Shown: positions 1-64,000 of the stretch, piece after piece
Numbering within the stretch: the first letter of the stretch is position 1
How the letters are laid out: the number at the start of each line of letters is the position of its first letter
Assembly: GCA_947646015.1 (NCBI GenBank)
Contig: CANSEY010000003.1
Coordinates: forward strand, 174,477 to 238,476
Origin: an uncultured Bacteroides sp.
GTDB taxonomy: Bacteria; Bacteroidota; Bacteroidia; Bacteroidales; Bacteroidaceae
Reading direction: 5' to 3'
Length of the DNA stretch: 64,000 nucleotides
Program-made: the position numbers and the translations under genes
The notes under the pieces: generated by a model
What the model saw: only the letters and a program-made list of their open reading frames with translations
Databases searched by the model: none
What the model was told of the DNA's origin: nothing

Positions 1-726
1 GTTGACTCGAGAATTGTTTTTCTGGATCGAATGAAGAAAGAAAGGATTTCGGTATTATTATCTGATATCTTAAGCAAAAAAGAACATCCGGATATAACAA
101 GGGAGGCTTATCCTTATAATGTGGATTTCAGGGTTTTGGAGATTAATGCTGTTGGCAATAAAAAAATAGTAACAGGCGGGTTTAAGAAAGGTTATTGGGG
201 AGCTCTTGACTCACAGAATCATATTATACCTAATGTGGCAGAGCTTCCTTTCGATGCGGGTGAGGTGTCCGGTTTAGAGAAGGGTATCGTTTTCGGAGGT
301 ATATTGAAGGCAAATAGTAAACAATCCAAATTTGTGCTTTCAATACGTGCTTCTGATATTTTCGAAATTTATCGTGTTTCTGACGATGGAATAAATCGTG
401 TCTATGTGAGTCCTTTTAAGCATATTCCGAAAACCTGGAAGAAGGGAGGCGGTTATGCAATTGATTATAACCAAAGTATTGGAGGAATAAAAAATATAGC
501 AGTCTCGGATGACTTGATTTGTTTTTCACTCTTTTTACAAAATTACAATGAGGCTGCAAAAACAGACTTTGCGTCTAATGAACTGTTCTGTTTTGATTGG
601 GATGGGAATAAAGTGAAAAAATATGTGTTACCTTTTCCTATAGGTAATTTCTGTATTGATGGAACTCATATCTATGGAGTTCGGAACTTTGAAGATAAAA
701 TTATCATTTATCGTTTTAACATGTAA
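1..726 (+). CDS. BF3164-like / TolB-like beta-propeller protein (5' end outside window)
   Basis: The reading frame is open from the first base, and the ATG at 31 has in-frame codons before it, so the gene very likely begins upstream and only its last 241 or so residues are visible. The protein shows repeated short beta-type segments of the kind found in TolB-like six-bladed propellers and in Bacteroides BF3164-type lipoproteins: a glycine-rich strand followed by a turn such as DSQNHI or DWDGNK, then a YGVRNFEDKIIIYRF ending typical of the last blade. No catalytic motif is visible. The usual N-terminal lipoprotein signal would lie outside the window. The function of the family is unknown; a cell-surface role is inferred. 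Confidence 0.6.
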   Translation, partial: VDSRIVFLDRMKKERISVLLSDILSKKEHPDITREAYPYNVDFRVLEINAVGNKKIVTGGFKKGYWGALDSQNHIIPNVAELPFDAGEVSGLEKGIVFGGILKANSKQSKFVLSIRASDIFEIYRVSDDGINRVYVSPFKHIPKTWKKGGGYAIDYNQSIGGIKNIAVSDDLICFSLFLQNYNEAAKTDFASNELFCFDWDGNKVKKYVLPFPIGNFCIDGTHIYGVRNFEDKIIIYRFNM

Positions 727-732
727 TCTGAA

Positions 733-813
733 CACCACAGAGGACACAGGGTAGCACGGAGGCGATTTTAAATCGTTGATTATTAATAAAAGGCTCTGTG
801 ATGCTCCGTGGTG
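733..813. repeat. Imperfect inverted repeat between the first two genes
   Basis: CACCACAGAG at 733-742 pairs with CTCCGTGGTG at 804-813 (9 of 10 bases), and related CACAGG/CACGGAG and CTCTGTG words lie inside. Between them is a small palindrome around GATTTTAAATC. It resembles the 'accacagag...ctccgtggt' intergenic repeats common in Bacteroides. It overlaps the GTG/ATG codons at 798 and 801, which is one reason to prefer the later start at 825 for the next gene. Confidence 0.4.
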
Positions 814-824
814 AAAAGAGTTAT

Positions 825-2810
825 ATGAATATGAAAATTATGAAATATATTGGGTTAGGCTTGCTTCTGCTTGTCTGCTCATGCGGGGGTAGAGACAGAC
901 AAGTGGAGGAGGCCTTATCCCTTTCGGGCAATAACCGTAATGAACTTGAAGCGGTGCTGAAGCATTATGAAGGAGATGGCCGGAAGCTGGAGGCGGCACG
1001 CTTCTTGATTGGCAATATGCCCGGAAGTTATGGAGCTAATCCGATAGTAGAGCAGGATTGTTCTGCTTTTTACGAGGCTTATGATTCATTGGGACAAAAG
1101 TATGACTATCGGGTAGGAACGGAATGGGGGAAACAGGTAGATAGTCTTTGGAAGGATTTTAGTAATCGACATCGGGTAAGGCAGGAACTTAACTATGATA
1201 TTACCCGCATGAAGGCGGAAGATTTAATCCGGGAAATTGATCTGGCATTTCGGGCATGGGTGGAGAATGTGCATTCAAGAAACTGTTCGTTTGAAGATTT
1301 TTGTGAGTATATACTGCCTTATAGGCGACAGAATGGCTTATTGATTGACAATGCACGCTGGGAGTTCAACAAACGGCATCAGGGAAAGTATTTTGTGAAA
1401 GAGGGAAAGGATTGGCAACAAGAGATCGATTCGTTGTTATATGAATATAAGTATCTGACTCATTCCGGTTTTTGGGGGACGAAGATTCCGATATGGAATG
1501 CGGTGACTCTTGAGAAGATGCGTCATGGGTTATGTGCACAGCGCTGTTGGTATAACTCTTTGTTATTATCATCATTGGGGATTCCGGTTGCCATTGACTT
1601 TGTTCCGGCATGGGGAAACCGAAATAATTCGCATACCTGGAATGTGGTGCTAATAAACGGGGAATCGCATGCTTTTGAGGCGTTTTGGGATAATGATCGC
1701 TGGAAATATAAGCGGATTTATAATAACCGGGATGATGATGAACTTTGGGGAAGATTCCGCCTTCCGAAGGTATACAGATATACCTACTCAAATCATATTG
1801 AAGGACCGTTGGCAGATGTAGAGGTGGATAAAGCTGATATTCCGGAGCTATTTCGTAGTGTGAAAAAGGTGGATGTTTCTTCGGAGTATTTTGAAACGGC
1901 CGATGTAACGGTGGAGTTGACAGGTGAGGCGCCTCAAGGGGTGAAATATGCGTATTTGGCTGTGTTCGGATATCAGGACTGGCACCCTGTGCAGTGGGCA
2001 AAGATAGAAAATGGGAGGGCTGTCTTTCGGGAAATGGGTAAGGACATGGTTTATTTACCCGTTTATTACAAGCGGGGAGGATTATTGCCCGCAGCAGAAC
2101 CTTTCAGATTGCGGAATGACGGAACGATGGAGAAGCTGAGCGGAAATGAAGGAACAGAGGAGGTTGCCGTGAGGATGGTGACGGGAGCGCCGGCTTATGA
2201 TCAGAATAGGGAATATCTGGGGTGTATGAAAGGAAGCCGGATAGTAGGATTACTTGATGGAAAATCAGAAGAAGAACTGTGCAGATGGACGGACTCGCTG
2301 GCTCTGCAGTCGGTTGTACGGAAGGTGTCCGCACGATTACCTTACCGTTTTGTAAGGTTATTATTACCGTCGGATAGCATTGCTTTGGGGGAGCTTTCTT
2401 TTTATACGGAAGAAGGACGGATCGGGAATGTGAGGATAATTACTCCGATGAGGGCTACCGGAAGGAATGAAGTGCCCGGGATGATAACCGATGGTTTGGG
2501 GGCGACGGGCTATCGAGGCAGGGTGGCAGAAAGGCTGGTAGATATAGATCTGGGAAAAGAGTATATGGTCAGTCATATTGGAATGACTTCTTACCTGAAA
2601 ACACAGTTGTTCTGTCCGGATGAATTTGAGTTAAGATATTGGGATAATGGTTGGAAGACTGTGGAGCGTAAGCAAGCTGATCATAAAGGGTATCTTGTAT
2701 TTGAGAGAGTGCCCCGGGGAGCATTGCTGATGTTGAAAAACTGTCGCTGGAAAGGAAAGACGGCAGAGCGTATATTTACTTATGAAAAAGGAGATGTGAA
2801 GTGGGAATGA
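825..2810 (+). CDS. Transglutaminase-like domain lipoprotein with C-terminal discoidin-like domain
   Basis: A predicted lipoprotein of about 661 residues. I chose the ATG at 825 because it leads straight into a signal peptide ending in the lipobox LLLVCSC; the frame is also open back to a GTG at 798. The central part has a transglutaminase-like core: GLCAQRCWYNSLLLSSLGIP holds the likely catalytic Cys, and SHTWNVVLINGE the His, followed by a downstream Asp. The last 150 residues (LGELSFYTEEG, VDIDLGKEYMVSHIGMTSY) look like an F5/8-type (discoidin) carbohydrate-binding sandwich. Such proteins occur in Bacteroides surface or periplasmic glycan and protein processing, but the substrate is unknown. 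Its link to the preceding propeller gene is not clear. Confidence 0.7.
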   Translation: MNMKIMKYIGLGLLLLVCSCGGRDRQVEEALSLSGNNRNELEAVLKHYEGDGRKLEAARFLIGNMPGSYGANPIVEQDCSAFYEAYDSLGQKYDYRVGTEWGKQVDSLWKDFSNRHRVRQELNYDITRMKAEDLIREIDLAFRAWVENVHSRNCSFEDFCEYILPYRRQNGLLIDNARWEFNKRHQGKYFVKEGKDWQQEIDSLLYEYKYLTHSGFWGTKIPIWNAVTLEKMRHGLCAQRCWYNSLLLSSLGIPVAIDFVPAWGNRNNSHTWNVVLINGESHAFEAFWDNDRWKYKRIYNNRDDDELWGRFRLPKVYRYTYSNHIEGPLADVEVDKADIPELFRSVKKVDVSSEYFETADVTVELTGEAPQGVKYAYLAVFGYQDWHPVQWAKIENGRAVFREMGKDMVYLPVYYKRGGLLPAAEPFRLRNDGTMEKLSGNEGTEEVAVRMVTGAPAYDQNREYLGCMKGSRIVGLLDGKSEEELCRWTDSLALQSVVRKVSARLPYRFVRLLLPSDSIALGELSFYTEEGRIGNVRIITPMRATGRNEVPGMITDGLGATGYRGRVAERLVDIDLGKEYMVSHIGMTSYLKTQLFCPDEFELRYWDNGWKTVERKQADHKGYLVFERVPRGALLMLKNCRWKGKTAERIFTYEKGDVKWE

Positions 2811-2944
2811 TTGCTATGAACGAACAGTTGCCTTGCCATTATTGTTAAACCTCCTTAAGGAAATGCCTATTCGTCACTTTTTATTTGTTATTTTGCACCA
2901 AATTCGGGTGGAGTGTGTCCTGACGTTTCGGGGTACACTTAAAT

Positions 2945-3859
2945 ATGCAGATAAAACCAATGAATAAACTCACTATAAATGCCTGTCCGCTATGTGGGGG
3001 CGCACATTTGAAACGTGCTATGACCTGTACGGATTTTTATGCTTCCGGTGAACAGTTTGACTTGTACACCTGCGAAGATTGCGGATTTACTTTTACGCAA
3101 GGAGTCCCGGTAGAGGCGGAAATAGGCAGATATTACGAAACACCTGATTATATTTCCCATTCGGACACGAAGAAAGGTGCCATGAATGCCATTTACCATC
3201 ATGTACGTCAGTATATGCTTGGAAGAAAGGCGCGTTTGGTGATGAAAGAGTCTCATCGAAAAACCGGGAGGATACTGGATATCGGTACAGGTACCGGTTA
3301 CTTTGCCCATACGATGCAGAATAGGGGATGGGAAGTAGAGGCCGTGGAGAAGAGCGGACAAGCCCGTAATTTTGCACGCGAACATTTCGGGCTGAATGTG
3401 AGGCCGGAGGCTGCATTGAAAGAATTAGTTCCGGGAACGTTCGATGTAATCACGTTGTGGCACGTCATGGAGCACTTGGAACATTTGGACGAAACGTGGG
3501 AATTGTTACGTGAACTGTTGACCGAGAAAGGGGTATTGATAGTGGCTGTGCCTAATTGCTCGTCGTATGATGCGATGAAATACGGGAAGTACTGGGCTGC
3601 TTATGATGTACCCCGTCATTTATGGCATTTTACGCCTGCCACGATTCAGCAGTTCGGGTCGAAGCACGGATTTATTCTGGCAGCCCGTCATCCGATGCCG
3701 TTCGATGCTTTCTATGTATCGATGCTGACGGAGAAACATAAAGGTAGTGCATACTCCTTTGTGAAAGGCATGTGGACCGGAACGGTGGCATGGTTGAGTG
3801 CCCAGGCTAAAAAGGAACGGAGTAGTTCGATGATTTATGTATTCAGAAAGAAACGCTGA
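2945..3859 (+). CDS. Class I SAM-dependent methyltransferase with N-terminal zinc ribbon
   Basis: A protein of 304 residues. The first 40 residues carry CPLCGG and CEDCG pairs that would bind zinc. A methyltransferase fold follows: ILDIGTGTGYFAHTM is the SAM-binding motif I, VEAVEKS is the acidic end of strand 2, and FDVITLWHVMEHLEHLDE is the motif seen in many small-molecule methyltransferases (Methyltransf_12/23 type). The substrate cannot be told from sequence. The start could also be the internal Met five residues later (MNKLTINACPLCGG). The stop codon overlaps the ftsX start by one base (TGATG), so translation of the two is probably coupled. Confidence 0.75.
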   Translation: MQIKPMNKLTINACPLCGGAHLKRAMTCTDFYASGEQFDLYTCEDCGFTFTQGVPVEAEIGRYYETPDYISHSDTKKGAMNAIYHHVRQYMLGRKARLVMKESHRKTGRILDIGTGTGYFAHTMQNRGWEVEAVEKSGQARNFAREHFGLNVRPEAALKELVPGTFDVITLWHVMEHLEHLDETWELLRELLTEKGVLIVAVPNCSSYDAMKYGKYWAAYDVPRHLWHFTPATIQQFGSKHGFILAARHPMPFDAFYVSMLTEKHKGSAYSFVKGMWTGTVAWLSAQAKKERSSSMIYVFRKKR

Positions 3860-4740
3860 TGAAGAGTAAAAGCAGAAATAACGCTGTGTCATATTTTGAT
3901 ATGCAGTTCATCACTTCCAGTATCAGTACCACGTTGGTATTGCTGTTACTGGGGCTTGTGGTGTTCTTTGTATTGGCGGCCAATAATTTGTCTGTTTATG
4001 TGCGGGAAAATATTAATTTTTCCGTGCTTATCAGTGATGATATGAAGGAGACAGATATTCTGAAGCTTCAGAAACGGCTGAATAATGAACCTTTTGTGAA
4101 AGAAACAGAATATATCTCGAAAAAACAGGCATTGAAAGAGCAGACGGAAGCCATGGGGACCGATCCGCAAGAGTTTTTGGGGTATAACCCGTTTACGGCT
4201 TCAATAGAAATTAAATTGCATTCGGACTATGCGAACTCCGACAGTATTGCGAAAATAGAGAAATTGATTAAAAGAAATACCAATATACAGGATGTGCTTT
4301 ATCAGAAAGACTTGATCGACGCGGTAAATGAAAATATCCGTAATATCAGTCTTGTTCTGCTGGCATTGGCCGTGATGTTGACATTTATCTCTTTTGCGCT
4401 GATTAATAATACAATCCGGCTGGCTATCTACTCGAAACGTTTCTTGATACATACGATGAAACTGGTGGGAGCGAGCTGGGGATTTATTCGTCGTCCGTTT
4501 TTGAAAAGGAATATATGGAGTGGGGTTCTGGCTGCTTTTATTGCAGATACGATCCTGATGGGGGCCGCTTACTGGCTGGTATCCTATGAGCCTGAATTGA
4601 TTCGGGTAATTACGCCCGAAGTCATGTTACTGGTATCGGGCGCAGTATTGGTGTTCGGTGTGGTCATCACTTTCTTGTGTGCTTATCTTTCTATTAATAA
4701 ATATCTGAGGATGAAAGCAAGTACGCTATATTATGTGTAA
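3859..4740 (+). CDS. ftsX: Cell division protein FtsX (ABC transporter-like permease)
   Basis: A protein of 293 residues with the FtsX layout: an N-terminal membrane segment (about residues 18-40), an extracytoplasmic domain with the typical 'NINFSVLISDDMKETDILKLQ' style start and later YISKKQALKEQ, and three C-terminal membrane segments, with IRLAIYSKRFLIHTMKLVGA before the second. FtsX works with the ATPase FtsE to activate cell-wall hydrolases at the septum. FtsE is not in this window, as is common in Bacteroidetes. It overlaps the upstream methyltransferase gene by one base and precedes DUF3098 and uppP, forming a cell-envelope group. Confidence 0.92.
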   Translation: MKSKSRNNAVSYFDMQFITSSISTTLVLLLLGLVVFFVLAANNLSVYVRENINFSVLISDDMKETDILKLQKRLNNEPFVKETEYISKKQALKEQTEAMGTDPQEFLGYNPFTASIEIKLHSDYANSDSIAKIEKLIKRNTNIQDVLYQKDLIDAVNENIRNISLVLLALAVMLTFISFALINNTIRLAIYSKRFLIHTMKLVGASWGFIRRPFLKRNIWSGVLAAFIADTILMGAAYWLVSYEPELIRVITPEVMLLVSGAVLVFGVVITFLCAYLSINKYLRMKASTLYYV

Positions 4741-4780
4741 TTCCGGATTTATAGATGTAAATAAATTAATGTAAATAACA

Positions 4781-5014
4781 ATGGGTGATAAACAAAAATT
4801 TGCCTTCGATAAAACGAACTTCATTCTGCTTGCTATCGGCATGGCAGTGGTTATTCTGGGCTTTATCCTGATGACAGGGCCTTCATCGTCGGAAACGGTG
4901 TTTCAGGCGGACATTTTCAGTGTGAGAAGAATTAAGGTGGCTCCGGTGGTCTGTTTCCTGGGCTTTATTTTTATGATATATGGCGTGATGCGCAAACCCA
5001 AAACAAAAGAATAA
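4781..5014 (+). CDS. DUF3098 family small membrane protein
   Basis: A 77-residue protein with two predicted membrane segments (LLAIGMAVVILGFILM and VVCFLGFIFMIYGVM) separated by a short loop and a basic tail ending KPKTKE. It matches the Bacteroidetes DUF3098 family in size and in its fixed position between ftsX and uppP. Function is unknown; the neighbours suggest a role in cell division or envelope synthesis. The start at 4781 is the only ATG that gives the family's usual soluble N-terminus (FAFDKTNFILL). Only six bases separate it from uppP. Confidence 0.85.
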   Translation: MGDKQKFAFDKTNFILLAIGMAVVILGFILMTGPSSSETVFQADIFSVRRIKVAPVVCFLGFIFMIYGVMRKPKTKE

Positions 5015-5020
5015 AACAGG

Positions 5021-5821
5021 ATGGAATGGTTTGAAGCACTGATCCTTGGATTGATTCAGGGACTGACTGAGTATTTACCGGTAAGCAGTAGCGGGCATTT
5101 GGCCATTGGTTCGGCTTTATTTGGTATAGAAGGAGAAGAAAATCTGGCATTTACCATTGTGGTGCATGTAGCCACTGTGTTCAGTACATTGGTGATTCTG
5201 TGGAAAGAGATAGACTGGATTTTCCGTGGTTTATTTAAGTTTGAGATGAACAGTGAAACGCGCTATGTAATCAATATCTTGATTTCGATGATTCCTATTG
5301 GTATCGTCGGGGTGTTTTTTAAAGATGAAGTGGAGGCCATTTTTGGCTCGGGATTACTGATTGTTGGCTGCATGCTGTTGCTGACGGCTGCGTTACTGTC
5401 GTTTTCGTATTATGCAAAGCCACGCCAGAAAGAGAACATCTCGATGAAGGATGCATTTATCATTGGACTGGCGCAGGCGTGTGCAGTATTACCGGGATTA
5501 TCTCGTTCGGGCAGTACGATTGCAACCGGTTTGTTATTGGGTGATAATAAAGCGAAACTGGCACAATTTTCTTTCCTGATGGTGATGCCTCCTATATTGG
5601 GAGAGGCGCTGCTGGATGGTATGAAGATGATAAAAGGTGAGGCTATTGCGGGCGATATTCCTACTTTGTCATTGATAGTAGGTTTCATTGCGGCTTTTGT
5701 TTCAGGTTGCCTGGCTTGTAAGTGGATGATTAATATCGTGAAGAAAGGTAAGTTGATTTACTTTGCTATTTATTGTGCAATAGTTGGAGTGGTCACCATT
5801 GTCGTTTCACAATTGCAATAA
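5021..5821 (+). CDS. uppP: Undecaprenyl-diphosphatase UppP (BacA)
   Basis: A 266-residue polytopic membrane enzyme that dephosphorylates undecaprenyl pyrophosphate to recycle the lipid carrier for peptidoglycan and capsule synthesis. The two signature regions are present: [14 protein letters not shown] near residue 20, with the Glu, Ser and His typical of the active site, and [15 protein letters not shown] near residue 160. Length is normal for the family. The gene lies six bases after DUF3098 and seven bases before truB, so a single transcript is likely. Confidence 0.96.
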
Positions 5822-5828
5822 ATTGCGG

Positions 5829-6530
5829 ATGAATTTTAAAGAAGGAGAAGTACTTTATTTTAATAAACCGTTGGGATGGACGTCTTTTAAAGTCGTGGGG
5901 CACGCCCGTTACCATATGTGCCGGCGGATGAAAGTGAAGAAATTAAAGGTTGGACATGCAGGTACACTCGATCCCTTGGCAACAGGGGTGATGATTGTTT
6001 GTACAGGCAAGGCTACCAAGAGAATAGAGGAGTTTCAGTATCATACGAAGGAGTATGTGGCTACCATACAGTTGGGCGCTACTACTCCGTCTTACGATCT
6101 GGAACATGAAATAGATGCTACATACCCTACGGAGCATATTACCCGTGAGTTGGTGGAAAAGACGTTGAAAACGTTTGTTGGCGAGATACAGCAGATACCT
6201 CCCGCTTTCTCGGCTTGTAAGGTAGATGGTGCACGCGCTTACGATTTGGCCCGTAAAGGCCAGGAAGTGGAGTTGAAACCGAAATTGCTGGTAATTGATG
6301 AGATAGAGTTGTTGGAGTGTAATTTACCGGAAATTAAAATACGGGTGGTTTGCAGCAAGGGGACTTATATTCGTGCATTGGCACGTGACATCGGAGAGGC
6401 TTTGCAAAGCGGGGCGCACTTGACCGGGCTGATACGTACCCGTGTGGGAGACGTCAAGTTAGAGCAGTGTCTGGATCCGGCAAAGTTCGCGGAATGGATA
6501 GATCAGCAAGATGTTGAGATATCTGATTGA
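5829..6530 (+). CDS. truB: tRNA pseudouridine(55) synthase TruB
   Basis: A 233-residue enzyme that makes the conserved pseudouridine 55 in the T-loop of tRNAs. The hallmark motif HAGTLDPLATGVMIV holds the catalytic Asp. The N-terminal VLYFNKPLGWTSFKVV and the C-terminal KGTYIRALARDIGEAL are typical of TruB. I start it at the ATG at 5829 (MNFKEGEVLYF); the frame is open further upstream into uppP, but those codons are not conserved in the family. It sits between uppP and queA, another tRNA modification gene. Confidence 0.95.
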   Translation: MNFKEGEVLYFNKPLGWTSFKVVGHARYHMCRRMKVKKLKVGHAGTLDPLATGVMIVCTGKATKRIEEFQYHTKEYVATIQLGATTPSYDLEHEIDATYPTEHITRELVEKTLKTFVGEIQQIPPAFSACKVDGARAYDLARKGQEVELKPKLLVIDEIELLECNLPEIKIRVVCSKGTYIRALARDIGEALQSGAHLTGLIRTRVGDVKLEQCLDPAKFAEWIDQQDVEISD

Positions 6531-6577
6531 AGTAAAAAAATAGAAAATAAAATAATTAATAAACGCACATTATTATC

Positions 6578-7636
6578 ATGAAACTGTCGCAATTTAAATT
6601 TAAGTTACCCGAAGAAAAGATTGCTTTGCACCCTACAAAGTACAGAGACGAGTCGCGCTTGATGGTACTCCACAAGCGTACGGGAGAGATTGAGCACAAG
6701 ATGTTTAAAGACATCCTGAATTATTTTGATGATAAAGACGTGTTTGTATTCAACGATACCAAGGTGTTTCCTGCACGCTTATACGGAAATAAGGAAAAAA
6801 CAGGTGCGCGTATCGAAGTGTTCTTGTTGCGCGAGTTGAACGAGGAATTGCGTTTGTGGGATGTATTGGTAGATCCGGCACGTAAAATCCGTATCGGCAA
6901 TAAGCTTTACTTTGGGGATGATGACTCAATGGTTGCTGAAGTAATTGATAATACTACTTCACGTGGGCGTACGCTTCGTTTTCTGTATGACGGACCTCAT
7001 GATGAATTTAAAAAAGCATTGTATGCATTAGGAGAAACTCCATTGCCACATACAATTCTGAACCGTCCGGTTGAAGAGGAGGATGCAGAACGTTTCCAGT
7101 CTATCTTCGCTAAAAACGAAGGGGCTGTGACAGCACCGACTGCAAGTCTGCACTTCAGCCGTGAGCTGATGAAACGTATGGAAATTAAGGGAATAGACTT
7201 TGCATATATCACATTGCATGCAGGACTCGGAAACTTCCGTGATATCGATGTGGAAGACCTGACAAAGCATAAAATGGACTCTGAGCAGATGTTTGTGACG
7301 GAGGAGGCTGTCAAGATAGTGAATCGTGCTAAAGATCTGGGTAAGAATGTATGTGCTGTGGGAACAACTGTAATGCGTGCTATTGAAAGTACGGTAAGTA
7401 CAGACGGACATTTGAAGGAATACGAAGGATGGACGAACAAGTTTATCTTCCCTCCATACGACTTTACTGTGGCAAATGCCATGGTATCAAACTTCCATAT
7501 GCCGCTTTCTACGTTATTGATGATTGTGGCTGCTTTTGGTGGCTACGATCAGGTGATGGATGCATATCACATAGCGTTGAAGGAGGGTTACCGCTTTGGT
7601 ACTTATGGAGATGCGATGCTGATTTTGGATAAGTGA
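6578..7636 (+). CDS. queA: S-adenosylmethionine:tRNA ribosyltransferase-isomerase QueA
   Basis: A 352-residue enzyme that transfers and rearranges the ribosyl part of SAM onto preQ1-modified tRNA, giving epoxyqueuosine. Family motifs are clear: [34 protein letters not shown] and the C-terminal [17 protein letters not shown]. Full length. The following folK gene overlaps its stop codon (TGATG). The next enzyme of the pathway, QueG, is encoded at 23.4 kb on the other strand. Confidence 0.97.
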
Positions 7637-8097
7637 TGAAAGTATATTTGGGATTAGGTACCAACTTGGGTGATAAGGAGCTAAATCTTCGTGTTGCCCT
7701 ACAAAAAATAGAGGAGCGGATAGGGAAAATCATTTCTCTTTCCGCTTTTTATGCTACTGCTCCCTGGGGATTTCAGTCGGAAAACAACTTTCTGAATGCT
7801 GCGGTGGGAGTGGAGACAGTATTGTCTCCTGTCGGGATACTGGAAAGTACTCAACGGATAGAGCAGGAAATAGGGCGTTTGCATAAATCACGGGACGGTG
7901 TGTATAGTGACCGCCTGATTGACATTGATCTTTTGCTCTATGGCGATAAGATACTACAGGATGAAAGGCTTATAGTGCCTCATCCGTTGATGACCGACCG
8001 TAAGTTTGTTCTGGAACCCCTTGCCGAGATTGCACCGGACGTTGTTCATCCGGTGTTTCATAAGACGATTAAAGAGCTATTTCTGGCTCTTTCGTGA
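7636..8097 (+). CDS. folK: 2-amino-4-hydroxy-6-hydroxymethyldihydropteridine diphosphokinase
   Basis: A 153-residue HPPK enzyme of folate synthesis, transferring pyrophosphate from ATP to 6-hydroxymethyl-dihydropterin. It begins [15 protein letters not shown], the standard N-terminal motif, and has YATAPWGFQSENNFLNAA and DRLIDIDLLLYGD, which provide substrate-binding and magnesium-binding residues. The ATG at 7636 overlaps the queA stop; a GTG one codon earlier is less likely. Its last bases overlap the end of the small convergent gene on the reverse strand. Confidence 0.95.
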   Translation: MKVYLGLGTNLGDKELNLRVALQKIEERIGKIISLSAFYATAPWGFQSENNFLNAAVGVETVLSPVGILESTQRIEQEIGRLHKSRDGVYSDRLIDIDLLLYGDKILQDERLIVPHPLMTDRKFVLEPLAEIAPDVVHPVFHKTIKELFLALS

Positions 8098-8271
8098 TTT
8101 GCGAACCATCAGGTGTCGGGGAAGGTAGGCTACGCAGCCGATCAGTACGGCATACAGTATGCGCAAATCGTCGAAGGGCTGGTGATTCAGATGGCAGATT
8201 AAGGCGTAAATACCCACTGTGACAGCAATATACACCAATAATGTAAAAGCGGTTTTTAGTTTATTTTTCAT
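8077..8271 (-). CDS. Small membrane protein of unknown function
   Basis: A 64-residue reading frame with two predicted membrane segments (about residues 8-26 and 38-52) flanked by lysine- and arginine-rich ends (MKNKLK, VRKSRKSQK), which fits the positive-inside rule. It is convergent with folK and overlaps its last 21 bases. I do not recognise a family. The clean membrane topology and its position filling the gap before metK argue for a real gene, but support is moderate. Confidence 0.5.
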   Translation of the reverse strand: MKNKLKTAFTLLVYIAVTVGIYALICHLNHQPFDDLRILYAVLIGCVAYLPRHLMVRKSRKSQK

Positions 8272-8479
8272 AAGGTAGTCTGTTAATACGAAGCAAAAGT
8301 AGCAATAAATCCAAAATATTATCTACCTTTGTCCCTGAAATGAAATGTGGAAAGATTTGAGTAGCTTGCAACCACAGAAAAAAATGCTAAAACAACATTC
8401 CCTTCTGTATGCGTTTTCTACTCTTTTTTGAATCTTTGCCCTCATTCATAATTTATAATTCATAATTCATAATTTTATT

Positions 8480-9772
8480 ATGGGATATTTATTCACATCC
8501 GAATCGGTGTCTGAAGGACACCCCGACAAAGTGGCCGATCAAATATCGGACGCTGTGCTTGACAAACTGTTGGCTTATGATCCCAGTTCGAAAGTAGCTT
8601 GCGAAACCTTAGTAACTACCGGACAGGTGGTGCTTGCGGGAGAAGTGAAAACAGGTGCTTATGTTGATTTGCAACTGATTGCACGTGAAGTGATCCAAAA
8701 GATTGGTTACACGAAAGGCGAATACATGTTCGAAAGTAATTCGTGCGGTGTACTTTCTGCCATTCATGAACAAAGTGCGGACATTAACCGTGGTGTAGAA
8801 CGCGAAGACCCGATGAACCAGGGAGCAGGCGACCAGGGTATGATGTTTGGTTATGCAACCAACGAAACAGAAAACTATATGCCGTTGTCTCTTGACCTGG
8901 CACATAGAATACTTCTTGTGTTGGCCGATATCCGCCGCGAAGGTAAAGAAATGACTTATCTTCGTCCGGATGCAAAGAGCCAGGTAACCATTGAATATGA
9001 TGATAACGGTACTCCGGTACGCATTGATACGATTGTTGTTTCAACACAGCATGATGAATTTATATTACCGGCTGATGATTCTGTCGCTGCCCAACTGAAG
9101 GCTGATGAAGAGATGTTGGCAGTGATCCGGAAAGATGTGATTGAGGTGCTGATGCCTCGTGTCATTGCTTCTATTAATCATCCGAAGGTTCTTGCTTTGT
9201 TCAACGACCATATTATCTATCATGTGAATCCGACCGGTAAGTTTGTGATCGGTGGCCCTCATGGAGATACAGGACTCACCGGACGTAAGATCATTGTGGA
9301 CACTTATGGTGGAAAGGGGGCTCATGGTGGCGGTGCTTTCTCCGGTAAAGATCCAAGCAAAGTAGATCGTAGTGCTGCTTATGCTGCCCGTCATATTGCT
9401 AAGAATCTTGTTGCTGCCGGCGTTGCCGACGAAATGCTGGTACAGGTTTCTTACGCTATCGGTGTGGCTCGTCCTATTAATATTTATGTAAATACATACG
9501 GACGCAGTAACGTGAAGATGAGTGATGGAGAGATCGCCAAAAAGATCGATGAACTGTTTGACCTTCGTCCGAAGGCTATTGAAGACCGCCTGAAACTGCG
9601 TTATCCGATTTATAGTGAAACTGCTGCTTACGGGCATATGGGGCGTGAACCTCAGATGGTGACTAAGCATTTTCAATCTCGTTATGAAGGCGACCGGACT
9701 ATGGAAGTGGAACTGTTTACATGGGAAAAACTTGACTATGTGGACAAAGTAAAAGCCGCTTTCGGTTTGTAA
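8480..9772 (+). CDS. metK: S-adenosylmethionine synthetase
   Basis: A 430-residue enzyme that makes SAM from methionine and ATP. The start [21 protein letters not shown] is the classic N-terminus, with the His and Asp of the ATP site. FGYATNE, the P-loop-like [14 protein letters not shown] and [16 protein letters not shown] are all present. It is slightly longer than the E. coli enzyme because of an insertion around residues 160-190, as in other Bacteroidetes. The 208-base upstream gap ends in a run of short ATTCATAATT direct repeats. I saw no recognisable SAM riboswitch there. Confidence 0.97.
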
Positions 9773-9800
9773 TCAGCGTAGCTTTACAGCTATTTATTAT

Positions 9801-9854
9801 AGAAGGCTGCACTTGTTTTTAACCCGATATGGGGAGAAAACAAGGCAGCCTTCT
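9801..9854 (+). terminator. Rho-independent terminator after metK
   Basis: AGAAGGCTGC at 9801-9810 pairs with GCAGCCTTCT at 9845-9854. The stem continues inward with CTTGTTTT (9812-9819) against AAAACAAG (9837-9844), with one unpaired A between. A TCTTTT run follows. It ends the metK transcript before the LOG gene. Confidence 0.85.
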
Positions 9855-9903
9855 TCTTTTCTCCTTGAAATTTGGTACTTTTGCAGCGTGTTGAACTAAA
9901 CCC

Positions 9904-10500
9904 ATGCAAGAAATGAACCAAATAACTTCCGTATGCGTATATTGCGCTTCAAGTACAAAAATAGACCAGACTTATTTTGATGCAGCCATGAAATTAGGGC
10001 ATCTGTTGGCAAACCGGCATATCCGTTTGATAAATGGAGCGGGGAATATAGGATTGATGCGTTCGGTGGCTGATGCAGTATTGCAGAATGGGGGAGAAGT
10101 GACCGGAGTAATTCCTCATTTTATGGTAGACCAGGGATGGCATCACACAGGATTGACAGAGCTTATCGAGGTAGAAAGTATGCACGAGCGTAAGAGGTTG
10201 ATGGCTGAAAAGAGTGATGCCGTGATTGCACTGCCCGGAGGATGCGGAACTTTGGAAGAGCTGCTTGAGATTATTACCTGGAAACAGTTGGGGTTGTATC
10301 TTAACCCGATCGTGATATTAAACACTAATGGTTTCTTTGACCCGTTGCTGGAGATGCTTGAAAATGCTATAGAAGGTAATTTCATGAGGAAACAGCATGG
10401 AGATATCTGGCATGTGGCACATACTCCGGAGGAGGCTGTAGAGTTGGTTTATTCCATACCGGTGTGGGATGGTTCTATTCGTAAGTTTGCCGCTATATGA
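9904..10500 (+). CDS. LOG family protein (nucleotide 5'-monophosphate phosphoribohydrolase)
   Basis: A 198-residue Rossmann-like protein of the LOG/'lysine decarboxylase' family. It has VCVYCASS near the start, GAGNIGLMRSVADAVL, HERKRLMAEKSDAVIALPGGCGTLEELLE, which contains the PGGxGTxxE signature, and a basic R/K pair for phosphate binding. Members cleave N6-modified or plain AMP to free base and ribose 5-phosphate; older names such as lysine decarboxylase are misleading. A TACTTTTG -7 element lies at 9876-9883. The stop overlaps the DUF4271 start by four bases (ATGA). Confidence 0.88.
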   Translation: MQEMNQITSVCVYCASSTKIDQTYFDAAMKLGHLLANRHIRLINGAGNIGLMRSVADAVLQNGGEVTGVIPHFMVDQGWHHTGLTELIEVESMHERKRLMAEKSDAVIALPGGCGTLEELLEIITWKQLGLYLNPIVILNTNGFFDPLLEMLENAIEGNFMRKQHGDIWHVAHTPEEAVELVYSIPVWDGSIRKFAAI

Positions 10501-11327
10501 TTTTTGTCCAGGACTCTCTTGGCGCACAGGAGGCAGATACTGTGCAGCATGTAATTAGTGCAGCCGGTGCTCCCCAGGATACGTTGGGTAGCCGGGTGGA
10601 TTTACAGGCGGTAAGTGAGACCGTGACCGGGGCGGAGGGTATGCCGATTCCTTATTCTCCAAGAACTGACGATGGGTTGGCTATGATACTGTTGGGATGT
10701 TTTTTTGTTTCTGCGTATGTGTTGGCACGCAGCAAGAAGTTTCTGTTGCAACAGGTGAAAGATTTTATGTTACATCGTGAAAGAACGAGCATTTTCGCTT
10801 CTTCTACGGCGGCTGACATGCGCTATTTGCTATTACTTATCGTGCAGACCTGCGTTCTTGGAGGTGTTTGTATTTTTAACTATTTTAATGATATCAGGCC
10901 CGCATTGATGGAGCGTGTTTCGCCGCATATACTTTTGGGAGTTTATGTGGCTGTTTGTTTACTCTATCTTTTGTTTAAATGGATTTTATATTCGTTTTTG
11001 GGATGGGTGTTTTTTGACAAAAGCAAAACCGATATATGGCTGGAGTCTTATTCTACGCTGATTTATTACCTTGGATTCGCTTTATTTCCGTTTGTTTTGT
11101 TTCTGGTCTATTTTGATTTGAATGTCACCTTTTTAGTTTCAATTGGTTGCGTTTTGGTAATTTTTACTAAAATATTGATGTTTTACAAGTGGTTAAAGCT
11201 TTTTTCCTGTAATATTTATGGGGTTTTCCTTTTAATTTTATACTTTTGTGCCCTTGAAATCGTACCTTGTCTGATAGTGTATCAAGGTATGATTCAGCTA
11301 AATAATGTTTTGATAATAAATTTTTAG
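10497..11327 (+). CDS. DUF4271 domain membrane protein
   Basis: A 276-residue protein. About 60 hydrophilic N-terminal residues are followed by roughly six membrane segments (from GLAMILLGCFFVSAYVLA to the C-terminal LIVYQGMIQLNNVLIINF). The aromatic and hydrophobic composition and the position directly before the hemD-like gene match the Bacteroidetes DUF4271 family. Its function is unknown. It overlaps the LOG gene by four bases and the next gene starts four bases after its stop, so the three are probably one transcript. Confidence 0.8.
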   Translation: MIFVQDSLGAQEADTVQHVISAAGAPQDTLGSRVDLQAVSETVTGAEGMPIPYSPRTDDGLAMILLGCFFVSAYVLARSKKFLLQQVKDFMLHRERTSIFASSTAADMRYLLLLIVQTCVLGGVCIFNYFNDIRPALMERVSPHILLGVYVAVCLLYLLFKWILYSFLGWVFFDKSKTDIWLESYSTLIYYLGFALFPFVLFLVYFDLNVTFLVSIGCVLVIFTKILMFYKWLKLFSCNIYGVFLLILYFCALEIVPCLIVYQGMIQLNNVLIINF

Positions 11328-11331
11328 GACG

Positions 11332-12084
11332 TTGAAAATTAAGAAAGTATTAGTGTCGCAGCCAAAGCCTGCTTCAGAGAAATCTCCTTATTACGACATT
11401 GCTGAAAAGTATGGTGTAAAAATAGATTTCCGCCCCTTTATCAAGGTTGAGAGCGTCTCTGCGAAAGAATTCAGACAACAGAAAGTATCTATTTTAGATC
11501 ATACGGCTGTTATATTTACATCGCGTCATGCGATTGATCATTTCTTCCATCTTTGTACGGAGTTGCGTGTGACGATCCCTGAGACGATGAAGTATTTCTG
11601 TGTAACAGAAGCTGTTGCTCTTTATATTCAGAAGTATGTGCAGTATCGTAAGCGTAAGATCTTCTTTGGTGCTACGGGCAAGATCGAGGATCTGATTCCT
11701 TCGATTGTGAAACATAAAACAGAAAAGTATCTCGTCCCGATGTCGGATGTACACAACGATGACGTGAGGGATCTGCTGGATAAAAATAACATCCAGCATA
11801 CGGAATGCGTAATGTATCGTACTGTTAGCAATGACTTCATGGAGGGAGAGGAGTTTGATTATGATATGTTGGTATTCTTTAGTCCTGCCGGAGTATCTTC
11901 GCTGAAGAAGAACTTCCCTGATTTTGATCAGAAGGACATTAAGATCGGAACATTCGGATCGACTACAGCACAAGCTGTTCGTGATGCCGGACTCCGTCTT
12001 GATCTTGAAGCACCTAACGTAAAAGCTCCTTCAATGACGGCTGCCCTCGATTTGTTTATTAAGGAAAACAATAAAGGAAAATAA
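11332..12084 (+). CDS. hemD: Uroporphyrinogen-III synthase-like protein (TTG start)
   Basis: A 250-residue protein with the HemD two-domain pattern: KIKKVLVSQPKPASEKSPYYDIAEKYG, then AVIFTSRHAIDHFFHLC, and near the C-terminus VFFSPAGVSSLKKNFPDF and IGTFGSTTAQAVRDAGL. HemD closes hydroxymethylbilane to uroporphyrinogen III. The start codon is TTG at 11332, because no in-frame ATG or GTG gives the conserved first strand. Bacteroides usually need external haem and lack early haem genes, so the protein may act in another tetrapyrrole step or be a divergent relative; I cannot decide from sequence. Confidence 0.8.
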   Translation: MKIKKVLVSQPKPASEKSPYYDIAEKYGVKIDFRPFIKVESVSAKEFRQQKVSILDHTAVIFTSRHAIDHFFHLCTELRVTIPETMKYFCVTEAVALYIQKYVQYRKRKIFFGATGKIEDLIPSIVKHKTEKYLVPMSDVHNDDVRDLLDKNNIQHTECVMYRTVSNDFMEGEEFDYDMLVFFSPAGVSSLKKNFPDFDQKDIKIGTFGSTTAQAVRDAGLRLDLEAPNVKAPSMTAALDLFIKENNKGK

Positions 12085-12087
12085 ATG

Positions 12088-12165
12088 AAACGGTAAACAA
12101 TAAATGGTGAACGATGAACAAGCTAAGTTATCTGTCCGTTGTTTACTGTTTATTGTTTACCGTTT
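12088..12165. repeat. 17-bp perfect inverted repeat upstream of rnpA
   Basis: AAACGGTAAACAATAAA at 12088-12104 is exactly complementary to TTTATTGTTTACCGTTT at 12149-12165, with a 44-base spacer that itself carries further GGTGAACGATGAAC/TGTCCGTTGTTTAC similarity. It lies between hemD and rnpA. It could form a hairpin that separates the two genes, or be a dispersed Bacteroides intergenic repeat. It has no clear T-tract. Confidence 0.6.
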
Positions 12166-12174
12166 GTTATTATT

Positions 12175-12555
12175 ATGGCAAATACCCTGTGCAAAGCCGA
12201 AAGGCTGAATAGTAAGATTCTGATTGAGAAGATGTTTGCGGGCGGCTCAAAGTCGTTTTCCATCTTTCCGTTGCGTGTGGTGTATATGCCTGTTGAAAAT
12301 CAAGATGTTCAGGCATCTATTTTACTGAGCGTTTCGAAAAAACGATTTAAACGTGCAGTAAAAAGAAATCGGGTGAAACGCCAGTTGCGTGAGGCTTACC
12401 GGATGCATAAACATCAACTTTTGCAGATTCTTACTGATAAGCAGCAACAGTTGGCTATTGCCTTTATCTATCTTTCGGACGAATTAACGTCCTCGGCCGA
12501 AATAGAGGAAAAGATGAAGATTCTACTGGCTCGTATTAGTGAGAAACTGGTATGA
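12175..12555 (+). CDS. rnpA: Ribonuclease P protein component
   Basis: A 126-residue basic protein that binds the RNase P RNA and helps process tRNA 5' ends. The family signature is seen in [25 protein letters not shown], preceded by the usual N-terminal [21 protein letters not shown] prefer the ATG at 12175 ([11 protein letters not shown]) to the upstream in-frame ATG, which lies inside the inverted repeat. It overlaps yidD by four bases (ATGA), the usual rnpA-yidD pairing; rpmH is not beside it here. Confidence 0.92.
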
Positions 12556-12773
12556 AACGCCTGTTGTCATATATATTGTTGCTTCCTATCTACTTTTACA
12601 GAGCATGCATTTCGCCCATGACTCCTCCTTCATGTCGTTTCACTCCTACTTGTTCGCAATACGCTATTGAAGCGATTAAGAAACATGGCCCTTTTAAGGG
12701 ACTTTATCTTGCTGTCAGACGAATTCTCCGTTGTCATCCCTGGGGTGGATCGGGATACGATCCGGTTCCTTAA
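12552..12773 (+). CDS. yidD: Membrane protein insertion efficiency factor YidD
   Basis: A 73-residue protein that helps membrane insertion together with YidC. The conserved core is complete: [17 protein letters not shown], then [19 protein letters not shown] and [18 protein letters not shown]. It has one amphipathic N-terminal segment and the family's cysteines. Starts at the ATG overlapping the rnpA stop. Confidence 0.95.
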
Positions 12774-12779
12774 TAGTCT

Positions 12780-13415
12780 ATGGACATTCTCGATATACAT
12801 ACACATCGGATGCCTGTTGAACTTGGACAGGCGATACAAAATTGTCAGCCCGCAGAGTTTGATCCGTTGGCCGGTGCTTATTATTCTGTCGGAATTCATC
12901 CGTGGTATCTGACTCGTGAAAACCTTGACCGGCAGTGGGAGATGTTGCTTGCAGCGATACAGTGTCCCCAGGTTCTGGCAATAGGTGAAGCCGGTCTTGA
13001 CAAATTGGTTCGGACAGACTATATGTTGCAACAGGAAGTATTTGAGAAACAGGCTATGCTTGCACACGAAATGAAATATCCGTTGGTGATTCATGCAGTG
13101 CGTTCGGCGAACGAAATTATCTGCCTGAGGAAAAAAATGAAACCCTCTAATCCCTGGATTATACATGGGTTCCGTGGAAAGAAAGAACTGGCTTTGCAGT
13201 ACATCCGGGAAGGGATCTATGTTTCATTGGGTGAGAAATATCAAGAGGAAGTGCTTTGGGGCATTCCCTTGGAATATTTATTTCTGGAAACGGATGAAAG
13301 TATGATAGATATTCATTGTCTTTATGAACGTGCTGCTTTGCTATTGGAGATACCTCTTTGCAAACTTATGCAACAAGTGCGTCAAAACATTAATAACGTC
13401 TTTTTTAGGCAATAA
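12780..13415 (+). CDS. TatD family hydrolase (short form)
   Basis: A 211-residue metal-dependent hydrolase. The N-terminal DIHTHRMP supplies the HxH metal pair, AIGEAGLDK the Glu, PLVIHAVRS a His, IIHGFRGKKE another, and LFLETDES the Asp. It is shorter than typical TatD nucleases (about 255 residues), which fits a compact Bacteroidetes variant. Likely a Mg-dependent 3'-5' DNA/RNA exonuclease, but substrate is inferred only. It starts seven bases after yidD and probably shares its transcript. Confidence 0.8.
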   Translation: MDILDIHTHRMPVELGQAIQNCQPAEFDPLAGAYYSVGIHPWYLTRENLDRQWEMLLAAIQCPQVLAIGEAGLDKLVRTDYMLQQEVFEKQAMLAHEMKYPLVIHAVRSANEIICLRKKMKPSNPWIIHGFRGKKELALQYIREGIYVSLGEKYQEEVLWGIPLEYLFLETDESMIDIHCLYERAALLLEIPLCKLMQQVRQNINNVFFRQ

Positions 13416-13417
13416 GA

Positions 13418-13449
13418 GTTGCTTGTTACGATAAAGAGTCGTACTTTTG
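13418..13449 (+). promoter_or_regulatory. Consensus Bacteroides promoter of tyrS
   Basis: GTTG at 13418-13421 and TACTTTTG at 13442-13449 are 20 bases apart, close to the TTTG / TAnnTTTG pattern of the Bacteroides primary sigma factor. It lies 33 bases before the tyrS start codon. Confidence 0.6.
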
Positions 13450-13482
13450 CCCTAATTAAACTTTAAAACTTATTATCATTCG

Positions 13483-14775
13483 ATGAATTTTGTAGAAGAA
13501 CTAAGATGGCGTGGAATGGTGCATGACATGATGCCCGGCACAGAAGAGTTATTGGCTAAAGAACAGGTGACTGCTTATGTGGGTATTGACCCGACAGCCG
13601 ATTCATTGCATATCGGACACTTATGTGGTGTGATGATATTGCGTCACTTCCAGCGTTGTGGTCATAAACCATTGGCTTTGATTGGTGGTGCGACCGGTAT
13701 GATTGGCGATCCTTCGGGTAAATCGGCCGAACGCAATCTGCTGGATGAGGAAACACTGCGTCACAATCAGGCTTGTATCAAAAAGCAACTGGCTAAGTTT
13801 TTGGACTTCGAATCTGATGCTCCTAACAGAGCTGAACTAGTGAACAACTATGATTGGATGAAGGAGTTCACTTTCTTGGATTTTGCCCGCGAAGTAGGTA
13901 AGCATATTACTGTGAACTACATGATGGCTAAGGAATCGGTAAAGAAACGTCTGAACGGTGAAGCCCGTGACGGATTGTCGTTTACTGAGTTTACCTATCA
14001 GTTGTTGCAAGGTTATGACTTTCTTCATCTCTACGAAACCAAAGGATGTAAACTGCAGATGGGAGGCTCTGATCAGTGGGGAAATATCACTACCGGTACT
14101 GAACTGATTCGTCGTACTAACGGTGGTGAGGCTTATGCATTGACTTGTCCGTTAATCACCAAAGCTGACGGTGGAAAATTTGGTAAGACCGAATCGGGTA
14201 ATATCTGGTTGGACCCTCGTTATACTTCTCCTTACAAGTTCTATCAGTTCTGGCTCAATGTGAGTGATGCCGATGCTGAGCGCTATATTAAGATATTTAC
14301 TTCACTCGATAAGGCCGAAATCGACGGACTGGTTGCCGAACATAATGAAGCTCCGCATTTGCGGGTGCTCCAGAAACGTCTGGCAAAGGAAGTAACTGTG
14401 ATGGTTCACTCTGAAGAGGATTACAATGCTGCAGTAGACGCATCCAATATCTTATTTGGTAATGCTACTTCCGATGCGTTGAAAAAGCTGGATGAAGATA
14501 CATTGTTGGCTGTGTTCGAAGGTGTTCCTCAATTTGAGATCTCACGTGATGCGTTGGTAGAGGGAGTGAAAGCGGTTGATTTGTTTGTCGACAATGCCGC
14601 TGTATTTGCTTCAAAAGGTGAAATGCGTAAATTGGTTCAAGGTGGCGGTGTCTCTTTGAATAAAGAGAAACTGGCTGCTTTTGATCAGGTGATTACTACT
14701 GCCGACTTGCTTGATGAAAAGTATCTGTTGGTTCAGCGTGGTAAGAAAAACTATTATTTGATTATTGCAAAGTAA
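13483..14775 (+). CDS. tyrS: Tyrosyl-tRNA synthetase
   Basis: A 430-residue class I aminoacyl-tRNA synthetase. The HIGH motif appears as [10 protein letters not shown], the tyrosine site as [25 protein letters not shown], and the KMSKS loop as KFGKTESG, a usual form in TyrS. A C-terminal S4-like RNA-binding domain follows ([14 protein letters not shown]). Transcribed from the consensus promoter just upstream and closed by a strong hairpin. Confidence 0.97.
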
Positions 14776-14836
14776 AGAACTTCTTTCTCCACCGTCTTGT
14801 GTCAGACGATGGAAGAAGTGAAGTTTCGATATAAAT

Positions 14837-14869
14837 AAAAAGGATGGATTCTTAGAATCCATCCTTTTT
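14837..14869. terminator. Bidirectional terminator between tyrS and the tricorn-like protease gene
   Basis: A perfect 15-bp stem with a TTA loop: AAAAAGGATGGATTC at 14837-14851 pairs with GAATCCATCCTTTTT at 14855-14869. The A- and T-runs at the ends let it work on both strands, which fits two convergent genes. Confidence 0.92.
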
Positions 14870-14887
14870 ATTTATAGAGTGGATAGG

Positions 14888-17800
14888 TTAATGCTTTTTC
14901 CCTTTGCCTGCCGGGAGTTCTTTCAGCAATTCTTCTACCGCTGTTTTCAATTGTGTATCTTCCCCTTTGACGATTGTTTCCGGTGAGTTGGCTACTTTAA
15001 TATCCGGTTCCAACTGTGTGTTTTCCAGATAGCTCCCATCCGGAAGTCGATAGCCTATGACAGGAATACCGAATACCAGAGACGGGTCTTGCAGACGTTC
15101 CCAAGAAACGCTGGTCATGGTTCCCGGTACGGGCATACCTACCAATTTACCTAGTTTCTGATGGCTGTATACCCATGGTGTGCCATGTGCATTCGAGTAA
15201 TTGGCTTCACACGTTAGCATGATAGACGGCTTGTTCCATCGGCGGCTGGGCATATCGCAAGCTTCGCGTCCGCGGACGACTTGGGTGAAATACTTTTTAC
15301 CACTGAACAATACTTCAATATCTTCGTGAAGGCGGCCGCCGCCATTGAAACGGGTGTCGATAACGATTCCTTCGCGATTATTGTATTTTCCTAAAATATC
15401 TGAGTAGACAGAACGGAAACTGTCATCACCCATCGATTGTATATGTACATATCCCAGACGTCCGTCAGACCATTTATCTACATCGGCCGCGCGTTGTTTC
15501 ACCCAACGTTTGTAGAGCAGATTATTGAGTATTCCGTTGCCGATCGGGATAACTACTTCTTCCCACCGTTCACCGCTTTGCGGATTGTATAATGAAACGA
15601 GTGTCTTTTTGTTTGCTTTGTCGTTCAATAACGTATGATAGTCTGTTTCAGGGGTTATTTCCTGTCCGTTGATTTTTTCAATGATAGTTCCGGCTTTTAC
15701 TTTCGAGCGGGCGTGATCGAAAGGGCCCTTCTCAATCACTTCCATGATCGATGCGCCTTTTCCTTTATAATTCCAATCTGTAAGTACCCCCAGACTGGCT
15801 GTGGCATCTCCCGGTATAGATGGAGAGAAACGCCCGCCGGTATGTGATACATTCAGTTCTCCCAGCCATTCGCTGAGTAATTCGGCAAAGTCATAGTTAT
15901 TATTGATGTGTGGCAAAAATTTACGATAAGCAGCAGACATGGTATCCCAGTTTACTCCGTGCATGTTGGTGTTGTAGAAACGTTTCTGTTGTTGCTTATA
16001 TACGTGGTCGAACATATATTCTCGTTCAGCAGCCAGATCCATTTTCATCTCTGCCTTATAGTTGATCGGCTTCAGGGTTTCTCCGCTGAGGTCCATCTTT
16101 TGCATGGCATTACCTCCCAGGACAAACAGGGATTTTCCATCTTTGTCCATATCCATAGAAGCCCATCCGGCATTCATTTTATGAAGCAGTTTGGTCTCTT
16201 TTTTACGGAGATCCATTTTCCATAGATCAAATCCGCCCTCGAATGCTGACAGATAGTAGAGAGTTTCGCCGTCTTTTGAGATAATAGTACTGCCCAGGTT
16301 CGAAGAGTTGGGAGTGAGGCGTATGATGCGATCCTCAAGACCATTCAGTTCTACTAGGATGTTTTTGATCTCATCTTTCTTCTCAGTATCTGTTTGGGGA
16401 TCCTTCTTCTTATCTTTTTTCGGGTCAATTGAGGCTTTTTCTTTATCTTTCTGTTGTTCCTTTTCCAGTTCTTTTTGCAATTCATAATCTTCTTTGCTCA
16501 GGCGGAACTTGTCGAAAGCATCTTGATTGAGAAATACCAGCATGGCATCATTCTGTGAACCCCAGGAAGCATGTGCACGCATACCATATCGTTCGGTTGT
16601 GAACAAAATGGCATTGCCGTCCAGTACCCAACGGGGAGATCCGCTCATGTAACCGCTGTTGGTCAGGTTGGTAATCGGACTGTCCCCCTTTGCACTTACC
16701 AATCCTATATCCGAGTAAGGATCGTGTCGGTTGCCGATAAATTCGAGGGTGAACCATTTGCCGTCAGGTGACCATTGATAGTCGAAGTTTCCATCTGTGC
16801 TGAACCAGGTGGAACCATCGGTGATCTGACGAACTTTTTTCGTATCCAAATTGATTACCATCAAACGGTTACGCTCCTCTATAAATGCCAGCTCTTTACC
16901 GTCCGGTGAGAACTGCGGATAGGCCCGTTCCACGGTTGCGGATGGTAACAGCACCTCTTCTTCGATGATGGTGGCATTGGGGAAATTAGCTTCTTCCTTA
17001 CGGGCTATTTTAGCAAGAAAAAGTTGCCAGTTGCCGTTACGCTCACTTGCGTAAGCCAGTGTACGATTGTCCGGAGCAAATGTTAACCCGGCTTCGCGTG
17101 CGGGTGTATGGGTGATTTGCTTTGTAGTTGCATAATCAGTTGAGGTTACAAATACTTCTCCCCGTACGATAAATGCAATTTGCTTCCCATCCGGTGATAC
17201 AGTCCCTGATGTTGCCCCGTTTGTAAAAGTCAGGTCTGCTATTTTGTCCTGATCATCACGGACAATATCTATGTTTATTTTCTGTGGAGTGGCATTATCC
17301 TTTTGGGTATATATTTCTCCGTCGTATGCATAGCATAGCGTTCCGCCGTGACTCATTGACAGGAAACGTACCGGGTGTGTTTTGAACGATGTTACTGCTT
17401 TCAGGTCTTGTGCGTTGTCCAATGGAAAACTATAAACATTAAATGACCCTTTCCGTTCGCTTAAAAGATATACGCTTTTTCCGTCCGGTGAAAGTACGGG
17501 ATTGCGGTCTTCTCCGGCATGATTGGTCAGGTTGGTATGTTTTCCTGTTTTAGTGTCGTACAGCCAAATGTCGCGGGTGATGGACGAAGTGTGGTGTTTC
17601 CGCCATTCATCTTCAAAACCTTTACGATCCTGATAGAGAAAGAACTCTCCTGATGGCGCATAACAAATGGCTTCGGCCGGAGTACCCAGTACCTGCTCCG
17701 TACGTCCTCCGTTCACGGGAACCTTGTATAGTTCTGTCATGGCTGTTGTCGGGAACAAAGCACTTTGTGACGGATCCTGGATGGATGCTGAAAAGAGAAT

Positions 17801-18160
17801 GTATTTTCCATCCGGTGTAAAAGCCGAAGGCAGTTCGGATGAAGAATGGGTAGTCAGTCTTTGTGCTGTACCTCCTGTCGCAGGCATTACAAAAATATCA
17901 AAGTTGCCATTACGATCACTGGCAAAAGCTATTTGTTTACTGTCGGGTGACCAAATGGGGGTACATTCATACGAAGGCTGTGTTGTGAGCTGGATGGCTG
18001 TTCCTCCTCCCGCAGATACCTTATAAATGTCTCCTTTGTAGCAAAACGCTATTTCTGTTCCGTCCGGCGAAATCTGTACATCGCGCATCCATAGCGGTGA
18101 TGTGGCATTGCCGGTAAGCGTGGTGAGACCCAGTGCAATACATACAAAAAGTTTTCTCAT
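14888..18160 (-). CDS. Tricorn-like protease (TolB/WD40 propellers, PDZ, S41 peptidase)
   Basis: A 1090-residue secreted protein with a signal peptide (MRKLFVCIALGLTTLTGNA). Residues about 20-480 contain repeated WSPDSKQIAFASDRNG-type blades, typical of tricorn's beta-propellers. A low-complexity lysine-rich spacer follows near residue 570-600 (EKEQQKDKEKASIDPKKDKK), then a second propeller region, a PDZ-like part (GTIIEKINGQEI) and the S41 catalytic domain (GYVHIQSMGDDSF, IDTRFNGGGRLHEDI). The catalytic Ser is probably Ser989 in ANYSNAHGTP. Tricorn relatives trim peptides made by other proteases; in Bacteroides the protein would act in the periplasm. The gene is alone on its transcript. Confidence 0.93.
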   Translation of the reverse strand: MRKLFVCIALGLTTLTGNATSPLWMRDVQISPDGTEIAFCYKGDIYKVSAGGGTAIQLTTQPSYECTPIWSPDSKQIAFASDRNGNFDIFVMPATGGTAQRLTTHSSSELPSAFTPDGKYILFSASIQDPSQSALFPTTAMTELYKVPVNGGRTEQVLGTPAEAICYAPSGEFFLYQDRKGFEDEWRKHHTSSITRDIWLYDTKTGKHTNLTNHAGEDRNPVLSPDGKSVYLLSERKGSFNVYSFPLDNAQDLKAVTSFKTHPVRFLSMSHGGTLCYAYDGEIYTQKDNATPQKINIDIVRDDQDKIADLTFTNGATSGTVSPDGKQIAFIVRGEVFVTSTDYATTKQITHTPAREAGLTFAPDNRTLAYASERNGNWQLFLAKIARKEEANFPNATIIEEEVLLPSATVERAYPQFSPDGKELAFIEERNRLMVINLDTKKVRQITDGSTWFSTDGNFDYQWSPDGKWFTLEFIGNRHDPYSDIGLVSAKGDSPITNLTNSGYMSGSPRWVLDGNAILFTTERYGMRAHASWGSQNDAMLVFLNQDAFDKFRLSKEDYELQKELEKEQQKDKEKASIDPKKDKKKDPQTDTEKKDEIKNILVELNGLEDRIIRLTPNSSNLGSTIISKDGETLYYLSAFEGGFDLWKMDLRKKETKLLHKMNAGWASMDMDKDGKSLFVLGGNAMQKMDLSGETLKPINYKAEMKMDLAAEREYMFDHVYKQQQKRFYNTNMHGVNWDTMSAAYRKFLPHINNNYDFAELLSEWLGELNVSHTGGRFSPSIPGDATASLGVLTDWNYKGKGASIMEVIEKGPFDHARSKVKAGTIIEKINGQEITPETDYHTLLNDKANKKTLVSLYNPQSGERWEEVVIPIGNGILNNLLYKRWVKQRAADVDKWSDGRLGYVHIQSMGDDSFRSVYSDILGKYNNREGIVIDTRFNGGGRLHEDIEVLFSGKKYFTQVVRGREACDMPSRRWNKPSIMLTCEANYSNAHGTPWVYSHQKLGKLVGMPVPGTMTSVSWERLQDPSLVFGIPVIGYRLPDGSYLENTQLEPDIKVANSPETIVKGEDTQLKTAVEELLKELPAGKGKKH

Positions 18161-18261
18161 ACTTACTGAATTTATTTGTTTACTTTATTGATTTCTGTAA
18201 GTACAAAGGTAGCAATTCGCTTCGGCTAACGAGACTTATTATACAAAAAAGTCTAAAAATA

Positions 18262-18293
18262 TTTGGAAAATAGCTTGCATGGCATTATCTTTG
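18262..18293 (+). promoter_or_regulatory. Perfect consensus promoter for tRNA-Gln
   Basis: TTTG at 18262-18265, exactly 20 bases, then TATCTTTG at 18286-18293: a full match to the Bacteroides -33/-7 pattern. The tRNA starts about 30 bases downstream. Confidence 0.85.
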
Positions 18294-18323
18294 CATCGCT
18301 TTTTAACAGAAAGCGCAATAGCT

Positions 18324-18394
18324 TGTCCTATGGTGTAATGGTAGCACAACAGTTTTTGGTTCTGTTTGTCTAAGTTCGAATCTTGGTAGGACAA
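18324..18394 (+). tRNA. tRNA-Gln (anticodon UUG)
   Basis: A 71-base cloverleaf. The acceptor arm TGTCCTA (18324-18330) pairs with TAGGACA (18387-18393), followed by discriminator A. The D-arm contains TGGTAGCAC, the anticodon stem ACAG pairs with CTGT around the loop TTTTGGT with anticodon TTG, and the T-arm is CTAAG-TTCGAAT-CTTGG. The CCA end is not encoded. It has its own consensus promoter and a strong terminator, so it is a single-gene transcript. Confidence 0.95.
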
Positions 18395-18420
18395 CATACA
18401 ATCGGATATATTTTATAAAA

Positions 18421-18449
18421 AAGCCCTAAAACAGACAGTTTTAGGGCTT
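18421..18449 (+). terminator. Terminator after tRNA-Gln
   Basis: AAGCCCTAAAAC at 18421-18432 pairs perfectly with GTTTTAGGGCTT at 18438-18449 around an AGACA loop. It is followed by a run of T to 18454 and preceded by A's, so it could work on both strands. Confidence 0.92.
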
Positions 18450-18680
18450 TTTTTGTATCCCTTTATGTCACCGAATAAAACGCTAATTTGAATTACTGTC
18501 CTCAGTAGGTCCTCTTTCGATATTTTAGTATTTTGTACCGGATGAAATTCTATTCTATAATCTGTTCTTTATCTTCTTGTTGCCTTCTCTGTTGCCTTTA
18601 TGTTTTTCGAAGAACAAAGGAAAGAACTCCCGGTGGATTTTTATTATCTTAAATTTCTCTTCTTTCTCTTTCTTTTTACC

Positions 18681-18698
18681 TATTTTTGCCTATTTTTG
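18681..18698 (+). promoter_or_regulatory. Tandem TATTTTTG elements before the sulfatase gene
   Basis: The ten-base word TATTTTTGCC occurs twice in direct repeat at 18681 and 18691. Each fits the TAnnTTTG -7 pattern, but no clear TTTG lies 20 bases upstream. The first codon of the sulfatase is about 30 bases downstream, so one copy is a plausible promoter element. Confidence 0.35.
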
Positions 18699-18729
18699 CC
18701 TATTCGTTAATACTAAAGTCTGATAATCA

Positions 18730-20310
18730 ATGAAACGTCGCGATTTTCTGAAATGTTCACTTGCCGTGGGAGCAGGTTTGGCAGCCTCTCCGTCAACCTA
18801 TGCGTTTAATGGCGAAAGCAAAGAGACCGGTAATGATTCTTCCAAACTGTCAAAGGCTCCTGCCACAAAGGGAGGGAAGCCGCATATCATTTTTATTATG
18901 AGTGACCAACATCGTGGAGATGCTTTACATTGCATGGGCAATAAGGCGGTTATTTCTCCTAATATAGATAAACTGGCTCAGGAAGGCAGTTTGTTTGTGT
19001 GTGGTTACAGCTCTGCACCCAGTAGTACGCCTGCACGTGCCGGTTTGCTCACGGGGATGTCTCCATGGCACCATGGGATGCTGGGATATGGGAAGGTGGC
19101 TTCCAAATATAAATATGAAATGCCTCAGATGTTGCGTGACTTGGGTTACTACACTTTCGGGATAGGAAAGATGCACTGGTTTCCACAGAAAGCTTTGCAT
19201 GGTTTTCATGCTACGTTGGTCGACGAGAGCGGACGCAGTGAAACCCGTGATTTTATCAGTGACTATCGGGAATGGTTTCAGTTGCAAGCTCCCGGGAAGA
19301 ATCCGGATTTAACAGGAATCGGCTGGAATAATCATAATGCCGGGACTTATAAACTTGAAGAGAGGCTGCATCCTACGGCCTGGACAGGTCAGACAGCTTG
19401 TGAATTGATACGCAATTATGATAGCGATCAACCTTTGTTCCTCAAGGTCTCTTTTGCTCGTCCTCATAGTCCGTACGATCCTCCGAAACGATATTTGGAT
19501 ATGTATGAGAAGGTAGATATTCCTGTACCGTTCGTTGGAGATTGGTGTGGGAAATATGCTGAACGCAAAGATCCGGAACGGGTTTCAAAGGATGCGGCTT
19601 TTGCAAATCTAGGCGAAGAGTATGCTGTCAATTCACGACGCCATTATTATGCAAATGTGACATTTATTGATGACCAGATTGGACAGATCATTCAGATTCT
19701 AAAAGAGAAAGGAATGTACGAAAATGCAATCATTTGCTATACGGCCGATCACGGTGATATGTTGGGAGATCATTATCATTGGCGGAAAACCTATGCATAC
19801 GAAGGGTCGGCCAAGATTCCTTATATCATAAAATGGCCTTCTGCCATGACTACACAGGCTATCAGAGGAAAGCGGATTGAACAGCCAGTAGAGCTACGCG
19901 ACTTTTTACCTACCTTCATTGAACTTGCGGGAGGGACGGTACCGGATGATATGGATGGAAAATCTTTGGTAGCCCTGGCTTCAGGAAATAAAAACGGCTG
20001 GCGAAAATATATCGATCTGGAACATGCCACCTGCTACAGTGCCGATAACTATTGGTGTGCGTTGACTGATGGTAAAATGAAGTATATCTGGTTTATTCAT
20101 ACGGGTGAAGAGCAACTGTTCGATTTAAGTTCAGATCCCGGTGAACAGAAGAACCTTTCCGGAAATAGTCGTTATGCAGATAGGCTGGTTGAAATGCGTA
20201 AAGCGATGGTTGACCACTTGCAAGAGAGAGGAACAGAGTTTGTAAAAGATGGAAAGCTGGCGGTAAGAGATCAAACCTTACTTTATAGTCCCAATTATCC
20301 GAAAGATTGA
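18730..20310 (+). CDS. S-type sulfatase, secreted
   Basis: A 526-residue arylsulfatase-superfamily (S1) enzyme. The N-terminus MKRRDFLKCSLAVGAGLAAS is a signal with a twin-arginine-like pattern. The core begins PHIIFIMSDQHRGD, with a metal-binding Asp. The active-site motif is SSTPARAGLLTG, fitting S-x-P-x-R with Ser99, so the formylglycine would be made from Ser by an anaerobic maturase encoded elsewhere. Later CYTADHGDMLGDHYHWRKTYAYEGSAKIPYI provides further metal and sulfate ligands. It precedes kduI and kduD, so a sulfated, uronate-containing glycan (glycosaminoglycan type) is the likely substrate; the exact position of the sulfate cannot be told. Confidence 0.92.
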   Translation: MKRRDFLKCSLAVGAGLAASPSTYAFNGESKETGNDSSKLSKAPATKGGKPHIIFIMSDQHRGDALHCMGNKAVISPNIDKLAQEGSLFVCGYSSAPSSTPARAGLLTGMSPWHHGMLGYGKVASKYKYEMPQMLRDLGYYTFGIGKMHWFPQKALHGFHATLVDESGRSETRDFISDYREWFQLQAPGKNPDLTGIGWNNHNAGTYKLEERLHPTAWTGQTACELIRNYDSDQPLFLKVSFARPHSPYDPPKRYLDMYEKVDIPVPFVGDWCGKYAERKDPERVSKDAAFANLGEEYAVNSRRHYYANVTFIDDQIGQIIQILKEKGMYENAIICYTADHGDMLGDHYHWRKTYAYEGSAKIPYIIKWPSAMTTQAIRGKRIEQPVELRDFLPTFIELAGGTVPDDMDGKSLVALASGNKNGWRKYIDLEHATCYSADNYWCALTDGKMKYIWFIHTGEEQLFDLSSDPGEQKNLSGNSRYADRLVEMRKAMVDHLQERGTEFVKDGKLAVRDQTLLYSPNYPKD

Positions 20311-20372
20311 TGTTATTGATTTATTCATGATAATTGGAGTATGATTTATTCCAAAATCCCGTTTTCTTTTCT

Positions 20373-20380
20373 TATTTTTG
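20373..20380 (+). promoter_or_regulatory. Candidate -7 element before kduI
   Basis: TATTTTTG fits TAnnTTTG and lies 62 bases before the kduI start, in the 132-base gap after the sulfatase. No good -33 match was found 20 bases upstream. It suggests kduI-kduD-DUF4861 may have their own start of transcription. Confidence 0.35.
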
Positions 20381-20442
20381 CGTCGTGTGCGTAAACGGAG
20401 TTTATCTGAGCGACACCTAATGTAAACTTATAAATAAGAAAT

Positions 20443-21285
20443 ATGAAAACAAACTATGAGATTCGCTATGCTGCCCATCCGGAAGATGCAAGAAGCTACG
20501 ACACCAAGAGAATTAGAAGAGATTTTCTGATAGAAAAGGTTTTTTCAGCCGATGAAGTAAACATGGTATATTCCATGTACGACCGTATGGTGGTAGGTGG
20601 GGCCATGCCGGTAAAGGAAGTGTTGAAATTGGAAGCTATCGATCCTTTGAAAGCTCCTTATTTTCTGACCCGTCGTGAAATGGGTATTTTCAATGTCGGG
20701 GGGTCCGGTATCGTGAGGGCGGGTGATGCGATATTTCAGTTAGATTATAAAGAGGCACTTTATCTGGGGGCAGGTGACCGGGACGTTACCTTTGAGAGTA
20801 CGGATGCTGCACATCCCGCTAAATTTTATTTTAATTCACTGGCCGCTCATCGCAATTATCCCGATAAAAAGGTGACTAAAGCCGATGCTGTAGTTGCTGA
20901 AATGGGAACGTTGGAAGGTTCGAATCATCGTAATATCAACAAGATGCTGGTAAATCAGGTGTTGCCCACCTGTCAGTTGCAGATGGGGATGACCGAACTG
21001 GCTCCGGGAAGTGTGTGGAATACGATGCCTGCACATGTCCATAGCCGTCGTATGGAGGCTTATTTCTATTTTGAAGTACCGGAAGAGCATGCTGTGTGCC
21101 ATTTTATGGGTGAGGTTGACGAAACCCGTCATGTGTGGATGAAGGGCGATCAGGCAGTCTTGTCACCGGAGTGGTCTATCCATTCGGCTGCGGCAACTCA
21201 CAATTATACTTTTATCTGGGGTATGGGAGGTGAGAATCTTGATTATGGCGACCAGGACTTTTCATTAATTACGGACTTGAAATAA
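20443..21285 (+). CDS. kduI: 5-dehydro-4-deoxy-D-glucuronate isomerase
   Basis: A 280-residue cupin-type enzyme that converts 5-keto-4-deoxyuronate (the spontaneous product of unsaturated uronic acids released by lyases and unsaturated glucuronyl hydrolases) to 2,5-diketo-3-deoxygluconate. The N-terminal YEIRYAAHPEDARSYDTKRIRRDFL and the metal-binding MPAHVHSRRMEAYFYFEV with two His and a Glu are diagnostic. Full length. The next gene, kduD, performs the following step. Confidence 0.96.
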   Translation: MKTNYEIRYAAHPEDARSYDTKRIRRDFLIEKVFSADEVNMVYSMYDRMVVGGAMPVKEVLKLEAIDPLKAPYFLTRREMGIFNVGGSGIVRAGDAIFQLDYKEALYLGAGDRDVTFESTDAAHPAKFYFNSLAAHRNYPDKKVTKADAVVAEMGTLEGSNHRNINKMLVNQVLPTCQLQMGMTELAPGSVWNTMPAHVHSRRMEAYFYFEVPEEHAVCHFMGEVDETRHVWMKGDQAVLSPEWSIHSAAATHNYTFIWGMGGENLDYGDQDFSLITDLK

Positions 21286-21351
21286 ACTGTCCGGTGTGGA
21301 AGTTACTTTTAGGAAATGAAAGTGAGATAAGTTTTTAAAAACATTATAAGT

Positions 21352-22143
21352 ATGGTAAACTTTTCATTAGAGGGCAAAGTGGCATGGGTCACAGGTGCAT
21401 CTTACGGCATTGGCTTTGCCTTGGCTACTGCTTTCTCAGAGGCAGGAGCGAAGATCGTATTTAATGACATCAGCCGGGAGCTGGTTGATAAAGGCTTGGC
21501 CGCATACAAAGAATTGGGAATCGAGGCCAGGGGATATGTGTGTGACGTCACCAGCGAAGAGCAGGTGAATGCTTTGGTTGCACAGATCGAGAAAGAAGTG
21601 GGAGTGGTTGACATTTTGGTGAATAATGCGGGTATCATCAAGCGTATACCGATGTGTGAGATGACGGCAGAGCAATTCCGTCAGGTGATCGACGTAGATC
21701 TGAATGCTCCGTTTATCGTGTCGAAGGCTGTTATCCCTTCGATGATTAAGAAAGGGCATGGAAAAATCATCAATATCTGTTCGATGATGAGTGAACTGGG
21801 ACGTGAGACTGTATCTGCCTACGCTGCTGCCAAGGGTGGGTTGAAGATGCTCACACGCAACATTGCATCCGAATATGGAGAATTCAACATTCAGTGTAAT
21901 GGCATAGGCCCGGGGTATATCGCTACACCTCAGACAGCACCTTTGCGTGAAGTGCAGCCGGACGGTTCGCGCCATCCGTTTGATTCATTCATAATATCCA
22001 AGACTCCCGCTGCCCGGTGGGGAACACCGGAGGATCTGATGGGGCCGGCTGTCTTTTTGGCTTCGGATGCTTCGAATTTTGTGAACGGTCATGTACTTTA
22101 TGTAGATGGCGGTATTTTGGCTTATATCGGTAAACAACCTTAA
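21352..22143 (+). CDS. kduD: 2-deoxy-D-gluconate 3-dehydrogenase / KduD-type short-chain dehydrogenase
   Basis: A 263-residue short-chain dehydrogenase. TGASYGIGFALA is the NAD(P) motif, NNAGI is present, and the catalytic Ser plus SAYAAAKGG supply the Ser-Tyr-Lys set. The neighbourhood (kduI directly upstream) makes the KduD role most likely: reduction of 2,5-diketo-3-deoxygluconate to 2-keto-3-deoxygluconate. Closely related gluconate 5-dehydrogenases cannot be excluded by sequence alone. The last base of its stop codon is the first base of an ATG in the next gene's frame. Confidence 0.9.
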   Translation: MVNFSLEGKVAWVTGASYGIGFALATAFSEAGAKIVFNDISRELVDKGLAAYKELGIEARGYVCDVTSEEQVNALVAQIEKEVGVVDILVNNAGIIKRIPMCEMTAEQFRQVIDVDLNAPFIVSKAVIPSMIKKGHGKIINICSMMSELGRETVSAYAAAKGGLKMLTRNIASEYGEFNIQCNGIGPGYIATPQTAPLREVQPDGSRHPFDSFIISKTPAARWGTPEDLMGPAVFLASDASNFVNGHVLYVDGGILAYIGKQP

Positions 22144-22169
22144 TGAATCTGATCAATACAATTGAATCA

Positions 22170-23414
22170 ATGAAGAAAGTTTTTCTTTTTGTCGCAGCCG
22201 TTTTGTTGTGCCTGGCTTGTAACGAAGCGGGCAGAACAGTATCTGTCACCGTGTCCAATGCCACCTCACTGGAACGAAGCGGCGAGATGGTAGAAGTTTC
22301 CATGGGTGAGGTTTCCTCTAAATTGCATTTACCCGATACGGCACAGATAGTAGTGGTAGATGCCGAAGGACAGCAAGTGCCCTATCAAATAACTTCTGAC
22401 GAGAAAGTGATATTTCCGGTCACTGTGCAAGCGAATGGCTCAGCCGTTTATACGATAAAAGCGGGTATTCCTCAAGAGTGCCCGGTGAAGGCTTGTGGAA
22501 GATATTATCCCGAACGGGTGGATGACGTGGCCTGGGAGAACGATCTGACGGCTTTTCGTGCTTATGGGCCTGCTTTGCAGGAAACCGGAGAGCGTGCTTT
22601 CGGATATGATATCTGGACGAAGTATAATACTACTGAGCCGGTGGTGGAAGCCCGTTATGAAGGCGAACTGAATCCGGATATGAAAGCTAAAATAGCCGAA
22701 CTCGGAAAGACGGACCCCAAAGCCGCGCAGGAACTTTACCGCTCTGTCTCTTATCATGTGGACCATGGCAACGGGCTGGATTGTTATAAGGTCGGTCCTA
22801 CGTTGGGGGGAGGTACGACTGCATTGATGGCAGGGGATACAATCATTTATCCGTATTGTTACGCTACCCAGGAGATACTGGATAACGGTCCGTTGCGTTT
22901 TACTGTGAAACTGGTATACAATCCATTGGTCGTAAAAGGAGATTCTACTATTATCGAGACACGGATCATTACATTGGATGCGGGTTCATATTGCAATAAA
23001 ACAGTTGTCTCTTATACGAACCTGAAAGAGACGATGCCTTTAGCCGTCGGTATTGTATTGCACGAACCCGATGGAGCCATTGTTGCAGATGCGGCAAACG
23101 GATACATGACTTATGTGGATCCGACGGATAATGCCGGTGGTGACAATGGTAAGATCTTTGTCGGTGCTGCGTTTCCTACTTTGGTGAAGGAGGCAAAAGC
23201 AGTTCTCTTCCCGGAGAAAGAAAAGAAGGAACTGCGTGGAGGTGCCGACGGGCATGTGCTGGCAATCAGTGAGTACGAACCGGGAGCGGACTTTACTTAC
23301 TACTGGGGGGCCGCCTGGAGCAAAGCCGACATAAAAGATAGCGCTGCCTGGAATGCGTATATGGCCGATTTTGCACAGAAGGTTCGCAATCCGCTGACGG
23401 TTACAGTGAAATAA
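22170..23414 (+). CDS. DUF4861 family lipoprotein
   Basis: A protein of about 414 residues. The ATG at 22170 gives a clear lipoprotein signal (MKKVFLFVAAVLLCLACN); an earlier in-frame ATG at 22143 overlaps the kduD stop. The domain is rich in beta strands, with VDDVAWENDLTAFRAYGPALQ and the family's GYDIWTKYNT region, matching DUF4861 proteins that accompany polysaccharide lyases and uronate genes in Bacteroides. The catalytic role is not established; a periplasmic enzyme or binding protein for oligouronates is plausible. It ends the sulfatase-kduI-kduD group. Confidence 0.82.
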   Translation: MKKVFLFVAAVLLCLACNEAGRTVSVTVSNATSLERSGEMVEVSMGEVSSKLHLPDTAQIVVVDAEGQQVPYQITSDEKVIFPVTVQANGSAVYTIKAGIPQECPVKACGRYYPERVDDVAWENDLTAFRAYGPALQETGERAFGYDIWTKYNTTEPVVEARYEGELNPDMKAKIAELGKTDPKAAQELYRSVSYHVDHGNGLDCYKVGPTLGGGTTALMAGDTIIYPYCYATQEILDNGPLRFTVKLVYNPLVVKGDSTIIETRIITLDAGSYCNKTVVSYTNLKETMPLAVGIVLHEPDGAIVADAANGYMTYVDPTDNAGGDNGKIFVGAAFPTLVKEAKAVLFPEKEKKELRGGADGHVLAISEYEPGADFTYYWGAAWSKADIKDSAAWNAYMADFAQKVRNPLTVTVK

Positions 23415-23447
23415 GAGTGCTGCCGGAAGCTGCTTATAGCCCGTTTC

Positions 23448-24377
23448 TTAGTCTTCCATTTGTCTTATATTCCTTATCAGCCCGCTATATTTGGCCCTCT
23501 TCACGGCACTGCCTTTGAAGAGGGCTCTGTATTTCTCTTCGCTCAGTTGCTTCCAGTCTTCTTTCTTCATGTTCATGAACTCCGGTGAGGGTTGCAGTTC
23601 CGGTGTCCGGCAGGGAGTGGCAAACCGGTTCCAGGGACAAGCTTTCTGACATTCGTCACACCCATACACACGGTTTCCCATAAAGGGGGCGATAGAGTCC
23701 GGAATTTCGCTTTTATTCTCGATGGTGAGGTATGAAAGGCAACGGTGTGCATTCAGGCTGTATGGCGTCTCTAAAGCTTTTGTAGGGCATGCTTGCAGGC
23801 AACGGTTACATCGGCCGCAGCGATTGGGTTGAGGCCGGTCATATGTATCGGCTTCCGCATTCAGAAAAAGCTCGCCTAAGAAGAAAGTGGAACCGGCATG
23901 GGGAATGATCAGCTGGGTGTTCTTTCCGATCCACCCGAGGCCGGCACGCCAGGCCCAATAACGTTCCGGTACGGGCGCGGTGTCACAGAACATGCGTCCG
24001 TTCAGCTCCGGTACGTCTGATTCTTGTATAAAGCGGAACAGGGCAGCCAGTTTTTCACGCATGAGATCGTGATAGTCCTTCCCGTAAGCGTACCACGCGA
24101 ATTGATATTCCTCGTCAGGTATACGGGTGGCGGGGTAATAGTTCAGTGCTACGGAAACCACGCAACGAGTGCCTTCGACCAGCAAAGCCGGGTCGCAGCG
24201 TTTGTCGAAATGATTCGCCATATAAGTCATTCCGGCTTGCCGGTCCGCATCCAGCCACATTTTCAAAGCATTCTGATGGGCTTGATCGATTGGCTCGGCC
24301 GGGGCTATGCCGCAAGCAGAAAAGCCGAGGCGCAAGGCTTCGGCTTTCAGGGCTTTACTGTTTATCTTCGTTTCCAT
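23448..24377 (-). CDS. queG: Epoxyqueuosine reductase QueG
   Basis: A 309-residue cobalamin- and iron-sulfur-dependent enzyme for the last step of queuosine synthesis in tRNA. Two [4Fe-4S] motifs are seen: CGRCNRCLQACPTKAL and CDECQKACPWN, with the second preceded by GNRVYGC. The N-terminal LGFSACGIAPAEP and the GWIGKNTQLI segment are typical of QueG. It overlaps the preceding deacetylase gene by one base. Confidence 0.96.
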   Translation of the reverse strand: METKINSKALKAEALRLGFSACGIAPAEPIDQAHQNALKMWLDADRQAGMTYMANHFDKRCDPALLVEGTRCVVSVALNYYPATRIPDEEYQFAWYAYGKDYHDLMREKLAALFRFIQESDVPELNGRMFCDTAPVPERYWAWRAGLGWIGKNTQLIIPHAGSTFFLGELFLNAEADTYDRPQPNRCGRCNRCLQACPTKALETPYSLNAHRCLSYLTIENKSEIPDSIAPFMGNRVYGCDECQKACPWNRFATPCRTPELQPSPEFMNMKKEDWKQLSEEKYRALFKGSAVKRAKYSGLIRNIRQMED

Positions 24378-24991
24378 TATAGTAACCTAAACTCGTATCC
24401 TTCTTCTTTCAGGAAGTCGATGGCACGGGGAAGCGCATATTGCAGGTTTCCGTTGTTCCAGGACTTCAGCGAATCATGGAAGGTTATGATAGACCCGTTG
24501 CGGGCATATCTCATCACATTGGCCAGCACTTGCGGCGGACGCAGCTTCTTACTGTAGTCTCGTGTGACAAGATCCCACATGATGATTTTATAGTGACGCT
24601 TCAACGTCATATATTGCATCCAGCGCATATGTCCGTGGGGTGGGCGGAACAGATCCGTTTTCATCATCTCGTTGGCCTTGTCCGTGTTGGCCAGATAGTT
24701 TGACGACAGATACTCGAATCCGCGGATATGGTTGAACGTATGGTTGCCGATGCGGTGTCCGCGCTCTACTACCATACGGAACACATCCGGGTGCTTACGG
24801 ATGTTGTCGCCTACCATGAAAAAGGTTGCCTTGATGTTGTGTTTGTCCAGCAGTTCCAGTACCCAAGGCGTCACTTCCGGGATGGGACCGTCGTCAAAGG
24901 TCAGGTAAACAGCCTTTTCGTCAGGGTCCATCCGGAAGATGGCGTCGGGATAGATTGCGCGGAAAAACCAAGGCGGTTGCTCTATAAACAT
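24377..24991 (-). CDS. Polysaccharide deacetylase (NodB-like, CE4)
   Basis: A 204-residue protein with the NodB motifs TFDDGPIPEVTPWVLELL (catalytic base and metal Asp), RGHRIGNHTFNH (metal His pair), RPPHGHMRWMQ, WDLVTRDYSKK, and TFHDSLKSW near the C-terminus. No signal peptide is obvious, though the first residues (WFFRAIYPDAIFRM) are aromatic as in other Bacteroidetes members. It probably removes N-acetyl groups from peptidoglycan or another glycan. It lies 16 bases after the DUF2723 gene on the same strand. Confidence 0.9.
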   Translation of the reverse strand: MFIEQPPWFFRAIYPDAIFRMDPDEKAVYLTFDDGPIPEVTPWVLELLDKHNIKATFFMVGDNIRKHPDVFRMVVERGHRIGNHTFNHIRGFEYLSSNYLANTDKANEMMKTDLFRPPHGHMRWMQYMTLKRHYKIIMWDLVTRDYSKKLRPPQVLANVMRYARNGSIITFHDSLKSWNNGNLQYALPRAIDFLKEEGYEFRLL

Positions 24992-25007
24992 CTCCTTCGG
25001 TTACAGA

Positions 25008-28000
25008 TTACTGGTGGGCTTTCATGCGTCCCACGTATATGTTATATAGTTCGTTCACCTTCGGGGTATAGTTACCGGCGAGTTTAGACTTATATTTCTC
25101 CATCATTTTGACTTCCATATCCAGTGCGCTGAGGTGCATGATAAATTCACGCTGCGACATGAGCAGATGATTGTCGTCCAGGCTGAGGTACCAGGTGAGG
25201 TATTCTACAGACTTGTTTGCCAGTTCATCGATAATCTGGTCGGCTTTCGTATTGTTTCCCAACTGGTAGTAAGCTTCTGCCATTTCGAGTGCTCCGTTCT
25301 GTACATCGTAGGGCACGTTGAAAGCCGGAATCATCTTTTCGGCGTATTCCAGTGCTGCCAGCGCTTTGTCCTTTTTGCCTTCTTTCATCAGCTGGGTGAT
25401 CAGTTGGGCAAAGATGCGGCGATGGGTGTAGCACATGCGCATCGTATTCTCGTCGATGTAGATGCCGGGTTTGTCGATGCCTCCGAACTTGAACTTGTTC
25501 ATCAGGTTGTCATACATCTTTTCACTGTCGATGGTGGCTCCGAGAGCTTCCGTATCGAACGGTGTGAAGCGGTATGTCAGACCCTCCTGAATGAAATGCT
25601 CGCGCATGTTCAGCTGATTGTCCGTACCGACGGTGATGGCCATGTAAATGGGGCGTTCCCAGTTGGCATTGGCCAGCATTTCGAGCATCATCAACTCGCT
25701 CTTGTAGAGAGCCCGTTTCGGGTTACCCTTTTCGTCTTTGAGCGATATGTGCATGTAGTCGGGGATGGAGTCACCCAATGCCTCCGGAATCATCATACCC
25801 GAACGGCGAACGGCTTCTTTGTCGATTTTGACAACGATGCTGTCGGTCGGTATCACTGCTTGTCCGTCTTTGGTGCGTACCCAATATTTCAGGATGTTCT
25901 TCAGTTCGTAAGGATTATCGCCGAACTGGGCACGGATATTGTTCAGTGCTTCCGGATTCTTGCCGTTCAGCACCTCTTCTTCGGCGGCTTTGTAGGCTTT
26001 GTCGATCTGCTTCTTGAAGTCCGGACGGATGGGGACGTATTCGTTTTGACCTTCCATGTATTCCGTTCTGTCCCAAGTGATGGGCAGTGCCGGAGAGTCG
26101 TAGGCCGGACGTTTCATCTGGTCGATGTACCAGTCGGTCTGGAGGTAGCTCAGGTTACAGGTACGTGCGTCGGTGCGGAAGCCTTCGGTTTCTTGGTTGT
26201 ACCACAACGGGAAGGTATCGTTATCACCGTTGGTATAGATGATCGGGTTGCCGCTTTCCTGAAGTGACATCAGGTAGTTCTGTCCGAAGTCGCGTGCCAC
26301 GTAGCGTCCGCTGCGGTCGTGGTCGTCCCAGGTCTGGCTCGCCATCTGTATGGGTACGAGCAGGCAGACTGCCGACGTGAGGGCTGCTGCGGGGACTTCC
26401 TTCATGTAGTTGCGCAGCAGGTGTACGATGCCCGCCACACCCATGCCGATCCAGATGGCAAAGGCATAGAAGGAACCGGCGTAGGCATAGTCACGTTCGC
26501 GCGGCTGTCCGGGTGTCTGGTTGAGGTAAAGCACAATGGCGATACCGGTCATGAAGAACAGGAAGAATACCACCCAGAACTGCTGGATACCTTTCTGACC
26601 GCGCCATGCCTGCCAGAAGAGTCCGATGATTCCCAGTATGAGGGGGAGACAATAGAAAACGTTGTGTCCCTTGTTGTCTTTCAGTTCTTGCGGGAGCATG
26701 TTCTGGTCGCCATACAGAAGGTTGTCGATGAACGGTATGCCGGTGATCCAGTTGCCGTGTTCTATTTCGCCGCTGCTTTGGATGTCGTTCTGCCGTCCGG
26801 CAAAGTTCCACATGAAGTAGCGCCAGTACATGAAGTTGAGCTGGTAGGAGAAGAAGAACTTGATGTTGTCCCACTGGGTTGGCATGTTCACCATCAGCAT
26901 CTCTCCGCATTGATCGTAGGGCACGTCGTAGCCGGTGATATCTTGCCAGGACTTATAGTAGGCGGTGTGTGCCGAGCTGTACATGCGGGGGAAGAGCATG
27001 TTTTGCGCGTATTCATATTCCACACGTCCCGGCAGTTCAACGTAAGAGTCTTTTTCGTCGGGTGAGGTTTTCTCTTTACGGACGTATTTGGTGTCTGTAC
27101 TTTTCTGGCGGGGTACGCAATAGCCGTCTTCCACATCGAGGGCCACTTTCGAGGAGTAGGCCGGTCCGTAGAACAGCGGACGGGTTCCGTACTGTTCGCG
27201 TCCCAGATACTCACCCAGCGTGAAGATGTCTTCCGGGGAGTTCTGATCCATCGGTGTATTGGCTACCGAGCGGATCACGATCAGGGCATACGAGGAGTAT
27301 CCCACCATGATCATCATCGTACAGAGCAGGGCGGTGTTCATGGTACGGGCCGACATGCGTATCTTTTCGTTCAGCTTTGACGCGAAGAGGTAGGCCGCCA
27401 GTACTCCCAGCACCAGGATACCGATGATGACAGCACTTGCTCCGTGCCCGTAGAAGGGGATACCGAGCATGGCGATGGTCAGCAGAAAAGAGAGGTTCAT
27501 GCGGGTGCGGCTCTTCTCGTTGTAGCTTTCGTATATACCCCAGATGATGGCGGCTGCCAGCAGGGCTACATAAACGATGACACCGGTGTTGAACGGCATG
27601 CCCAGTGAGTTGACGAACAGCAGTTCGAACCAGCCGCCTACTTTTACGACACCGGGAACAATACCATAAAGTACGGCTGCCACCAATACCATGGAGCCGG
27701 CCAGTGCCAGCAGAGATCCTTTGGCGTTGGCGCCCGGCACTTTCTTGTAGTAGTATACCAGTACGATGGCCGGCAGACAGAGCAGGTTGAGCAGGTGCAC
27801 ACCGATGCTGAGTCCGGTCAGATAGGCGATCAGGATGATCCAGCGGTCGCTATGCGGCTGGTCGGCTACGTCTTCCCATTTCAATATCAGCCAGAAAACG
27901 ATGGCCGTAAACATGGAAGAGTAGGCGTATACTTCGCCTTCTACGGCCGAAAACCAGAATGTATCGCTGAATGTATAGGCCAATGCGCCTACCAGTCCCG

Positions 28001-28367
28001 ATCCCATGACGGTGATCAGTTGTCCGCGGGTGATGTTCGTTTCGTCTGTGATGACGAGTTTACGCACCAGGTGCGTGATGCTCCAGAAAAGGAACAGGAT
28101 GCAGGCACCGCTCATCAGCGCACTCATGTAGTTCACCATTTTGGCTACCAGTGCCGGATCGCTGACGAATTGTGTGAAAAGGTTGGCGGTGAGCATAAAG
28201 AAGGGTGCTCCGGGGGGATGGCCTACTTCCAGTTTATAGGCGGTGGTGATGAATTCCGGGCAGTCCCAGAAACTGGCTGTGGGCTCTATCGTCATGCAAT
28301 AGACGGTTGCGGCGATCAGGAAAGTGATCCAACCCACGAGGTTGTTTACGGTTTTGTACTGTTTCAT
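25008..28367 (-). CDS. DUF2723 large membrane protein (GT117-like) with C-terminal TPR region
   Basis: A 1119-residue membrane protein. The N-terminal half has a dozen or so membrane segments; the start NLVGWITFLIAATVYCMTIEPTASFWDCPEFI and the nearby LEVGHPPGAPFF are the DUF2723 hallmark, with an early Asp-Cys-Pro-Glu motif like those in lipid-linked sugar glycosyltransferases. The C-terminal soluble part contains TPR-like helices (AEAYYQLGNNTKADQIIDELA). Members are assigned to the GT117 family in Bacteroidetes and are probably protein or lipid glycosyltransferases. A TATCTTTG -7 element on the reverse strand lies at 28409-28416, and the invertible promoter at 28584-28615 also points this way. 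Confidence 0.85.
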   Translation of the reverse strand: MKQYKTVNNLVGWITFLIAATVYCMTIEPTASFWDCPEFITTAYKLEVGHPPGAPFFMLTANLFTQFVSDPALVAKMVNYMSALMSGACILFLFWSITHLVRKLVITDETNITRGQLITVMGSGLVGALAYTFSDTFWFSAVEGEVYAYSSMFTAIVFWLILKWEDVADQPHSDRWIILIAYLTGLSIGVHLLNLLCLPAIVLVYYYKKVPGANAKGSLLALAGSMVLVAAVLYGIVPGVVKVGGWFELLFVNSLGMPFNTGVIVYVALLAAAIIWGIYESYNEKSRTRMNLSFLLTIAMLGIPFYGHGASAVIIGILVLGVLAAYLFASKLNEKIRMSARTMNTALLCTMMIMVGYSSYALIVIRSVANTPMDQNSPEDIFTLGEYLGREQYGTRPLFYGPAYSSKVALDVEDGYCVPRQKSTDTKYVRKEKTSPDEKDSYVELPGRVEYEYAQNMLFPRMYSSAHTAYYKSWQDITGYDVPYDQCGEMLMVNMPTQWDNIKFFFSYQLNFMYWRYFMWNFAGRQNDIQSSGEIEHGNWITGIPFIDNLLYGDQNMLPQELKDNKGHNVFYCLPLILGIIGLFWQAWRGQKGIQQFWVVFFLFFMTGIAIVLYLNQTPGQPRERDYAYAGSFYAFAIWIGMGVAGIVHLLRNYMKEVPAAALTSAVCLLVPIQMASQTWDDHDRSGRYVARDFGQNYLMSLQESGNPIIYTNGDNDTFPLWYNQETEGFRTDARTCNLSYLQTDWYIDQMKRPAYDSPALPITWDRTEYMEGQNEYVPIRPDFKKQIDKAYKAAEEEVLNGKNPEALNNIRAQFGDNPYELKNILKYWVRTKDGQAVIPTDSIVVKIDKEAVRRSGMMIPEALGDSIPDYMHISLKDEKGNPKRALYKSELMMLEMLANANWERPIYMAITVGTDNQLNMREHFIQEGLTYRFTPFDTEALGATIDSEKMYDNLMNKFKFGGIDKPGIYIDENTMRMCYTHRRIFAQLITQLMKEGKKDKALAALEYAEKMIPAFNVPYDVQNGALEMAEAYYQLGNNTKADQIIDELANKSVEYLTWYLSLDDNHLLMSQREFIMHLSALDMEVKMMEKYKSKLAGNYTPKVNELYNIYVGRMKAHQ

Positions 28368-28408
28368 TCAGACTATAGTTAGTTACATATTATCATGATA
28401 CACGGGCG

Positions 28409-28416
28409 CAAAGATA
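28409..28416 (-). promoter_or_regulatory. Candidate -7 element for DUF2723
   Basis: CAAAGATA on the forward strand, read as TATCTTTG on the reverse strand, 42 bases before the DUF2723 start. No -33 match was seen at the right spacing. Confidence 0.4.
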
Positions 28417-28555
28417 ATGATTTACGTGAAGATAGCCGTAGAAAGTGTAGAGTTTTAGGAGTTTGGAGGGGAGAATTAAGAAACGGTAACGGTTGGTCTT
28501 GAATTAATAATAAGAATAGTTGAAGAAGAATTATTGTATGGGAGAGCAAAGATCA

Positions 28556-28716
28556 TGTTTCAAAAGACGTTCGTCTGATGCAACAAAGATAAGACGCTTT
28601 TTTCATCTGTGCAAATATTTCTACATTGTTTTAATTATCAGTCATTTATATCTTCCTTTGGCCTTCAGTGAGCAGAGCCAAAACCGTGTTTCAAAAAAGG
28701 AACGTCTTTTGAAACA
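28556..28716. promoter_or_regulatory. Putative invertible promoter module A (repeat-bounded, 161 bp)
   Basis: The 17-mer TGTTTCAAAAGACGTTC at 28556-28572 recurs as its exact reverse complement at 28700-28716. The left site reads AGACGTTCGT, matching the ARACGTWCGT core I recall for Mpi-type serine recombinase sites in B. fragilis; the right site reads AGACGTTCCT, one base off. Each site is also a partial palindrome (TGTTTCAAAA...TTTTGAAACA at the right end). Between them is a perfect reverse-strand promoter. Inversion would turn the promoter toward the lipoprotein gene at 28863. The inversion itself is inferred, not seen. Confidence 0.75.
28584..28615 (-). promoter_or_regulatory. Promoter inside module A, pointing away from the lipoprotein gene
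   Basis: Reverse strand: TTTG (28612-28615), 20 bases, TATCTTTG (28584-28591), a full match to the Bacteroides consensus. In this orientation it reads left toward DUF2723. After inversion its -7 element would sit at about 28681-28688 on the forward strand, about 175 bases before the lipoprotein start. Confidence 0.85.
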
Positions 28717-28862
28717 CAAGGGTCGTTCTATCTATCTAATTTACACAAACTTACCGCAAAATAAAAGCTGTATTCACAGCCTGCCATAGCCGGCCTGCCC
28801 ATTCTTAATGGGAAGGCCTTGCTGAGTATGATCTATTTTATTCATTTTTAAACATTTGAGTT

Positions 28863-30455
28863 ATGAATACGAAGACAAAACTTCTGTATGTAGGCTTTCG
28901 TGCGTTAAACACATGCTGTCTGTACGCGGCTTTTTTAATGATAACATCGTGTGGCGACAATGTTGTGAACCCCGACAGCCCGGAACCGGACGGGGAGGAT
29001 ATGATTCCTGTTACGGTCAGCCGGGTTGAGGATGGCAATTATATGGAAAGCCATGTTGATACTCCCGACACAACCGGGGGAAGAACGCTTGTAGACGAAT
29101 GGGTGCCGGTGAAAGAGCCACCCGCCAGCAGGGCCATACCCGCTGCCGTGCCTTACGAGGGGCCTTCAGCGGTACGGATGACGCTCCGCGAAGAGCCACA
29201 GGTCACTACCCGTGCCGCTACATTGGGCAACGGCATTTATTTCCGGTTGATCGCTTTCCGTAAAGTAGGCAGCAATTACGTATTCCAGTCGGCTGCGGAT
29301 TTTACGACAAACGGGGCTTCCGCTCCCACACTCAGGCAAGGAAATCTGCTCACCAGAGCAGGAACTGTCCGTGTGATCGGATACTCGTTCAATAGTACGG
29401 CAGGGATGGGAACGATCCCTTCATCCTATACTTATAACAGTACTTCCGTCACTATCCCGAATATGAACAGTGACTTTATGGTCTATGACTCGGGGGACAT
29501 AGCGAATGTGAGCACAATCAGCCACAACCTGTCGGTTAGTTTCACGCAAAAACTCTGCAAGCTGACGGTTAAACTCTCCTTGTCGCAGTTTGGGAGCAAC
29601 ACGTTTACCAACTGTACGGGGGTATACATTTCTCAGGGCGGCAATGCGTCTGCCTGGACGATAGGTCCCTCTACAAATAATGTAAGTGCCAATACCGGAA
29701 ATACACCTACATTCAATATAGCCAATAATTCGACTGCCACTGTACGGTTAGTCCCTTTTTCGGGTTCCCGGGCAATCACGGTACATATCGGTACGTTGAA
29801 ACTTAGTAATTACTTCAATGCGAATAACCGGAATATCACCTCAAGCCAGAATGTACAGTTGCTGCCGGGAAAGAGTTATACCATTACACTGAAGTTTGAG
29901 TTAGGGGTACAATTGGCGGCAAGCGACATTAACCTGACACAAAACGGATGTACGGCAAGTGATAAAAATTATTTGGCGAAGTTAAGATGGGCCACAGGAA
30001 ATTTGAAGAGTACCGGAAATACGAATTACGTATGGACTTCTTCAACAGATAGAGGTTATTATTATACATTTTATAGCACTTATACAGGGAACAAAACAAC
30101 CAATAACACAGATCCATGTTCTAAATTGAATACTGCGTACTATGGTACAGGGTGGCGTACTCCATCTGAAAATGACTACATTTCATTATCCCGATGTACA
30201 GATAAGGTGTTGACAAATGGTGGCATGTGGTTTATGAATAAAAGTATTGGTGTTTTTCTATTAGCTTCTGGAGGAATTGGTTGGGGTGGAGGTAGTTCGA
30301 CTGGTGATCCTACTAGTGATGGGGGTACAGGAGGACAGTATTGGAGTTCGACATATAATAAAAACGATGCTAAACGCTTGGTCTTTGCTAATGGTTCAGC
30401 AGGAATAGGCCTTGATTATTTGGCATCCGGGCTGGCAGTTCGTTGTGTTAAATAA
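28863..30455 (+). CDS. Fimbrillin-like lipoprotein with C-terminal FISUMP domain (paralogue 1)
   Basis: A 530-residue surface lipoprotein with lipobox MITSC. After a variable acidic linker (PDSPEPDGEDM), a fimbrillin-like domain begins near residue 120 (GIYFRLIAFRKVGSNYVFQSAADF, then VRVIGYSFNS and SHNLSVSFTQKLCKLTVKL). From about residue 375 the C-terminus is of the FISUMP (Fib_succ_major) type: LRWATGNLKSTGN, YYYTFYSTYTGN, DPCSKLN, GWRTPSENDYISLSRC and the terminal LAVRCVK. It is a close paralogue of the protein at 30985. A fimbrial or adhesin role is inferred. In this assembly the nearest strong promoter (module A) points away from it. Confidence 0.8.
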   Translation: MNTKTKLLYVGFRALNTCCLYAAFLMITSCGDNVVNPDSPEPDGEDMIPVTVSRVEDGNYMESHVDTPDTTGGRTLVDEWVPVKEPPASRAIPAAVPYEGPSAVRMTLREEPQVTTRAATLGNGIYFRLIAFRKVGSNYVFQSAADFTTNGASAPTLRQGNLLTRAGTVRVIGYSFNSTAGMGTIPSSYTYNSTSVTIPNMNSDFMVYDSGDIANVSTISHNLSVSFTQKLCKLTVKLSLSQFGSNTFTNCTGVYISQGGNASAWTIGPSTNNVSANTGNTPTFNIANNSTATVRLVPFSGSRAITVHIGTLKLSNYFNANNRNITSSQNVQLLPGKSYTITLKFELGVQLAASDINLTQNGCTASDKNYLAKLRWATGNLKSTGNTNYVWTSSTDRGYYYTFYSTYTGNKTTNNTDPCSKLNTAYYGTGWRTPSENDYISLSRCTDKVLTNGGMWFMNKSIGVFLLASGGIGWGGGSSTGDPTSDGGTGGQYWSSTYNKNDAKRLVFANGSAGIGLDYLASGLAVRCVK

Positions 30456-30672
30456 TTAATTGTTATTCATGACCAAGATCTTCAAAGGTATATAAATTAC
30501 GGATTGATTAGGTCTTTTGAATAATAAAAGCCACTAAATAAAGACTTTTGTACAACACGCACATAATTAGATTATTGGACAATTTTTGAGAAGAAGTGGA
30601 GATCAATTTATGAACCACCCTTTTATGGACCAAGAAGGTTGACTAAGATGCAAATTTAACTTTGGAGAATGA
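30456..30672. other. Gap between the first lipoprotein gene and module B
   Basis: AT-rich, no gene and no convincing terminator. The reverse-strand promoter of module B would transcribe through it into the 3' end of the first lipoprotein gene. Confidence 0.5.
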
Positions 30673-30833
30673 TGTTTCAAAAGACGTACGTCTGATGCAA
30701 CAAAGATAGGTCGCTTTTTTCGTCTGTGCAAATCTTTTTACATCATTTTAATTATCAGCCATTTATCTATCCTCCTTGCATCCAGTGCGGAGAGTAAAAA
30801 TGATGTTTCAAAAGACGTACGTTTTTTGAAACA
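30673..30833. promoter_or_regulatory. Putative invertible promoter module B (repeat-bounded, 161 bp)
   Basis: Two 30-bp, nearly palindromic sites bound the module: 30673-30702 (core AGACGTACGTCT) and 30804-30833 (core AGACGTACGT, outer arms TGTTTCAAAA and TTTTGAAACA). Both cores match ARACGTWCGT. Because the sites are palindromic, they form both direct and inverted repeats. Length (161 bp), internal sequence and promoter position are the same as in module A, so the two modules are duplicates. Inversion would direct the promoter at the lipoprotein gene at 30985. Inversion is inferred. Confidence 0.75.
30701..30732 (-). promoter_or_regulatory. Promoter inside module B, pointing away from the second lipoprotein gene
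   Basis: Reverse strand: TTTG (30729-30732), 20 bases, TATCTTTG (30701-30708), again a full consensus match. As oriented it would make an antisense transcript toward the first lipoprotein gene. Inverted, its -7 element would lie at about 30798-30805 on the forward strand. Confidence 0.85.
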
Positions 30834-30984
30834 CCATTGTGTATTCAAGACCGTCATATCTGATTGTAATACACAAACTTACGCATAATAAAAGTGGTAT
30901 CAAACAGCCTTTCCGGACTCATACGAAGATGTATAGGTCCGCAATGCATCTTTGATACGATTATTCACTTTAATATCTTAGTAT

Positions 30985-32598
30985 ATGAATAGAACTTTTA
31001 TTATGCGAGAGTGTCTCGGTAAAGCCTTATGGCTGTGTTTTTGCCTTTCGATAGCAGGATGTGCCGAAGATGACAGAATGACTCCCCTGTCGGCTGACAG
31101 CGGGGATACTGCCGACGAGCTAATTCCCATCCATATCAGTCTGACGGGTGACAACGACTATCATTCTTCCTCTTTTAACGACGCTTCGACCCGTAGCCAC
31201 TCTCCCCTGATCGCCGAATGGGTGGGAGTAAAAGCTTTCTCACCTACACGCACAGGAGAGCAACCGGACTACGAAGGTCCCCGGATAGCCTCGATGGAAC
31301 TGACGGAAGATACCCTGCCCCGTGTAAGTACCCGTGCAACAGTGCCTGTGGAAGTTCGTTTCCGGCTGATTGCTTTCCGGAAGTCCGGAAGTGACTATGT
31401 CTTCCAGTCGGCTGCCGATTACGCCTCCAATGGTACGGGCACTCCTGTACTCAAACAAGGGAAACTGCTGACACGCTCGGGAACGATACGTGTGGTGGGC
31501 TACTCCTTTAATACCACTGCCGACTTGGGAGATATGCCTTCCACGTATGCCTACAACAGCAGTACAGTGTCTATCCCTGACATGACCAAGGACTTCATGA
31601 CCTTCGATTCCGGAGATATAACGAATGTAAACAGCCTGAGCCACAATCTTCCGGTGAGTTTCAATCAGAAGTTGTGCAAACTGACAATTACCATCAGTCC
31701 CACCGGATTTCCAAGCAATACGATCACCAATTGCACGGGTGTATATGTAAAGCAAGGGGGAAACTCCACATCATGGAAGATCGGTCCTTCGACCAATGTG
31801 GTAGCCGCCAACACGAATAATACGGCGGCATTCAGTCCGAGCACGGCCCTGAGTACAACCATACGCATGGTTCCGTTTGCAGGGGCCAGAACGATTACAG
31901 TGCATTTCAATACGCTGACAATAAGCGGACGGACCATTCCCAATAATACGGAAATCACCTCCACCCAAAGCATACAGTTGAAAGAGGGAAAAAGCTATAC
32001 GATGAAAATACAGTTTAAGAAAACCATCGGAATTAATGTACCCTCCGGAAGTATCAATTTAACTACAAATGGTTGTTCCTCAGCCGATAAGACAGCGTTA
32101 GCCAAGCTGATCTGGGCAGACGGGAATCTGAAAAGCACCGGATCTGCTAATTATGTGTGGGGGACTTATTCAGAATATGGATATTATTACACATGGAAAA
32201 GTACATATACGGGAAATACATCACTCAATAATACCGATCCTTGCCCAAAACTTAAAAGTGATTACGGAACGGGGTGGCGTACCCCTTCAAAAGATGAAAT
32301 GGACAAGTTATCCAGATGTACGAATAAAGCTGTTGTAACCAACGGAGGTAATAAGGGATTTTGGTTTATGAACTCAACAATAGGACTTTTCTTACCATTT
32401 GGTGGATCTCACGGTGGCGCTACAGGAAGTAAGACAACTCCTCCAGGCAATGCCGGTTCAGAAGGAGCTTACTGGTGCCTTGATGCTAATGGTTCAACAT
32501 ATGGTTATCTACTATATTTTACTACTGGTGGTGAATCCCGAACGGGCCACTATCCAAAGACTAATGGACAATCTGTCCGTTGCGTGAAAAACAAATAA
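30985..32598 (+). CDS. Fimbrillin-like lipoprotein with C-terminal FISUMP domain (paralogue 2)
   Basis: A 537-residue lipoprotein with lipobox SIAGC. The middle part (FRLIAFRKSGSDYVFQSAAD, GTIRVVGYSFNTTAD, LSHNLPVSFNQKLCKLTI) and the C-terminal FISUMP part (LIWADGNLKSTGSANYVW, DPCPKLKSDYGTGWRTPS, SVRCVKNK) track paralogue 1 almost block for block, while the N-terminal linker and the region just before the last 30 residues differ. A second in-frame ATG at 31003 is possible. Followed after 28 bases by the DUF4469 gene. A surface adhesin or fimbrial subunit role is inferred. Confidence 0.8.
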   Translation: MNRTFIMRECLGKALWLCFCLSIAGCAEDDRMTPLSADSGDTADELIPIHISLTGDNDYHSSSFNDASTRSHSPLIAEWVGVKAFSPTRTGEQPDYEGPRIASMELTEDTLPRVSTRATVPVEVRFRLIAFRKSGSDYVFQSAADYASNGTGTPVLKQGKLLTRSGTIRVVGYSFNTTADLGDMPSTYAYNSSTVSIPDMTKDFMTFDSGDITNVNSLSHNLPVSFNQKLCKLTITISPTGFPSNTITNCTGVYVKQGGNSTSWKIGPSTNVVAANTNNTAAFSPSTALSTTIRMVPFAGARTITVHFNTLTISGRTIPNNTEITSTQSIQLKEGKSYTMKIQFKKTIGINVPSGSINLTTNGCSSADKTALAKLIWADGNLKSTGSANYVWGTYSEYGYYYTWKSTYTGNTSLNNTDPCPKLKSDYGTGWRTPSKDEMDKLSRCTNKAVVTNGGNKGFWFMNSTIGLFLPFGGSHGGATGSKTTPPGNAGSEGAYWCLDANGSTYGYLLYFTTGGESRTGHYPKTNGQSVRCVKNK

Positions 32599-32626
32599 TA
32601 ATATTCACTTTTAAACTTAACAAATC

Positions 32627-33385
32627 ATGAAAACCGAACTTAAAGGCTGGCTTGCGGACAATACCGTGACCACCGACAACAAAGAAGACAAAATCCTGGT
32701 ATTGGAAAGCGCCGGAAACCTGACACTATCCGATGTACTGGATGAAATGAAGAAAGAAGATACCGGCTTGCGGGCAGAGACTTTAAAGCATGCCGTCGAT
32801 CTCTTTCAGCGTACGGTATCGGAATTGGTACTGAACGGATACTCTGTCAATACGGGGCTTTTTCGTGCCGTACCCCAGTTTCGCGGGGTGATAGACGGTG
32901 GAGTATGGAATCCCGAGAAAAATTCTATCTATGTTTCTTTCAATCAGGATAAGGATTTACGTGAAGCTATCGCACGGACCGGCGTGAAAATTCTGGGAGC
33001 CAAAGGTGACCCGGCCTACTTCATCGGCGGTGAAGACGCCGCTACCCGAGCTACGGATGGTAGTGCAACTGCCGGACGTAACTATCGTCTGCAAGGAAAG
33101 AATATTAAAGTAACTGGTACAGACTCTGCAGTGGGTATCGTCTTGATTGATGAGAAAGGTACGGAAACAAAGTTGCCGATGGATATGATCGCCGTAAACA
33201 ACCCTTCGGAAGTGTTGGTGCTACTTCCTGCAGACTTAAAAGACGGAGTCTATGAATTACGACTGACTACCCAGTTTTCAACCGGTAATAAGTTGCTGAA
33301 AGTACCTCGTACAGTGATACGTAGCCTGGTTATTGGTCTTCCTTCGGGAGGGGATGGTGATATTGTAGATGATCCTACAGCCTGA
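32627..33385 (+). CDS. DUF4469 protein with HU/IHF-like N-terminal domain
   Basis: A 252-residue protein. Residues 1-125 resemble the HU-like domain of Bvu_2165-type proteins (LSDVLDEMKKEDTGLRAETLKHAVDLFQRTVSELVLNGYSVNTGLFRAVPQFRG). The C-terminal half (YRLQGKNIKVTGTDSAVGIVLIDEKGTE, LPADLKDGVYELRLTTQFS) fits the DUF4469 Ig-like/beta-sandwich domain. No signal peptide, so it is probably cytoplasmic. It lies 28 bases after paralogue 2 and is probably transcribed with it, so it would share its promoter switching. DNA binding is inferred from the fold. Confidence 0.8.
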   Translation: MKTELKGWLADNTVTTDNKEDKILVLESAGNLTLSDVLDEMKKEDTGLRAETLKHAVDLFQRTVSELVLNGYSVNTGLFRAVPQFRGVIDGGVWNPEKNSIYVSFNQDKDLREAIARTGVKILGAKGDPAYFIGGEDAATRATDGSATAGRNYRLQGKNIKVTGTDSAVGIVLIDEKGTETKLPMDMIAVNNPSEVLVLLPADLKDGVYELRLTTQFSTGNKLLKVPRTVIRSLVIGLPSGGDGDIVDDPTA

Positions 33386-33476
33386 TTCTTGGGAAAGAGG
33401 TTTTCCTTACTCGGGGAAACCTTGCTTCCCGGTGGAGGGAAACTATCGTTCCTTGGCTTAGGAAAGAGGATTGTGC

Positions 33477-33535
33477 AAAAACTCCGCCCTGCATTGCTTC
33501 ATCTTTTATGTGAAGTGATGCAGGGCGGAGTTTTT
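33477..33535. terminator. Long bidirectional terminator between DUF4469 and znuC
   Basis: AAAAACTCCGCCCTGCAT (from 33477) pairs with ATGCAGGGCGGAGTTTTT (to 33535); the stem continues inward through GCTTCAT/ATGTGAAG with one or two mismatches. A-run on one side and T-run on the other serve both convergent genes. Confidence 0.9.
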
Positions 33536-33557
33536 CTATGGAATAAGGCGTCCTTTG

Positions 33558-34367
33558 TCAGGCTTTGCCATCCTCGTGGCAATGACAATGCTCGCCCAGC
33601 ACCCGGTGAGGCAGTGTGCCGTGCCCCAGCAGCTCGATCGGGCAGTTGAAGTTCCGTTCCAGCCATTCGGTGTTGACGCTTGCGGCCGGGTGATAGTCCA
33701 GTATTTCGTTCACGCAGGCGATGTTCTTTACCTGTTGCAGCACCGTCCCGATGTCATGGCTGACGAGGATGATGGCGCAGTCGCGGTTGATCTCCGCCAG
33801 CAGCTGGTAGAGGCGGGCTTCGAAGCGCTTGTCGATGTAGGTGCTCGGCTCGTCGAGAATAAGCAGTTGCGGGTCGCTGATGATGGCTCGTCCCAGCAGG
33901 GCGCGTTGCAGTTGTCCGCCGCTCAGCTGTCCGATGGCCCGGTGTTCAAGTCCCTCGAGTCCCATGCGGTGGATCACTTGTCGGGCTTTCTCGCGGTGAC
34001 GGTCATTGAAACGGCCGGTCAGCGACTTCTTGGAGCTGAGTCCCGAAAGGACTACCTCGAGAACCGAGATGGGGAAGGAGCGGTCGATCGAGTTGTACTG
34101 CGGGAGATAGCCCGTCGTGAGTGGTTCGTGATATTTGATGATTTCTCCTCCTGTGGGGCGAAGCAGTCCCAGAATGCATTTGATAAGAGTTGTCTTGCCT
34201 CCGCCGTTGGGCCCGATGATGCCGAGGAAATCGTGCTCGTAGACCTCCAGATCGACATCGTGGAGCACCGTGCGTCCGTCATAGGCGGCGGAGAGTCCTC
34301 TGATGGAGAGGAGGGGGGAGGAAGTCGCTGCTTCCGTATGCTTGTGGGGTTTTCTTTCTTTATCCAT
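33558..34367 (-). CDS. znuC: Zinc/manganese ABC transporter ATP-binding protein
   Basis: A 269-residue ABC ATPase. Walker A is GPNGGGKTT, the signature is LSGGQLQRALLGRA, Walker B is LLILDEP with the D-loop STYIDK, and the switch His is in VSHDIG. The family is the metal-import type (ZnuC/MntB). The C-terminus ends EHCHCHEDGKA, a His/Cys-rich tail that could bind metal. It lies 20 bases after znuA on the same strand. No permease gene is next to them in the window. Confidence 0.88.
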   Translation of the reverse strand: MDKERKPHKHTEAATSSPLLSIRGLSAAYDGRTVLHDVDLEVYEHDFLGIIGPNGGGKTTLIKCILGLLRPTGGEIIKYHEPLTTGYLPQYNSIDRSFPISVLEVVLSGLSSKKSLTGRFNDRHREKARQVIHRMGLEGLEHRAIGQLSGGQLQRALLGRAIISDPQLLILDEPSTYIDKRFEARLYQLLAEINRDCAIILVSHDIGTVLQQVKNIACVNEILDYHPAASVNTEWLERNFNCPIELLGHGTLPHRVLGEHCHCHEDGKA

Positions 34368-34387
34368 GAATTGCTTGAGGTTGGTTA

Positions 34388-35266
34388 TTAGTATCCGGGT
34401 TCACCACGGAGGCTTCTCGCCACATTCAGCATCTCTTCTTCCCAGTCGTACGAAAGGGGATTGATGGAGATCACCCGGGTGCCGGTCTGCTTCGCGATGA
34501 TTTCGGCGTTTCGGCGGTCAAATTCCGGTTGGACGAAAATGACGCGTACCCCTTCCTTTTTACAGAGATCCATCAGCCCTTTCAGGTGGGCGGGCGACGG
34601 CTCTTTGCCTCCCTCTTCGATACTGATCTGATGCAGTCCGTAGTCGCGGGCGAAGTAGGAGAGTGCCGGATGGTAGATGATGAAGGCACGGTCGGCGCCG
34701 GGCACCGACAACGTTTGCCGGATCAGGCTGTCTGTCTGCTCGATGCGTTGGCAGAGCGAGTCATAGCGAGCCTTGTAGTATGCTTCGTTCCCTTTGTCGA
34801 GTACGGTGAGCGCCTTGAATGTATTTCCGGCTATGATCAACGCGTTGGCGGTGGAGTTCCAGATGTGCGGCTCCACACCTCCTTCATGGCGGTGGTCGCC
34901 GTGATCGAAGGCGGACTCAAAGATCAGGTCCACCCCTGTTGAGGTGTCGAACACCTGGATATGGGGAGTATTGTTCATCAACCGGTCCATCCACGAGCGT
35001 TCGAATCCGATATAGCCGATGCGCAGATATGCCTCACTTTCACCCAGCGATACCAGTTGCTGCGGGGTGGGGTCGTAAGTCTCGGGGCTGCTGCCTTTGG
35101 GCACCATGCTGCGTACGGTGAACTTATCTCCGGCAATGGCTTCGGTGAAGTACCGTTGCGGTTCCATCGTGACGGTGATGATCCGCTCTCCCGCATCGCC
35201 TTTCCCGCGGCCGGAACAGGCGGAAAGGAGCAGGAGGAAAAGGAAGAGAACAGTCTGTCCTCTCAT
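34388..35266 (-). CDS. znuA: Zinc ABC transporter substrate-binding lipoprotein
   Basis: A cluster 9 metal-binding lipoprotein of about 292 residues. I chose the ATG at 35266 because it gives the signal MRGQTVLFLFLLLLSACSG; the frame opens at 35320. Metal ligands can be seen in VEPHIWNS and in the C-terminal SINPLSYDWEEE, and a short His-rich loop (DHGDHRHEGG) lies between, as in ZnuA. The protein would deliver zinc or manganese to a permease powered by ZnuC. It follows mnmD closely, at the end of a reverse-strand cluster that begins with purD. Confidence 0.88.
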   Translation of the reverse strand: MRGQTVLFLFLLLLSACSGRGKGDAGERIITVTMEPQRYFTEAIAGDKFTVRSMVPKGSSPETYDPTPQQLVSLGESEAYLRIGYIGFERSWMDRLMNNTPHIQVFDTSTGVDLIFESAFDHGDHRHEGGVEPHIWNSTANALIIAGNTFKALTVLDKGNEAYYKARYDSLCQRIEQTDSLIRQTLSVPGADRAFIIYHPALSYFARDYGLHQISIEEGGKEPSPAHLKGLMDLCKKEGVRVIFVQPEFDRRNAEIIAKQTGTRVISINPLSYDWEEEMLNVARSLRGEPGY

Positions 35267-35325
35267 TCCTCTCCCGGGGATATGGGTTACTATTGACTGA
35301 TGTATTCGATTCATTCTCATAATGT

Positions 35326-36102
35326 TTATCCTTTCTGTTTTAATGTGGGTTGCGCGTTACATTGCGTTACGGCCGGAGAATCCTGGGATCTCTTCTTTGC
35401 CCTCAGTATCTCCCTTTTGCCTCCCGGAGGTCCGGGCAGACGTTCAACGATGAATCCTGCCGCTTGCAACATCCTTCTTACCACTCCTTTAGCGCAATAA
35501 GTGGTCAGTATTCCTTCTTCTTCCATCATAACGTACAGCTCATCGAATAGTTCTTGCGTCCACATCTCAGGTTGTTTCTCCGGTGCGAAGGCATCGAAAT
35601 AAAGGAGGGAGAATAACGATGTACGGTCAGTGATCAACGATGAACGGTCCATGATTGTGAAGTCTCCCTGTATCTTCCTCAGGGTGAAATGCGGAGTGAT
35701 CCGCACGTCTTCTCCCCAGGGCGATGTATGGAGGGCTTTCATCCATTGCGCGGTCTGTTCATCGCCGGTCGTTAATCGTTGTTCACCATCCCCTCCCGGT
35801 CGGTCGTTATATCTCAGTTTCTCTACCGTTTCCCATGGCAGCGGGTAAAGCTCGATGCCCGTATAATGGATCTGTCTGCCCGATCTTTCCGCTTCAATCA
35901 GTGTGAGCAATGCGTTCAGCCCCGTTCCGAAACCGATTTCAAGGATATGGGGTGCAGGAGAAGCAGAGGCTTTCAGGCCCATGTCGATAAAGATATGAGA
36001 GGACTCCGTCAGAGCCCCTTTCACGGAATGGTAGTGCTCGTTCAGCTCCGGAACGAAGAGGGTGGCACTTCCGTCGGCCGTATATTCAATGATTCTTTCC
36101 AT
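35326..36102 (-). CDS. mnmD: tRNA (5-methylaminomethyl-2-thiouridine) methyltransferase MnmD
   Basis: A SAM-dependent methyltransferase of about 258 residues, equal to the N-terminal half of E. coli MnmC. The start MERIIEYTADGSATLFVPELNEHYHSVKGALTES is typical, so I use the ATG at 36102 although the frame is open to 36204. ILEIGFGTGLNALLT is the SAM motif and FDAFAPEKQPEMWTQELFDEL the DUF752 signature. It completes the mnm5s2U wobble modification. MnmG, which works earlier in that pathway, is also in this window at 56.6 kb. Confidence 0.9.
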   Translation of the reverse strand: MERIIEYTADGSATLFVPELNEHYHSVKGALTESSHIFIDMGLKASASPAPHILEIGFGTGLNALLTLIEAERSGRQIHYTGIELYPLPWETVEKLRYNDRPGGDGEQRLTTGDEQTAQWMKALHTSPWGEDVRITPHFTLRKIQGDFTIMDRSSLITDRTSLFSLLYFDAFAPEKQPEMWTQELFDELYVMMEEEGILTTYCAKGVVRRMLQAAGFIVERLPGPPGGKREILRAKKRSQDSPAVTQCNAQPTLKQKG

Positions 36103-36110
36103 ATTCTTCT

Positions 36111-36587
36111 TTACATAACCAGGTTCAGGGCTTCCTGCATGGCTTTCAGCAGGATGATGTAGCGTATCAGTTTTCCGGCGAACATTGAAGCCGTGGTCAG
36201 CCATACATTGCTCCTCATATATCCGAGGGCTATGGATATCACTTCACCGATGGCGGGCAGAAAGGCGAAGAACGCCATCAAAGCGCCTTTCCCCTGAAGG
36301 AAGCGTTGCATCTTGTCTATCTTTTCCTTCTTGATCTTGAAGTATTTCTCGATCCAGTCTATCCTGCCCAAGCGCCCCATATAGTAACAGGTCATCCCTC
36401 CGGCAGTGTTCCCCAGCGAGGCGGAAATGAGGCAAAGGGTAGGATCGAGTCCCAACTTTACCAGTCCCAGCAGCACGATCTCCGAACTGAACGGGACAAT
36501 ACTTCCGGCCAACAGTGCCGAAATGAACAGGCCGGGATATCCCCAGTCGATAAGTATCTGTGAAACGGTTTCTATAAAAGCGTCCAT
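36111..36587 (-). CDS. DedA/YqaA-like small membrane protein (VTT domain)
   Basis: A 158-residue protein with four or so membrane segments. The stretch PGLFISALLAGSIVPFSSEIVL and later GRLGRIDWIEKYFKIKKEKIDK, FFAFLPAIGEVISIALGYMR fit the YqaA branch of the VTT (SNARE-associated/DedA) family. These proteins are linked to lipid scrambling and membrane homeostasis. It overlaps the upstream membrane protein gene by 16 bases and is followed by mnmD after eight. Confidence 0.85.
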   Translation of the reverse strand: MDAFIETVSQILIDWGYPGLFISALLAGSIVPFSSEIVLLGLVKLGLDPTLCLISASLGNTAGGMTCYYMGRLGRIDWIEKYFKIKKEKIDKMQRFLQGKGALMAFFAFLPAIGEVISIALGYMRSNVWLTTASMFAGKLIRYIILLKAMQEALNLVM

Positions 36588-37564
36588 ATATTAAAGCAGA
36601 ATAAAGCGATAAGGGTAATCATCGAACCGATAAAGAAGAGGTTGGACGATTTGCTGTTGGTCAGTACAAACAAGTGTCCCACTAATATACTGATGCCTAT
36701 CAGCAACAGCGAAAGCAGATTCATGCTCAGGGCGGGTTGCAACACAATGAACAGGAAGATGCAGAAGTTGAGGAAAATAAGAAAGTGCAGATAAGCGCGT
36801 GTCCGTATCTTATCCTCATATCCTGCCACGATGCAATGTATCGAACTGACTATGTAGAGGATGAATAGATAGCCCAGCGTGACGACTTCCCATAGTTGGA
36901 AGTCACGGCCGAAGTCAATGTCCCGGAAGTCGGCCAGATGGATGAACGGTTGGTAGAAAAGCTCTATTTCGTTGTGAAAAAAGGCATGTCCCAATAAGAA
37001 CCAGTAGGGGATGCTCCAACCTATTATGGCACCGCAGAAACTGCGGAACGTGAGCGACTGAAAACCGGATGCACCCATCAGCCAGATGGGGATGAAGTAC
37101 GTCAGCTGAGGAAACGCCACACTGCCGGCGCTCAGCAAAGCAAACGAATGGAACAGATAACCGGCAGGACGCGGCTGCTGATAGCTTTTGAACAGGAAAT
37201 AGAGCGAAATGAGAAAGGTTACAGCAGCGACGTCGCCCGCATAGAGCAGGTGCATGCCGGGGCAGGCCGTGATGAGCAGAAAGTAAAGTGAGGTTTGTAC
37301 GGATGCTCTCATGCGGATGATGGCAAACGTATTGTTCAGCTCTATCAGGAAATAGCCGATACCGGCAAAGAGCAAAAAGCTGACAATGCGGTTGGCCCAT
37401 GCGGGTATGTTCACGATATTCCACAGCGGGTAGGACGACTCCTTAACTTCCAGTCCGGGCAGGAGAACGGAGGTCAGCACCCAACAGGCAATACACGTAA
37501 AGATAACGATGGGCAGCGTAAATCTGCCCGCCGTTATCCGTCCTTGTAATCTTTGATTCCTCAT
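36572..37564 (-). CDS. Polytopic membrane protein of unknown function
   Basis: A 330-residue protein with about nine or ten predicted membrane segments (for example LPIVIFTCIACWVLTSVLLPG, SFLLFAGIGYFLIELNN, LLSLLLIGISILVGHLFVL). A short acidic loop, HNEIELFYQPFIHLADFRDIDFG, lies in the middle. I do not recognise a family with certainty; it resembles Bacteroidetes DUF6427-like proteins. It overlaps purD by one base on one side and the DedA-like gene by 16 on the other, so it is part of the same operon. Confidence 0.7.
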   Translation of the reverse strand: MRNQRLQGRITAGRFTLPIVIFTCIACWVLTSVLLPGLEVKESSYPLWNIVNIPAWANRIVSFLLFAGIGYFLIELNNTFAIIRMRASVQTSLYFLLITACPGMHLLYAGDVAAVTFLISLYFLFKSYQQPRPAGYLFHSFALLSAGSVAFPQLTYFIPIWLMGASGFQSLTFRSFCGAIIGWSIPYWFLLGHAFFHNEIELFYQPFIHLADFRDIDFGRDFQLWEVVTLGYLFILYIVSSIHCIVAGYEDKIRTRAYLHFLIFLNFCIFLFIVLQPALSMNLLSLLLIGISILVGHLFVLTNSKSSNLFFIGSMITLIALFCFNIWTLL

Positions 37565-38838
37565 TATAAATCGAAGCCGATGTCGCGGCGATAATTCTTG
37601 TCTTTGAAGTCAATCATGTCGGCCACTTTGTAGCATTGTGCCAGTGCGTCGGCCTTGTCGTTGCCGTACGAGCAGATGGCAAGCACACGTCCGCCGGAGG
37701 TCACTGCCTGTCCGTCCTTCATGGCTGTTCCGGCATGAAACAGAATGCTGTCCGTTGCCCGGGCTGCTTCCAGTCCGTTGATGGCATATCCTTTCTGATA
37801 GGCTTCGGGGTATCCTCCGCTGACCATCATCACACAAGTGGCTGTACGCGGATCGATGACAAGCGATCGGGCGTCGAGGTTACCTTCGGCCACCCCTTCC
37901 AGCAGTTCTACCAGGTCGCTCTGTATGCGCAGCATGACACTTTCGGTTTCGGGATCACCCATACGGACATTGTATTCGATTACCATCGGTTCGCCTTTCA
38001 CGTTGATCAGCCCCAGGAAGATGAATCCTTTATAGGTGATACCTTCTGCCTTTAGTCCGTTGACAGTCGGTTCGATGATGCGGGTACGTACCTTTTCCAT
38101 AAACACTTCGTCGGCAAACGGAACGGGAGTCACACTGCCCATACCGCCGGTATTGAGCCCTTTGTCACCTTCGCCGATGCGTTTGTAGTCTTTGGCTACG
38201 GGCAGCACCTTATAGTGGTCGCCATCTGTCAGTACAAATACCGAACATTCGATACCACTCAGGAACTCTTCAATGACAACGGTTGCCGAGGCATTGCCGA
38301 ACATACCTCCGAGCATCTCTTTCAGTTCTTTCTTGGCTTCTTCGAGAGTCGGCAGAATCAATACTCCTTTTCCGGCACAAAGTCCGTCTGCTTTCAGCAC
38401 ATAAGGAGCTTCAAGTGTTTCGAGAAATGCCAGTCCTTCGTTCAGGGTATCGGCTGTCACGCTTTGGTAGCGGGCTGTCGGTATGTGGTGGCGGTGCATG
38501 AATTCTTTCGCGAACTCCTTACTGCCTTCCAGCCTGGCTCCTTCTTTCGACGGGCCGATAATGGCGATGTTTTTCAGGCAGGGGTTACTTTGGAAGTGGT
38601 CATAGATACCTTCTACCAACGGGTCTTCGGGGCCTACCACAATCATATCGATACTTTCTTCAAGAGCGAATGCCCCTAAAGCGGCGAAGTCGGTTGCTTT
38701 GATATTCACGTTTTCACCTACTTCACCGGTTCCGGCATTGCCGGGTGCAATGAACAGCTTCTCTACTTTCGGACTTTGGGCGATTTTCCATGCCAGGGCG
38801 TGTTCACGGCCGCCCGAACCTAATAGTAATATCTTCAT
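37564..38838 (-). CDS. purD: Phosphoribosylamine-glycine ligase
   Basis: A 424-residue ATP-grasp enzyme of purine synthesis that joins glycine to phosphoribosylamine. It begins [23 protein letters not shown] and has [14 protein letters not shown], the ATP-binding [12 protein letters not shown] and [12 protein letters not shown] motifs. Full length. First gene of the reverse-strand run purD, membrane protein, DedA-like, mnmD, znuA, znuC. Confidence 0.97.
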
Positions 38839-38859
38839 GTCTTTTGAGGATTTATATCT

Positions 38860-41004
38860 TTATAAATAGTCTTCGAAATAACGGGTTATCTTTTCATGCA
38901 GATGTACACGGTCGCGGCCTGACACATTGTGCTTGTGGCACGGGTAGATGAAGAGGTCCGGATACGTGCGGGCATCGATGCACGCTTTCATAAACGAGAG
39001 GGTGTGCTGCGGCACGCAGGTGTCGTCGTGGTCATCGTGGATGATCATCAGATGTCCTTTCAGGTTGCCTGCCAGGTTTTTCAGGTTACACTCTTTATAT
39101 CCTTTCGGATTGCTTTGCGGGGTATCCATATAGCGTTCTCCGTACATCACTTCGTAATACCCCCAGTCAATGACGGGACCGCCGGCCACGCCCACTTTAA
39201 ATATTTCGGGATAGCGAAGGAGAAGGGCAGTGGTCATGTGACCGCCAAAGCTCCAGCCGTGTACTCCGATACGGTTCCCATCGACGTAGGGGAGGCTTTT
39301 CAGGAATTCGGTTCCTTTCACCTGGTCTCTTCCTTCTTCGATTCCCAACTGGCGGAAAGTAACATTCTCAAAATCGAGTCCCCGATTGCTGCTTCCACGT
39401 CCGTCTACGGTAAATATGATGTAACCTTTGTTGGCCATATAGATATCCCAGCCTCGTGCACCGTTCTGCCAGCCGTTGGTGACCAGTTGTGCGTGAGGAC
39501 CGCCGTATACGTATACGATAGCCGGGTATTTCTTGTTCGGATCGAAATCGGCCGGTTTTATTAATCGGTAATATAAGTCCGTCTTGCCATCTGCTGCTTT
39601 GATGGTACCTGTCTCGATACCCGGCATCTTGTAGCCGGTGAAAGGATCGGCTGCTGTGAGCAGATTGACGCTTTTACCACTTTGCACATCGATGATATTG
39701 ATACTTCTCGGGACAGTCGGTGAGTTGTATTGGTCAATCAGGTAGCGTCCCGAAGGGCTCAACTGGCCGCTGTGTACGCCTTCTGCACTGCCCAGGGGAG
39801 TACGTGTTCCGGTTTTTGTATCCAGGCGGAACAGGTTGTCCTGCAATGGCGAGAACTCTGTGCTGGCAATAATAATCTCTTTTTTCTTGGTGTCGAAGCC
39901 CAGAACCTCTTTTACCAGCCAGTCTCCCTCGGTCAACTGACGGATTTGCCGGCCGTTCGTATCGTACAGGTAAAGGTGGCTGAAGCCATCTTTTTGGCTC
40001 TGGTAGATGAACTTGCTGTGATCCCAAGGCAGGAAAATGATAGGGTCCTGCGGCTCTACATACTTGTCGCTCTTCTCTTCAAAAAGAGTGGCCGTCAATT
40101 CGCCTGTTTCAACATCATACCGGCACAACTTGGCATGATTTTGATCGCGGTTCAACTCGATCAGATAAAGGCTCTTTTCATCCGGCGCCCAACTGATGTT
40201 AGTGAAATAGCGATCGGTCGGGTCTCCGGCATTGAGATAGATACTTTTGCCGGTAGCGGGGTTGTAGATGCCTACTTTTACCTGGTGGCTGGTCATCCCT
40301 GCCATCGGGTAGCGGATGTTGTTGACTTCGGCAATGGGAGCTGTGACATCGACCAGGGGATATTGGGCTACCATACTTTGATCCATCCGATAGAATGCGA
40401 GCAGATTGCCCAAGGGACTCCAGAAAGTTCCTTTCTTAATTCCGAATTCGTTGCGATGAACAGACTGGCCGCATACGATACCTTCCGGTTCGTTGGTTAC
40501 GGCCCGATCGTCCACATACAGATTGTTGCCTATGGTATAGGCTACATGTCCCGTTTCAGGGTGATAATCTCTATTGGCACCTTCCTTTGGCAATGGACGT
40601 GTGCTGATAACCTCACGGTAGTCGAAATCGTATACGATGTATTTATCCGGCAGGGTGATCAGCATAAGGCTTTTCTTCGGCCATGGGAAACTGACATTGT
40701 AGAAGTGTTGCAACTTACCGTGATTTCCGGCTTCCAACGCCTTGTTTACTATGTTGCGGGTGGTGAGCGGTGTTTCTTTTCCGTTTTTAGGGTTTATCAT
40801 GAACACTGCTTCTATTCCCGGTTTGATACATTGGTCACCCCACCATTGCAGGCCGGATATATTCTCGGCAGAACGGTAGGTAGCTCCACCCGGAATCAGA
40901 TCCTCCAAGGTCGGCATTTTCGGTTCTTGTGCCATAATGTTTGGTATTAGTAAGGATAAGAGCATTACTAACAAAGCACTCTTTTGTTTACTGTTGGTTT
41001 TCAT
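38860..41004 (-). CDS. Dipeptidyl peptidase IV-like S9 peptidase, secreted
   Basis: A protein of about 714 residues with a signal peptide (ATG at 41004, MKTNSKQKSALLVMLLSLLI; the frame opens five codons earlier). The N-terminal part is a DPP IV beta-propeller and the C-terminal part an alpha/beta hydrolase. The catalytic Ser lies in GVHGWSFGGHMT, the Asp in IIHDDHDDTCVP and the His in PCHKHNVSGRDRVHLHE. DPP IV enzymes cut dipeptides after Pro or Ala. Likely periplasmic and involved in peptide use. It is 20 bases upstream of purD on the same strand. Confidence 0.92.
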   Translation of the reverse strand: MKTNSKQKSALLVMLLSLLIPNIMAQEPKMPTLEDLIPGGATYRSAENISGLQWWGDQCIKPGIEAVFMINPKNGKETPLTTRNIVNKALEAGNHGKLQHFYNVSFPWPKKSLMLITLPDKYIVYDFDYREVISTRPLPKEGANRDYHPETGHVAYTIGNNLYVDDRAVTNEPEGIVCGQSVHRNEFGIKKGTFWSPLGNLLAFYRMDQSMVAQYPLVDVTAPIAEVNNIRYPMAGMTSHQVKVGIYNPATGKSIYLNAGDPTDRYFTNISWAPDEKSLYLIELNRDQNHAKLCRYDVETGELTATLFEEKSDKYVEPQDPIIFLPWDHSKFIYQSQKDGFSHLYLYDTNGRQIRQLTEGDWLVKEVLGFDTKKKEIIIASTEFSPLQDNLFRLDTKTGTRTPLGSAEGVHSGQLSPSGRYLIDQYNSPTVPRSINIIDVQSGKSVNLLTAADPFTGYKMPGIETGTIKAADGKTDLYYRLIKPADFDPNKKYPAIVYVYGGPHAQLVTNGWQNGARGWDIYMANKGYIIFTVDGRGSSNRGLDFENVTFRQLGIEEGRDQVKGTEFLKSLPYVDGNRIGVHGWSFGGHMTTALLLRYPEIFKVGVAGGPVIDWGYYEVMYGERYMDTPQSNPKGYKECNLKNLAGNLKGHLMIIHDDHDDTCVPQHTLSFMKACIDARTYPDLFIYPCHKHNVSGRDRVHLHEKITRYFEDYL

Positions 41005-41154
41005 GATTTGCTTTATCATTATTTAAATCCTTTGATTTATACTCTGTCTGATTTCGTCGTTTCCGGGCGGATGACAGCGTCATACTTTGGTACCGTATCG
41101 TTTATCTTCTATGACTGCCTGTTCATCCGTCTGTATATTTGTGTTCGGAACGGT

Positions 41155-42495
41155 TTAGTCCTCCTGGGGCTTTTTGATTTTGGGCTCACGGTTGCCTTTG
41201 AATTCTCTCGGTCTTCTGTCTCCGTATTCCGAATTACGTTCTTCGCGTGGTCTTCTTTCTCCTCTGAAACCGCCTTCCTCCCGGCGCGGCTTGAACTCTC
41301 TTCTTTCCTTCGGAGCACGTTCACCGTTTTCATCACCGCCTTCCTGGCTTTTGAATTCCTTATATTTACCGTCGAAAATCTGATATTTACGGAATTCACA
41401 TTCCAAAGGACCGTTGAATAAGGGAGTTTTTACGCTCGGTTTCAGGCCAATCTGATCGAAACACTCTTCACGATAAGAAAGTATCCATGCATCGTTACCC
41501 ACAAAAGCGTGTTTCAGGCGTTCGCCGATCATATTGTACAGTCCCAGCAAGTCGTTGGTCGAAATACGTTCTCCGTAAGGGGGATTGGTTATAATGATCG
41601 ATTTTTCAGCCGGCTGTTCGAATTGCTGGAACGGTTGCAACTTCAGGATAATGTCTTTTGATACCCCTGCTGCCTTCACGTTGTGCGTTGCGATTTCGTT
41701 GGCTTTGGGATTGTTGTCATAACCGTATATCTTGTGGGTAAATTCACGTTCCTGACTGTCGTCGTTGTATATCCGGTCGAACAGGTTTTGATCGAAATCT
41801 CCCCATTTTTCAAAAGCAAACTCTTTGCGAAACACTCCCGGCGCGATATTACGGGCAATCAGGGCTGCTTCAATGGGAATAGTACCTGAACCGCACATCG
41901 GGTCAATCAGGTCGCATTCGCCTTTCCATCCGGTCATCAAAATCATACCGGCGGCCAGAACTTCATTTAATGGAGCTTCTACGGCTTCCTGACGGTAACC
42001 TCTGCGGTGGAGCGATTCGCCCGATGAATCGAGTGAAAGCGTACAGGTAGTCTGTGCAATGTGTATATTCAGTAGTACATCCGGTCTGCTGATACGCACA
42101 GAAGGGCGTTTTCCATTCAATTCGCGGAAATAATCGACAATGGCATCTTTTACTTTGTATGAGACAAACTTGGAGTGGCGGAATTCATCGCTGAATACTA
42201 CTGCGTCGACAGCAAAGGTTTTGTCTACATCCAGGATTTCTTCCCAACGGATGGCTTTGATTTGTTCATATACAGCATCAGCGTCTTTTGCGGTGAAGTG
42301 CTTAATTGGTTTTAAAATACGGATTGCGGTACGCAGGCAGAAATTTGCTTTGTACATCATCTCCTTGTCACCGGTAAACGAGACCATGCGGCGGCCTATT
42401 TGTACGTCGTTTGCCCCAAGTGTTGTCAATTCCTCAGCCAGTATCTCTTCCAGTCCCTGAAAGGTTTTGGCAATCATTTCAAATTGTTCGCTCAT
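41155..42495 (-). CDS. THUMP-domain RNA (guanine-N2) methyltransferase, RlmL-like
   Basis: About 446 residues. The ATG at 42495 (MSEQFEMIAKTFQGLEEIL) matches the family start. An N-terminal THUMP domain (residues about 50-160) is followed by the methyltransferase domain with DPMCGSGTIPIEAALIA and the catalytic NPPYGERI. It corresponds to the N-terminal part of E. coli RlmL, which methylates G2445 of 23S rRNA. The last 60 residues form a charged, RG- and RE-rich tail (REFKPRREEGGFRGERR) that is probably disordered and binds RNA. The target base is inferred. Confidence 0.88.
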   Translation of the reverse strand: MSEQFEMIAKTFQGLEEILAEELTTLGANDVQIGRRMVSFTGDKEMMYKANFCLRTAIRILKPIKHFTAKDADAVYEQIKAIRWEEILDVDKTFAVDAVVFSDEFRHSKFVSYKVKDAIVDYFRELNGKRPSVRISRPDVLLNIHIAQTTCTLSLDSSGESLHRRGYRQEAVEAPLNEVLAAGMILMTGWKGECDLIDPMCGSGTIPIEAALIARNIAPGVFRKEFAFEKWGDFDQNLFDRIYNDDSQEREFTHKIYGYDNNPKANEIATHNVKAAGVSKDIILKLQPFQQFEQPAEKSIIITNPPYGERISTNDLLGLYNMIGERLKHAFVGNDAWILSYREECFDQIGLKPSVKTPLFNGPLECEFRKYQIFDGKYKEFKSQEGGDENGERAPKERREFKPRREEGGFRGERRPREERNSEYGDRRPREFKGNREPKIKKPQED

Positions 42496-42572
42496 AAAAA
42501 TGGATAACATGCCAGTATGCTAATGTTCCGGTAATGAACCGGGCGACCGGCGCTTTAATGTTGTTAATTATA

Positions 42573-43472
42573 TTATTTTTTCGCTTTTGTCTGTACGATT
42601 CTTGCCCCTGCCGGTATGTTCTCTGTCACCCAGATGTTACCGCCTACGGTCGCATCACGCCCGATGGTAATCCGGCCCAGAATGGTGGCATTGGAGTATA
42701 CAATCACGTTATCTTCCAGAATCGGATGACGTGGAATGCCTTTAATAGGTTTGCCGTCAGCATCCAGGGGGAAGCTTCTGGCACCCAATGTCACCCCCTG
42801 ATAGAGTTTCACATTATTACCGATGATACTTGTCGCACCAATCACTACACCGGTTCCATGGTCGATCGTGAAATGTGTGCCGATTCTTGCTCCCGGATGT
42901 ATGTCAATACCGGTTTCGCTATGTGCCATTTCGGTGATGATACGGGGGATAAGCGGTACACCCAATTCCAGAAGTTCGTGGGCGATGCGATAGTTGCTGA
43001 TGGCTTTGATGGCCGGATAGCAGAAGATCACTTCACCAAAACTTTGTGCAGCCGGGTCACCGTTGTAAGCAGCTTCCACATCTGTAGCCAGGACACGGCG
43101 CAAGTGCGGTAGTTTGCTGATAAACTTGGCAGCCAGGCGCGCTGCTTCTTCACGTTTGGCCTCGGTACATTCATCGCACCGGTCACCATTACCGAAACAT
43201 AAACCGGCGAGAATCTGCTCTGTTAGCAGATTGAACAGCTTTTCTACATTGACACCAATGTGGTAATTGATAGTCCGGCTGTTGACTGTTGAGTTTCCGT
43301 AATATCCGGGAAAGAGAATGGAACGCGCTAATTCGATAACATCGCACAATACCCGTGGCGAGGGTAATGGCTCACCGTCTTTATGTTGGTGAAACAGTCC
43401 TTTGTATGATTCGCTTTCCGATAGCTCATCGACTGTCTGTGTCAGGATGTGAGTGAAGTTCAGTGGACTCAT
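42573..43472 (-). CDS. cysE: Serine O-acetyltransferase
   Basis: A 299-residue enzyme making O-acetylserine for cysteine synthesis. An alpha-helical N-terminal part (about 180 residues) leads into a left-handed beta helix: IDIHPGARIGTHFTIDHGTG, VVIGATSIIGNNVKLYQGVTLGA, then NVIVYSNATILGRITIGRDA. The His and Asp of the active site are in the IDHGTGVVIG stretch. Typical of the EpsC/CysE branch in Bacteroides. A TATCTTTG element on the reverse strand lies just upstream at 43501-43508. Confidence 0.93.
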   Translation of the reverse strand: MSPLNFTHILTQTVDELSESESYKGLFHQHKDGEPLPSPRVLCDVIELARSILFPGYYGNSTVNSRTINYHIGVNVEKLFNLLTEQILAGLCFGNGDRCDECTEAKREEAARLAAKFISKLPHLRRVLATDVEAAYNGDPAAQSFGEVIFCYPAIKAISNYRIAHELLELGVPLIPRIITEMAHSETGIDIHPGARIGTHFTIDHGTGVVIGATSIIGNNVKLYQGVTLGARSFPLDADGKPIKGIPRHPILEDNVIVYSNATILGRITIGRDATVGGNIWVTENIPAGARIVQTKAKK

Positions 43473-43598
43473 TATGAGACTATTCTAATTATATTGGCTA
43501 CAAAGATATGAATAATTGCGCATAAAAAGTAGTACGTTTGTTATCGAATTTAAAAAAAGGATGTATTTTTGTTGGGTATTACACGATAAATCAAAACA

Positions 43599-45629
43599 AT
43601 GAGGCATAGAGCAAACCTGGCAATTGTATTTTTTTGTTTGTTATTACCGTTAACAGGCTGTAAGCAAAAAATAAACCGTTCTGATTCCGCTTTTGGGGGT
43701 ATGAGCATAGACTCTGTGGAACGTTGTGCTCAAGATTCATTGTTTAGTAATACCCGATATTCACGTTCTTTGTTGCGACACGCCATGGCGGATGCTCCGG
43801 ATAGCCTGTCTTATTATTACCTTTTGTCATTTTATTCCAAATCTTATTTTGTTACGGCAGACTTTGATTCAGTCTTGTATTACAATCGGCTTGTGAAGCG
43901 CTTTTGTAATGAAGTGGAGCTTTCCGCGGAAGTGCATGATCTGCTTTCGACTGTTTATAATATGGAAGGCAACGTCTTGATGCAGCGCACTCAGCCCGAT
44001 TCGGCGATTATCTCCTATAAAAAAGCCTACGAAGAAAGGCTTCAAGGACAACAAACGGACTATCTACCGGACTTGTGCATAAATTTGGCTGATGCCAATG
44101 TGCATAAGGGAGATTATGCGTATGCCGCTTATTATTATCGTCGCGCACTGTTCATTTGTGATTCTCTCGGATTGCCCGATCGTAATAAATTTCCGGTTTA
44201 CTATGGTCTCGGACAGACTTATATGGAATTACGTGATTTTGAGCTTTCCAATCATTATTATGAACTTGCAGGAAACTTTTTTCCTCAGATGAGCGTGTCT
44301 GAGAAATGGACTTACCTGAATAACCGGGGAAACCATTTTTATTATAAAAAAGACTATCCGCAGGCTGTTCATTATATTGGGCGTGCATTAGAGGTCGTGA
44401 AGTCTTATCCTCAAATGGTTTTTGAACAGAATTTGTGTAAGGCAAATCTTGGAGAACTTTATGTGATTACCAATAAACTGGATTCAGCGCAATTATATCT
44501 GGACGAGAGCTATCGCTTCTTTTCCGGAATCGGGAATCAATCGGCGCTTTATTACATAGAGACTCAAATGATCGAGCTTGCACTTAAAAAGGGAAATGTC
44601 GCTCTTGCCGGAGATATAATCAGACGATCAGCCGATTACGGGCATATAGATGCCAATATGATCAATATCCGTAATCACTATCTACAGCATTATTACGAGC
44701 AGGTGGGAAACTATAAAAAGGCTTATGAATATCAGAAACACGATCTTCAACTTAATGATTCCATCCGTAATGAACGTGTCAGGACGCGTGTAGCCGAACT
44801 GGATATGCGTTACCGGCAGGATACGATTGTGATGCGGAAAGAATTGGTGATCGAGAAACAAAAAGGAGAGATGGAGGTGCTGAAACTGACAACCTATATA
44901 TGGGCTCTGATCGGTATTGTATCTGTTATCGTAGCGGGACTTGTTTATTGGTATATGAAGAAGAAACGCATGTTTCTTCAGGAACGGCATATCAACCAGA
45001 TCAGCCGTTTCCGTATGGAGAATATCCGGAATCGTCTTTCACCGCATTTCACATTTAATGTATTGAATCGTGAGATCAGTCGGTTTAGGGATGGGAAAAC
45101 GTTGTGTGGTGATCTGACAGAATTGGTGAAACTACTTCGTAAGAGCTTGGAATTGACAGAGAAACTCAGTATTTCTCTTTATGATGAACTGGAATTTGTG
45201 AAGACTTACATCCATCTTGAGCAAGGACGTCTCGGAAGTGATTTTTCAATGGATGTGAAGATCGAGGAAGACTTGGATATTCAGCAGGTTGTCATTCCTT
45301 CAATGGTAGTACAGATACCGGTGGAGAATGCATTGAAACATGGATTGGCCGGAATTGACGGTTTGAAGTTACTTGGTATATCTGTTTGCCGAAAGGGAAG
45401 TGGAATCCTTATTGATATTTGCGATAATGGACGTGGATATTCCCCACAAACTTTATCATCTACACGTGGAACAGGAACAGGGTTGAAAGTGCTTTATCAG
45501 ACTATTCAGCTATTGAATGATAAGAATCGCGAGAAAATACGTTTTGAAATCAAGAATCTGGTGAATAATGGACAGACCGGAACACAAGTTCTAATCTATA
45601 TACCATTGGATTATTCTTACAATTTATAA
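43599..45629 (+). CDS. TPR-containing lipoprotein-type sensor histidine kinase (LytS-like)
   Basis: A 676-residue protein. The signal MRHRANLAIVFFCLLLPLTGC ends in a lipobox. Residues about 60-420 are TPR-like helices (ALFICDSLGLPDRNKFPVYYGLGQTY). One membrane segment follows near 431-451 (TYIWALIGIVSVIVAGLVYW), then a His_kinase domain with the phospho-acceptor in RLSPHFTFNVLN near residue 484 and an ATPase part with VENALKHGLAG and DNGRGYSPQ. It would sense a periplasmic signal through the TPR region and pass phosphate to the regulator encoded 12 bases downstream. Confidence 0.9.
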   Translation: MRHRANLAIVFFCLLLPLTGCKQKINRSDSAFGGMSIDSVERCAQDSLFSNTRYSRSLLRHAMADAPDSLSYYYLLSFYSKSYFVTADFDSVLYYNRLVKRFCNEVELSAEVHDLLSTVYNMEGNVLMQRTQPDSAIISYKKAYEERLQGQQTDYLPDLCINLADANVHKGDYAYAAYYYRRALFICDSLGLPDRNKFPVYYGLGQTYMELRDFELSNHYYELAGNFFPQMSVSEKWTYLNNRGNHFYYKKDYPQAVHYIGRALEVVKSYPQMVFEQNLCKANLGELYVITNKLDSAQLYLDESYRFFSGIGNQSALYYIETQMIELALKKGNVALAGDIIRRSADYGHIDANMINIRNHYLQHYYEQVGNYKKAYEYQKHDLQLNDSIRNERVRTRVAELDMRYRQDTIVMRKELVIEKQKGEMEVLKLTTYIWALIGIVSVIVAGLVYWYMKKKRMFLQERHINQISRFRMENIRNRLSPHFTFNVLNREISRFRDGKTLCGDLTELVKLLRKSLELTEKLSISLYDELEFVKTYIHLEQGRLGSDFSMDVKIEEDLDIQQVVIPSMVVQIPVENALKHGLAGIDGLKLLGISVCRKGSGILIDICDNGRGYSPQTLSSTRGTGTGLKVLYQTIQLLNDKNREKIRFEIKNLVNNGQTGTQVLIYIPLDYSYNL

Positions 45630-45641
45630 AGATAGGAAATT

Positions 45642-46397
45642 ATGTATAAGGTGATCATTATAGATGATGAGAAGGCGGCTATTGAGACCTTACGCCGGGA
45701 TCTGGAGGTGCAGGCTGATCTGGAAATAAAAGGGACTGCCGGCAATGGGGCAAAAGGGAAGAAACTTATTATGGATATACATCCCGATCTTTTGTTCCTG
45801 GACATAGAGTTGCCCGATATTCAGGGAATCCGTTTGCTTAGTGAGATTCGTGAACAGGTGTTGTGGGATATGAAAGTCGTTTTCTATACTGCCTATGATA
45901 AATATCTGTTGCAGGCCTTGCGCGAATCGGCTTTTGATTATTTACTGAAGCCTTATGATATAGATGAACTGAATTTGATTATTGAACGTTACCGCAAGAC
46001 GATGGCTTCTGTTCAGCCTCTGCCTTCTTTTGCTTCTGCTGTGGGTACTTTGATGCCCGGTAGAGATTTGTTTATGATTAGTACAGTAACGGGATTTAGA
46101 TTTCTTCGTCTTGAAGAAATAGGTTATTTTGAATATCTGAAAGATAAGAGGCTGTGGCAAGTGGAACTTTTTAATCAAACGAAACTTTGTCTGAAGAAAA
46201 ATACGACTGCCGGTGATATAATCGGCTATTCCGACGCATTTGTACAAATCAGTCAGTCGGCTATTATCAACATCAATTATCTGGCAATGATAAAGAGCAA
46301 ACAGTGCTTACTCTATCCTCCTTTTAGTGATAAAGAAGACTTGATTATTTCACGCGGATTCTTGAAAGAACTACAAGAGCGCTTTTGTATAATTTGA
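45642..46397 (+). CDS. LytTR-type response regulator
   Basis: A 251-residue two-domain regulator. The receiver domain begins YKVIIIDDEKAAIETL, with the phospho-acceptor Asp54 in LLFLDIELPDIQG, the conserved Thr/Ala region YTAYDKY, and Lys in DYLLKPYDID. The C-terminal LytTR domain (ISTVTGFRFLRLEEIGYFEYLKDKRLW...VQISQSAIININYLAMI) binds DNA. It forms a two-component pair with the kinase upstream. The target genes are unknown; the two neighbours downstream are candidates only by position. Confidence 0.92.
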   Translation: MYKVIIIDDEKAAIETLRRDLEVQADLEIKGTAGNGAKGKKLIMDIHPDLLFLDIELPDIQGIRLLSEIREQVLWDMKVVFYTAYDKYLLQALRESAFDYLLKPYDIDELNLIIERYRKTMASVQPLPSFASAVGTLMPGRDLFMISTVTGFRFLRLEEIGYFEYLKDKRLWQVELFNQTKLCLKKNTTAGDIIGYSDAFVQISQSAIININYLAMIKSKQCLLYPPFSDKEDLIISRGFLKELQERFCII

Positions 46398-46477
46398 AGT
46401 TTTTCTGTCGGATAGACTCTTATTTTACCGCTTATACTCTGACTGTAACCATATAATCGGCTTTCAGATAAAAAAGG

Positions 46478-46509
46478 GTTGCTATGCTTTTACTTTGATT
46501 GTATCTTTG
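46478..46509 (+). promoter_or_regulatory. Consensus promoter in the gap after the response regulator
   Basis: GTTG at 46478-46481, 20 bases, TATCTTTG at 46502-46509. A match to the Bacteroides pattern with no full-length gene downstream on this strand, so it should drive a short transcript. Confidence 0.65.
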
Positions 46510-46515
46510 TGAGGT

Positions 46516-46632
46516 ACGATTACTCTTAAAAACAACTGAGATGAACAGTGTTAAACAATTAAACAACTCTCTTGATAGTTAACTGGTTGGGTAAAGCCGG
46601 AGCTTTTTGTGAAAAAACTCCGGCTATTTTAT
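46516..46632 (+). ncRNA. Candidate small RNA or 13-codon leader transcript
   Basis: Predicted from a promoter at 46478-46509 and a terminator hairpin at 46595-46625, giving a transcript of about 110-120 bases. It contains a short open frame from 46541 (MNSVKQLNNSLDS, then stop). The 5' part is AT-rich and the only strong secondary structure is the terminator. I do not recognise an RNA family. It might be a trans-acting small RNA or a small peptide gene. Ends are approximate. Confidence 0.45.
46595..46625 (+). terminator. Terminator of the candidate small transcript
   Basis: AGCCGGAG at 46595-46602 pairs with CTCCGGCT at 46618-46625; inside, TTTTT and AAAAA can pair around GTG. Followed by ATTTTATG, a weak T-tract. 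Confidence 0.7.
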
Positions 46633-46672
46633 GATGTTGTTATCTCAAATAATCTTTTTTATTTCTTCTTTA

Positions 46673-46688
46673 TGTTTCACGTGACACA
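46673..46688. other. parS-like site (15 of 16)
   Basis: TGTTTCACGTGACACA differs at one position from the general bacterial parS sequence TGTTTCACGTGAAACA. It lies in intergenic DNA just beside a terminator. Confidence 0.5.
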
Positions 46689-46723
46689 AAAAAAGACCGA
46701 AGCTGTTAGCAACGGTCTTTTTT
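46689..46723. terminator. Terminator after DUF3836 (reverse strand), possibly bidirectional
   Basis: AAAAAAGACCG at 46689-46699 pairs with CGGTCTTTTTT at 46713-46723, and the loop holds a further GCT/AGC pair. It lies 50 bases past the DUF3836 stop on the reverse strand. Confidence 0.88.
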
Positions 46724-46772
46724 AGAGTATTTAATGTGTTAGATCTTTAAGAAAGAGTAAAGTGTTTGGAGA

Positions 46773-47168
46773 TTATAGATTAGGGTTATCCATTGTAACG
46801 GTCATTTCCGGAGCCAGTATAAATTCACTTTTCCGGTTATTCCATTTATAATAGTTTGTGGTAATGGTTTTGCCTTCGTACGTATAGCGAACCAGCAAAT
46901 CGTTCTCCCAATTATTTTTATTGCTGTTCCATTTCATAGTCTGACTTTCAATCATGCGTTTATTGTCATCGTATTTATAGTTATATTTCATATAATTGGC
47001 TAGGGAAGAGCCTTCTTTCTTATAAACGGTTTGTCCTATTAACATGCCGTTTTCTTCTTCGGAGTTATAAATAAGATTGTTATCATAGTTCCGGGCGGAA
47101 ACTGCAACGCTGCTTACCAAAAGAACTGCTGACAATGCTACTGTTTTTAAAAATCCTGTTGTTTTCAT
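46773..47168 (-). CDS. DUF3836 family secreted protein
   Basis: A 131-residue protein with a signal peptide (MKTTGFLKTVALSAVLLVSSVAVSA). The mature part is rich in Tyr, Asn and Lys with repeated strand-turn units (NYKYDDNKRMIESQTMKWNSNKNNWEN, RYTYEGKTITTNYYKWN), as in the Bacteroides DUF3836 family, which resembles YD-repeat-like pieces. Function is unknown. A reverse-strand TAACTTTG element at 47230-47237 is a possible promoter; the gene stands alone. Confidence 0.82.
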   Translation of the reverse strand: MKTTGFLKTVALSAVLLVSSVAVSARNYDNNLIYNSEEENGMLIGQTVYKKEGSSLANYMKYNYKYDDNKRMIESQTMKWNSNKNNWENDLLVRYTYEGKTITTNYYKWNNRKSEFILAPEMTVTMDNPNL

Positions 47169-47437
47169 GATATCTGTTTTTAAGTCTTTAAATTGTCATA
47201 TTTCTACCATTTGTTGGCTTTAACGGTGGCAAAGTTACATATTAAACGGATATAAATGCATAAAATCGAAAGAATTTTATCATATTGTCAGTATTAGGAC
47301 CTTTGAGTTACTTTCTTTTTGATAAGTATGCTGACAAAAAGATATCCGGCAGATTGTTTGCCGGATATTTATATAAACAGTAAGCATTTTTAGATGGATC
47401 TTTCATAGCTTTCTGTACGAATGGTTAATGATTGTTA

Positions 47438-50245
47438 TCAATGTGCCTCCAGCCAGTTTGTACCCCATCCGCAATCTGCTTTTAAGGGAACATGCATACG
47501 GTAGGCTTTCTCCATTTCCTCAATAACCACTTGCTCTACTATTTCTTTCTCTTTTGCCGGTACACTGAAATTCAGCTCATCGTGTACTTGCAAAATCATT
47601 TTTGCTTTCAGGCCTTCTGCTTTGAAACGTTCATAAATACGTGCCATAGCAACTTTGATTATGTCAGCTGCGCTTCCCTGTATCGGAGCATTGATGGCAT
47701 TTCGCTCTGCGTATCCGCGTACTACGGCATTACGGGAGTTAATATCCGGTAAAAAGCGTTTGCGATGGAAAATCGTTTCCACATAACCGTGCTCGCGTGC
47801 CACCTGGATACTCTTGTCCATATAGGATTTTACTTGCGGATAGGTTTCAAAATAACCGTCTATCAGCTCTTTGGCTTCTTTGCGGTCGACATTCATGCGT
47901 TCCGCCAGGCCAAATACGGAGATACCGTAGATAATGCCGAAATTGGCAGTCTTGGCCTTACGGCGCATATCGGCGGTAACCTCTTTTATATCTACCTTAT
48001 AAATCTTGGCAGCTGTAGCCGCATGAATATCATAGCCACTGAGGAAAGCATCGATCATGTTTTTATCTTCACTCAGGTGTGCCATTATGCGTAGCTCAAT
48101 CTGTGAATAGTCGGCGGAGAAGAAACTGCAACCATCATCCGGAATAAAAGCTTTGCGTATCTCTTTACCGTCTTCGTCCCGAATCGGGATATTCTGCAGG
48201 TTAGGGTTACTTGAACTCAATCTTCCTGTTGCGGTAACGGTCTGGTTAAAGGAGGTGTGTATACGTCCGGTTTTGGGATTGATCAATTGCGGCAGAGCGT
48301 CGATATAAGTACTTAATAGTTTCTTAAGTCCCCGGTATTCCAAAATCTTACCGATAATATCGTGCTTATTTCGCAAGCTCTCCAATACCTCTTCTGAGGT
48401 GACGTACTGTCCGGTTTTTGTTTTTTTAGCTTTCTCTACTATTTTCAATTTATCAAAAAGTATCTCTCCTACCTGTTTGGGAGATGCAATGTTGAATTCT
48501 CCTTCGGCGAGAGTATAAATTTCTTTTTCGATACTTTGCAGTCTCGTAGTGAAGTGTTCTGACGATTGTTTCAGAGCCTCCGTATCTAAACGCACTCCGT
48601 TGCTCTCGATATTGACAAGAACAGGGACCAGAGGCATTTCGATTTCATAGAATAACTTCTCGGCATCATTTTTCTTTAATTCCTGTTCCAGTATATTTTT
48701 AAGTTTTAGTGTAACGTCTGCATCTTCGCAGGCGTACAGATAAACTTCTTGAGGGGAGAGGTCGCGCATATTTTTCTGCCCTTTGCCTTTTGGCCCTATT
48801 AACTCTTCAATATGTATGGTTTGATAATGCAGATAGATTTCAGCCAGATAATCCATGTTATGACGGAGTTCGGGTTGGAGGACATAATGTGCTACCATGG
48901 TATCGAAGAGTTTACCTCGGACTTCAATCCCATAGTTTTGCAGAACGAGCATGTCGTACTTTATATTCTGACCGACCTTGAGTGACTTCTCGTTTTTGAA
49001 GACAGGTTCGAACTCCCGAACGATTTTGATTGCCTCTTCCCGTTCGGCAGGTACCGGAACGTAAAATGCCTGATTTTCGGTAATACTAAAACTCATTCCA
49101 ACCAATTCTGCATCCATTGGATCCGTTCCGGTGGTTTCCGTATCTAACGCAAGAATTTCGGATGTAAGTAGTTTTTTAATAATTTCGTTTCTTTTCTCCT
49201 CTGTATCAATTAATTGGTAGTCGTAGCTTAATGAATTTAAGCTTTCCAGATTTGATTTTTTTTCTTCATTCGTATGATCGGGCGTAAATTCTTCAAAGAG
49301 ATTGCCTTGAACTGGGCCGTTTTCCTGATTAAATAATGTACCGGCGATAGGGGAGGCAGGTGATGATTCTTTTTTGAATATCCGTTCCATCAATGTGCGG
49401 AATTCCAGCTCTTCAAATATTTTACGCAACGTGTCCTCATCTGCTTGTTCCCGGACGAGTGAGTTCATATCAAGCCGGATAGGTACATCCACTTTGATTG
49501 TTGCCAGGAATTTGGAGAAAATAATCATTTCCCGATTCGTCTCGACTTTTGTCTTCAGTGCTCCTTTCAACTGATCGGTATGTTCAAGCAGATTTTCTAT
49601 ACTCCCAAACTCGGCAATTAATTTTTGGGCAGTTTTTTCTCCCACACCCGGACACCCCGGAATATTATCGGAAGAGTCGCCCATCAGTCCGAGCATATCT
49701 ATCACTTGTGCCGGTGATTGAATATCGAATTTAGCTTTTACTTGTTCTACCCCCATAACTTCAAATTCTTTGTCTCCATATTTGGGGCGATACATAAATA
49801 CATGATCCGTTACCAACTGACCATAGTCCTTGTCAGGAGTCATCATATAAGTAGTGATACCCTGATTGCCGGCTTCTGTTGCGAGAGTTCCGATTACATC
49901 GTCCGCTTCATATCCCGCTACCTCCAGGATGGGGATTCTGTAAGCCTTGATAATATCTTTTATAATAGGTACCGAAAGACGGATTGCTTCCGGAGTTTCT
50001 TCTCGTTGAGCTTTGTACTGTTCAAAAGCTTCGTGGCGGAATGTGGGTCCCGGTGGATCGAATGCAACTCCAATGTGGGTGGGGTTCTCTTTCTTCAGCA
50101 CCTCTTCCAGGGTGTTGACGAATCCCAGTATGGCTGAAGTATTAAAACCCTTGGAATTAATGCGGGGATTTTTAATGAACGCATAGTACGCCCGATAGAT
50201 AAGAGCATAAGCATCCAAGAGGAATAGTTTGCTGTTTTGATTCAT
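47438..50245 (-). CDS. polA: DNA polymerase I
   Basis: A protein of about 935 residues with all three domains. The 5'-3' exonuclease starts MNQNSKLFLLDAYALIYRAYYAF; the 3'-5' exonuclease keeps the metal Asp/Glu in ILALDTETTGTDPM; the polymerase has DYSQIELRIMAHLS, RRKAKTANFGIIYGIS and QVHDELNF. I start it at 50245, the conserved start, although the frame is open to 50386, which would run into the divergent gene. It fills gaps and removes RNA primers. The gene is divergent from the polyprenyl synthase with about 85 bases between start codons. Confidence 0.96.
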   Translation of the reverse strand: MNQNSKLFLLDAYALIYRAYYAFIKNPRINSKGFNTSAILGFVNTLEEVLKKENPTHIGVAFDPPGPTFRHEAFEQYKAQREETPEAIRLSVPIIKDIIKAYRIPILEVAGYEADDVIGTLATEAGNQGITTYMMTPDKDYGQLVTDHVFMYRPKYGDKEFEVMGVEQVKAKFDIQSPAQVIDMLGLMGDSSDNIPGCPGVGEKTAQKLIAEFGSIENLLEHTDQLKGALKTKVETNREMIIFSKFLATIKVDVPIRLDMNSLVREQADEDTLRKIFEELEFRTLMERIFKKESSPASPIAGTLFNQENGPVQGNLFEEFTPDHTNEEKKSNLESLNSLSYDYQLIDTEEKRNEIIKKLLTSEILALDTETTGTDPMDAELVGMSFSITENQAFYVPVPAEREEAIKIVREFEPVFKNEKSLKVGQNIKYDMLVLQNYGIEVRGKLFDTMVAHYVLQPELRHNMDYLAEIYLHYQTIHIEELIGPKGKGQKNMRDLSPQEVYLYACEDADVTLKLKNILEQELKKNDAEKLFYEIEMPLVPVLVNIESNGVRLDTEALKQSSEHFTTRLQSIEKEIYTLAEGEFNIASPKQVGEILFDKLKIVEKAKKTKTGQYVTSEEVLESLRNKHDIIGKILEYRGLKKLLSTYIDALPQLINPKTGRIHTSFNQTVTATGRLSSSNPNLQNIPIRDEDGKEIRKAFIPDDGCSFFSADYSQIELRIMAHLSEDKNMIDAFLSGYDIHAATAAKIYKVDIKEVTADMRRKAKTANFGIIYGISVFGLAERMNVDRKEAKELIDGYFETYPQVKSYMDKSIQVAREHGYVETIFHRKRFLPDINSRNAVVRGYAERNAINAPIQGSAADIIKVAMARIYERFKAEGLKAKMILQVHDELNFSVPAKEKEIVEQVVIEEMEKAYRMHVPLKADCGWGTNWLEAH

Positions 50246-50330
50246 ATTTTTCAGTTTTTTCATGGTAAAAGTACAAAAAAATACCGTATTAACCGTTTTA
50301 TTATTACTTTTGTGCTCAAATAGTGTGTGC

Positions 50331-51305
50331 ATGGATAGCTTATCTTTAATAAAGTCCCCGATTACTACGGAGCTGGAAGATTTCAAAAATCTATTTGATA
50401 GTTCTCTGTCCAGTTCAAATCTTTTGCTTAATAATGTGATTGCTCACATCCGGCAGAGGAATGGTAAGATGATGCGCCCTATCCTTGTGTTGCTTGTAGC
50501 AAAGCTTTACGGAGAAATAAAGCCTGAGACATTACATGCGGCAGTATCCCTTGAACTTCTTCATACGGCAAGTCTGGTGCACGACGATGTGGTAGACGAA
50601 AGTACAGAACGTCGCGGACAGTTATCAGTGAATGCTATTTTTAATAATAAAGTAGCAGTGCTGGTAGGCGATTTTCTTTTGGCAACAAGTCTGGTGCATG
50701 CCGAACGTACTCGTAATCATGATATAATCGGTGTGGTAGCGTGTTTGGGACAAGATTTGGCAGAAGGGGAGATACTTCAACTCTCTAATGTCAGTAACCG
50801 GGAATACTCTGAAACTATTTACTTCGATGTGATCCGTAAGAAGACGGCTGCCCTTTTTGCCGCATGTACTAAAGCTGCTGCTCTTTCGGTAGAAGTTACC
50901 GATGAAAAGGCTGAATTTGCACGTCTTTTTGGTGAGAACATCGGAATTTGCTTTCAGATTAAAGACGATATATTCGATTATTTTGAGAGTAAGGAGATTG
51001 GAAAACCGACCGGAAATGATATGCTGGAAGGTAAGCTTACTCTACCTGCTTTATATGTACTGAATACCACGACTGATGCGTGGGCTCAGGAAATGGCCCT
51101 TAGGGTAAAAGCCGGTACGGCTACAGTAGACGAAATCACCCGTTTAATTGAGTTTATCAAGCAAAACGGGGGAATAGAATATGCTGTGAAAGTGATGTAT
51201 GAATACAAAGAGCGTGCTCTTGACCTATTGCGCACTTTGCCGGATTCGGCAGTAAAGACCTCCTTGATTACCTATTTGGATTATGTGGTCGATCGTGATA
51301 AATAA
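50331..51305 (+). CDS. Polyprenyl diphosphate synthase (octaprenyl/IspB type)
   Basis: A 324-residue trans-prenyltransferase. The first aspartate-rich motif is LVHDDVVDES and the second is FQIKDDIFDYF; KMMRPILVLL and the GKLTLPALY end are also typical. It would make the side chain of menaquinone. I use the ATG at 50331 (MDSLSLIKSPITTELEDFKN), because the frame's earlier start at 50262 reads through a likely promoter (TACTTTTG at 50305-50312). The symbol is left open since chain length cannot be told. Confidence 0.9.
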   Translation: MDSLSLIKSPITTELEDFKNLFDSSLSSSNLLLNNVIAHIRQRNGKMMRPILVLLVAKLYGEIKPETLHAAVSLELLHTASLVHDDVVDESTERRGQLSVNAIFNNKVAVLVGDFLLATSLVHAERTRNHDIIGVVACLGQDLAEGEILQLSNVSNREYSETIYFDVIRKKTAALFAACTKAAALSVEVTDEKAEFARLFGENIGICFQIKDDIFDYFESKEIGKPTGNDMLEGKLTLPALYVLNTTTDAWAQEMALRVKAGTATVDEITRLIEFIKQNGGIEYAVKVMYEYKERALDLLRTLPDSAVKTSLITYLDYVVDRDK

Positions 51306-51314
51306 GTTTCTTAT

Positions 51315-52022
51315 CTATTTCAGTGTTCTCTTTTTCCATGGACTGTTTGGGGTCTCTGTGGCCTGACGGTAAAGACGGATGTATAGTTCCTGCTTCCTTT
51401 TTTCAGTAGCTTCCATTGCCTGTCCTAATAAGAAACTTTTTCCTATCTCAGTCCAATCATTAAAAGCTTGTATGCATTGTTGTCCGGCCGAGCAAATATA
51501 GTTCCATGCAAGGCTTTCATCTATAAATCCCGCATCATAAGCTATGCGTGTCAGGCATACCATTCTTCCCATATCCCATGCAAGTACCCCTCTTTTTAGC
51601 TCCTCTTCTCCTATTTTGATGGTTTGATCGGCTTTTATACAAGTGATGAAATGGTGCAGATTATTGCATTTGCGGATGAAAAGTTCTATGCCGAAAAAAC
51701 GTTCGCGTATCTTTTCTTCCAGTTCTTTCGGATCATATTCGGCCACTAAAAAGGGTAGGAGAATGCTGAATGAAATGCGGTCACCTTCATCATGCAGGAA
51801 ATGAATCATTTCAATAACAGCCGTTTCATTTTTGATTCCGGGGTTTCTTAAAAGAAGTTTGGATAGGGTTTCTTTGCTTGCTCCGGTTGTCAGGCTGTCT
51901 ACGTAGAAGTCTTCCTGTAAACTGGGAATCAGGCTGATTAGTAGACCCGTTTCTTTTGTGCTCTCTAAATTCTCCCTTTGTTGGTTCCGGTTGAATGGTT
52001 GAAATAATGCTTGTTCTGCCAT
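51315..52022 (-). CDS. DUF1266 domain protein
   Basis: A 235-residue, probably cytoplasmic helical protein. The C-terminal half fits DUF1266: RGVLAWDMGRMVCLTRIAYDAGFIDESLAWNYI, followed by FNDWTEIGKSFLLGQAM. E. coli relatives include YbeR and YbeU, which have no firm function. The N-terminal 90 residues are not recognised. It is convergent with the polyprenyl synthase, with only nine bases between stop codons. Confidence 0.78.
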   Translation of the reverse strand: MAEQALFQPFNRNQQRENLESTKETGLLISLIPSLQEDFYVDSLTTGASKETLSKLLLRNPGIKNETAVIEMIHFLHDEGDRISFSILLPFLVAEYDPKELEEKIRERFFGIELFIRKCNNLHHFITCIKADQTIKIGEEELKRGVLAWDMGRMVCLTRIAYDAGFIDESLAWNYICSAGQQCIQAFNDWTEIGKSFLLGQAMEATEKRKQELYIRLYRQATETPNSPWKKRTLK

Positions 52023-52160
52023 ACTCTTGTTTATTTTAATTCTTTGTTAACCGAAAAGCGTGAGAACTGTTGCTCTGTATCTTTCCTGGGGCTTCGGCAA
52101 GCCGTTATGACGATACAAGCAACAGTCTCACGCTCCATTCGATATATAACAAGAGTATAT
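52019..52160. repeat. Nested inverted repeats upstream of the DUF1266 gene
   Basis: The outer pair ATACTCTTGTTTAT (52021-52034) and ATAACAAGAGTAT (around 52147-52159) encloses a longer pair: AGCGTGAGAACTGTTGCT from 52057 against AGCAACAGTCTCACGCT ending at 52134, with GTATC/GATAC inside and a GGCTT-CGGC-AAGCC hairpin at the centre. A further GCGTGAGAC copy lies just beyond. It could be a small MITE-like element or a structured leader of the DUF1266 mRNA. Confidence 0.55.
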
Positions 52161-52357
52161 ACGTGAAGGTGCGTGAGACCCGTTTGCTTATTACCTTTCA
52201 TAACATGAATTTTGCCGAATTCCAGGAAAAAGATAATAATTGAAACGTTCTCTAATACAATGAATTAGCCTATTCTCTGTGGGCTAATATCTGCGCAAAG
52301 ATAGAAAAATCTTCTGACTTCTCTGTAGCTAACTTTAGTTTTTCTTAAATAAAAATA

Positions 52358-52393
52358 CCGTGTCACCCCACATGAATAAAGAGGACGACACGG
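52358..52393 (-). terminator. Possible terminator after deoC
   Basis: CCGTGTC at 52358-52364 pairs with GACACGG at 52387-52393. On the reverse strand a run of T follows (complement of 52346-52357). The 22-base loop is large, so support is modest. Confidence 0.45.
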
Positions 52394-52422
52394 CATGACA
52401 TATTTGATTGCTAATGTAGCCT

Positions 52423-53325
52423 TTAGAAAAATTTCAGCTCTTCACCTTTAATTTCAGATAAAAGAAGATTAGCCAAACGGCTGGTTCCTAAGCGAAACAG
52501 CTCGTTGCTGAGCCATTCTTTACCCAATACTTCTTTTACGATGGTATAATAAATCAATGCATCGTTTACGGTATTGATGCCGCCTGCAGGTTTGAAACCG
52601 ACTTTGTTTCCTGTCTGTTCGTAGTACTCTTTGATAGCTTGGCACATTACATAAGCTGCTTCCGGGGTTGCTGCCGGTTGCTGTTTTCCGGTGGATGTTT
52701 TGATGAAATCGGCTCCGGAATACATGGATAGGATAGAGGCTTTTTTAATGTTAGAGGCAGTCTTTAAAGCGCCTGTTTCGAGGATTACTTTCAGATGGTG
52801 TTCTTTGCAAGTCTCTTTTAATTCCATGATTTCTTCACACATCGTTTCGTAGTCGCCACTCAGAAATGCCCCTACGGGAATTACGATATCTATTTCATCG
52901 GCTCCGTCAGCCAATGCCATAGCTGTTTCTGCTATCTTTACTTCGGTAAATGTCTGAGAAGAGGGAAAGCCTCCTGATACACAGGCAATGTTTATACCTT
53001 CTACCTCAAGTGTGTCTTTTACTACTTGTGCAAAATTCGGATATACACAGATAGCTGCAACGTTCTTCAGGTCAGGGAATTCATCATCAAACCGATTTAC
53101 TTTTTCTGTGAATCTCATGACACTTTCATCACTGTCTGTTGTATTGAGAGTGGTCAGGTCAATACAGTTGAAAAGGAATTTCTTCACTTCTTCCGTATTG
53201 TTTTCGGGAACCTTTTTCTCGATTAATGCAGCAACCTGAACCTGTACATCAGCATCATTCAGTTGCGTGTCATACTTGGCCAATGCGGTCAGGTACTTGT
53301 CTTGAGGGGTATCATTCATTTCCAT
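52423..53325 (-). CDS. deoC: Deoxyribose-phosphate aldolase
   Basis: A 300-residue class I aldolase splitting 2-deoxyribose 5-phosphate into acetaldehyde and glyceraldehyde 3-phosphate. The Schiff-base Lys is in GADFIKTSTGK, and KVILETGAL and VGFKPAGGIN are the other family motifs. The N-terminal 50 residues are longer than in E. coli, as in other Bacteroidetes. I use the ATG at 53325; a GTG at 53331 is also possible. It overlaps the end of the MazG gene by some 14 bases. Confidence 0.94.
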   Translation of the reverse strand: MEMNDTPQDKYLTALAKYDTQLNDADVQVQVAALIEKKVPENNTEEVKKFLFNCIDLTTLNTTDSDESVMRFTEKVNRFDDEFPDLKNVAAICVYPNFAQVVKDTLEVEGINIACVSGGFPSSQTFTEVKIAETAMALADGADEIDIVIPVGAFLSGDYETMCEEIMELKETCKEHHLKVILETGALKTASNIKKASILSMYSGADFIKTSTGKQQPAATPEAAYVMCQAIKEYYEQTGNKVGFKPAGGINTVNDALIYYTIVKEVLGKEWLSNELFRLGTSRLANLLLSEIKGEELKFF

Positions 53326-53650
53326 GTTCACTCAGTTTTGGATTATTGATATGTCTTTTGTTGTCTCTTTGGGTTTTCTTTTCCAGATTTCGTGCAAATG
53401 CTTCTGTGAGGTTTACCCCGGTCTGGTTTGCGATGCAAAGGAGTACCCAGAGTACGTCCGTTATCTCGTCGCTGATATCGTCTTTTTCACCTTCCTTGAA
53501 AGATTGGTCTCCATATTTACGGGCCATGATACGTGCCAGTTCGCCTACTTCTTCGGTGAGAACTGCCATGTTGGTCAATTCGCTGAAATAACGTACACCG
53601 TATTTGTGTATCCATTCATCAACGGCTTTCTGTGCTTCTTCTAATGTCAT
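53312..53650 (-). CDS. MazG-like nucleotide pyrophosphohydrolase
   Basis: A 112-residue all-alpha NTP pyrophosphatase. The metal-binding pattern is seen in LTEEVGELARIMARKYG and DDISDEITDVLWVLLCIA (EExxE and ExxD). The ATG at 53650 (MTLEEAQKAVDEWIHKYG) gives the family's usual start; the frame opens further up inside dtd. It is a short MazG, likely clearing abnormal nucleotides. Its start lies next to the dtd stop and its end overlaps the deoC start. Confidence 0.88.
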   Translation of the reverse strand: MTLEEAQKAVDEWIHKYGVRYFSELTNMAVLTEEVGELARIMARKYGDQSFKEGEKDDISDEITDVLWVLLCIANQTGVNLTEAFARNLEKKTQRDNKRHINNPKLSEHGNE

Positions 53651-54102
53651 TATTCCTTGTTTTTGGTATCGATGCAAATAGTTACAGGTCCGTCGTTCAA
53701 TAACTCTACTTTCATGTCGGCTCCGAATTCTCCTGTTTTCACTTCTTTCCCTAATGCACAACTCAAATCTTTGCAGAATTGTTCGTAAAGTGGGATTGAA
53801 ATTTCCGGTTTAGCAGCCTTTATGTAGGATGGACGATTTCCTTTTTTAGTAGACGCATGTAGTGTGAATTGACTAATAACCAATATGTTACCTTCGTCTT
53901 CAAGGATTGATTTATTCATAACTCCGTTTTCGTCGTCAAAAATACGGAGATTTACGATTTTCTTGCATAACCAATCGATATCCTCCCGGCTGTCCGTCTC
54001 TTCGATGCCTACCAGGATCATCATTCCTTTCTGAATAGCCGATTTGCAGTGCCCGTCAATCGTGGCTGATGCGTGGCTGACGCGTTGTATAACTACTCTC
54101 AT
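53650..54102 (-). CDS. dtd: D-aminoacyl-tRNA deacylase
   Basis: A 150-residue enzyme that hydrolyses D-amino acids from tRNA. MRVVIQRVSHASATID is the classic start, SQFTLHASTKKGNRPSY the catalytic region, and NDGPVTICIDT carries the Gly-Pro motif. Full length. One-base overlap with the mazG start codon suggests coupled translation. Confidence 0.95.
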   Translation of the reverse strand: MRVVIQRVSHASATIDGHCKSAIQKGMMILVGIEETDSREDIDWLCKKIVNLRIFDDENGVMNKSILEDEGNILVISQFTLHASTKKGNRPSYIKAAKPEISIPLYEQFCKDLSCALGKEVKTGEFGADMKVELLNDGPVTICIDTKNKE

Positions 54103-54147
54103 TCGAATTATATTGCTTAATCTTTGTTATTGCAAAGATAGCTATTT

Positions 54148-55974
54148 TTAATGATTATCGAGACCCTCTTTTATGATTTTTGCCTTTGATTCACCTATTA
54201 TGGCGGACACTTCTTCTATGGTGGCTTCTTTGATACGTTTTACGCTCTTGAACTCTTTCAGCAGGGCGGTTTTGGTTTTCTCGCCAATTCCTTTGATATT
54301 GTCCAGGGCAGATGCTACTTGTCGTTTGCTTCGTTTATCCCTGTGGAAGGTAATGGCAAAGCGATGTACTTCATCTTGTATCTGTTCCAATAGGCGGAAT
54401 AGGGGGCTATGTTGTTTGATGCCGATGGTTTGAGGTGGAAACCCGAAAAGAACTTCAGATGTACGGTGTTTGCGATCCTTGGCGAGTCCTGCAATCGGAA
54501 TATCTAACTGTAACTCTTCCATTACTTGTCTGACCACCTCCATTTGCCCTTTTCCGCCATCGGTGATAATCAGGTCGGGCAGGGGGGATTCCTCTTCTAT
54601 AGCGCGCTGATAACGCCTCCTGACGACCTCTTTCATTGAGGCATAATCATCAGCGCCCACAACCGTTTTGATGTTGTATTTCCGATAATCGCTTTTCGAT
54701 GGTTTCGCCTTTTTAAAAACAACACAAGCTGCTACCGCATCTGTTCCCTGGATGTTTGAGTTATCAAAACATTCTATTTGCATAGGCAGTCTGTCCAAGT
54801 GTAATTCCTGTTGAATCTCTTTCATCAGGCGCATGCTACGCTGTTCCGGATTCAACTTTTCGGCTTGCTTCATCCTGTCTGCTTTGTACTGTTTCACGTT
54901 GAGTAGAGACAATTCCAACAGCTTCTTTTTGTCTCCTCGTTGAGGAATGGTGAAAGTGACATCATTCAGTTCTATCTCGATGTCAAACGGGACGATGATT
55001 TCGCGTGAAGCGCTCTTGTAGCGTTCCCGCATTTCTATAATTCCCAGTGTCAGCAATTCCTCTTTTGTTTCATTCAGTTTCTTCTTGTATTCGAAAGTGA
55101 AAGCTTGGTTAATGGCTCCGTTTGTGATATGCAGATAGTTGATGAAGGCTGACTTTTCGCCGTCTTCTTCGATGGAAAATACATCTATATTGTGTAATAC
55201 GGAGCTGACAACCTCGGACTTTGAACGATAATTTTCGATTAATGCATACTTTTCTTTCACCTTTTGCGCTTCTTCGAATTTCATTTCTGCGGCAAGGTCC
55301 TGCATGCGCTGGTATAACAATCTGCTTATCTCCTGGGTATTCCCTTTCAGGATCTCTTTTATCTCGGCAATATTTTTTAGATATTCTTCCTGTGATTGCA
55401 GGCCGATACACGGGCCGGCGCAGTTCTTTATGTGATATTCAAGGCATACATTGAACTTTCCCGCACGGATATTCTCCGGTGAGAGGTTGAGGTTGCATGT
55501 ACGCAGAGGGTATAAGTGTTTTATTAAATCGAGCACTGCGTGCATGGATGGGCTATGGCTGTACGGTCCATAGTACGAAGAGCCGTTTCGGATAATACGC
55601 CTGGTCTTGAATACTCTTGGAAAATATTCGTTTTGTACGCAGATGGACGGATAGGTTTTGTCGTCTTTTAGCAAGACATTGTAACGCGGCTTATATTTTT
55701 TGATTAGGTTGTTCTCAAGCAGTAGTGCATCTTCTTCTGAGTTTACCACGATATAACGTATGTCTGCAATCTTGCTTACCAATACCCGGGTTTTTCCGGG
55801 TTGATGCTCTTTGCTGAAATAGGAGTAGACTCTCCGCTTCAGGTTTTTGGCTTTCCCTACATAGATGATAGTTCCCTCTGCATTCAGATATTGATAAATG
55901 CCGGGCTTCTCAGGAAGATTTGAAACAATTCCTTTTAGATATTCGCTGGTTTTAAGTTCTTGATTTGTATCCAT
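54148..55974 (-). CDS. uvrC: Excinuclease ABC subunit C
   Basis: A 608-residue nucleotide-excision-repair nuclease. The N-terminal GIY-YIG domain (PGIYQYLNAEGTIIYVGKAKNLKRR) makes the 3' cut, and the RNase H-like C-terminal half (ECFDNSNIQGTDAVAACVVF, ITDGGKGQ) the 5' cut. A UVR segment (YQRMQDLAAEMKFEEAQKVKEK) binds UvrB, and a C-terminal HhH (LDNIKGIGEKTKTALL) ends the protein. The start codon lies directly after the apt terminator T-run. Confidence 0.97.
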   Translation of the reverse strand: MDTNQELKTSEYLKGIVSNLPEKPGIYQYLNAEGTIIYVGKAKNLKRRVYSYFSKEHQPGKTRVLVSKIADIRYIVVNSEEDALLLENNLIKKYKPRYNVLLKDDKTYPSICVQNEYFPRVFKTRRIIRNGSSYYGPYSHSPSMHAVLDLIKHLYPLRTCNLNLSPENIRAGKFNVCLEYHIKNCAGPCIGLQSQEEYLKNIAEIKEILKGNTQEISRLLYQRMQDLAAEMKFEEAQKVKEKYALIENYRSKSEVVSSVLHNIDVFSIEEDGEKSAFINYLHITNGAINQAFTFEYKKKLNETKEELLTLGIIEMRERYKSASREIIVPFDIEIELNDVTFTIPQRGDKKKLLELSLLNVKQYKADRMKQAEKLNPEQRSMRLMKEIQQELHLDRLPMQIECFDNSNIQGTDAVAACVVFKKAKPSKSDYRKYNIKTVVGADDYASMKEVVRRRYQRAIEEESPLPDLIITDGGKGQMEVVRQVMEELQLDIPIAGLAKDRKHRTSEVLFGFPPQTIGIKQHSPLFRLLEQIQDEVHRFAITFHRDKRSKRQVASALDNIKGIGEKTKTALLKEFKSVKRIKEATIEEVSAIIGESKAKIIKEGLDNH

Positions 55975-55980
55975 GAAAAA

Positions 55981-56007
55981 AGGGCATAGCGATTATCGCT
56001 ATGCCCT
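55981..56007 (-). terminator. Terminator between apt and uvrC
   Basis: AGGGCATAGCGA at 55981-55992 pairs with TCGCTATGCCCT at 55996-56007 around TTA. On the reverse strand it is followed by CTTTTTT, which runs to the uvrC start codon at 55974. Confidence 0.9.
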
Positions 56008-56026
56008 GCAAATATATTCATTTTAT

Positions 56027-56557
56027 TTATAACGACAATACTGATTGTATATCTACGTCTTGGTCGTTTTCAAATACTTGTTTTCCGTTCAGTTCCTTTA
56101 ACTCAATGATGAAGTTTACGTATACCTTTTTCGGATAGAGCTTTTTCACGAGGTTGCAGGCGGCTTTCATAGTACCTCCGGTAGCCAGTAAGTCATCGTG
56201 CAGCAATACGACGTCGTTCTCGTTCAATGCATCTTTGTGTATCTGCACGGTGTCTTTGCCATATTCTTTATCGTAGCTTTCTTCCATTGTTTCGGCAGGG
56301 AGTTTGCCGGGTTTACGGATGGGGATAAATCCTGCCCCTAAGCGGGTGGCAAGAATCGGTCCCATAATGAAGCCTCTTGATTCGATGCCTACTACCTTGG
56401 TGATTCCTTTATCCTTGTACATTTCGTACATAATATCCGAAAGTTCCTGAAGACGTTCCGAATCTTTGAATAGTGTGGTTACATCGTAGAACAGGATTCC
56501 GGGGATTGGAAAATCGGGTATCTCACGGATGCTTTTGATAAGCTTTTCTTTGCTCAT
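56027..56557 (-). CDS. apt: Adenine phosphoribosyltransferase
   Basis: A 176-residue purine-salvage enzyme joining adenine and PRPP. The PRPP-binding motif is VVLLHDDLLATGGTMKAA, and IRKPGKLPAETMEESYDKEYG is the flexible loop and substrate region. Starts at MSKEKLIKSIREIPDFP (56557), two codons inside the open frame. It follows mnmG on the same strand, with a parS-like site between. Confidence 0.96.
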   Translation of the reverse strand: MSKEKLIKSIREIPDFPIPGILFYDVTTLFKDSERLQELSDIMYEMYKDKGITKVVGIESRGFIMGPILATRLGAGFIPIRKPGKLPAETMEESYDKEYGKDTVQIHKDALNENDVVLLHDDLLATGGTMKAACNLVKKLYPKKVYVNFIIELKELNGKQVFENDQDVDIQSVLSL

Positions 56558-56590
56558 AATCATTCTTTTATGTTGTTTCTTTAAATGTTT

Positions 56591-56606
56591 TGTTTCACGT
56601 GAAACG
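56591..56606. other. parS-like site (15 of 16)
   Basis: TGTTTCACGTGAAACG matches the general parS sequence TGTTTCACGTGAAACA except for the last base. It lies just after the mnmG stop. mnmG (gidA) is often near the origin in bacteria, which supports a ParB-binding role. Confidence 0.65.
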
Positions 56607-56613
56607 CAGCAGT

Positions 56614-58491
56614 CTATCGTCCCGAAAGCACTAATAATACATTGATGTCGCTTGGTGACACGCCGGGGATGCGGCTTGCCTGAGCTATTGTTTCGGGGTC
56701 GATCTTCTTCAGTTTTTGCCGGGCTTCGGTCGAAAGTGATTGAAGGCTGTCATAGTCGAACTTACCTTTTATTTTAATACTTTCCAATCGTGCCAGTTTG
56801 TCTGCTATAATTCTTTCCCGTCCAATATAGCCTTCATATTTGATTAAAATCTCAGCGGCCTCCAGAATCTCTTCTTTTCGTTCATCTGTGATTTTATCCA
56901 GTTCCCGTTTAAATGCCGGTACATATTCGGAGATATTTTCTATTGTAATCTGTGGACGGTTAATCAAGTCGATCAGTTTGCATCCTTGACGCAGGGGAGT
57001 CGTTCCTAAATTCTCAAGTGCATCGTTTATTAATGCTGCCTTGATCGAATAATTGCGGGTAAAGTTTACGATATTTTCGACTGCTTCTCTTTTACTCTTT
57101 AATAGAGCATAGCGGTCTTCTTTTACTAATCCCAGTTTATAGGCTCTTTCTGTAAGTCGCATGTCCGCATCATCCATACGAAGTAGAATACGATATTCTG
57201 CTCGTGAAGTAAACATACGATAAGGCTCATCTACCCCTTTGGTCACCAAGTCGTCTATTAATACGCCGATATATGCCTCGTCTCTTGCTAAAGTGAAAGG
57301 TTCTCCACCGTGGCAGTTGATGTGAGCATTGATACCTGCAATGATACCTTGTCCTCCTGCTTCTTCATATCCGGTAGTACCATTTACTTGTCCGGCGAAG
57401 AAGAGGTTTTTGATTTTCTTCGATTCCAGCGTATGTTTTAGTTGCGTTGGATCGAAATAATCGTATTCGATGGCATATCCCGGACGATAAATCACCAGGT
57501 CTTTAAAAGCAGGGATCTTTTTTAGTGCTTCTATTTGGATCTCCATTGGCAATGAAGAAGAGAATCCATTCAGGTATAATTCTTGTGTGGTTTCTCCTTC
57601 CGGTTCAAGGAATAGCTGGTGTTGCTCTTTGTCGGGGAAGGTGACGATCTTCGTTTCGATGCTAGGGCAATAGCGCGGGCCGATACTTTGTATTTGTCCG
57701 TTGAAAAGGGGAGAATCCGCTAATCCGTTACGAAGAACATTATGTGCTTCTTCATTAGTAAAGCATGTCCAGCATTGCAATTGTTTAAGGTGACGCACAC
57801 TAGTATTCATGAATGAAAACTTGTGAAAGTCACATTCTCCATCTTGGGTATCCATCAGCTCATAGTGTACACTTCTTCCGTCAATCCGTACGGGGGTTCC
57901 GGTTTTCATCCGGCCGTACTCAATGCCATGTTTTGCGATGGATTCGGTTAATTTATACGATGCCGGTTCTGCCATGCGTCCACCCGGGAGTTGGGTTTTT
58001 CCTACATGCATCAATCCGTTCAAGAAGGTTCCTGCTGTTAATACAATACATCTGGCGTGAAACGTCACATCCCAAAATGTTTTTAATCCCACAACTTCAC
58101 CGTTTTCAACGATGATTTCCTTTACAGTATCTTGCCAGATATGAAGGTTCGGAATATTTTCTAATATTTCGCGCCAGGCCCAGATAAACTTGTTTCGGTC
58201 ACATTGGGCGCGGGGACTCCACATGGCCGGTCCTTTCGAGCGGTTTAGTATGCGGAACTGGATAGCTGTCTGATCTGTTACCAATCCCATATATCCGCCT
58301 AAAGCGTCTATCTCACGTACAATTTGTCCTTTAGCAATCCCTCCTACGGCGGGGTTACAGCTCATTTGCGCTACCTTGTTCATATCCATAGTGATCAAGC
58401 AGGTTTTTGAGCCTAAGTTTGCTGCCGCTGCTGCTGCTTCGCAGCCTGCATGTCCGGCACCAATTACAATAACGTCGTACTTAAAATCCAT
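56614..58491 (-). CDS. mnmG: tRNA uridine-5-carboxymethylaminomethyl modification enzyme MnmG
   Basis: A 625-residue FAD protein that, with MnmE, modifies U34 of several tRNAs. It starts MDFKYDVIVIGAGHAGCEAAAAAANLG (FAD site) and has GGIAKGQIVREIDALGG, ILNRSKGPAMWSPRAQCDR and the catalytic cysteine region. Full length. A reverse-strand TAACTTTG at 58519-58526 is a likely -7 element. MnmD for a later step of the same modification is encoded at 35.3 kb. Confidence 0.97.
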   Translation of the reverse strand: MDFKYDVIVIGAGHAGCEAAAAAANLGSKTCLITMDMNKVAQMSCNPAVGGIAKGQIVREIDALGGYMGLVTDQTAIQFRILNRSKGPAMWSPRAQCDRNKFIWAWREILENIPNLHIWQDTVKEIIVENGEVVGLKTFWDVTFHARCIVLTAGTFLNGLMHVGKTQLPGGRMAEPASYKLTESIAKHGIEYGRMKTGTPVRIDGRSVHYELMDTQDGECDFHKFSFMNTSVRHLKQLQCWTCFTNEEAHNVLRNGLADSPLFNGQIQSIGPRYCPSIETKIVTFPDKEQHQLFLEPEGETTQELYLNGFSSSLPMEIQIEALKKIPAFKDLVIYRPGYAIEYDYFDPTQLKHTLESKKIKNLFFAGQVNGTTGYEEAGGQGIIAGINAHINCHGGEPFTLARDEAYIGVLIDDLVTKGVDEPYRMFTSRAEYRILLRMDDADMRLTERAYKLGLVKEDRYALLKSKREAVENIVNFTRNYSIKAALINDALENLGTTPLRQGCKLIDLINRPQITIENISEYVPAFKRELDKITDERKEEILEAAEILIKYEGYIGRERIIADKLARLESIKIKGKFDYDSLQSLSTEARQKLKKIDPETIAQASRIPGVSPSDINVLLVLSGR

Positions 58492-58744
58492 TGAATCAAT
58501 GTTTATTTCTTAACCGCGCAAAGTTACGAAAAAGTTGCCAGTTGCGGGTTTTATGCAATAAGTTTTAAGGGTTTATAGGGATCGCCAATTGCAGGATTGT
58601 TTTGTCAATAAGCGGCTGATCGGGGGCACTTACTTACATAATGTTTGCAACTTGAGTATTTTGAAAACTTGAATTGTAAATAGAATGTTCTTAATAGACC
58701 GGGTTCCGAGGTATTTTATGCATCTTTTGTCATAGATGACCAAA

Positions 58745-58820
58745 TGAAGTTAACTTCATACTTCTGTGAAGTTAACCTTCTGTCGATAGGATATTAATTC
58801 TTTCCAAATATGAAGTTAAC
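58745..58820. repeat. Three copies of TGAAGTTAAC
   Basis: TGAAGTTAAC occurs at 58745, 58767 and 58811. The first is part of a perfect 16-bp palindrome, ATGAAGTTAACTTCAT (58744-58759). The spacings of 22 and 44 bases are multiples of 22, close to two helical turns. This looks like a set of operator half-sites. Confidence 0.55.
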
Positions 58821-59174
58821 ATCCTGTTGGCACGAAGTGCGTTTTGGGTTGGGGGGAATTAGCTTTTATCCTTAAAGAGTTGTTTGCTATCCTATAAAAT
58901 ACCTTTTTCATTTCCAGAATATATCAAAAGTGTTTTTGCTTTTGTGTGTCTTAATGTGGCGAATTTGTACTTTTTGTTTTTGATAATGTCATTGTTTTAC
59001 GTTTATATCGAATATATTGTTCGTGTAAATGGCAAATTGTTGTTTTATTGATATTACGAAAATCGAAATACAGGCATTTTTTTTAATGAGTCTTCCGGTT
59101 GGTCGGAAATAGAGCGTTTTAGAACGGTTTGAAAATACAGAATGACAGATAGACAGTTGTCTTCCTTTGAAAAA

Positions 59175-59206
59175 TTTGGAAGTGGCTGAAAAGAATCGTA
59201 AGTTTG
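59175..59206 (+). promoter_or_regulatory. Consensus promoter of the TPR regulator gene
   Basis: TTTG at 59175-59178, 20 bases, TAAGTTTG at 59199-59206, a full match to TTTG-N20-TAnnTTTG, 21 bases before the start codon. Confidence 0.8.
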
Positions 59207-59227
59207 TCATCATAAAGTATTTTAATT

Positions 59228-60916
59228 ATGAATAAGACATTTGTCGGTTTTATCTTTTTATTGTTTTTAGTGGGCGGAGTAGTTTCTTGTCAACGTTCCT
59301 CGTCACCGTATCCGTATTCTTTGAGATATGCCGATTCTTTGATGGAGATATCTCCTGAACGTACGTTGGCTTATCTTCGTAAACTTGATGTTTCTACTTA
59401 TTCAGCGGGTGACAGGGCATACTTTAGCTTACTGTTCACGCAGGCTACTGATAAAAATATGCTTTCTCTTCTTCCATGTGACTCTTTGATTGATACTGCA
59501 TTAGATTATTATATTAAAAAAGATGGTGTCAATTGGGCTAAAGCTTGGCTTTATAAAGGCCGGATTCAAAAAAAAATGAATATGACTGAACAGGCTTTGA
59601 AGAGTTGCTTTACTGCTCTGCAGGGAGTTGAAGGAAATACCGGGGAGGAATTAAAACTGAAAGGAATGCTATATGAAGATATGGGATCGATTTATTTACA
59701 TCAATCTCTTTATCAGAAAGCGTTTGATGCGTTTTATCGCTCTTATCAATGTGATTCTTTACTGAATGACCATAGATTGGTAATGTATCCTTTGTCAAAT
59801 ATGGGGTGGGTGCGTGTGATTCAAGGAAAAACGGTAGAAGCTTTTTATTATTTGAACCAATCTATACAATTAGCTTTGAGATTGAATGATTCAGCTTTTG
59901 TTAGTGATATATATGAACGAATGAGTTTGAATTGTGAGAATGTCGATTCTGCTTTCCTATATGCCCATTTGTCACATCAATATTTGACAAAGGATGGCGA
60001 CTCTATTAGTTTATGGTTAACATTTGGTGATTTGTATTTAGACAAGCAAGAACTAGACTCTGCTGAATATTATTTAAAGCGTATACTTGATACTGCTGAT
60101 TTTAAAAGGAAGATTCTAGCGTCGTATTCTTTGGCTGAAGTCGAGAAGATTAGGGGTAATTATCAACGGGCCTTTGAATATCAGTCTTATTATGGTGATA
60201 ATATAGATTCTATTTTTTTGTTAAATAAAGCCTCCGATATTGAGCGCTTAGCGTATAAATATGATTCAGAAGCAAAAGTAGTAAAGGAAAAGGAAAAGCA
60301 GAGGTTTTTAATTCAGCAACTTTGTTATGGAGGAGTTTTGTTTCTGCTGGTTATTGTTGTAATTTTTCAACGTGTTTATCGGCGTCGTCAAATAGCTCGA
60401 TTACTGTACGAACAGCGTATAACTTATTTAAATGAGAAAACAGCCTTATCTCAATTACAAATAGAACGTTTGGAAGTTCAAATTTCTGCTTTAAAGCAGT
60501 CTGGCATGGAGCGTGAACAGGAAATAGATTTGAAACAAGCAGAATTATGCTGTGTTATTGATGAAAAAGCACGATTGCGTAACTGTTTGTTTATGGAAAC
60601 TTCTATTTTTAAGCATATTCGAGAACTAAGCACTCAACCCAGGTTGGGACAAAATGGAACAAAGGGGAGTCCGAAAGTTCTTCTTATGAAAGAACAGGAA
60701 CAATTGAAAAATATATTGTTTGGTATTTATGATGATTATATTCGATACCTTAAGGGTACTTATCCTAAAATAACAGATAATGACTGTATTTATTGTTGCT
60801 TGAAACTTTGTGAATTTGATGATCAAACCATAGCTTATTGTTTTGGTAATGTAAGCAAGCAAATTGTAGCGCAGCGGCGTTTACGATTAAAGAAAAAAAT
60901 GGCTGAAGCCAATTGA
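59228..60916 (+). CDS. TPR lipoprotein with membrane segment and C-terminal HTH-like domain
   Basis: A 562-residue membrane regulator type found widely in Bacteroides. The N-terminal lipobox is VVSC (Cys21). TPR helices span about residues 60-350 (SLYQKAFDAFYRSYQCDSLL), a membrane segment lies near 367-385 (GGVLFLLVIVVIFQRVY), and a coiled-coil follows (NEKTALSQLQIERLEVQISALKQ). The last 45 residues (ITDNDCIYCCLKLCEFDDQTIAYCFGNVSKQIVAQRRLRLKKKM) resemble a LuxR-like helix-turn-helix. It is probably a one-component regulator sensing an envelope signal. Targets are unknown; the DUF3244/C10 protease genes downstream are candidates. Confidence 0.78.
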   Translation: MNKTFVGFIFLLFLVGGVVSCQRSSSPYPYSLRYADSLMEISPERTLAYLRKLDVSTYSAGDRAYFSLLFTQATDKNMLSLLPCDSLIDTALDYYIKKDGVNWAKAWLYKGRIQKKMNMTEQALKSCFTALQGVEGNTGEELKLKGMLYEDMGSIYLHQSLYQKAFDAFYRSYQCDSLLNDHRLVMYPLSNMGWVRVIQGKTVEAFYYLNQSIQLALRLNDSAFVSDIYERMSLNCENVDSAFLYAHLSHQYLTKDGDSISLWLTFGDLYLDKQELDSAEYYLKRILDTADFKRKILASYSLAEVEKIRGNYQRAFEYQSYYGDNIDSIFLLNKASDIERLAYKYDSEAKVVKEKEKQRFLIQQLCYGGVLFLLVIVVIFQRVYRRRQIARLLYEQRITYLNEKTALSQLQIERLEVQISALKQSGMEREQEIDLKQAELCCVIDEKARLRNCLFMETSIFKHIRELSTQPRLGQNGTKGSPKVLLMKEQEQLKNILFGIYDDYIRYLKGTYPKITDNDCIYCCLKLCEFDDQTIAYCFGNVSKQIVAQRRLRLKKKMAEAN

Positions 60917-61051
60917 ACAAGCCCTCTTTAGCTTTTTAGAGTATTGGTGGACATAAATGTTATCATACCCCATTGCTTTATATCTGTTAATCTGCTATTT
61001 ACAATGTTTAAGATGTTATCTCTTTTCTTCTTTTTAGAAGAAGAAATGTGG

Positions 61052-61059
61052 TAACTTTG
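61052..61059 (+). promoter_or_regulatory. Candidate -7 element before the DUF3244 gene
   Basis: TAACTTTG fits TAnnTTTG, 27 bases before the DUF3244 start. No TTTG at the expected upstream distance. Confidence 0.4.
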
Positions 61060-61085
61060 CTTTTGAAATAAAAAAACACATAACA

Positions 61086-61436
61086 ATGAAAACAAAGATG
61101 ATTGTATTAGTGGGGATGCTGTTTACACAAATAGTATTCACGTCTAATAATGTTTATGGAGAGGATGTAATGGCTATTATGAAAGATAGACATAAGGTAC
61201 ATTTGATTACTCATAAGGAGGCAAATCTGCAGAGAAGTACTCTACTTGTTGCTTGTGGTTATATTGAAGAGAGCCAACTATTTTTAAATTTTAATTCCTC
61301 CTTAGAAAATAGAAAGATACAGGTTGTTGATTCCGAAACAGGGCAGACTGTTTTTGATGATACTATAACAGGTACTTCTTTCTCTATCTTTTTGGAAAGG
61401 GATTCTGATAGTTTTGACATTTATATTGGAAGGTAA
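61086..61436 (+). CDS. DUF3244 family secreted protein
   Basis: A 116-residue protein with a signal peptide (MKTKMIVLVGMLFTQIVFTSNNVYG). The mature part is a small beta-sandwich with the DUF3244 pattern: STLLVACGYIEESQLFLNFNSS, RKIQVVDSETGQTVFDDTI, and a C-terminal FDIYIGR. The gene lies 35 bases before the C10 protease gene and is probably co-transcribed. Small secreted partners next to C10 proteases can act as inhibitors or propeptide-like proteins; that role is a guess here. Confidence 0.8.
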   Translation: MKTKMIVLVGMLFTQIVFTSNNVYGEDVMAIMKDRHKVHLITHKEANLQRSTLLVACGYIEESQLFLNFNSSLENRKIQVVDSETGQTVFDDTITGTSFSIFLERDSDSFDIYIGR

Positions 61437-61471
61437 AATTGATTTTAATTAGAAACTCAAAATAATACGAG

Positions 61472-62650
61472 ATGAAAGAAATATTTAAATTAATATTGTT
61501 ATTAGTTATACTTAGTGGATGTATTGAGAATGACGAAGAAATCATTTTGAATAATAGCGATTTAGAGGATGTATCTGAGTATAAAAGAGCCGAAGACTTG
61601 ATATGTCAATTCAGTGAGAGAATAGATAAGGAGAAAGGTGGTACGAGAAGTAGTACTTCACAAATTATATTATCTTTAGCCGGTAAGAAATCTGTTGTTA
61701 TACCGAAAATAGCTACAAGAACTGGTGAGATAAGTACGGATAGTGTGAATATGTTCATATTTGATACAGAAAAGGATGGACGATTTGGATTTGCAATAGC
61801 CACCGGAAAAGCTGAAGTAGGAAGAGTTTATGCTTATGTGGAAAATGGAATCTTGTCAGATACTATAGAAAATGAAGGTATGGCTTATCTCGTTAGTCAG
61901 ATTCCGGATATTATAAAACAGGATCAGTTGAATCCGAATTTAACAAGAAGCGGTGAACAAAGAACGACACATGTTTCTATACCATTGGTAAAGACTGAAT
62001 GGAATCAACATTATCCTTATAATGCACAAATGCCGACAAACGGAAAGTGCTCTATAAGTTATTATTATGCGGGTTGTATTCCTATTGCAGTTGCTCAGGC
62101 GATTACTTATTATAGAAAATGCCCGGTTGCTTATGATTGGGATGCATTTACTGTAAATACTGGGATATACGATACTAATCTAATAGCTCCTGTATCTCAA
62201 TTTGTAAAAAAGGTGGCGGATGGTATTAAGGTCGGTTATAAATGTGATGGAACAGGAGCAAAAAATTTAGGTTCAACCAATGACTTCTTGAAAGGATGGG
62301 GATATAACGTTGAAAGGCATAAAACGAATGACGTTGATAAGAATTTATTGTATAAGTGTCTTATAACTAAGAATGTTGTTATCTTTGGGGGAAAGAAGAA
62401 AAAGAGTACAGGACATGTTTGGCTAGTTGATGGTGGAGTTTTTGAATATTCTGGAAATATGATGATTGGCTGCACGAATATACAGGTAAAGGCAATTCAT
62501 TGTAATTTTGGATGGAATAGAGCTAATAATGGCTGGTATGCTATTAAGGATGGGGCTTATAATAGACCCGCTAATAGCGCTTCTCAAGATGGCAATAATC
62601 CAACTAATGATAAAAATTCACCGAATGGTAATTTTTTATTAAAAAACTAA
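61472..62650 (+). CDS. C10 family cysteine protease (streptopain-like), lipoprotein
   Basis: A 392-residue protein related to SpeB and to the Bfp/Btp proteases of Bacteroides. The lipobox LSGC (Cys17) suggests membrane attachment. A propeptide region runs to about residue 165, ending in a basic stretch (LTRSGEQR) where processing could occur. The catalytic domain has Cys202 in YYAGCIPIAVAQ and His315 in KSTGHVWLVDGG, plus CNFGWNRANNGWY, the usual Asn/Trp segment. Full length for the family. These proteases are synthesised as zymogens and act outside the cell or on its surface. Confidence 0.9.
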   Translation: MKEIFKLILLLVILSGCIENDEEIILNNSDLEDVSEYKRAEDLICQFSERIDKEKGGTRSSTSQIILSLAGKKSVVIPKIATRTGEISTDSVNMFIFDTEKDGRFGFAIATGKAEVGRVYAYVENGILSDTIENEGMAYLVSQIPDIIKQDQLNPNLTRSGEQRTTHVSIPLVKTEWNQHYPYNAQMPTNGKCSISYYYAGCIPIAVAQAITYYRKCPVAYDWDAFTVNTGIYDTNLIAPVSQFVKKVADGIKVGYKCDGTGAKNLGSTNDFLKGWGYNVERHKTNDVDKNLLYKCLITKNVVIFGGKKKKSTGHVWLVDGGVFEYSGNMMIGCTNIQVKAIHCNFGWNRANNGWYAIKDGAYNRPANSASQDGNNPTNDKNSPNGNFLLKN

Positions 62651-62851
62651 GATTTTCTTTTAATCGGCTGATTGATAAAGCGTAAAGAGCGATAAGCCTG
62701 GTAATTGGTAGCGATTTGGTAGCGGTGCTAATTTCAGTGCATTGCTTTGCTTCACTTTTAGAACTGATACAAATATACTAATTTTGACCGAAAAAGAAAA
62801 AAACAGGAGATTTTTAGTTTTCTGTGTAAACGGAAAAACAAGAAAAGTGTA

Positions 62852-62898
62852 AGTAACAGAATAAGTGCAAAAAAGGATTTGCACCTATTCTTGTTACT
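62852..62898. repeat. Hairpin 1 after the C10 protease gene
   Basis: AGTAACAGAATAAGTGCAAA (from 62852) is nearly complementary to TTTGCACCTATTCTTGTTAC (ending 62897), with one bulge and one mismatch, around AAAGGA. Could end the protease transcript, though it has no T-run. Confidence 0.6.
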
Positions 62899-62928
62899 AA
62901 AAATGTAAATCATTGATTTTTAGGATGT

Positions 62929-62988
62929 AATTCATTGGTGCAAGGTGCAGCTATATACAGATATAGCTGCACCTTGCACCAATGAATT
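62929..62988. repeat. Hairpin 2: perfect 28-bp inverted repeat
   Basis: A perfect 28-bp stem (62929-62956 with 62961-62988) around the loop ACAG. The inner ends read GGTGCAGCTATAT and ATATAGCTGCACC. Outer words TTTTAGGA and TCCTAAAA extend the pairing across a short bulge to about 62917-63002. Such length is unusual for a terminator. Confidence 0.85.
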
Positions 62989-63373
62989 GACTTGTCCTAA
63001 AATAACCTTACAGCTCCTCTCTATTTCTCTTATTATACTTTGACACATTACATGAAACATAGAAATTTGCCATAATCATCTCCTTTGTAATATAAATCTA
63101 AGGTATTTTTATTTGATGTATTTATCTTATTGTATAATATTTTGTTTATATATTCCAAACTATTAGGCCATATTGATAAATTATAGGGCTAAAATGATAA
63201 TCAATAATATTTTATCTTGTTTTTTCTTTGCACAATAAATAATGGGCTGCGTATTATATTCAATAAATATATTGTTGTTAATTAGATAATTTGTTTGCCT
63301 TAGATGATTAATATTCTTCTTGGCAAGATTTATAGATATATTATTTTTATCAATTATTGTTGTAAATATAAAT

Positions 63374-63838
63374 ATGAAAAGTAAATTCACATTATGGAGT
63401 GTTGTATTGCTCTTGGCCGGATTTATATTTGTAGGATGTGACAATGAACGAACGGAAAACGCATCTGATTTTCAGACAGGAATTCATAAAATTGTAATCC
63501 AACAGTCCGGTGACACAGATTCATTTGAAGTGAGTGTAAGTATCGGTGGTGCTGACAAGGGTGGTCCCGCCAAGTTGTACAATGACAAGGGAGAATACAT
63601 TGGTGATTCCTATTCTGCCCAAATAAGGACGGCAACTATGTCCTGTTGTACAAATGGGAATGCGTTTTTCATGACCTGTGCCGGTTCGGTTTCCAGTATC
63701 TCGGAGGCGGGTAAACGGCTTCATATAACAGTAATAGGCTACATTGACGACAAGGAGGTTAACCGTTTGGAAAAAGAATATATAACAGATGGTAATACCC
63801 TTATTGAAACTTTCAGCGTTTCAACCAAGGAGATATGA
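63374..63838 (+). CDS. Small lipoprotein of unknown function
   Basis: About 154 residues. The ATG at 63374 begins a lipoprotein signal (MKSKFTLWSVVLLLAGFIFVGC); the frame opens at 63320. The mature part is beta-rich (IHKIVIQQSGDTDSFEVSVSIGGAD, KRLHITVIGYIDDKEVNRLEKEYITDG) with a CC pair in TMSCCTNGNAFFMTC. I do not recognise a family. The location after a C10 protease makes a secreted partner or inhibitor conceivable, but there is no direct sign. Confidence 0.65.
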   Translation: MKSKFTLWSVVLLLAGFIFVGCDNERTENASDFQTGIHKIVIQQSGDTDSFEVSVSIGGADKGGPAKLYNDKGEYIGDSYSAQIRTATMSCCTNGNAFFMTCAGSVSSISEAGKRLHITVIGYIDDKEVNRLEKEYITDGNTLIETFSVSTKEI

Positions 63839-63925
63839 TCCGGGTAGAATACAGAACTTGTATTGAAAAGAGCATAACGCCTGAACATGTTTCTTATCGA
63901 ACTTTTTTTCCTAACTAAATAATTT

Positions 63926-64000
63926 ATGAATACACTTCAAAAAACAGCGGGAGCAATTCTGTCGCTCTCGCTATTGTGTGGGATGCAGGTTTATGCGTTC
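63926..64000 (+). CDS. N-terminal fragment of a secreted protein (cut by window end)
   Basis: The first 25 codons are visible: a start MNTLQKT, then a hydrophobic signal core AGAILSLSLLCGMQVYA. The gene continues past the window. Likely exported; nothing else can be said. Confidence 0.55.
   Translation, partial: MNTLQKTAGAILSLSLLCGMQVYAF

Follow-up and report, generated by a model that had tools for sequence, protein, structure and literature searches.

A probable Mpi-class invertible promoter ahead of a lipoprotein gene in Bacteroides

The DNA analysed here, hereafter the window, is a stretch of 64,000 nucleotides from the draft genome of an uncultured Bacteroides sp. (G000; 100 contigs, 4.91 Mb, completeness 74.7%). 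It carries a lipoprotein gene, lipoprotein A, which is preceded by a 161-bp module (module A, 28556-28716) bounded by two 30-bp sites and enclosing a Bacteroides-type promoter (Table 1). A second module (module B, 30673-30833), absent from the preliminary description of this DNA, has the same length and layout and precedes the lipoprotein B gene at 30985. In its present OFF orientation, promoter B would face the end of lipoprotein A and read in antisense to it. The HU-type/DUF4469 gene downstream is perhaps co-transcribed with lipoprotein B. A relative of this gene is found in 9 of 12 arrays; it is missing from two of the others (L026 and L058), and the third (L070) stops before that position.

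Table 1. Genes, putative recombination sites and promoters at the locus
Feature	Position	Strand	Remarks
TMEM260-like gene	25008-28367	minus	OFF-oriented promoter A would read into the gene in sense
Left site, module A	28556-28585	.	exact repeat in the outer 17 bp (28556-28572); central TT, 28570-28571
Promoter A, Bacteroides-type TTTG-N20-TATCTTTG	28584-28615	minus	OFF orientation
Right site, module A	28687-28716	.	exact inverted 17 bp at 28700-28716; centre AA, 28701-28702
Lipoprotein A, 530 aa	28863-30455	+	lipobox-like start; C-terminal Lcl_C/FISUMP-like domain below cut-off; N-terminal part fimbrillin-like by family and weak fold matches
Left site, module B	30673-30702	.	centre TA
Promoter B	30701-30732	minus	OFF orientation
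Right site, module B	30804-30833	.	centre TA
Lipoprotein B, 537 aa	30985-32598	+	50% identity to lipoprotein A
HU-type DNA-binding/DUF4469 gene	32627-33385	+	28 bp 3' of lipoprotein B

The preliminary description had placed an exact 17-bp inverted repeat around module A, and the two arms (TGTTTCAAAAGACGTTC at 28556-28572 and its complement at 28700-28716) do pair at 17 of 17 positions. When extended to 30 nt each, with 101 nt between them, the arms are 83% complementary. The promoter was likewise found as described, on the minus strand and pointing away from the lipoprotein gene at 28863, and the module is OFF as it had been drawn. After a computed inversion, promoter A lies on the plus strand at 28657-28688, 175 nt 5' of the lipoprotein A ATG. 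Two places in the window have exact 17-bp inverted repeats whose arms are 30-300 bp apart, as compared to 0 in 20 first-order Markov simulations, and the TTTG-N20-TATCTTTG string occurs three times, as compared to a mean of 0.06 and a maximum of 1 in 50 simulations. Thus, both the repeat and the promoter string are beyond chance. A further exact 17-bp inverted repeat, AAACGGTAAACAATAAA (12088-12104 and 12149-12165), begins shortly past one reading frame and has its second arm within the start of the next, and an exact 16-bp inverted repeat (59787-59802 and 59980-59995, 177 bp apart) lies within reading frame 59228-60916.

The left core of module A, AGACGTTCGT (28565-28574), is an exact ARACGTWCGT and the right core has one mismatch, in agreement with the fit reported earlier. 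As stand-alone evidence, this short core was rejected. Its occurrence is near chance both in the window, where 18 matches with up to one mismatch were found against 11.3 expected (7 of 100 shuffles reach 18), and in the whole of G000, where 29 forward and 29 reverse exact matches compare with 18 and 27 for the reversed control. A longer form of the site, TGTTYCAAAARACGWWCGT, was enriched in the related genome G105, with 30 and 34 matches at up to 3 mismatches versus 4 and 10 for the control.

G105 is 99.2% identical to the window across 18 kb around the locus. We take this genome to be that of B. fragilis NCTC 9343, an assignment supported by two primers of a paper on this strain, an mpi primer that matches G105 exactly and a PSA primer that also matches. 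Site pairs were located in G105 with a 19-bp form of the site, and 12 promoter modules with this site class were found there: seven before UpxY capsule genes and five before lipoproteins of the family described below. The G105 coordinates of these five are 89789, 91906, 129406, 4866094 and 4868436. Use of the site by capsule loci only was accordingly rejected. All seven genes behind the capsule-side modules score above the UpxY cut-off (NF033644), all seven loci examined with a site pair outside the lipoproteins are UpxY loci, and one of the seven UpxY-locus sites matches the published PSA primer. No site pair was found at L093 and L094, two single-site places in G105. The proposal that the sites of module A belong to the class of capsule-promoter sites is therefore upheld at seven UpxY loci.

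The lipoprotein family is present in 3 of the 99 genomes of the genus that were searched, the window's own included, and a related-locus search identified B. fragilis S82 and Q1F2 as carriers. Seven members with lipobox-like starts, as judged by eye, occur in G000; by their N-terminal parts, three are of type A, three of type B and one of type C. Between type A and type B, DNA identity along the gene is only 38-66%. In all 17 pairs computed of paralogues that belong to the same type and the same genome, DNA identity is 91-99% for residues 1-360 and 54-76% thereafter, the fall lying between about residues 300 and 390. Differences at 4-fold sites amount to 0.06-0.13 in residues 1-300 versus 0.43-0.61 after residue 390, in 7 of 7 pairs from G105 and Q1F2. 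Purifying selection at the protein level would not by itself yield this contrast, so that recombination between copies is likely. Type C, of which one copy per genome was seen, is even along its length. Orthologues keep their C-terminal tips, with protein identities of 99-100% for four type A and B pairs and 98% for the type C pair between G000 and G105. Shared blocks among the G000 copies are exact for 947-1018 bp; those at 28735-29752 and 30815-31802, for example, are about 1 kb of exact identity between paralogous loci. Such blocks may reflect recent conversion or an assembly effect in this draft, and were not accepted as proof of gene conversion.

Lipoprotein A had been described as a fimbrillin/FISUMP protein. 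Weak matches across the family agree with this identity, but the scores lie below the curated cut-offs. Lipoprotein A reaches 24.6 bits with Lcl_C (cut-off 34.9) and has no match in NCBIfam; lipoprotein B reaches 23.8 with Lcl_C (cut-off 34.9) and 27.8 with TIGR02145 (cut-off 41.65). We therefore refer to both proteins as FISUMP-like rather than as filed members. Among 13 members of the family, domains at E <=0.1 were Lcl_C in 11, Fib_succ_major in 4 and Mfa_like_1 in 2 (best E 2.9e-8). No solved relative was found by sequence at E values up to 1. The predicted structure is poor (mean pLDDT 57.7) and is best after about residue 430; its top Foldseek matches, which include a streptococcal pilin (3b2m) and a B. 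fragilis adhesion protein (4h40), have TM-scores of 0.13-0.27 for the top three with this poor model, and we treat them as a lead only. Surface display of the lipoproteins and their function as adhesins are presumptive.

All 24 lipoprotein modules listed are exactly 161 bp long. The listing is confined to modules with a promoter and both arms, but no lipoprotein gene lacked a module among the 23 whose upstream DNA was in view. Modules of other sizes were observed at L027, L028 and L031-L034 (G000, G014 and G006). In 29 of 30 modules, comprising the 24 lipoprotein modules and 6 of the 7 capsule modules, the site that is predicted to fall within the leader RNA forms the weaker hairpin of the two (mean -5.5 kcal/mol, versus -10.5 kcal/mol for the far site); the exception is L088. 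This weaker hairpin could spare the leader RNA a terminator-like structure. The available part of PMC4747536 cites work on another promoter, at which more repeats between promoter and gene resulted in less transcription. Central dinucleotides differ, TT versus TA, in 12 of 12 adjacent module pairs. TT centres precede genes of types A, B and C, and TA centres precede types A and B. Since the arrays share a common descent, this alternation is no clean test of selection.

Two strains differ in the orientation of a module of this class at an orthologous locus. The end of contig C2 in G000 (L025) and a locus of B. fragilis Q1F2 (L068), from a record entitled a complete genome, align colinearly for 6.75 kb on opposite strands with 94.8% identity, whereas the 161-bp module matches at 99.4% identity on the same strand. 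Thus, the module is inverted between the two. The alignments overlap by 17 bp (L025 7275-7291), which is the repeat itself, and the breakpoints thus fall inside it. This sister module is ON in G000, where it ends 38 bp before the contig end of the draft, and OFF in Q1F2. Two draft contigs, at L025 and at L070 (S82), stop just past a module of the lipoprotein family. Such breaks are expected in an assembly where repeats are nearly identical or orientations are mixed.

The preliminary description had proposed a comparison with other assemblies for the inverted form of module A. An inverted form was seen for the sister module; the 28556 copy was OFF in each of the two assemblies that showed it (the window's genome and G105), and no ON form of it was found. 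We infer that the 28556 copy itself flips. In the regions retrieved, 22 of the 23 modules whose gene was in view were OFF (6 of 7 in G000, 5 of 5 in G105, 8 of 8 in Q1F2 and 3 of 3 in S82), suggesting that flipping may be rare or biased. So consistent an orientation would also fit a relic, that is, a module A that flips no more and leaves the lipoprotein silent. We find this scarcely credible, given that two strains have the sister module, at 99.4% identity, in opposite orientations, that the sites, promoter and length of the modules are preserved, and that the lipoprotein A gene is open over its full length.

Another explanation of the OFF state is a two-way selector, in which the promoter would drive the neighbour that it faces when OFF, in this case the TMEM260-like gene. 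Of 10 arrays checked, five, the window's among them, have a divergent upstream neighbour that would be read in sense from 189-246 bp away; in the remaining five, the neighbour (190-310 bp away) runs the other way. On this 5 and 5 split, a family-wide selector was rejected. The TMEM260-like gene also has the TATCTTTG motif just 5' of it (28409-28416, minus strand), and a selector of this kind appears unlikely to us. The reading that we favour remains a switch of the lipoprotein gene.

Serine invertases use 30-bp palindrome-like sites with a 2-bp centre, and the sites of module A fit this pattern. G105 encodes an invertase of the Mpi family (NF009949, 318.5 bits versus a cut-off of 272), whose gene lies head-to-head with that of a 379-aa XerD-like recombinase, the latter below curated cut-offs. 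This arrangement agrees with that described in the available part of PMC4747536. The preliminary description had asked for mpi to be sought in the genome. G105 and G014 carry it, but it was not found in the draft G000. There, the mpi primer had no match at up to 3 mismatches, no intact Mpi protein was found, and the 3-kb mpi region gave just a 73% match to the neighbouring gene and short matches. The best relative in G000 is a fragment of an Mpi-like recombinase (L073, G000:C51:12398-12826) with 52% identity over 143 aa and an in-frame stop. Since the draft is incomplete, the missing mpi is weak evidence of absence. The relative of the mpi-adjacent gene (L080, G000:C40:7112-8213) is 73% identical to the G105 copy, as compared to about 99% for the lipoprotein contigs C3, C22 and part of C2, a divergence that possibly reflects contamination or exchange in the draft.

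Published work assigns the capsule promoters of the UpxY loci to Mpi (PMC4747536, available part). From this work and from the site class, Mpi is most likely the invertase of module A. Flipping by a different recombinase, for example another B. fragilis invertase, would accord with the several master invertases of this species named in the same text and with the five resolvase-family matches, and no intact Mpi, in draft G000. The site of module A is, however, common to the seven capsule loci whose promoters were assigned to Mpi, and its palindrome-like form suits a serine invertase; we judge a different recombinase to be very improbable.

In our view, module A is highly likely to be an Mpi-class invertible promoter that switches the lipoprotein gene at 28863. 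In the mechanism that we propose, a serine invertase, most likely Mpi, would pair the two palindrome-like 30-bp sites, and strand exchange at the central dinucleotide (TT/AA), the predicted crossover position, would flip the 161-bp segment. In one orientation, promoter A would fire into the lipoprotein gene; in the other, present in the window, it would fire leftwards and the lipoprotein would be off. Seven such putative switches were found in G000, each ahead of a member of the lipoprotein family, whose stems are of three types and whose C-terminal domains are specific to the locus, so that cells of one strain would display different combinations. The capsule and the lipoprotein family probably have a common master switch, and individual cells could therefore vary their capsule and protein coat in concert, which would bear on their contacts with phages and the host.

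A broader interpretation is offered tentatively, as one that is less likely than not: the family may be a phase-variable adhesin repertoire of B. fragilis. Its alike leader and stem would be kept by recombination within each type, each locus would have its own lectin-like tip and its own mostly-OFF 161-bp switch, and the alternating TT and TA centres would let one invertase flip each module with no deletion or inversion of the genes that separate it from its neighbours.

Invertible promoters are established biology and are well known in B. fragilis. In the parts available, PMC4747536 gives 13 Mpi regions, of which 7 are capsular, PMC5903667 gives at least thirteen, and PMC3090145 gives 16 fin promoter regions in addition to those of the capsules. 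Subtracting 7 from 13 leaves six non-capsular Mpi regions in NCTC 9343, among which the five G105 lipoprotein modules would fit. As 7 and 5 leave one of 13, the G105 counterpart of the locus is very probably on the published list, and by these counts the locus has very probably been catalogued. A literature search joining FISUMP, phase and Bacteroides found no paper, and the available part of PMC4319957 holds nothing on these lipoprotein genes. The fresher part of the present analysis lies in the stem types with locus-specific tips, the TT/TA alternation and the weaker leader-side hairpin.

Compared with the Mpi-inverted capsule promoters of B. fragilis, the lipoprotein modules have the same site class and a Bacteroides-type promoter inside. 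They differ in length, at 161 bp versus 206-233 bp for the capsule modules (6 of 7 measured), and in what lies downstream, a lipoprotein gene here and a UpxY-led operon in the capsule loci. The invertible promoters of B. fragilis that are flipped by a tyrosine recombinase resemble the present ones in serving surface genes of the same species, but differ in the class of recombinase that they use.
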